DNA from: Collinsella aerofaciens
GTDB taxonomy: Bacteria; Actinomycetota; Coriobacteriia; Coriobacteriales; Coriobacteriaceae
Assembly (NCBI RefSeq): GCF_028209885.1
Contig: NZ_JAQLEM010000036.1
Span: forward strand, 1-21,539
DNA: 21,539 nt
Direction of reading: 5' to 3'
Below are positions 1 through 21,539 of this stretch, piece after piece. Position 1 is the first letter of the stretch; each line of letters opens with the position of its first letter. Position numbers and translations under genes: made by a program. The notes beneath the pieces were generated by a model. It searched no databases and was not told the origin of the DNA. It was given only the letters and a program-made list of their open reading frames with translations.

Positions 1-5
1 TTCCG

Positions 6-42
6 CACGAACAGGAGGCCACTTAATGTGGCCTCCGTCGTG
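6..42. repeat. Long imperfect hairpin at window start, possible terminator of an upstream gene
   Basis: A perfect 9-bp stem (GGAGGCCAC at 14-22, GTGGCCTCC at 28-36) closes a TTAAT loop. After a small bulge it continues with CACGA (6-10) against TCGTG (38-42). No T-run follows on either strand, so a classical intrinsic terminator is not proven. It may end transcription of a gene lying before the window or be an RNA-stability hairpin. Confidence 0.45.
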
Positions 43-285
43 AGCAGGACTGTAGAGCAGGAAACTTAGCCCGTGCCGGGCCCGCTGAGACCAGACCGGC
101 GGGATACACAGGTTCAGATGGGGCTTTGATGCATGGGTGGTCTGTTGTTGTGCAAATGGGTATCATACTGTGGTTATTGCATCGACTCTGCGATGCATTG
201 TTGTACGTTCCCGGCGGTCGGTTTGCCAGAAGCGCCCCGTCGGTTGTTCCAGACCCGTTTCGAAGAAAGGAAACCACACGAACCT
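43..285 (+). other. Intergenic leader upstream of rnj, no gene seen
   Basis: This stretch has no convincing coding frame. Short inverted repeats compete with each other: GCCCG (69-73) with CGGGC (77-81), and CCCGC (81-85) with GCGGG (99-103). A 7-bp hairpin lies at 178-197. A TATCAT sequence at 161-166 could be a -10 element, but I see no good -35 at the right distance, so no promoter is called. An in-frame upstream ATG at 133 would add 51 residues to RNase J; it lacks a ribosome binding site and the added residues do not resemble RNase J. Confidence 0.5.
178..204 (+). other. Leader hairpin followed by a T-rich run, upstream of rnj
   Basis: TGCATCG (178-184) and CGATGCA (191-197) form a 7-bp stem with loop ACTCTG, followed directly by TTGTTGT. 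The shape resembles a weak intrinsic terminator or attenuator about 80 bases before the RNase J start. A stronger hairpin with a similar tail lies before rny. Function is inferred only. Confidence 0.35.
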
Positions 286-1956
286 ATGGCAGCTAAAAAA
301 TCATCTCCCTTGAAGATCATTCCGCTCGGCGGCCTTGACGGCATCGGCAAGAACATGACGGTCTTCGAGTGCGGCGACGACATGGTGCTCGTCGACGCCG
401 GTCTCATGTTCCCCGACGATTCCCAACCCGGTATCGACCTGGTGCTTCCCGACTACACTTATGTCCTGGAGAACGAGGAGAAGCTCCGCGGCATCATCGT
501 CACCCACGGCCACGAGGACCACACCGGTTCGCTTCCGTACCTGCTGCAGGACCTCAACAATAAGGTGCCCATCTTCTCGAGCAAGCTGACGCTCGGCTTT
601 ATTGAGGGCAAGCTCTCCGAGTTCCGCATCCGCGCGCCCAAGTTCCGCGAGGTCAAGGGCGGAAGCCACGTCAATCTCGGTGGCATCTCGCTCGACTTCT
701 TCTCGATGACGCACTCCATTCCGGGTGCTCTGGGCGTGTTCATTCGCACCAACCAGGGCACCGTTATGCACACCGGTGACTTTAAGCTCGACCAGACGCC
801 CATCGATGGCGTCACGCCCGATTATGCCGCCATCAGCCGCTTTGCCAAGCAGGGTATCGACCTGCTGCTTTCCGACTCCACTAACGCCACGGTTCCGGGC
901 TTTACCAAGTCCGAGGCCGAGGTTGGACCCAACCTGCTGCACGCCATCAAGAACGCCCCGGGCCGTGTGTTCGTCGCGTCGTTCTCGAGCCACATCCATC
1001 GCCTGCAGCAGATCTGCGATGCCGCCCGCAAGTGCGGCCGTAAGGTCGTTGTGACCGGTCGCTCCATGCTCACTAACACCCGCGTGGCGCGCGAACTGGG
1101 CTACCTCAACATCGACGACGCCGATATCATCGATGCCTTTGACATTGATAACCTGCCTGACGACAAGATTGTTGTCATGTGCACCGGTTCGCAGGGCGAG
1201 CCGCTGTCGGCCCTGTCCCGCATGGCCAATGGCGAGCACAAGACGCTCTCCATCCACGAGGGCGATACCGTTATCCTCTCGGCAACTCCTGTTCCCGGCA
1301 ATGAGAAAGCCGTCCAGCAGGTCGTCAACAGCCTGGCCAAGCTCGGCTGCGACGTGTGGGATAAGAACCGCGCCCTCGTTCACGTTTCCGGTCACGGTAG
1401 CCAGGAGGAGCTCAAGCTCCTGATGGCCATGGCCAAGCCCACGTACTTTATGCCGGTTCACGGTGAGGCCGTGCATCTGCGCGCCCATGCCCAGCTGGCC
1501 CGCAAGATGGGCATCAAGGACGATCATATCTTTATCCTCGATAACGGCGACACGCTCGAGATGCGCGGCGGTATCGTCAAGCGTGGTACGCCCGTCGAGT
1601 CCGGCGTCGTCTACGTCGACGGCCTGCGTATCGGCGATACCGACCCCATCGTCCTGCGCGATCGTCAGAAGCTCGCCAACGACGGTATGGTTACCGCTGT
1701 TGCCATTGTCTCGCTCAAGCACAAGAAGATCGAGGCCATCGAGTTCTCGGGCCGCGGCGTCTCGTTTGCCATCGACGACCAGTTCTCCGAGGATGCCTCC
1801 GCGTCCATTATGAAGACGATCGAGAAGGGTAAGTTCAGCTTTACGAGCAGCGGTTCCGATGCCATTCGCAAGGCCGTGCGCGATTCGCTCTCCAACTTCA
1901 TTTGGAGCCGTACGCGCACCCGTCCGATGATTATCCCGGTCGTCATGGAGGTTTAG
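286..1956 (+). CDS. rnj: Ribonuclease J
   Basis: A 556-residue metallo-beta-lactamase/beta-CASP ribonuclease with 5'-to-3' exonuclease and endonuclease activity, acting in mRNA decay and RNA maturation in the cytoplasm. The N-terminal domain carries the zinc-binding HGHEDH motif at residues 74-79. Further family signatures are THSIPGALG, the HTGDFKLD stretch, the SGHGSQEE region and the PVHGE histidine motif. Length matches the usual 550-560 residues. The start at 286 is chosen because a GAAAGGA ribosome binding site (about 265-271) precedes it and the protein begins just before the conserved IIPLGGLDGIGKNM block. The stop lies one base before the ftsK start, so the two are probably co-transcribed. 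With RNase Y at 11709 the cell has both major Gram-positive mRNA-decay nucleases. Identification is secure; J1 versus J2 cannot be told because only one copy is visible. Confidence 0.96.
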   Translation: MAAKKSSPLKIIPLGGLDGIGKNMTVFECGDDMVLVDAGLMFPDDSQPGIDLVLPDYTYVLENEEKLRGIIVTHGHEDHTGSLPYLLQDLNNKVPIFSSKLTLGFIEGKLSEFRIRAPKFREVKGGSHVNLGGISLDFFSMTHSIPGALGVFIRTNQGTVMHTGDFKLDQTPIDGVTPDYAAISRFAKQGIDLLLSDSTNATVPGFTKSEAEVGPNLLHAIKNAPGRVFVASFSSHIHRLQQICDAARKCGRKVVVTGRSMLTNTRVARELGYLNIDDADIIDAFDIDNLPDDKIVVMCTGSQGEPLSALSRMANGEHKTLSIHEGDTVILSATPVPGNEKAVQQVVNSLAKLGCDVWDKNRALVHVSGHGSQEELKLLMAMAKPTYFMPVHGEAVHLRAHAQLARKMGIKDDHIFILDNGDTLEMRGGIVKRGTPVESGVVYVDGLRIGDTDPIVLRDRQKLANDGMVTAVAIVSLKHKKIEAIEFSGRGVSFAIDDQFSEDASASIMKTIEKGKFSFTSSGSDAIRKAVRDSLSNFIWSRTRTRPMIIPVVMEV

Positions 1957-1957
1957 T

Positions 1958-4738
1958 TTGGCGCGCGGATCTGCACAAAACGCCAAAGGCAATAAAGCCA
2001 ACAACCAACCGGCATCTGCTAAGGGTGCCGGTTCCCATCTGCGTGCCAATAAGGGCCACGAGGCGGACTTCGACGATTTTGAACCCTTGGTGGAGCCGTC
2101 GGCCAACCGCGATATCGCCGGCGTGGTTATCGCCGTTTTGGCGATTGCGTCCTTCATTGCCGTGATTTCGCCGGCGACCGCACCCGTGACGGCTGCGGTT
2201 GCCGGTTTCTACCACCTAGGCTTTGGTCTGGGCGCCTACGTGCTGCCGATCGTCATTTTGCTGTTTGCCGCCACGCTCTTTTTAGGTGAGGACTCGCCGC
2301 TCAACATTCGCTCGGTCGCGGGCGGAGCCGTGGTCTTTATCGCCGTCGTCTCCATTCTTTCGCTGATGGTGCCGGGTACGAGCGACTCGTGTGACCTTAT
2401 GTTTACGCCGCAAAATCTGTCCGCCTCGGGTGGCTACATCGGTGCGTTTATTGCGAGTGCGCTGCAGAATGCACTGGGTAAGCCTATCGCGATGGTGGTC
2501 CTGTTGGGTCTGGCCGTCGTTGGTTTTGTCATCATCGGCTTTTCGGTGGGTGGCGTGCTGCGCTCTGCTCGCGACCGTGCGGCCGATTTTGCCGAGCGCC
2601 GTCGTTCCGACGTCAACGCGAGCCCGTGGGGTGACGACGAAGCCCTGTCGGTGCCCGGCGTTGCCCGTCCGCACTTGAGCATTCTTCGTCAAAAGGGCTC
2701 CGATGCTGCCGTGACCACGGTTATGGGCAACGATGTGGACCCGGTTTTGGACGATGACGATGAGGACGATGACCCGTTTGTCGACGTGTCCGAGGCCGTG
2801 GAAGCTGAGCGGGCCAAGACCACACTGTTGCCGCGCCGCCATGCCAAGAAGGGCAAGGCTGCGCCCAAACTCAACACGAGCGAGCCCGACCCGTCTTGGT
2901 CCGAGAGCGAGATTGAGCTCACCGAGGGCGATGACGAGGACGACGAGGCTCCGATTGAGACCGCAAAGACAACTTTGCTGCCGCGTTGCCATGCAAAGCG
3001 CGACCAGGTAACCGGTCAGCTTTCGATGGAAGACGACTCCGATAAGATCGACGAGTCCGAGCCGCCGTTTGCCGTGAATCCTGTCTCGGCAGCACCTCAG
3101 ATTCCCGACTTCTTGAAGCATCCCAAGGTTGCCGATACGGCTGTCGCGGGCGCTGCCGAGGCGCCTACTTCTAGCGATGGGGGAGCGGTCAATGCCCCCG
3201 CGGATAACGAGGGCGAAGAAGAGGATGGCCTTAAGCTTCCGCCGCTCGAGATCCTGCGCGCCAACCCGCAGTCGGCTTCCGCCGCGTCCTCGGACAAAGA
3301 GCTTGAGCAGACTGCCGAGTCACTGCAGTCCACGCTGCTTGAGTTTGGCCGCAGTGCCCGCGTGGTCGGCTGGATCGCCGGCCCCACGGTGACGACCTTT
3401 AAGCTGCAACCTGGCGAGGGCGAGCGCGTGAGCAAGATTTCGAGCCTCGAGGACGATATCGCGCTATCGCTTGCTGCCCAGTCGGTGCGTATCTTTGCCC
3501 CGATCCCCGGCACCTCGCTTGTGGGTATCGAGATCCCCAATCGCAAGCGCCAGAACGTCAACCTGGGCGACGTGCTTCCCTATGTGAAGGGCGGTCCGCT
3601 CGAGCTCGCCATCGGCCGCGATGCCGAGGGCACGCCGGTCGTCGCCGACCTTGCCAAGATGCCCCACCTGCTGATCGCCGGTACCACGGGTTCCGGTAAG
3701 TCGGTCATGATCAACTCCATCATCACGACCTTGCTCATGCGCGCCCTTCCCGAGGACGTTCGCCTGATCATGGTCGACCCCAAGCGCGTCGAGCTTGCGG
3801 GCTATAACGGCCTGCCGCATCTCTACGTGCCCGTAGTGACCGAGCCCAAGCAGGCCGCGAGTGCCTTGCAGTGGGCGGTGTCCGAGATGGAGCGCCGCCT
3901 GAAGGTCTTCGAGCGCCTTAACGTGCGTAAGATTTCGACCTACAACGAAAAGCAGGCCGCCGGCGAGTTTGAGCATTACGACAACCCGCCGCAAAAGATG
4001 CCCTACCTGGTCATCATCATTGACGAGCTCTCGGACCTGATGATGGTCGCCGGTAAGGATGTCGAGGCCTCGATCGTGCGTATCGCCCAGCTGGGCCGTG
4101 CCGCCGGTATCCACCTTATCGTGGCCACGCAGCGCCCCAGCTCCAACGTGGTGACGGGCCTCATCAAGGCCAACATCACCAACCGCATCGCCTTTAACGT
4201 TGCTACGGGCATCGACTCGCGCGTCATCATCGATCAGATGGGTGCCGAAAAGCTCACCGGTTTGGGCGACATGCTGTTCTCCAAGGTCGACTGGGGTAAG
4301 CCTCGCCGTATTCAGGGCTGCTTTGTCTCGGACGACGAAATCAACGAGATTGTCGAGTTCGTCAAGTCGCAGAGCGAGCCAGACTACCACGAGGAGATCC
4401 TGTCTGCCGTGGCGCCCGCTTCCATGTCCATGGCGGGTGGCGGCGGCATTGTCCGCACCGGAGTCGCCGAGCCGCAAGACGATGATCCGCTCATTTGGGA
4501 AGCCGCCCATATTGTGGTGGAATCGCAGCTTGGCTCCACATCTGGCCTGCAACGCCGCCTAAAGGTTGGCTATGCGCGTGCCGGGCGTATTATGGACATG
4601 CTGGAAGAGAAGGGTGTCGTCGGCCCGCCTGACGGTTCCAAGCCGCGCGAGGTCCTGTTGGACGAGGAGGGGCTTGCCGCGCTGGAATCTGTCGACGCCG
4701 AGATGGCACGTGAAGATCGTGAGTTTGGAGGATTCTGA
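1958..4738 (+). CDS. ftsK: DNA translocase FtsK/SpoIIIE
   Basis: A 926-residue septal DNA translocase that pumps chromosomal DNA through the closing division septum. About four membrane segments are visible near residues 53-72, 86-109, 118-138 and 175-200. They are followed by a long acidic Pro/Ala/Asp/Glu-rich linker (about 205-440) and the RecA-like motor. Walker A GTTGSGKS is at 575-582 and Walker B LVIIIDE at 684-690. The C-terminal winged-helix gamma domain (about 845-915), which reads DNA polarity sequences, is complete. The start is TTG, supported by a strong GGAGG (1947-1951) inside the end of rnj with a 6-base spacer. The linker holds the peptide AKTTLLPR[R/C]HAK twice (residues 286-297 and 336-347). 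The stop overlaps the next start (ATGA). Confidence 0.95.
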   Translation: MARGSAQNAKGNKANNQPASAKGAGSHLRANKGHEADFDDFEPLVEPSANRDIAGVVIAVLAIASFIAVISPATAPVTAAVAGFYHLGFGLGAYVLPIVILLFAATLFLGEDSPLNIRSVAGGAVVFIAVVSILSLMVPGTSDSCDLMFTPQNLSASGGYIGAFIASALQNALGKPIAMVVLLGLAVVGFVIIGFSVGGVLRSARDRAADFAERRRSDVNASPWGDDEALSVPGVARPHLSILRQKGSDAAVTTVMGNDVDPVLDDDDEDDDPFVDVSEAVEAERAKTTLLPRRHAKKGKAAPKLNTSEPDPSWSESEIELTEGDDEDDEAPIETAKTTLLPRCHAKRDQVTGQLSMEDDSDKIDESEPPFAVNPVSAAPQIPDFLKHPKVADTAVAGAAEAPTSSDGGAVNAPADNEGEEEDGLKLPPLEILRANPQSASAASSDKELEQTAESLQSTLLEFGRSARVVGWIAGPTVTTFKLQPGEGERVSKISSLEDDIALSLAAQSVRIFAPIPGTSLVGIEIPNRKRQNVNLGDVLPYVKGGPLELAIGRDAEGTPVVADLAKMPHLLIAGTTGSGKSVMINSIITTLLMRALPEDVRLIMVDPKRVELAGYNGLPHLYVPVVTEPKQAASALQWAVSEMERRLKVFERLNVRKISTYNEKQAAGEFEHYDNPPQKMPYLVIIIDELSDLMMVAGKDVEASIVRIAQLGRAAGIHLIVATQRPSSNVVTGLIKANITNRIAFNVATGIDSRVIIDQMGAEKLTGLGDMLFSKVDWGKPRRIQGCFVSDDEINEIVEFVKSQSEPDYHEEILSAVAPASMSMAGGGGIVRTGVAEPQDDDPLIWEAAHIVVESQLGSTSGLQRRLKVGYARAGRIMDMLEEKGVVGPPDGSKPREVLLDEEGLAALESVDAEMAREDREFGGF
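2813..2998 (+). repeat. Duplicated 12-residue peptide in the FtsK linker
   Basis: Two copies of AKTTLLPR[R/C]HAK are encoded at 2813-2848 and 2963-2998, 150 bases apart, within low-complexity acidic sequence. The copies differ at many third codon positions (for example ACC ACA CTG TTG against ACA ACT TTG CTG), yet 11 of 12 residues are the same. The peptide is basic and hydrophobic in an otherwise acidic linker. This suggests selection on the protein sequence rather than a fresh DNA duplication. Confidence 0.75.
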
Positions 4739-6249
4739 TGGCTGCACGCTTTGGTGACATGCTGCTCGAGCAGCGTCGCCGAATGGGCCTATCCATTCAG
4801 CAGGTCGCCAACACCATCAAAATCAGGCCGCAGATCATCGAGTTTTTCGAGACCGGTAACTTTGCATCGATGCCCCCGCGTGGCTATGCGCAGGGCATGA
4901 TTTCGAGCTACGCTCGCTATTTGGGGCTTAACCCGCGCGAGGTCGTCAACGCTTATTTTGACGACCTCATGGCATATGAACGCGAGACCTCGCAGCAGGG
5001 CGGTCGTTTTCAGGATGCTGCCGGCTACGTTAACTCGCGTTCGTCGGTCGATAACGGACGCTTTCTGATGGTTCAGGGCGGTCGTTCGACCCGCTATGGA
5101 CAGCGTCCTCAGCAGGCCGGTTATATTACCGAGACGGGTTCGGGCGAGGAGATTCGCTCACAGCGTGACCGGTTCCGCAGTACGCCGATGCCCGAGGACC
5201 GTGCACTTCCCGCTGCCCGCGGCGTGGCGCGTGACCCTCGTGCCGGCTACGGCGACGGCGGCTATTCCGATCGCGGTTACCGTGGTGCCTCTATGGGACG
5301 CTCTCGCGGTGGCTATGCGGATGCCGATACCACGCAGGTGACGCCGCGTCTTCGCTCTCAATCACAGCCGTATGGCCAGCGCTCTTCGGCTTCGCGTTCG
5401 GGCCAGCGTGGCTATCAAGGCCGCGGTGAGCTTGCGCCCCGCTCGGGTCAGCGCAGCCTTCAGGGCCAGGGCGGCTATCGCGGCCGTTCCGATAGCAATC
5501 GCGGTCGTATGCCTCAGGGAGGCGGCCGCAGCAGTTCCGGTCGTGGACGCGGCGGATCACGTACTCCTCAAAACAACGGGCTCGATCCGCGTATCGTCTA
5601 CGCCGGCATCGGTGCCGTTGTGCTGCTGTTGATTGTGCTCATCGTGGTGCTTCTGCGTGGCTGCGCATCTTCGGCGCCCGAGAACACGCCCGAGACGCCC
5701 ACTGCTACCAAGATGACGACCAAGAAGTCTTCTAAGAAGACCGAAACGGTCGACGAGGACGATGACACCGATGAGGCGACGGATGAGTCGACTGATTCGG
5801 ACGCTACCAAGACGACGGCCAAGAAGGAAGAGAACGAGGTCACGAAGGTCAAAGTCTCCGTTGCCAAGGGAAAGACCGCGTGGATTGAGGTCAAGGTTGA
5901 CGGCAAGTCGGTCTATGGCGCCCAGGCGACTGGCCCCTTTGAGCAGGAGTACACGCCCGAGTCTTCGATCGAGATCACCACGTCCAAGCCTTCCGATGTC
6001 ACCGTTACCAAGAACGGTGAAAAGGTTCGTTACGATACCAAGACCTCGGGCGTGGCGCGTGTGACGATCACCGTTCCCAAGAAGGAGACGTTTGATTCCG
6101 AGAATGGTGAAAGTTCTGATGGTACCGACACCACCGATGGTACCGATACCACCGACGGTACCGATGCCCAGTCCACGGATGGCGCCGATACCGCAACTGA
6201 CGGTCAGACACCCACCGATTCTACCGACAATTCGTACGATAGCTACTAG
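4738..6249 (+). CDS. RodZ-like helix-turn-helix membrane protein with RGG-rich linker
   Basis: A 503-residue protein with four visible parts. Residues 1-80 form a RodZ-type helix-turn-helix (FGDMLLEQRRRMGLSIQQVA, then PPRGYAQGMISSYARYLGL). Residues about 86-280 are disordered and rich in Arg, Gly, Gln, Tyr and Ser, with many RGG/RGY/GQRG motifs. One membrane segment lies at about 286-308. The extracytoplasmic part has a Thr/Lys/Asp stretch, a beta-rich domain like the RodZ C-terminal DUF4115 domain (about 365-450) and a Thr/Asp/Gly repeat tail. RodZ links MreB and the elongation machinery to the membrane, and Bacillus ymfM (rodZ) occupies the same place upstream of pgsA. The ATG overlaps the ftsK stop, with GGAGGAT in good position. 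The RGG-type linker is much longer than in Bacillus RodZ. Class is secure; a role in cell shape is inferred. Confidence 0.82.
   Translation: MAARFGDMLLEQRRRMGLSIQQVANTIKIRPQIIEFFETGNFASMPPRGYAQGMISSYARYLGLNPREVVNAYFDDLMAYERETSQQGGRFQDAAGYVNSRSSVDNGRFLMVQGGRSTRYGQRPQQAGYITETGSGEEIRSQRDRFRSTPMPEDRALPAARGVARDPRAGYGDGGYSDRGYRGASMGRSRGGYADADTTQVTPRLRSQSQPYGQRSSASRSGQRGYQGRGELAPRSGQRSLQGQGGYRGRSDSNRGRMPQGGGRSSSGRGRGGSRTPQNNGLDPRIVYAGIGAVVLLLIVLIVVLLRGCASSAPENTPETPTATKMTTKKSSKKTETVDEDDDTDEATDESTDSDATKTTAKKEENEVTKVKVSVAKGKTAWIEVKVDGKSVYGAQATGPFEQEYTPESSIEITTSKPSDVTVTKNGEKVRYDTKTSGVARVTITVPKKETFDSENGESSDGTDTTDGTDTTDGTDAQSTDGADTATDGQTPTDSTDNSYDSY
6121..6168 (+). repeat. 18-bp tandem repeat encoding GTDTTD units
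   Basis: Units GGTACCGACACCACCGAT (6121-6138) and GGTACCGATACCACCGAC (6139-6156), plus a partial third (6157-6168), encode GTDTTD repeats in the C-terminal tail of the RodZ-like protein. The near identity of the units suggests recent slippage, so length may vary between strains. Confidence 0.85.
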
Positions 6250-6275
6250 GCCGCTCGTACGCGAAAGGAAACATC

Positions 6276-6773
6276 ATGGCTAAAGATTCCAGCTTCGACG
6301 TCGTGTCCGAGGTCAACATGCAAGAGGTCGATAACGCCTTTCAGCAGACCACGCGCGAGATTTCCCAGCGCTATGACCTTAAGGATTCCGGCGCCACGAT
6401 CGAGCTTTCGAAGGGCGACAAGCTCTTTACGATCAACGCCCCGGCCGACTTTGTCTCCAAGCAGATTGTCGACGTGCTGAGCTCCAAGCTCATCAAGCGC
6501 GGCATCGACCTCAAGGCCGTCTCGTGGGATGCTCCGCAGGCGGCATCGGGCGGCACCGTGCGCGTGCTCGGCCATATCGTCGAGGGTATCGACCAAGCGA
6601 CCGCCAAGAAGATCAACAAGGACATCAAGGACCAAAAGCTCAAGTTCAAGGTGACCATCGAGGCCGACAAACTGCGTGTTTCCTCTGCTTCGAAGGATGC
6701 GTTGCAGTCCGTGATCCAGTTCCTGCGCGACCAGGACTACGGCCAGCCGCTGCAGTTCACCAACTACCGCTAA
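6276..6773 (+). CDS. yajQ: YajQ family nucleotide-binding protein
   Basis: A 165-residue member of the UPF0234/YajQ family, which has two ferredoxin-like domains; in some bacteria family members bind nucleotides such as cyclic di-GMP. The N-terminal block MAKDSSFDVVSEVNMQEVDNA and the C-terminal end QFLRDQDYGQPLQFTNYR are hallmark family sequence, and the length matches the usual 160-165 residues. An AAAGGA ribosome binding site lies 8 bases before the ATG. It sits 26 bases after the RodZ-like gene and 27 before rimO, probably in the same transcript. Family membership is certain; the physiological role in this organism is not known. Confidence 0.95.
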   Translation: MAKDSSFDVVSEVNMQEVDNAFQQTTREISQRYDLKDSGATIELSKGDKLFTINAPADFVSKQIVDVLSSKLIKRGIDLKAVSWDAPQAASGGTVRVLGHIVEGIDQATAKKINKDIKDQKLKFKVTIEADKLRVSSASKDALQSVIQFLRDQDYGQPLQFTNYR

Positions 6774-6800
6774 TATCAATCGAAAGGACCGCTCTCCAAC

Positions 6801-8150
6801 ATGGATACACCGTTGGGCTCCGTGCTCTACATCACCCTCGGGTGCGCTAAGAACGAGGTTGACACTGACCGCATGCGTTCTCTTTTGACCGCCGCGGGCT
6901 ACGAGGAGGCATTCGACCCGCAGGATGCCGATATTGCCATCGTCAATACTTGCTCGTTCCTCGCCTCCGCAACGTCCGAGAGCATCGAGACCACGCTCGA
7001 ACTCGCCAACGAGGTTCAGGACGGCGTTCGTTCTTGCCCCATCGTCATGTGCGGCTGCGTGCCGTCGCGCTATGGCGATGACCTACCTGACGAGCTGCCC
7101 GAGGTCGCTGCCTTTGTGAAGGCCGACGAGGAGGACGGCATCGTGGCGGTCATCGATGGCGTGCTGGGTGTCGAGCGCGAGATTGCAGCCTATATCCCGC
7201 AGGTCAAACGTACCGTCGAGGGTGCTGTCGCCTACGTCAAGATTTCCGATGGCTGCAACCGCTTCTGCAGCTTCTGCATGATTCCCTACATCCGCGGCCG
7301 CTATCATTCGCGCAATGCCGAGAGCATCATCTCCGAGGTGCGCGACCTGGTTGCCGGCGGTGTGCGCGAGATCGTGCTGATCGGCCAGGACACGGGCATC
7401 TGGGGTACCGACTTTGCCGACGAGGACGTCGCCGATGGCTCGCCGCGCAATCTGGCGCAGCTGCTGCGTGCCGTCGCCGAGGCCGTGCGCCCGCACAACG
7501 TCTGGGTCCGCGTGCTCTACCTGCAGCCCGAGGGCATGACTGACGAACTCATCGAGACGATACGCGATACGCCCGAGGTTCTGCCCTATATCGATATCCC
7601 CGTGCAGCACTGCGACGCGCGCATCCTCAAGGCCATGCGTCGCTCCGGTTCGCGCCAGGAGCTCGAGGATCTGTTCCGCGACCTTCGCGAGCGCATCCCC
7701 GGTATCGTGATTCGCTCCACGGCCATGGTCGGCTTCCCGACCGAGACCGACGACGAGTTTCGTGATCTTATCGACTTTATGGACACCGTCGGCTTTGACT
7801 ACACGAGCGTCTTTGCCTACTCGCAGGAGGAGGGCAGCCTGGCCGCTAAGATGGAGGGTCAGGTCGACGAAGAGGTCAAGCTCGAGCGCGCCCAGGAGGC
7901 CATGGACCTGGCCGAGTCGCTCGGTTTTGCCGCCACCGCCGCACATGTGGGCGAGCGCGCCCAGGTGATCGTCGACGGTATCGAAGAAACCGAGGAAGGC
8001 GCCGAGCTGATCGGCCATGCCTGGTTCCAGGCGCCCGATTCCGATGGCGCGGTGCATCTGGATGCCAGCGAGGCATCTGTGGGCGATATTCTGACTGTCG
8101 AGTTTACCGATAGCTTCTGCTATGAGCTTATCGGCCATGTTGTGGAGTAG
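6801..8150 (+). CDS. rimO: Ribosomal protein S12 methylthiotransferase RimO
   Basis: A 449-residue radical-SAM enzyme that adds a methylthio group to a conserved aspartate of ribosomal protein S12. The N-terminal UPF0004 domain has its three cluster-binding cysteines at 15 (TLGCAKNEVD), 51 (VNTCSFL) and 86 (MCGC). The radical-SAM cysteines follow the CNRFCSFC pattern at 152, 156 and 159. A C-terminal TRAM-like region ends the protein. The LGCAKNEVDTDRM and CSFCMIPYIRGRYHSR sequences separate it from the paralogue MiaB at 14788. The AAAGGA ribosome binding site lies about 12 bases from the ATG, a little far, but no better in-frame start keeps the first cysteine motif. The next gene, pgsA, starts 10 bases after the stop. 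Confidence 0.95.
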   Translation: MDTPLGSVLYITLGCAKNEVDTDRMRSLLTAAGYEEAFDPQDADIAIVNTCSFLASATSESIETTLELANEVQDGVRSCPIVMCGCVPSRYGDDLPDELPEVAAFVKADEEDGIVAVIDGVLGVEREIAAYIPQVKRTVEGAVAYVKISDGCNRFCSFCMIPYIRGRYHSRNAESIISEVRDLVAGGVREIVLIGQDTGIWGTDFADEDVADGSPRNLAQLLRAVAEAVRPHNVWVRVLYLQPEGMTDELIETIRDTPEVLPYIDIPVQHCDARILKAMRRSGSRQELEDLFRDLRERIPGIVIRSTAMVGFPTETDDEFRDLIDFMDTVGFDYTSVFAYSQEEGSLAAKMEGQVDEEVKLERAQEAMDLAESLGFAATAAHVGERAQVIVDGIEETEEGAELIGHAWFQAPDSDGAVHLDASEASVGDILTVEFTDSFCYELIGHVVE

Positions 8151-8159
8151 GAGAGCATC

Positions 8160-8798
8160 GTGGCAAACGAGAGCAATAAGGAACTGACGAGTGTTTGGAC
8201 GCCCGCCAACATCGTGACGTGCGTTCGCATCGTCTTTATCCCGGTGTTCATGATCGTGTCGGCGCTTTCTCACACGAGTGTTGCCGGTACGGATTGGAGC
8301 ACCTTCGACGGCCCGCTCGCCGCCGCTGCCTTCATTCTGTATGTGATCCTGTCGTGCACCGATAAGGTCGACGGCTATCTGGCGCGTTCGCGCAACGAGA
8401 TCACCGACTTCGGTAAATTCTTGGACCCCATCGCCGATAAGCTGCTCGTGTTTTCGGCCCTGCTGCTGTTCTTGGATTTTGGCGCGGTGACCGTGTGGTC
8501 CGTGTTCATTATCCTGTTCCGTGAGCTTCTGGTGAGCGCCCTTCGCATGGTCGCGAGTGCGGCCGGTGTGGTCGTTGCGGCCGATAAGCTCGGCAAGTAC
8601 AAGACGGCGACCACGATGGTCTCCATCTGCGGTTACCTGTGCGTTTTTGCTATGGCCGGCTTGCACCTTGGCCCGGTGGCGCTGACGCTCGGCATCTACT
8701 CGGTGTCGCGCTTCCTGTATGCCGTTGCCGTTGTCTTGACCGTTATCTCGGGCGCCCAGTACTTCTGGAACTGCCGCAAGATCGTCTTTTCGGTCTAG
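8160..8798 (+). CDS. pgsA: CDP-diacylglycerol--glycerol-3-phosphate 3-phosphatidyltransferase
   Basis: A 212-residue integral membrane enzyme that makes phosphatidylglycerol phosphate from CDP-diacylglycerol and glycerol 3-phosphate. The CDP-alcohol phosphatidyltransferase signature is complete: D68, D71-G72, A75-R76, G85, D89 and D93. Several hydrophobic helices surround it. The N-terminal TPANIVTCVRI stretch is typical of PgsA. The start is GTG at 8160, preceded by AGGAGAG. The place between the RodZ-like region and cinA matches Bacillus pgsA. Substrate specificity within the family is assigned mainly from sequence style and this context. Confidence 0.92.
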   Translation: MANESNKELTSVWTPANIVTCVRIVFIPVFMIVSALSHTSVAGTDWSTFDGPLAAAAFILYVILSCTDKVDGYLARSRNEITDFGKFLDPIADKLLVFSALLLFLDFGAVTVWSVFIILFRELLVSALRMVASAAGVVVAADKLGKYKTATTMVSICGYLCVFAMAGLHLGPVALTLGIYSVSRFLYAVAVVLTVISGAQYFWNCRKIVFSV

Positions 8799-8810
8799 GT
8801 CCTGGTGGGT

Positions 8811-9341
8811 ATGACGGACTCTTTTGAGCAGATTTCCGCACATAACGAGGAGCTGGCGCGCGATATCGTCGAGCGCGCGAGCGCTCGGGGTGTGACGGTT
8901 TCGACGGCTGAGTCGCTGACGGCGGGTATGATCGCCTCGACGATTGCGGATATCCCGGGCGCCTCGGCGGTGCTGCGTGGCGGTGCGGTGACCTACTGCG
9001 ATGAGATTAAGCATCGCGTGCTGGGTGTTGAGCAGGAGACGCTCGACCGCTACACCGCGGTGTCGCATCAAACTGCGCGCGAGATGGCGTCGGGTTCGCT
9101 GGAGCTGTACCAGAGCGATATTGCAGTGAGCGCAACGGGTTATGCCGGCCCCGGCGGTGGTACTGAGGACGATCCTGCTGGCACTTTCTATATTGGCTGG
9201 GCACATCGTTCCGCCGATGGGGGAGTGCCGGTCGTGGACTCTGTGCGCTGCCACTATGAGGGCGACCGTTCGTGTGTTCGTGCCCATACGGTCACGGAGG
9301 CATTGGGTCGCATTGCCCTTGTGCTCAACCCTATGGAATAG
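8811..9341 (+). CDS. cinA: CinA-family nicotinamide-nucleotide amidohydrolase (PncC domain only)
   Basis: A 176-residue protein consisting of the CinA C-terminal domain, which deamidates nicotinamide mononucleotide in NAD recycling. Family motifs are TAESLTAGMIA near the N-terminus, RGGAVTYCDEIKHRVLGV, and SATGYAGPGGG with the trailing GTFYIG strand. The MoaB/COG1058 N-terminal domain of full-length CinA (about 410 residues) is absent, so this is a PncC-like stand-alone form. Two starts are possible: ATG 8811, or GTG 8805, which is better spaced from a weak TAGGT. The gene lies 12 bases after pgsA and just upstream of recA, the usual pgsA-cinA-recA order. A hairpin terminator follows. Confidence 0.92.
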   Translation: MTDSFEQISAHNEELARDIVERASARGVTVSTAESLTAGMIASTIADIPGASAVLRGGAVTYCDEIKHRVLGVEQETLDRYTAVSHQTAREMASGSLELYQSDIAVSATGYAGPGGGTEDDPAGTFYIGWAHRSADGGVPVVDSVRCHYEGDRSCVRAHTVTEALGRIALVLNPME

Positions 9342-9348
9342 ACGTGTT

Positions 9349-9372
9349 TTAAGGGGCCTCCGGGCCCCTTAA
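9349..9372 (+). terminator. Hairpin terminator after cinA
   Basis: TTAAGGGGCC (9349-9358) pairs with GGCCCCTTAA (9363-9372) around a TCCG loop, a stable UNCG-type tetraloop. TTTT precedes it and TTG follows, so it may act in both directions although the downstream T-run is short. It separates the ftsK-cinA block from recA. Confidence 0.8.
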
Positions 9373-9539
9373 TTGTGGAGATAGGGACCTCCGGCGAATT
9401 TTATCTTTGTGCAGGTAGTTGTCGTATTTTTCCTCGTCATGATTTTCTTGGTTCGCCTGCGGTCAAGATTTTGGTCAGTGTTTGGTCGGCGTTTGGTTGG
9501 GTTTTGGAAAGGTCGGCTGCATATGATTTATCTGAACGG
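9373..9539 (+). other. Intergenic region upstream of the recA promoter, no gene seen
   Basis: This T- and G-rich, C-poor stretch contains no supported gene. Its only clear structure is the 11-bp phased repeat at 9470-9513. Confidence 0.6.
9470..9513 (+). repeat. Four 11-bp TTTGG-phased tandem units upstream of recA
   Basis: The units TTTGGTCAGTG, TTTGGTCGGCG, TTTGGTTGGGT and TTTGGAAAGGT follow each other without gap, each starting TTTGG. The 11-bp period is close to one DNA helical turn. The block ends 26 bases before the recA -35 element. Confidence 0.7.
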
Positions 9540-9568
9540 TTGACCACGAACAGCCGTTCGTTTATTAT
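9540..9568 (+). promoter_or_regulatory. recA promoter
   Basis: TTGACC (9540-9545) and TATTAT (9563-9568) are separated by exactly 17 bases, a near-consensus housekeeping promoter. The spacer contains the SOS box, so LexA binding would block RNA polymerase directly. Transcription should begin near 9575, giving a leader of about 24 bases. Confidence 0.85.
9547..9560. promoter_or_regulatory. LexA (SOS) box of recA
   Basis: CGAACAGCCGTTCG fits the Gram-positive/actinobacterial LexA consensus CGAAC-N4-GTTCG with both half-sites perfect. It lies wholly inside the recA promoter spacer. Confidence 0.9.
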
Positions 9569-9598
9569 CGATGCAGGTTGTTAAGAGGAGGGCTATTC

Positions 9599-10747
9599 AT
9601 GGCCAAGAATTCAGGTCCCGTACGTACCGTTCATGCTCGCACGACGGGTAAAGAGCGCGATGAGATGATCGCCACCACCAAGGCCGACATCGAGAAGAAA
9701 TTCGGCCAGGGTTCCATCATGAGGTACGGCGACGGTGGTCCCGAGCTCGAGGTCGAGGCCATTCCCACGGGCGCCCTGGCCCTCGATGCCGCGCTGGGTA
9801 TCGGCGGCGTGCCGCGCGGCCGTATCGTCGAGATTTACGGTCCTGAGTCCTCCGGTAAGACGACGCTTTCGCTCGAGATCCTGGCCGAGGCCCAGGCAAT
9901 GGGTGGCGTTGTGGCATTTATCGATGCCGAGCACGCGCTTGATCCCACGTATGCCGCGCGCATCGGCGTGGATATCGACGAGGTGCTCATTTCCCAGCCC
10001 GATACGGGCGAGCAGGCGCTCGAGATTGTTGACATGCTCGTGCGTTCCGGCGCCATCGATGCCATCGTCGTCGACTCCGTCGCCGCGCTGACCCCGCGTG
10101 CCGAGATCGAGGGAGAAATCGGCGATACTACGGTCGGTCTTCAGGCTCGCCTGATGAGTCAGGCGCTCCGCAAGCTCGCCGGCTCGCTGTCCAAGTCCAA
10201 CACGACGTGCATCTTCATTAACCAGCTGCGTGAGAAGATCGGCGTCATGTTCGGCAACCCCGAGACTACGACGGGCGGCCGCGCCCTTAAGTTCTTCTCT
10301 TCGGTGCGTATCGACATTCGCCGTATCGACAGCATTAAGCTTAAGGACGAGGTTATCGGTAACCGCGTGCGCGCCAAGGTCGTTAAGAACAAGGTGGCAG
10401 CTCCGTTCCGTTCTGCTGAGTTCGACATCATGTACGGTACGGGCATCTCTAAGGAGGGCTCAATTCTGGACATGGCTGTCGAGTGCGGCATCTGCAAGAA
10501 GATGGGCTCCTGGTTTGCCTATGGCGAGGACAAGCTTGGCAACGGTCGAGAGGCCGCCAAGGCGTTCCTGCGCGAACACCCCGATTGCGCCGACGAGATT
10601 GAGCATAAGGTCCGCCTTGCCTGCGGACTTGAGTTTGATGACGATGCTCCGTCCGAGGTCGAGCTGACCGATCAGCCTGCGCCTGAGGAGTTTGACGAGC
10701 TTTACGCCATCGATGGTTCCGCCATGCTCGATGATGACGACGAGTAG
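9599..10747 (+). CDS. recA: Recombinase RecA
   Basis: A 382-residue DNA strand-exchange ATPase and co-protease for LexA self-cleavage. Walker A GPESSGKT is at residues 81-88. Other signatures are IDAEHALDP, the VVDSVAAL Walker B stretch, the L2 loop with [10 protein letters not shown], and [13 protein letters not shown]. The C-terminus is acidic (ending DDDDE), as usual. The start is set by AGAGGAGGG (9584-9592) six bases before ATG 9599; a longer reading from 9578 would overlap this site. It has its own LexA-controlled promoter and is followed 11 bases later by recX. Confidence 0.98.
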
Positions 10748-10758
10748 CGGTTACGCTC

Positions 10759-11451
10759 ATGTCGTATACGGTGACCGAGGCCACGGCCGTCTTTCCCGAT
10801 AAGAAGGCGGCTTCCTCGTTCTCGAGCGGGTATGCGTCCAAAAAGCCTTGCGCACATATCGATTGTGAGCTTGAGGGCGGTTTTGAGCGGTCCATTTGGA
10901 TTCCCGTACGGGTCGCGCGGCTGTATGTCAAAAACCGCCCCGATCTTCCCTGTGATTGGGACAACTTTCGTGAGGCGGTGCAGCTCATCGAGCGTAAATG
11001 TGCACTTACCATGGTGACCGAGATGCTATCGCGCCGCGACCATGCGACGGGTGAGGTCCGTGACAAGCTGGCTCGCTACGGCTTTCACCAGCCCGCGATC
11101 GATTTCGCCGTCGAGCGCGCCACCGAGTATCACTTTTTAGACGAGAACCGCTTTTGCTCGTACTTTATCGAGGAGCGCAAGCGGCGCGGTTGGGGACAGC
11201 GCAAAATCGAGACCGAGCTCAAGCGCCGTCATGTCGTGCTCGATGACATTCCCGGTTATCCCGAGGATTATTTTGCCGTCGAAGACGATTTGGCGCGTGC
11301 GTCAGCCCTGCTCGCCAAGCGGCGTGTTCCAGAGACGCGTGGATTCGAAAAACTGGTTCGGTTTTTGATGGGCAAGGGCTTCTCGTATCACATCGCCGCC
11401 GATGCCGTTAAGGCACGTCTCGATGCCGAACGCGAGGAATGTGCGGTTTAG
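10759..11451 (+). CDS. recX: Regulatory protein RecX
   Basis: A 230-residue RecX-family protein, which binds RecA filaments and modulates their ATPase and strand exchange. The helical repeats are recognisable from about residue 75: ALTMVTEMLSRRDHATGEVRDKL, then FCSYFIEERKRRGWGQRKIETEL and a third repeat near the C-terminus (FLMGKGFSYHIAADAVKARL). The N-terminal 70 residues are family-variable. No clear ribosome binding site precedes the ATG, and the recA stop is only 11 bases away, so translation may be coupled to recA. Placement directly after recA supports the call. An intrinsic terminator follows at 11466. Confidence 0.9.
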   Translation: MSYTVTEATAVFPDKKAASSFSSGYASKKPCAHIDCELEGGFERSIWIPVRVARLYVKNRPDLPCDWDNFREAVQLIERKCALTMVTEMLSRRDHATGEVRDKLARYGFHQPAIDFAVERATEYHFLDENRFCSYFIEERKRRGWGQRKIETELKRRHVVLDDIPGYPEDYFAVEDDLARASALLAKRRVPETRGFEKLVRFLMGKGFSYHIAADAVKARLDAEREECAV

Positions 11452-11465
11452 GCGTATGCGTTTTG

Positions 11466-11515
11466 TGGCCCTGCCGTTCACCGCGTTTTAGCCGCCGTGC
11501 CGGGGCCATTTATTT
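11466..11515 (+). terminator. Terminator after recX
   Basis: TGGCCCTG (11466-11473) can pair with CGGGGCCA (11501-11508), with one G-T wobble, followed by TTTATTT. The loop is long (27 bases) and may fold internally. It closes the recA-recX unit immediately before the rny promoter. Confidence 0.65.
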
Positions 11516-11542
11516 GACAGTTGTTGTGGTTCAACGTACGAT
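11514..11542 (+). promoter_or_regulatory. Strong promoter upstream of rny
   Basis: A consensus TTGACA (11514-11519) and TACGAT (11537-11542) are 17 bases apart. Transcription should start near 11549, leaving a leader of about 160 bases before rny. It overlaps the T-run of the recX terminator. Confidence 0.8.
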
Positions 11543-11548
11543 AAACAC

Positions 11549-11708
11549 TGTCATTTGCTTTGTGATATGTGCTCATCTGTGATGAGTTTGTTTATATGTT
11601 TATCTGTATCCGACCCGCATAAGCTGCGCCCATATTACTCAAATGTCGCGAGCCGTTCGTAAGGACGGTTCGCTTTGTTGTGTAACGAATCCATAAAAAG
11701 GAGTGAGC
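11549..11708 (+). ncRNA. Structured rny leader or short terminated RNA
   Basis: The predicted transcript between the 11514 promoter and rny contains two terminator-like hairpins. The first is CTCATC/GATGAG (11572-11586) followed by TTTGTTTATATGTTT. The second is GCGAGCCGTTC (11648-11658) paired with GGACGGTTCGC (11663-11673) around a GTAA loop, followed by TTTGTTGTGT. A 31-codon reading frame (11567-11662) without a ribosome binding site ends with its TAA inside that loop. It could be an attenuated leader of the RNase Y gene or a small RNA of about 130 bases. Neither is demonstrated. Confidence 0.5.
11648..11683 (+). terminator. Intrinsic terminator or attenuator in the rny leader
   Basis: An 11-bp stem with one G-T wobble is capped by a GNRA-type GTAA loop and followed by TTTGTTGTGT. 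It lies 26 bases before the rny start and downstream of the strong promoter, so some transcripts should end here. Confidence 0.7.
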
Positions 11709-13259
11709 ATGCCTATCATCGCAGCGCTCGTTGGCATCGTTTTGGGTGCCATCGCCGCCATTGCCTACATGCGCACCGCCAAGCAGGGTAGTCTTCACGA
11801 GGCCGACGAAAAGATCCAGTCGGCACACGCACAGGCTGAGTCCCTGATCGGTGATGCTAAGCGTCAGGCCGAGACCCTCAAAAAAGAGGCTCTGCTCGAG
11901 GCTAAAGAGGAGATCATCAAGAACAAGCAGGCCGCCGAGGCCGAGGACAAGCAGCGTAAGAGCGAGATTCGTACGCTCGAGAACCGTGTGATGCAGCGCG
12001 AGGAGTCCCTCGATCGCCGCAACGACGCTCTCGACAAGCGCGAACATCAGCTGTCCAGCCAGGCCGGTCAGGTCGAGAAGCGCTCCCGCGAGCTCGAGGA
12101 GCTCTGCGCCAAGCAGACCTCCGAGCTCGAGCGTATCGCCGACCTGACCCGCGAGGACGCCCACAAGGAGCTCCTCGATAAGGTTCGCGGCGAGGTCACC
12201 CACGAGGCTGCCACGATCATTCGCGAGTCCGAGCAGCAGGTTCGCGCCGAGTGCCACAAGACCGCCCAGGAGATTCTGTCCTTGGCGATTCAGCGCTGCG
12301 CTGCCGACCACACAGCCGAGGTCACCGTTACCTCCGTGCACATCCCCTCTGATGACCTCAAGGGCCGTATTATCGGTCGCGAGGGTCGCAACATCCGGAC
12401 CTTCGAGCAGGTTTCCGGCGTCAACCTCGTGATCGACGACACGCCCGAGACCGTCGTTCTTTCGAGCTTCGACCCGGTCCGTCGTGAGACCGCCCGTGTT
12501 GCCCTCGAGAACCTCATCGCCGACGGCCGCATTCACCCCGCCCGCATCGAGGAGATGTATCACAAGGCTGCCGACCTGGTTCAGCAGCGCGTGCGCGAGG
12601 CTGGCGAGCAGGCTGCCTTCGATACCGGCATCCACGACCTGCACCCCGAGATCGTCAAGACCCTTGGTGCCCTGCGCTACCGTACCTCGTTTGGTCAGAA
12701 CGTGCTTCAGCACTCCCTCGAGGTCTCTGACCTGTGCGGCGTGATGGCTTCCGAGCTTGGCCTGGACGTTGTGACCGCTAAGCGCGCCGGCCTGCTGCAC
12801 GACCTGGGCAAGGCAATCGACCATGACGTCGAGGGCCCGCATGCCGTCATCGGCGCCGAGCTTGCCCGCCGTTATGGCGAGAAGCCCGTTATCGTTCACG
12901 CTATCGAGGCTCACCATGCCGATGTCGACCCCAGCACGGTGCTCGATGTCCTGGTACAGGCCGCCGATGCCGTCTCCGCCTCTCGCCCCGGTGCCCGTCG
13001 CGAGTCTGCCGAGAACTACATCAAGCGTCTTGAGAAGCTCGAGGAGATTGCCAACTCCCATGAAGGCGTCGAGCGTACCTATGCCATGCAGGCTGGTCGC
13101 GAGGTCCACGTCATGGTTCAGCCGGACAAGATCTCCGATGCCCAGTCCACGGTCCTGGCTCACGATATCGCCCATCAGATCGAGGAAGAGATGGAGTATC
13201 CCGGTCAGGTGCGCGTCGTCGTGATTCGCGAGAGCCGCGCTGTCGATATCGCTAAATAA
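11709..13259 (+). CDS. rny: Ribonuclease Y
   Basis: A 516-residue membrane-anchored endoribonuclease that initiates mRNA decay. Residues 2-20 form the N-terminal membrane helix and about 28-190 a long charged coiled coil. A KH domain follows, with GREG at 223-226 ([23 protein letters not shown]). The HD phosphohydrolase domain carries the catalytic H364-D365 ([12 protein letters not shown]) and the later HAIEAHH stretch. The ATG at 11709 is preceded by AAGGAG with a 5-base gap; a GTG at 11703 overlaps that site and is less likely. The next gene starts one base after the stop. RNase Y with RNase J fits a Firmicutes-style decay system in this lineage. Confidence 0.97.
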
Positions 13260-13260
13260 C

Positions 13261-14346
13261 ATGAGCGACGCGAACGAGCTCATCTCATTTATCGCGTCGA
13301 TGTCGGGGGAGGGCAACCTTCGCGTCGAGGAGAACCTTGGCGAGGGGTATGTCCGCCTCCGCGTTTCGGAGGCCGAGCGGCGCCAGGCAAAACACGACAT
13401 TCAGCATGTCGAGGATATCGTCATCGAAATGCTCCGTAATGCTCGCGATGCCGGCGCCGACAAGGTCTATCTCGCCACGACCAAGGAAGATGGCGTCCGC
13501 ACGCTTGTCTTTCTGGATAACGGTTCGGGCGTTCCGCAGGATATGCAAGAGCGAATCTTCGATGCTCGCGTTACCTCAAAGCTCGAGAGCATGAAGATGG
13601 ACCGTTGGGGCGTTCACGGTCGTGGCATGGCATTGTTTTCGATCAAGCAGAACACCGACGAGGCCCGTGTGGTCACGTCCGGCGTCGATCTTGGTTCAGC
13701 CTTTAAGGTGAGCGTTGCAGCCGACCGCCTCAGCGAGCGTGCCGATCAGTCCAGCTGGCCCCAGGCCGTCAAGGATGAGGACGGACGTTATGTCTGTGCT
13801 CGCGGCCCGCATAATATTATTCGCGCTGCCTGTGAGTTTGCGCTCGAGGAGCTGCGTGGTTGCGATGTCTATCTTGGTTCTCCGTCTGAGATTGCCGCGA
13901 CCCTTTATGCTCAGGCGACAAGTCGGCTCGATACGTCTCGTCTCCTGTTCATTGACGACGAGAGCGAGCTTCCGGTTGTCGACCGTTTAGGCCTTGCCTC
14001 CGATGCCGAGGACTTTATCCGCATCTGTTCGGGTTTGGGTCTTGAGATGTCCGAGCGCACGGCTCATCGCATTTTGGCAGGGCAGATTAAGCCCGTTCGC
14101 GGTGTGACCGCGCGTCTGCTGCGCGAGCGTGATTCGTCTTCGCATGCGCCGGCTCCTGTCGATCTCGCGAAGGATCGTCGCGGGCTACGTATTGCCAAGG
14201 ATGACATGGCACAGTTTTCGCGTGCTGTGGAGCGCGACTTTAATGACCTTGCCGCCCGGTACTATCTCAACCTTTGCGGCGACCCAAAGATTCGCGTTTC
14301 GCGTGATCGAATCACCGTGACCTTCGATCTTGCCAAAGAGGAATAG
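13261..14346 (+). CDS. GHKL-fold (HSP90/histidine-kinase-like) ATPase of unknown role
   Basis: A 361-residue protein with a Bergerat ATP-binding fold. Visible motifs are the N box (IEMLRNARDAGA, with E56, N60 and D63), the G1 box DNGSG (86-90) and the glycine-rich lid/G2 GVHGRGMAL (117-125). No phospho-acceptor histidine region, receiver, membrane segment or MutL/GyrB C-terminal domain is recognisable. Residues 240-361 look helical and contain DRLGLASDAEDFIRICSGLG and a final PKIRVSRDRITVTFDL strand. The start directly abuts the rny stop with no ribosome binding site, which implies translational coupling to rny. The gene lies between rny and spoVS, where Bacillus carries ymdB. I do not recognise a named family, and the function is unknown. 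Confidence 0.85.
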   Translation: MSDANELISFIASMSGEGNLRVEENLGEGYVRLRVSEAERRQAKHDIQHVEDIVIEMLRNARDAGADKVYLATTKEDGVRTLVFLDNGSGVPQDMQERIFDARVTSKLESMKMDRWGVHGRGMALFSIKQNTDEARVVTSGVDLGSAFKVSVAADRLSERADQSSWPQAVKDEDGRYVCARGPHNIIRAACEFALEELRGCDVYLGSPSEIAATLYAQATSRLDTSRLLFIDDESELPVVDRLGLASDAEDFIRICSGLGLEMSERTAHRILAGQIKPVRGVTARLLRERDSSSHAPAPVDLAKDRRGLRIAKDDMAQFSRAVERDFNDLAARYYLNLCGDPKIRVSRDRITVTFDLAKEE

Positions 14347-14352
14347 TGCCTT

Positions 14353-14370
14353 TACCGAGTCCACTCGGTA
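14353..14370. promoter_or_regulatory. 18-bp interrupted palindrome upstream of spoVS
   Basis: TACCGAGT-CC-ACTCGGTA is a perfect 8-bp-arm inverted repeat, 51 bases before spoVS. It overlaps TACGAT (14369-14374), a -10-like hexamer followed by AAA exactly as in the rny promoter. A good -35 is not visible. It could be a regulator binding site or an RNA hairpin between two coupled genes. Confidence 0.5.
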
Positions 14371-14420
14371 CGATAAAGTTATTGCAGTTAAAACGTACTT
14401 TTAAACGCAGGAGTTTCTTC

Positions 14421-14738
14421 ATGGATTGCCTGAAGGTATCAAGCAAATCATCGCCCGCGTCCGTTGCCGGCGCCATCGCCGGCATGGTCAAGGATGGTGT
14501 ACCCGTCAACATCCAGTGTGTCGGTGCCGGTGCTGTCAACCAGGCCATTAAGGCCGTGGCTATCGCGCGCGGTTTTTTGATTCCAACCGGTTTTGATATT
14601 TCCTGCGCGCCCGTGTTCTCCGATATCCTCATTAACGGGGAGTCGCGCACGGCCATCCGCCTTTCTATCTACGTTCACCAGATCAATCGAGCTGCTATGG
14701 ATAACGTCGTCATGGATGATGTTAAGCCTGTGGCATAG
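14421..14738 (+). CDS. spoVS: Stage V sporulation protein S (SpoVS) family protein
   Basis: A 105-residue SpoVS-family protein with an Alba-like fold, presumed to bind nucleic acid. The conserved core reads LKVSSKSSPASVAGAIAG, then GAGAVNQAIKAVAIARGFL and ESRTAIRLSIYVHQ. It has about 20 residues beyond the usual 86. The ATG at 14421 is chosen over the upstream GTG at 14346 because CAGGAG (14408-14413) precedes it and the family start MxxLKVS matches. Bacillus spoVS also lies downstream of rny. No endospore genes are visible here and Coriobacteriia are not known spore formers, so a non-sporulation role is likely. Confidence 0.93.
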   Translation: MDCLKVSSKSSPASVAGAIAGMVKDGVPVNIQCVGAGAVNQAIKAVAIARGFLIPTGFDISCAPVFSDILINGESRTAIRLSIYVHQINRAAMDNVVMDDVKPVA

Positions 14739-14787
14739 CTTCTGCTTGCCTCGATTCGCCTCCCTTCCATCGTTAGGACTTATGCAC

Positions 14788-16158
14788 ATGGACCAGCGTT
14801 CCGTACGCGATATTCTTGCCGGTAAAACCTACTTGATCCGCACCTTTGGCTGCCAGATGAATCAGCACGACTCCGAGCGTGTGAGCGGTCTGCTCGATTC
14901 GTATGGTTGCCTCATGGCGCTCGATCCCGAGCATGCCGATATCGTTGTCTTCATGACATGCTGTGTGCGTGAGGCCGCCGATACTCGCCTGTACGGTCAG
15001 TGCAATTCCTGCAAAAGCCTGCCGCCTTCGCCTTCGGGCAAGCGTGTGGTTGCCGTGGGCGGCTGCATCGCGCAGCGTGATGGCGAGGGCCTTCTCACCA
15101 ACGTCGATAACGTCAATGTCATCTTTGGCACGCATTCTATCGCACATGTGGCCGAGCTCATTGCCGAGGCGTTCCTTGACGGCAAGCGTCATATCCGCAC
15201 CAATGAGCATGAGGATACGGATGCCATGAGCATGCCGTGGCATCGCGAGACCCAGTATCACGCCTGGGTGCCCATCATGACGGGCTGCAATAATTTCTGC
15301 ACCTATTGCATCGTGCCGTACGTGCGCGGTCGCGAAAAGAGCCGCCCCTTCGAGGAGATTGTCGACGAGGTGACCGGTTTGGTGCGCCAGGGCGTGCGTG
15401 AGATTACACTGCTGGGCCAAAACGTTAACTCATATGGTCGCGATCTGTTTGGCAAGCCGCGTTTTGCCGATCTGCTACGTGCCGTGGGCGATACGGGTGT
15501 GGAGCGCATCTTCTTCACGTCTTCGCATCCCAAGGATCTATTGCCCGAGACCATCGACGCCATGGCCGAGACGCCTGCCGTTATGCCGCAGCTGCACTTG
15601 GCCGTCCAGTCAGGTTCGACACGGATCCTCAAAGAGATGAATCGCCGTTATACACGCGAGGACTATCTGGGCCTGGTCGATCGCATTCGCAACCGCATGC
15701 CCGATATCGCGCTCTCGACCGACATTATCGTTGGCTTCCCGGGCGAGACTGAAGAAGACTTTGAGCAGACGCTCTCACTTGCCGAGACGGTCCGTTATGC
15801 TCAGGCCTATACCTTCATCTATTCCAAGCGCGCCGGTACCCCTGCCGCCGAGATTGACGATCCTACGCCGCATGAGGTTATTCTCGAGCGTTTCAACCGC
15901 CTGGTTAAGGTTATCGAGACCACGGCACACGAGTATAACCAGGGTGAGCTTCATGCTGTGGTGCCGGCGCTCATTGAGGGCACGAGCAAGAAGAACGATG
16001 CGGTCCTGCTGGGCAAGAGTCCCAAGAATCAGACCGTTCATGCGCCTATCCCCGAGGGTTACAGCATCGATCAGCTTGTTGGCAAGATCGTTGATGTTGA
16101 CGTTGACGTTGCCAAGACCTGGTATTTGTCCGGCTCCGTTGTGGGCGAGCCGCGCTAA
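14788..16158 (+). CDS. miaB: tRNA-2-methylthio-N6-dimethylallyladenosine synthase MiaB
   Basis: A 456-residue radical-SAM methylthiotransferase that converts i6A37 to ms2i6A37 in tRNA, the step after MiaA. N-terminal cluster cysteines are C22 (FGCQMNQHDSER), C58 (MTCCVRE) and C93 (GGCIAQRDG). The radical-SAM CNNFCTYC is at 166-173, followed by VPYVRGREKSR, typical of MiaB. A TRAM domain ends the protein. The usual NTC motif reads MTC here, a small deviation. ATG 14788 is preferred: AGGA at 14775-14778 is 9 bases away, while ATG 14782 would be only 3 bases away. The stop overlaps the miaA start (TAATG). Confidence 0.95.
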   Translation: MDQRSVRDILAGKTYLIRTFGCQMNQHDSERVSGLLDSYGCLMALDPEHADIVVFMTCCVREAADTRLYGQCNSCKSLPPSPSGKRVVAVGGCIAQRDGEGLLTNVDNVNVIFGTHSIAHVAELIAEAFLDGKRHIRTNEHEDTDAMSMPWHRETQYHAWVPIMTGCNNFCTYCIVPYVRGREKSRPFEEIVDEVTGLVRQGVREITLLGQNVNSYGRDLFGKPRFADLLRAVGDTGVERIFFTSSHPKDLLPETIDAMAETPAVMPQLHLAVQSGSTRILKEMNRRYTREDYLGLVDRIRNRMPDIALSTDIIVGFPGETEEDFEQTLSLAETVRYAQAYTFIYSKRAGTPAAEIDDPTPHEVILERFNRLVKVIETTAHEYNQGELHAVVPALIEGTSKKNDAVLLGKSPKNQTVHAPIPEGYSIDQLVGKIVDVDVDVAKTWYLSGSVVGEPR

Positions 16159-17096
16159 TGGTTTCTCCCAGGGCAGGTCTTTCCGCCGTTGTGATCGTCG
16201 GTCCGACGGCGGTTGGTAAGAGTGATGTCGCCGACCGTTTGGCAGCTCGTCTTTCGTCCGAAGTGCTGTCGTGCGATGCGATGCAAATTTATCGCGGCAT
16301 GGACATCGGTACCGCAAAGATGGCGCCCGATGAGTGTACGGCGCCGCTGCGTCTCGTCGACATCGTAGAGCCGGGTGTGGCATATTCTGCTGCGCTTTAT
16401 CAGGCTGACGCTCGCGCGCATGTTGAGCGCTTGCTTGGCGAGGGCCGCCTACCGGTGTTTTGCGGGGGTACGGGGCTGTATCTTAAGGCCGCCCTTGATG
16501 AGATGGACTTTCCCTCGGGTGAACTTGAGGACGATCGCCGTGCGGGCTATCAGGAGCTTGCCGAGCGTATTGGCGAGGAAGAACTGCATGCCCTGCTTGC
16601 CGAGCGCGATCCAGAATCTGCTGCTGTTATTCATCCCCATAATGTGCGCCGTGTGATTCGTGCGCTCGAGATGCATGATGATGGTATCTCCTATGCACAG
16701 CAAAAAAGTCAGTTTAGTGTTCCGCGCGAGCATTATCATGCCCTATGGTTTGGCTTGACGCGAAATCGCGAGGTGCTCTATGAACGCATTAACCTACGCG
16801 TCGATCTGATGTTTGAGCAGGGTCTTGTCGATGAGGTCCGCGGTCTTATGGACCAGGGGCTGGGAGATGCCCTAACGTCGATGCAGGCAATTGGCTATAA
16901 AGAGATCGTCGATGCTTTCAATGGCGTGATAAGCATGGATGAGGCTCGCGAACTCATCAAGATGCGTTCGCGTCGCTATGCCAAGCGTCAGCTTTCGTGG
17001 TTTAAACGCGATGACCGCATCGTGTGGTTCGATATGGACGAGTTTACGATCGATGGGGTCGTTGAGGATATCCTTCACCGTATCGAGGCGGCCTAA
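16158..17096 (+). CDS. miaA: tRNA dimethylallyltransferase MiaA
   Basis: A 312-residue enzyme that transfers the dimethylallyl group to A37 of tRNAs reading UNN codons, making the substrate of MiaB. The P-loop GPTAVGKS lies at 15-22. Further signatures are SCDAMQIYRGMDIGTAK, CGGTGLYLKA, NVRRVIRALE and the C-terminal MRSRRYAKRQLSWFKRD. Length is normal. It overlaps miaB by one base at its start and hflX by one base at its end, so the three are translationally coupled; miaA-hflX adjacency is common. In the SCDAMQ motif the more usual serine before the alanine-containing loop is kept, so activity is expected. Confidence 0.96.
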   Translation: MVSPRAGLSAVVIVGPTAVGKSDVADRLAARLSSEVLSCDAMQIYRGMDIGTAKMAPDECTAPLRLVDIVEPGVAYSAALYQADARAHVERLLGEGRLPVFCGGTGLYLKAALDEMDFPSGELEDDRRAGYQELAERIGEEELHALLAERDPESAAVIHPHNVRRVIRALEMHDDGISYAQQKSQFSVPREHYHALWFGLTRNREVLYERINLRVDLMFEQGLVDEVRGLMDQGLGDALTSMQAIGYKEIVDAFNGVISMDEARELIKMRSRRYAKRQLSWFKRDDRIVWFDMDEFTIDGVVEDILHRIEAA

Positions 17097-18385
17097 TGGC
17101 TCGGTTTCCCCTCGTTCCCACGGCGCCTGAGCCCGAACGTGCCGTTCTTGTCGGAGTTGAGTGGCGCGATAACGCCTGGCCGCTCGATCGTTCGCTTGAC
17201 GAGCTTGAGCGCCTGGCCCATACGGCTGGCGCCCAGTGCGTGGCGCGTTTGTCACAGCGTCTGGTTAAGCCGTATCCTAAATCGTTTATCGGTTCCGGTA
17301 AGGTTGAAGAGCTGTGCGGCCTGGTACATCGCATGGATGCCGATGTCGTTATTTTTGACGACGACCTGACGCCCTCGCAGCAATCCTATTTGGAGAAAGC
17401 CGTGGGCGAGCCGGTAAAGATTATCGATCGTACTGCACTGATCTTGGATATCTTTGGCCTTCATGCTCAGACGCGTGAGGGACGCCTACAGGTACAGCTG
17501 GCACAGCTTCAATATTTGTTGCCTCGTCTGCGTGGCATGTGGAGTCATCTCGCCAAGGAACAGACGCGCGGCGGCATCGGCTCGCGCTTTGGTCAGGGCG
17601 AAAGTCAGCTCGAGGTCGACCGTCGCCTTATTCGTAATAAGATCGCTGCGCTTCGTCGTGAGCTCAAGCAGGTTGAACAGCGTCGCGATGTTCAATCCAA
17701 GAGCCGCATTGAGTCACCGGCGTTTCGCGTCGCGTTAGCCGGTTATACCAATGCCGGTAAATCGACGTTGCTCAATCGTCTTACCGGCTCTACGGTACTT
17801 TCGCAGGACAAGCTGTTTGCTACGCTCGACCCGACGACGCGTTCGTATCGCCTGCCCGGCGGTCGCGGAATGACGATTACCGATACCGTCGGCTTTATTC
17901 AAAAGCTGCCGCATGGTCTTATCGATGCCTTTAAATCGACGCTGTCCGAGGTTTTGGGTGCCGATCTAATTCTCAAAGTCGTAGATGCGTCTGACGAGGA
18001 CTATGAACGGCAGCTGGAGGCTGTCGACCGCGTGCTTGATGAGATCGGCGCCGGAGAGCGCCTAACGCTGACCGTATTCAATAAAATCGATCTTCTCGAT
18101 AGCGTTGATCGATTGAGCTTCCGTCGTCGCTATCCCGAGGCCGTGCTGTTCTCGGCCCAGACGGGCGAGGGACTCGACGATCTCGTCGACCGCATTGCTC
18201 GTGAGGCGGCTGCCACCGATGTGTTGCTCTCTGCTGATATCCCGTATCGTGAGGGCGCCCTCATCACGCTGGTTCATGAGCAGGGAAACCTTTTGCACGA
18301 GGAATATCTCGAGGATGGCGTTCGTATTGTGGCGAAGCTGCCGGCTCGTATTGCACCGCGGCTCGAGCGTTATCGCACCGAGTAG
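17096..18385 (+). CDS. hflX: GTPase HflX
   Basis: A 429-residue ribosome-associated GTPase of the Obg/HflX superfamily that splits stalled ribosomes under stress. The N-terminal HflX domain includes KSFIGSGKVEEL and RTALILDIFGLHAQTREGRLQVQLAQLQY, with the glycine-rich LAKEQTRGGIGSRFGQGE linker near 152-169. GTPase motifs are G1 GYTNAGKS (216-223), DPTTRS (245-250), DTVG (263-266) and NKID (329-332). It starts by a one-base overlap with miaA. Its 3' end overlaps the convergent membrane-protein gene by 16 bases, so there is no space for a terminator between them. Confidence 0.96.
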   Translation: MARFPLVPTAPEPERAVLVGVEWRDNAWPLDRSLDELERLAHTAGAQCVARLSQRLVKPYPKSFIGSGKVEELCGLVHRMDADVVIFDDDLTPSQQSYLEKAVGEPVKIIDRTALILDIFGLHAQTREGRLQVQLAQLQYLLPRLRGMWSHLAKEQTRGGIGSRFGQGESQLEVDRRLIRNKIAALRRELKQVEQRRDVQSKSRIESPAFRVALAGYTNAGKSTLLNRLTGSTVLSQDKLFATLDPTTRSYRLPGGRGMTITDTVGFIQKLPHGLIDAFKSTLSEVLGADLILKVVDASDEDYERQLEAVDRVLDEIGAGERLTLTVFNKIDLLDSVDRLSFRRRYPEAVLFSAQTGEGLDDLVDRIAREAAATDVLLSADIPYREGALITLVHEQGNLLHEEYLEDGVRIVAKLPARIAPRLERYRTE

Positions 18386-19074
18386 ACGAGCTCCAAAATG
18401 CCCAGAATGATGGGCTGATGCAGCAGATAAAAGGGGAGTGCGTGACGTCCAAGGATTGCAAGCGCCGGGACGGGATTGGCGTAGGCCCAGCTAGGGACGG
18501 TCTTATCGATTCCCTGCGCTATATGTGCGGCGAAGTATCCTGCAAGATACATAAAGATAAACGGGATGATGGGGTAGTAATCGCCTGAAACAAACCCAGA
18601 GCTCGGAAATCCCAGCCACGCCAGGTAGGGGACAGGATAGATCGTTTTGGGGATACTCCAGGTGAGGGCGAACAACACAAGGCATAGGGATATGCCCCAT
18701 CTCGCCGATATCTTCTTAAGGACGGGATCGGTCAACGCCACGATGCCGGTACATGCGGCCATGCAGTAGATGATGCCAAAATTAACCGAATCGTCTACTG
18801 AGACAAGTGTTGTTGCCAACCAGACGACGAGTGCTGCTAAGGCGTATTTGGCGGCACGTTTGATATTGTTGCGCGAAAGGGTGCACATCCAACCCGCGAT
18901 AAATAAAAATACCCAGCTGATGCTGGCGCGCCAGATGTCTTGAAAGACAGTCTGGGTAAACCAGGGCATATCCCAGTCGTACAGGTAGGCGAGATCGTAG
19001 CAAGCGTGAAAACCTGCCATTGAAATCATCGTAAACCCGCGGACGGTATCAAAGATGGTGATGCGTTTTTGCAT
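18370..19074 (-). CDS. Membrane acetyltransferase-like protein (DUF1624/HGSNAT-type)
   Basis: A 234-residue multi-pass membrane protein with about seven hydrophobic helices. The N-terminal FDTVRGFTMISMAGFHACYDL (R12, H23) and the C-terminal LGRHALPFYLLHQP match the DUF1624 / heparan-alpha-glucosaminide N-acetyltransferase-like group, which includes YeiB-type proteins. Such proteins are thought to move acyl groups across the membrane, but the bacterial substrate is not known. Its ATG overlaps the lexA stop (TAATG), so it is expected to share the lexA transcript and rise with SOS induction. The 3' end overlaps hflX by 16 bases. Family call is fairly firm; function is open. Confidence 0.82.
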   Translation of the reverse strand: MQKRITIFDTVRGFTMISMAGFHACYDLAYLYDWDMPWFTQTVFQDIWRASISWVFLFIAGWMCTLSRNNIKRAAKYALAALVVWLATTLVSVDDSVNFGIIYCMAACTGIVALTDPVLKKISARWGISLCLVLFALTWSIPKTIYPVPYLAWLGFPSSGFVSGDYYPIIPFIFMYLAGYFAAHIAQGIDKTVPSWAYANPVPALAILGRHALPFYLLHQPIILGILELVYSVR

Positions 19075-19718
19075 TACGAGAACCGGCGCATCAAGCCGAC
19101 GACTTTGCCCAAGATAGCGGGATTCGTTGCATAGATAGGCTCCATGGTGTCATTCTCGGGCTGCAGGCGTACGCGTCCCTGCTCCTTGTAGAACGTCTTG
19201 ACGGTCGCTGAACCATCAATCATGGCCACGACAATTTCGCCGTTCATGGCACTCTTTTGTTCACGGACGATGATGTAATCGCCATTGAAGATGCCGACAT
19301 TGATCATTGAGCTCCCATGCACCTCAAGGATAAAGGAACCCTGATCGGTGGCGATTTCGGTCGGGATAGTAAAAGTGTCTTCGATATTCTGCTCGGCCAG
19401 AATGGGAATCCCAGCCGCGACGCGACCAACGAGCGGTAGCGAGACCGTTCCGCGAGGTGCGGTGGGCTCGTCAGATTTAGAAATTGAGACAGAGGAACCG
19501 TCCTCGTTAAAGAGTTCCAGGGCGCGCGGTTTGGTGGCATCGCGCTTGAGTAGCCCGCGCGCCTCCAGGGCAGATAGATGGGCGTGCACGGTGCTGGGGG
19601 AGGAAAGGCCCACGGCAGAAGCCATCTCGCGCACGCTGGGCGGATAACCCTTCTCCTGCTGATATTCCTTGATGAAGTCGTAAATTTGCTGCTGACGCTT
19701 GGTAATTTTGCGAGCCAT
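19074..19718 (-). CDS. lexA: LexA repressor
   Basis: A 214-residue SOS repressor. Residues 1-65 are the winged helix-turn-helix (YPPSVREMASAVGLSSPSTVHAHL). The self-cleavage Ala-Gly bond is at 102-103 (VAAGIP), the catalytic serine at 137 (VHGSSMI) and the lysine at 174 (ATVKTF). The common GDSM around the serine reads GSSM here. The start is fixed by AGAGGA seven bases upstream; a longer reading would run through two LexA boxes. Three LexA-type boxes in the divergent region indicate autoregulation together with the LysM gene. A membrane acetyltransferase-like gene follows with a one-base overlap. Confidence 0.97.
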   Translation of the reverse strand: MARKITKRQQQIYDFIKEYQQEKGYPPSVREMASAVGLSSPSTVHAHLSALEARGLLKRDATKPRALELFNEDGSSVSISKSDEPTAPRGTVSLPLVGRVAAGIPILAEQNIEDTFTIPTEIATDQGSFILEVHGSSMINVGIFNGDYIIVREQKSAMNGEIVVAMIDGSATVKTFYKEQGRVRLQPENDTMEPIYATNPAILGKVVGLMRRFS

Positions 19719-19741
19719 CAGGGCATCCTCTCTACCCATGT

Positions 19742-19755
19742 CAAACAAATGTTCG
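19742..19755. promoter_or_regulatory. LexA-type box 1 (lexA proximal)
   Basis: CAAACAAATGTTCG matches the CGAAC-N4-GTTCG consensus with one changed base in the left half-site. It lies 24 bases upstream of the lexA start, probably near the lexA transcription start. Confidence 0.75.
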
Positions 19756-19763
19756 AATTTTGC

Positions 19764-19791
19764 TTGACAGGAACAACTGTTCGAAGATAAT
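19764..19791 (+). promoter_or_regulatory. Promoter of the LysM (SOS) gene
   Basis: TTGACA (19764-19769) and GATAAT (19786-19791) are 16 bases apart. LexA box 2 fills the spacer and box 3 covers the expected start of transcription, the same design as at recA. Confidence 0.75.
19770..19783. promoter_or_regulatory. LexA-type box 2 (middle)
   Basis: GGAACAACTGTTCG has a perfect right half-site and one mismatch in the left. It sits inside the promoter spacer of the LysM gene. Confidence 0.78.
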
Positions 19792-19797
19792 AATAAC

Positions 19798-19811
19798 CGA
19801 ACATTCGTTCT
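19798..19811. promoter_or_regulatory. LexA-type box 3 (LysM-gene proximal)
   Basis: CGAACATTCGTTCT has a perfect left half-site and one mismatch at the last base. It lies at the predicted transcription start of the LysM gene. Confidence 0.75.
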
Positions 19812-19878
19812 CGCGCTAGACATTTTTGTCCGCGCGGCTTGATAAAACTGTTCTCAGCAAAACACGCGAGAGGAGAAC

Positions 19879-20331
19879 ATGATGAACGCAACGAATATGA
19901 TCCAGGGAAACCTCGCCCTTAAGCTCGAGACGCCTGCGGCGCCGGCTTTCACGGTTGTTAAAGGCGGCCGATCTGGTTTCCAAACACTGCCTGGCAAGCC
20001 CGTCCGCAGCCAGTGCGTCGCCACGACTTCGGCCCCCGTTGCCCTAAAGGCTTCGACGATTGTCGCCCTAGCCGTTGCGCTCACGCTCTTCTTTGTACTT
20101 GCCACCTCGATCTTCAGCGCTCGTCACGCCGCATATGCCGAGTCGGTATCCAACGTTACCTACGAGACCGTCCGTGTTCAGTCTGGCGATTCCTTGTGGT
20201 CGCTAGCCCAGGAGCATCCGATTGAGGGTCTTTCCACGCAGGAGACCTCTGATATGATCCGCAACGTCAATCACCTGGAGCATGGCTCGCTCGATGCCGG
20301 TGCGCATCTTAAAGTTCCCGCACGTTCATAA
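19879..20331 (+). CDS. LysM membrane protein, probable SOS division inhibitor (YneA/ChiZ-like)
   Basis: A 150-residue protein with a cytoplasmic N-terminus, one hydrophobic segment at about 58-80 followed by a possible signal-peptidase site (AYA before ES, about 86-89), and one C-terminal LysM domain (about 96-147; VQSGDSLWSLAQEHP). LysM domains bind peptidoglycan. The architecture, divergence from lexA, LexA boxes in its promoter and nrdR downstream parallel Bacillus yneA and mycobacterial Rv2719c (ChiZ), SOS genes that block cell division. The N-terminal 57 residues are longer than in YneA. AGGAG lies before two consecutive ATGs; 19882 has the better spacing, so either may be used. Domain call is firm; division inhibition is inferred. 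Confidence 0.85.
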   Translation: MMNATNMIQGNLALKLETPAAPAFTVVKGGRSGFQTLPGKPVRSQCVATTSAPVALKASTIVALAVALTLFFVLATSIFSARHAAYAESVSNVTYETVRVQSGDSLWSLAQEHPIEGLSTQETSDMIRNVNHLEHGSLDAGAHLKVPARS

Positions 20332-20382
20332 GATTTAAGTACCGTCGCATGGTACCCTTGTAATCGTTTTAGAGGAGGTACC

Positions 20383-20826
20383 ATGCGCTGTCCCAAATGC
20401 GGCAAGGCACATACCCGCGTCGTTGATTCCCGCATGCAGGAATCAAATAACACCATCAAGCGCCGTCGCGAATGCTGCTCATGCAATTATCGCTTTACGA
20501 CATTTGAGCGTTGTGAAGACCCTATCGAGGTCATTAAGTCAGACGGATCCAAGCAACGGTTCGATCGCAATAAGCTGCTGGTCGGTTTGATGCGCGCCAC
20601 GATCAAGCGAGATATCGACACTAAAAAGCTCAACGAGATCATTGACGATATTGAGGTTGAGCTTCGTTCCCGTACGCTCACGGCTGTTACGTCCCATGAG
20701 CTGGGCGATATGGTTCTTAAGCGGTTGGCCAAGATCGATAAAGTGGCCTACATCCGCTTTGCCTCGGTCTATCGCGATTTCAAAGACGTCGATGAGTTTC
20801 TGCAAGAGCTCGACAAGCTAAGGTGA
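20383..20826 (+). CDS. nrdR: Transcriptional repressor NrdR
   Basis: A 147-residue repressor of ribonucleotide reductase genes that senses ATP/dATP. The N-terminal zinc ribbon has C3, C6, C31 and C34, with the family signature RVVDSR. An ATP-cone domain follows from about residue 47 ([22 protein letters not shown]). The ribosome binding site AGAGGAGGT is close to ideal. The gene lies 51 bases after the LysM gene and 4 bases before dut, a nucleotide-supply pair. No classical NrdR-box pair is visible in the window, so its targets are elsewhere. A short GTACC/GGTAC inverted repeat (20339-20355) precedes it. Confidence 0.96.
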
Positions 20827-20830
20827 TTTC

Positions 20831-21274
20831 ATGTCCAACATTACCGTTAACATTAAGCGTCTCGACCCAACCGTCGAGCTTCCCAAATACGCCCATCCCA
20901 CGGATGCCGGTCTTGACCTCCGAGCCAACGAGGATTGCACCCTCAAGCCTTTTGAGCGTCGCCTGGTCTCCACGGGCCTAGCTGTCGCCCTGCCCGACGG
21001 CTACGCCGGCTTCGTCCAGCCCCGCAGCGGCCTGGCCATTAAGCAAGGCCTGTCCATAGTCAACACTCCTGGCCTCATCGACGCCCACTACCGAGGAGAG
21101 CTCAAAGTCATCCTCATCAACCTAGACCCCACGAACAACATCCAAATCAACAAAGGCGACCGCATCGCCCAGCTCGTCATCCAAGAAGTCCCCACGGTCA
21201 ACCTCGTAGAAGTAGAAGAACTAGATAAAACCGACCGAGGAGCCGGCGGTTTCGGTTCTAGCGGCGTCGCTTAG
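20831..21274 (+). CDS. dut: Deoxyuridine 5'-triphosphate nucleotidohydrolase
   Basis: A 147-residue trimeric-type dUTPase that hydrolyses dUTP to dUMP, keeping uracil out of DNA and feeding dTMP synthesis. All five motifs are present: DAGLDLRA (25-32), PRSGLA (64-69), the [13 protein letters not shown] stretch (81-93), [10 protein letters not shown] (108-117) and the P-loop-like [10 protein letters not shown] (136-145). AAGGTGA overlaps the end of nrdR and serves as ribosome binding site. The second half uses codons rare in neighbouring genes (CTA, GTA, CGA, GGA, GAA) and is rich in A and C on the coding strand, unlike the G/T-rich genes before it. Confidence 0.96.
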
Positions 21275-21314
21275 TCGTTTACGTACTGTCCGCTGACCGG
21301 CCCGACCCGCCTAT

Positions 21315-21407
21315 ATATCATCCCATGCTCAAACATTCTCGCGGGGGCGCTCGTATCCCTCCCGCCCGTCTCTCACACATATCATCCCATGCTCAAACAT
21401 TCTCGCG
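21315..21407 (+). repeat. 29-bp direct repeat, two exact copies
   Basis: The same 29 bases, beginning ATATCATCCCATGC and ending ATTCTCGCG, occur at 21315-21343 and 21379-21407, with 35 unrelated bases between. The second copy overlaps the left arm of the inverted repeat at 21361. The first is flanked by a diverged piece of similar sequence, so it looks like a truncated duplicate of the same element. Confidence 0.9.
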
Positions 21408-21463
21408 TCGCTTCGCTCGCTGCGAAACTGCGCGTGGAACGATATGTGTGAGAGGCGGGCGGG
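21361..21463. repeat. Inverted-repeat element with 23-bp arms
   Basis: The arm at 21361-21383 (CCCGCCCG, then TCTCTCACACATATC) matches the reverse complement of 21441-21463 at 22 of 23 positions. The 57-base centre contains a second hairpin (TTCGC 21412-21416 with GCGAA 21422-21426) flanked by CGCG at 21404 and 21431. It resembles a small palindromic intergenic repeat or miniature element; no transposase or target-site duplication is visible. Confidence 0.85.
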
Positions 21464-21476
21464 CGGTTACTCGCTT

Positions 21477-21495
21477 GAAAATAATAATCATTCTT
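21477..21495. promoter_or_regulatory. Fur-box-like sequence in an AT-rich segment
   Basis: GAAAATAATAATCATTCTT matches the E. coli Fur consensus GATAATGATAATCATTATC at 15 of 19 positions. A TTGAAA at 21475-21480 overlaps it and could be a -35, with a weak GATAAG 18 bases downstream. The regulated gene, if any, lies beyond the window. Confidence 0.35.
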
Positions 21496-21506
21496 TCTGA
21501 TAAGCC

Positions 21507-21539
21507 GATGCGACAAAGGGTTGGATCCTTTGTCGCATC
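21507..21539 (+). terminator. Perfect 13-bp hairpin at the window edge, probable terminator
   Basis: GATGCGACAAAGG (21507-21519) and CCTTTGTCGCATC (21527-21539) form a perfect stem with a 7-base loop (GTTGGAT). The window ends at the last paired base, so a T-run cannot be seen. The minus-strand side lacks one (GGCTTATC), which favours plus-strand termination. Confidence 0.6.

Follow-up and report, generated by a model that had tools for sequence, protein, structure and literature searches.

The gene directly behind rny in Collinsella aerofaciens encodes a member of a real and conserved protein family that is apparently undescribed; the type of ATPase is familiar, its arrangement is new. We tentatively regard this protein (the GHKL protein below), with a probability of roughly 0.4, as a soluble stand-alone GHL-type ATPase that assists RNase Y, in an ATP-operated manner, in the decay or processing of RNA. 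In many bacteria mRNA decay begins with RNase Y, and to our knowledge little has been established about what steers this enzyme outside the Firmicutes. The GHKL protein is a core ATPase whose gene keeps its place behind rny in much of the phylum, often in a gene run with a second RNA-degrading enzyme, which makes it a concrete candidate for a partner of RNase Y. If it does gate RNase Y, this would be a new principle, namely the control of an endoribonuclease that initiates decay by an ATP-driven GHL protein.

The features of the window, i.e., the whole stretch of 21,539 nucleotides that was analysed, are given in Table 1. One base separates the TAA of rny (13257-13259) from the ATG of the GHKL gene. 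No Shine-Dalgarno-like run was seen by eye at the usual distance before this ATG, and a consensus scan of the + strand between the two genes gave no promoter- or terminator-like site. The first-pass annotation had described the gene as abutting rny with no ribosome binding site of its own, and this description holds. The closest named matches are five C. aerofaciens loci with 100% protein identity, and the NCBI name for a 100% identical copy is merely "ATP-binding protein". A literature search gave no description of the family of this 361-residue protein. No NCBIfam model exceeded its own cut-off among the matches listed (25 of 38), PADLOC gave one weak row, and a phage collection gave no match. 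In all, no characterised family, and none with an unrelated role, was found to claim the protein by Pfam, NCBIfam, PADLOC or structure comparison.

Table 1. Features of the rny-GHKL region (positions in the window)
Feature	Position	Strand	Remarks
rny, RNase Y (N-terminal region, KH, HD)	11709..13259	+	TIGR03319 713 bits (cut-off 454); PF12072, PF00013, PF01966; start as in a PGAP-annotated relative
GHKL ATPase gene, 361 aa	13261..14346	+	ATG start; ORF read and Pfam
Conserved N-terminal segment, residues 22-44, VEENLGEGYVRLRVSEAERRQAK	13324..13392	+	G29, L33, E37, R41 invariant
GHKL nucleotide-binding domain, approximately residues 46-153	13396..13719	+	N-box E56-N60-D63, G1 DNGSG 86-90, VTSK 104-107, lid GVHGRGMAL 117-125
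C-terminal half, residues 156-361	13726..14343	+	predicted helix-strand continuation, helical module, C-terminal helix and small beta sheet
Signature SERTAHRIL, residues 264-272, in the helical module	14050..14076	+	S264, R266, R270 invariant (124/124 rows)
spoVS (SpoVS/Alba-like), usual but dispensable downstream neighbour	14421..14738	+	PF04232 117 bits
miaB, tRNA methylthiotransferase	14788..16158	+	TIGR01574 over cut-off; forms, together with miaA, the far end of the conserved locus

The GHKL protein was found in 148 of 149 Coriobacteriia genomes sampled across the class, and in all 124 of good quality. The 148 include G126, which gave a weak match only (4.3e-4) and is not among the 147 class genomes with coordinates. 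RNase Y matches were present in 147 of the 149 genomes and SpoVS matches in 139; the RNase Y matches of G116 and G126 are weak and do not represent true rny. In the phylum sample, a class-wide profile (E up to 1e-15) detected the protein in 97 of 246 genomes. Twenty-one of these carriers are Coriobacteriia, and the other 76 are spread over many family-level lineages. Nearly all carriers (96 of 97) have rny, and no GHKL copy was detected in 81 of the 177 rny-bearing genomes. Named matches include Candidatus Geothermincolia, Anoxymicrobium and Solincola, all from Actinomycetota, and a "Rubrobacteridae bacterium". Recognition of the GHKL protein is weaker in the most distant carrier lineage, f33 (21 genomes), which we guess to be Rubrobacter-like; here 15 genomes have reported coordinates, and in 13 of them a distance of 22-46 nt separates the rny match from the start of the GHKL match.

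In all 143 class and all 68 non-class genomes with both genes reported on one contig (211 of 211), the GHKL gene is on the same strand as rny and immediately 3' of it, where adjacency in the class means a match-to-match gap under 700 nt. Chance falls far short of explaining such counts. The remaining four of the 147 class genomes with coordinates have the two genes on different contigs (two genomes) or have no detected rny, the GHKL gene being at a contig start (two genomes). Eight of the 76 non-class carriers are without reported rny coordinates; seven of them have rny, and none was found in G372 (79% complete). The GHKL gene without a detected rny thus occurs in three assemblies, which are fragmented or incomplete. 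As a genomic fact, the coupling to rny asserted by the first-pass annotation is well supported, and the neighbourhood survey it proposed found the adjacency to be phylum-wide and not confined to one genome. Gaps of 574-670 nt between rny and the GHKL gene were seen in seven class genomes. The two of these that were read have a GNAT acetyltransferase gene (Pfam over cut-off) in the same direction in the gap (L102 7244-7786 and L108 6222-6803).

For comparison of gene order, 60 loci were picked for spread, from 20 of the 149 class genomes, 20 of the 76 non-class carriers and 20 of the 81 rny-bearing non-carriers. The order rny-GHKL was kept in all 40 carrier loci, and the commonest order outside Collinsella was recA-rny-GHKL-spoVS-PHP-miaB-miaA. 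Nineteen carrier loci showed rny-GHKL-spoVS-PHP-miaB and one rny-GHKL-PHP; in other words, a PHP phosphoesterase gene shares the gene run with the GHKL gene in half of them. This RNase AM/RNM-like gene is found downstream of rny, normally just before miaB, in 23 of the 60 loci (L094, L098, L100-L108, L141, L145, L148, L152, L154-L158, L164, L169 and L170), and is absent from the rny-GHKL locus of the window. Four PHP proteins were scanned. They are related to RNase AM/RNM (E 9e-42 to 1e-51) and to 3',5'-nucleoside bisphosphate phosphatase (E 8e-54 to 8e-60), and none of these matches reached the strict NCBI cut-offs; the remaining PHP genes were found with a profile built from these four. RNase AM of E. 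coli is a 5'-3' exoribonuclease (PMC9410882). The coupling to spoVS, also claimed by the first-pass annotation, is weaker than that to rny. Overall the two genes go together: spoVS is present in 69 of the 97 phylum-sample carriers and was not found in the other 28, and ten further genomes have spoVS without the GHKL gene; association p-values, which disregard shared ancestry, were given no weight. The two genes are separable.

RNA decay is the likeliest field of the GHKL protein and RNase Y its likeliest partner, in view of the lasting place behind rny and of the RNase AM-like gene that is often nearby. Against this reading count the persistence of an rny-miaB-miaA backbone and a mirror-tree result, both described below, as well as the separability of spoVS, the 81 rny-bearing genomes without a detected copy and the place of the window locus among those without PHP, which is, next to rny, the chief sign of RNA decay. 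The backbone became apparent in the 20 non-carrier loci. No GHKL-like sequence was found in the 1.6-4.9 kb behind their rny genes (16 families), even with the HMMER filters off. In 14 of them the first tested gene to follow rny was miaB, 11 of these having it within 200 nt, and two had rny followed by PHP and then miaB. The backbone rny-miaB-miaA is thus old, and the GHKL gene is a module that a genome either has behind rny or lacks. Since this order persists without the GHKL gene, its adjacency to rny may be partly inherited order. In three GHKL-less loci, rny and miaB have between them an ORF of 309-367 codons for which no Pfam family exceeds its cut-off (L175 3131-4126, L176 2218-3144 and L179 2233-3333).

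A somewhat unlikely alternative is that this GHL ATPase does housekeeping work of another kind and just happens to reside in an old and slowly changing rny-miaB locus. The backbone found with or without the GHKL gene is in accordance with this, and so is the mixed content of the locus (ftsK, pgsA, cinA, recA, recX, miaB, miaA and hflX). Furthermore, in the mirror-tree comparison of 28 loci having all four genes, the GHKL distances correlated at 0.84-0.88 with those of recA, rny and miaB, and the partial r values were 0.19 for rny, 0.20 for recA and 0.45 for miaB; there was no rny-specific excess. However, neutral order does not readily account for a gene that is directly behind rny wherever both were reported on one contig, whereas spoVS, PHP, recA and miaB were each not found nearby in some of the 40 carrier loci (some flanks are short). 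The tight spacing (one base in the window; in 16 of the 68 non-class carriers, 1-7 nt from match to match) also argues against it. The first-pass annotation had suggested an ATP-driven partner in RNA or nucleoid handling: the PHP gene in half of the carrier loci favours RNA decay, the mirror-tree result lends it no rny-specific signal, and the ATP-driven role remains our inference.

Residues 46-130 match Pfam HATPase_c_3 with 33 bits (cut-off 25) and HATPase_c with 31.7 bits (cut-off 26.4). A domain over the curated cut-off, together with the N, G1 and G2/G3 motifs, assigns the protein on sequence grounds to the GHKL superfamily. These motifs were given as complete in the first-pass annotation, and they agree exactly. 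Conservation was assessed in a 124-row alignment composed of 120 of 358 protein hits, three loci and the window; a 509-residue, internally duplicated protein (P0024) was included in an earlier alignment (A1) and left out of this one (A5). E56, N60, D86, G90, T105, G117, H119, G120 and G122 are the same in all 124 sequences, D63 is kept in 123 and G88 in 122. G29, L33, E37 and R41 are likewise identical in all 124 rows and invariant in a 21-row phylum alignment; the segment around them might form an N-terminal arm.

The predicted model has a GHL-like Bergerat fold. The structures closest to it are those of MutL, topoisomerase VI and gyrase, and the Foldseek matches also include SpoIIAB and histidine kinases; among known proteins, the ATPase part is nearest to MutL. 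GHL ATPases of the MutL, GyrB and Hsp90 type bind ATP, close as dimers and are released on hydrolysis. A glutamate at the general-base place, here E56, is the pattern of GHL proteins and not that of histidine kinases. As this glutamate and the lid are intact, ATP-driven closing of the protein is plausible. The GHKL protein has no Pfam match at E up to 1 to Toprim, the gyrase second domain or the Hsp90 domain, and its identity to topoisomerase VI-B, GyrB and ParE is 10-17% among the matches listed. At E up to 1 it matches three Pfam families, and no HisKA-type phospho-acceptor or sensor domain is among them. It scores 30.2 bits with the MutL/Mlh1/PMS2 model TIGR00585, against a cut-off of 180, and this match covers the model no further than position 102 of 555. 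The first-pass annotation, too, had seen none of the domains expected of sensor kinases, Hsp90, MutL or gyrase.

Another reading, which we consider distinctly unlikely, is that the protein is a reduced MutL-type clamp for recombination or repair, mostly in lineages without MutL and in a locus that also has recA and recX. None of 69 class genomes gave a MutL match over the equivalog cut-off; in these genomes the MutL model usually gives its highest score to the GHKL gene itself. In the phylum, MutL was found in 9 of 116 genomes, all from f33 and with two MutL-type matches each; the other 107 gave no such match at E up to 1e-20. All nine also carry the GHKL gene, so that a role as a stand-in for MutL was rejected. 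In addition, the C-terminal dimerisation/endonuclease domain of MutL is absent from the GHKL protein, which ends at residue 361, and recA is nearby less often than rny (30 versus 40 of the 40 carrier loci). It should be mentioned that in each of the nine f33 genomes (G160, G174, G188, G200, G211, G221, G231, G241 and G251) at least one of the two MutL-type matches spans only model positions up to approximately 329 of 555.

The C-terminal half is without a recognised relative. With regard to the second (transducer, S5-like) domain of MutL and its catalytic lysine, the structural alignment with MutL stops near MutL residue 217. Residues 156-361 folded alone gave a pLDDT of 75.5, and neither a structure match above noise nor a sequence match was found for them in the PDB. 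Helix-turn-helix families account for 5 of the 12 sub-threshold Pfam families matching the helical module, versus 0 of 4 with reversed sequences; these matches come from a few relatives only. The helical segment of the window itself matched no Pfam family, and the PDB and NCBIfam searches with the module gave no significant helix-turn-helix match. It is very unlikely that the protein is a SpoIIAB- or sensor-kinase-like protein kinase or anti-sigma switch acting on SpoVS or a regulator, possibly with a C-terminal DNA-binding helix-turn-helix: the HATPase_c match, the SpoIIAB and histidine-kinase hits and these sub-threshold families fit such a switch, but the invariant E56 (a GHL pattern), the lack of a HisKA or sensor domain, the better structural matches to MutL, topoisomerase VI and gyrase, the 28 carriers in which spoVS was not found and the lack of a Pfam match for the window's own helical segment and of a significant helix-turn-helix match for the module speak against it.

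Returning to a partner of RNase Y, ATP would be bound in the MutL-like pocket, and the ATP-bound protein might close as a dimer. The C-terminal half may then touch RNase Y, RNA or both. The ATP state would thereby switch the sites or the efficiency of cutting by the membrane-bound RNase Y, the direction of this effect being our supposition, and ATP hydrolysis with E56 as the general base would reset the protein. A more specific version seems unlikely to us: an ATP-gated, MutL-like matchmaker in which the GHL ATPase clamps RNA or RNase Y and licenses the endoribonuclease, in an Actinomycetota branch with an incomplete Ric complex. Such a protein would be the RNA-decay counterpart of MutL in its part in nicking and unwinding during DNA repair.

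The PSP1 domain, which RicT (YaaT) carries, is present in 68 of 69 class genomes. The YlbF/YmcA domain (RicF/RicA) was found in none of these 69, and in the phylum sample in 3 of 246 genomes, being missing from 243, carriers or not. RicT of B. subtilis forms a stable complex with RNase Y, which requires RicA and RicF (PMC10470536). The Ric (Y) complex of RicT, RicA and RicF, the known specificity factor of RNase Y, consists of proteins that direct this enzyme (PMC10470536) and would be the functional analogue of the GHKL protein; no sequence relation between them was seen. Because RicT-type PSP1 is present and homologues of RicA and RicF were not found in the class, a subordinate guess is that the GHKL protein does the loading done by these two in Bacillus, handing RicT to RNase Y. 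Since YlbF/YmcA is missing from carriers and non-carriers alike, this guess is not singled out.

In Bacillus, the slot behind rny was said by the first-pass annotation to hold ymdB. This is borne out by a Cytobacillus record with the order recA-rny-YmdB-spoVS, where YmdB is the TIGR00282 metallophosphoesterase (phosphodiesterase). The GHKL gene therefore occupies the ymdB position in the sense of the slot in this record, behind rny and before spoVS, but not in the sense of a replacement. The two proteins are unrelated, and the GHKL protein has no Pfam match to the YmdB phosphoesterase domain at E up to 1. Moreover, 27 of the 97 carriers have YmdB in addition to the GHKL gene, in every case on a different contig or at a great distance, and replacement was rejected on this ground; no YmdB was found in the 21 Coriobacteriia of the phylum sample. 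In two genomes of genus g82, the YmdB match (G216:C53:57552-58343 and G153:C71:10775-11560) reads through one in-frame TGA, a possible recoding or frame problem.

Upstream, a GC-rich hairpin of 11 bp (11648-11673) is located approximately 50 nt before the rny start and is preceded by the motif CAAATG (11640-11645). No Rfam match was obtained in the window. From the 38 of 58 loci in which the rny start was located, 32 distinct rny leaders were obtained; 31 of these have CAAATG and the remaining one (L026) has CAGATG. The sequence of the stem varies widely, and it folds in nearly all leaders, weakly in L037. The hairpin could be a terminator or attenuator, or an autoregulatory RNase Y element. 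Finally, NZ_OY725717.1 (L159), a 900-kb "plasmid 6" of C. aerofaciens, carries recA, rny, miaAB, lexA and other core genes, and is therefore probably a piece of the chromosome listed as a plasmid.
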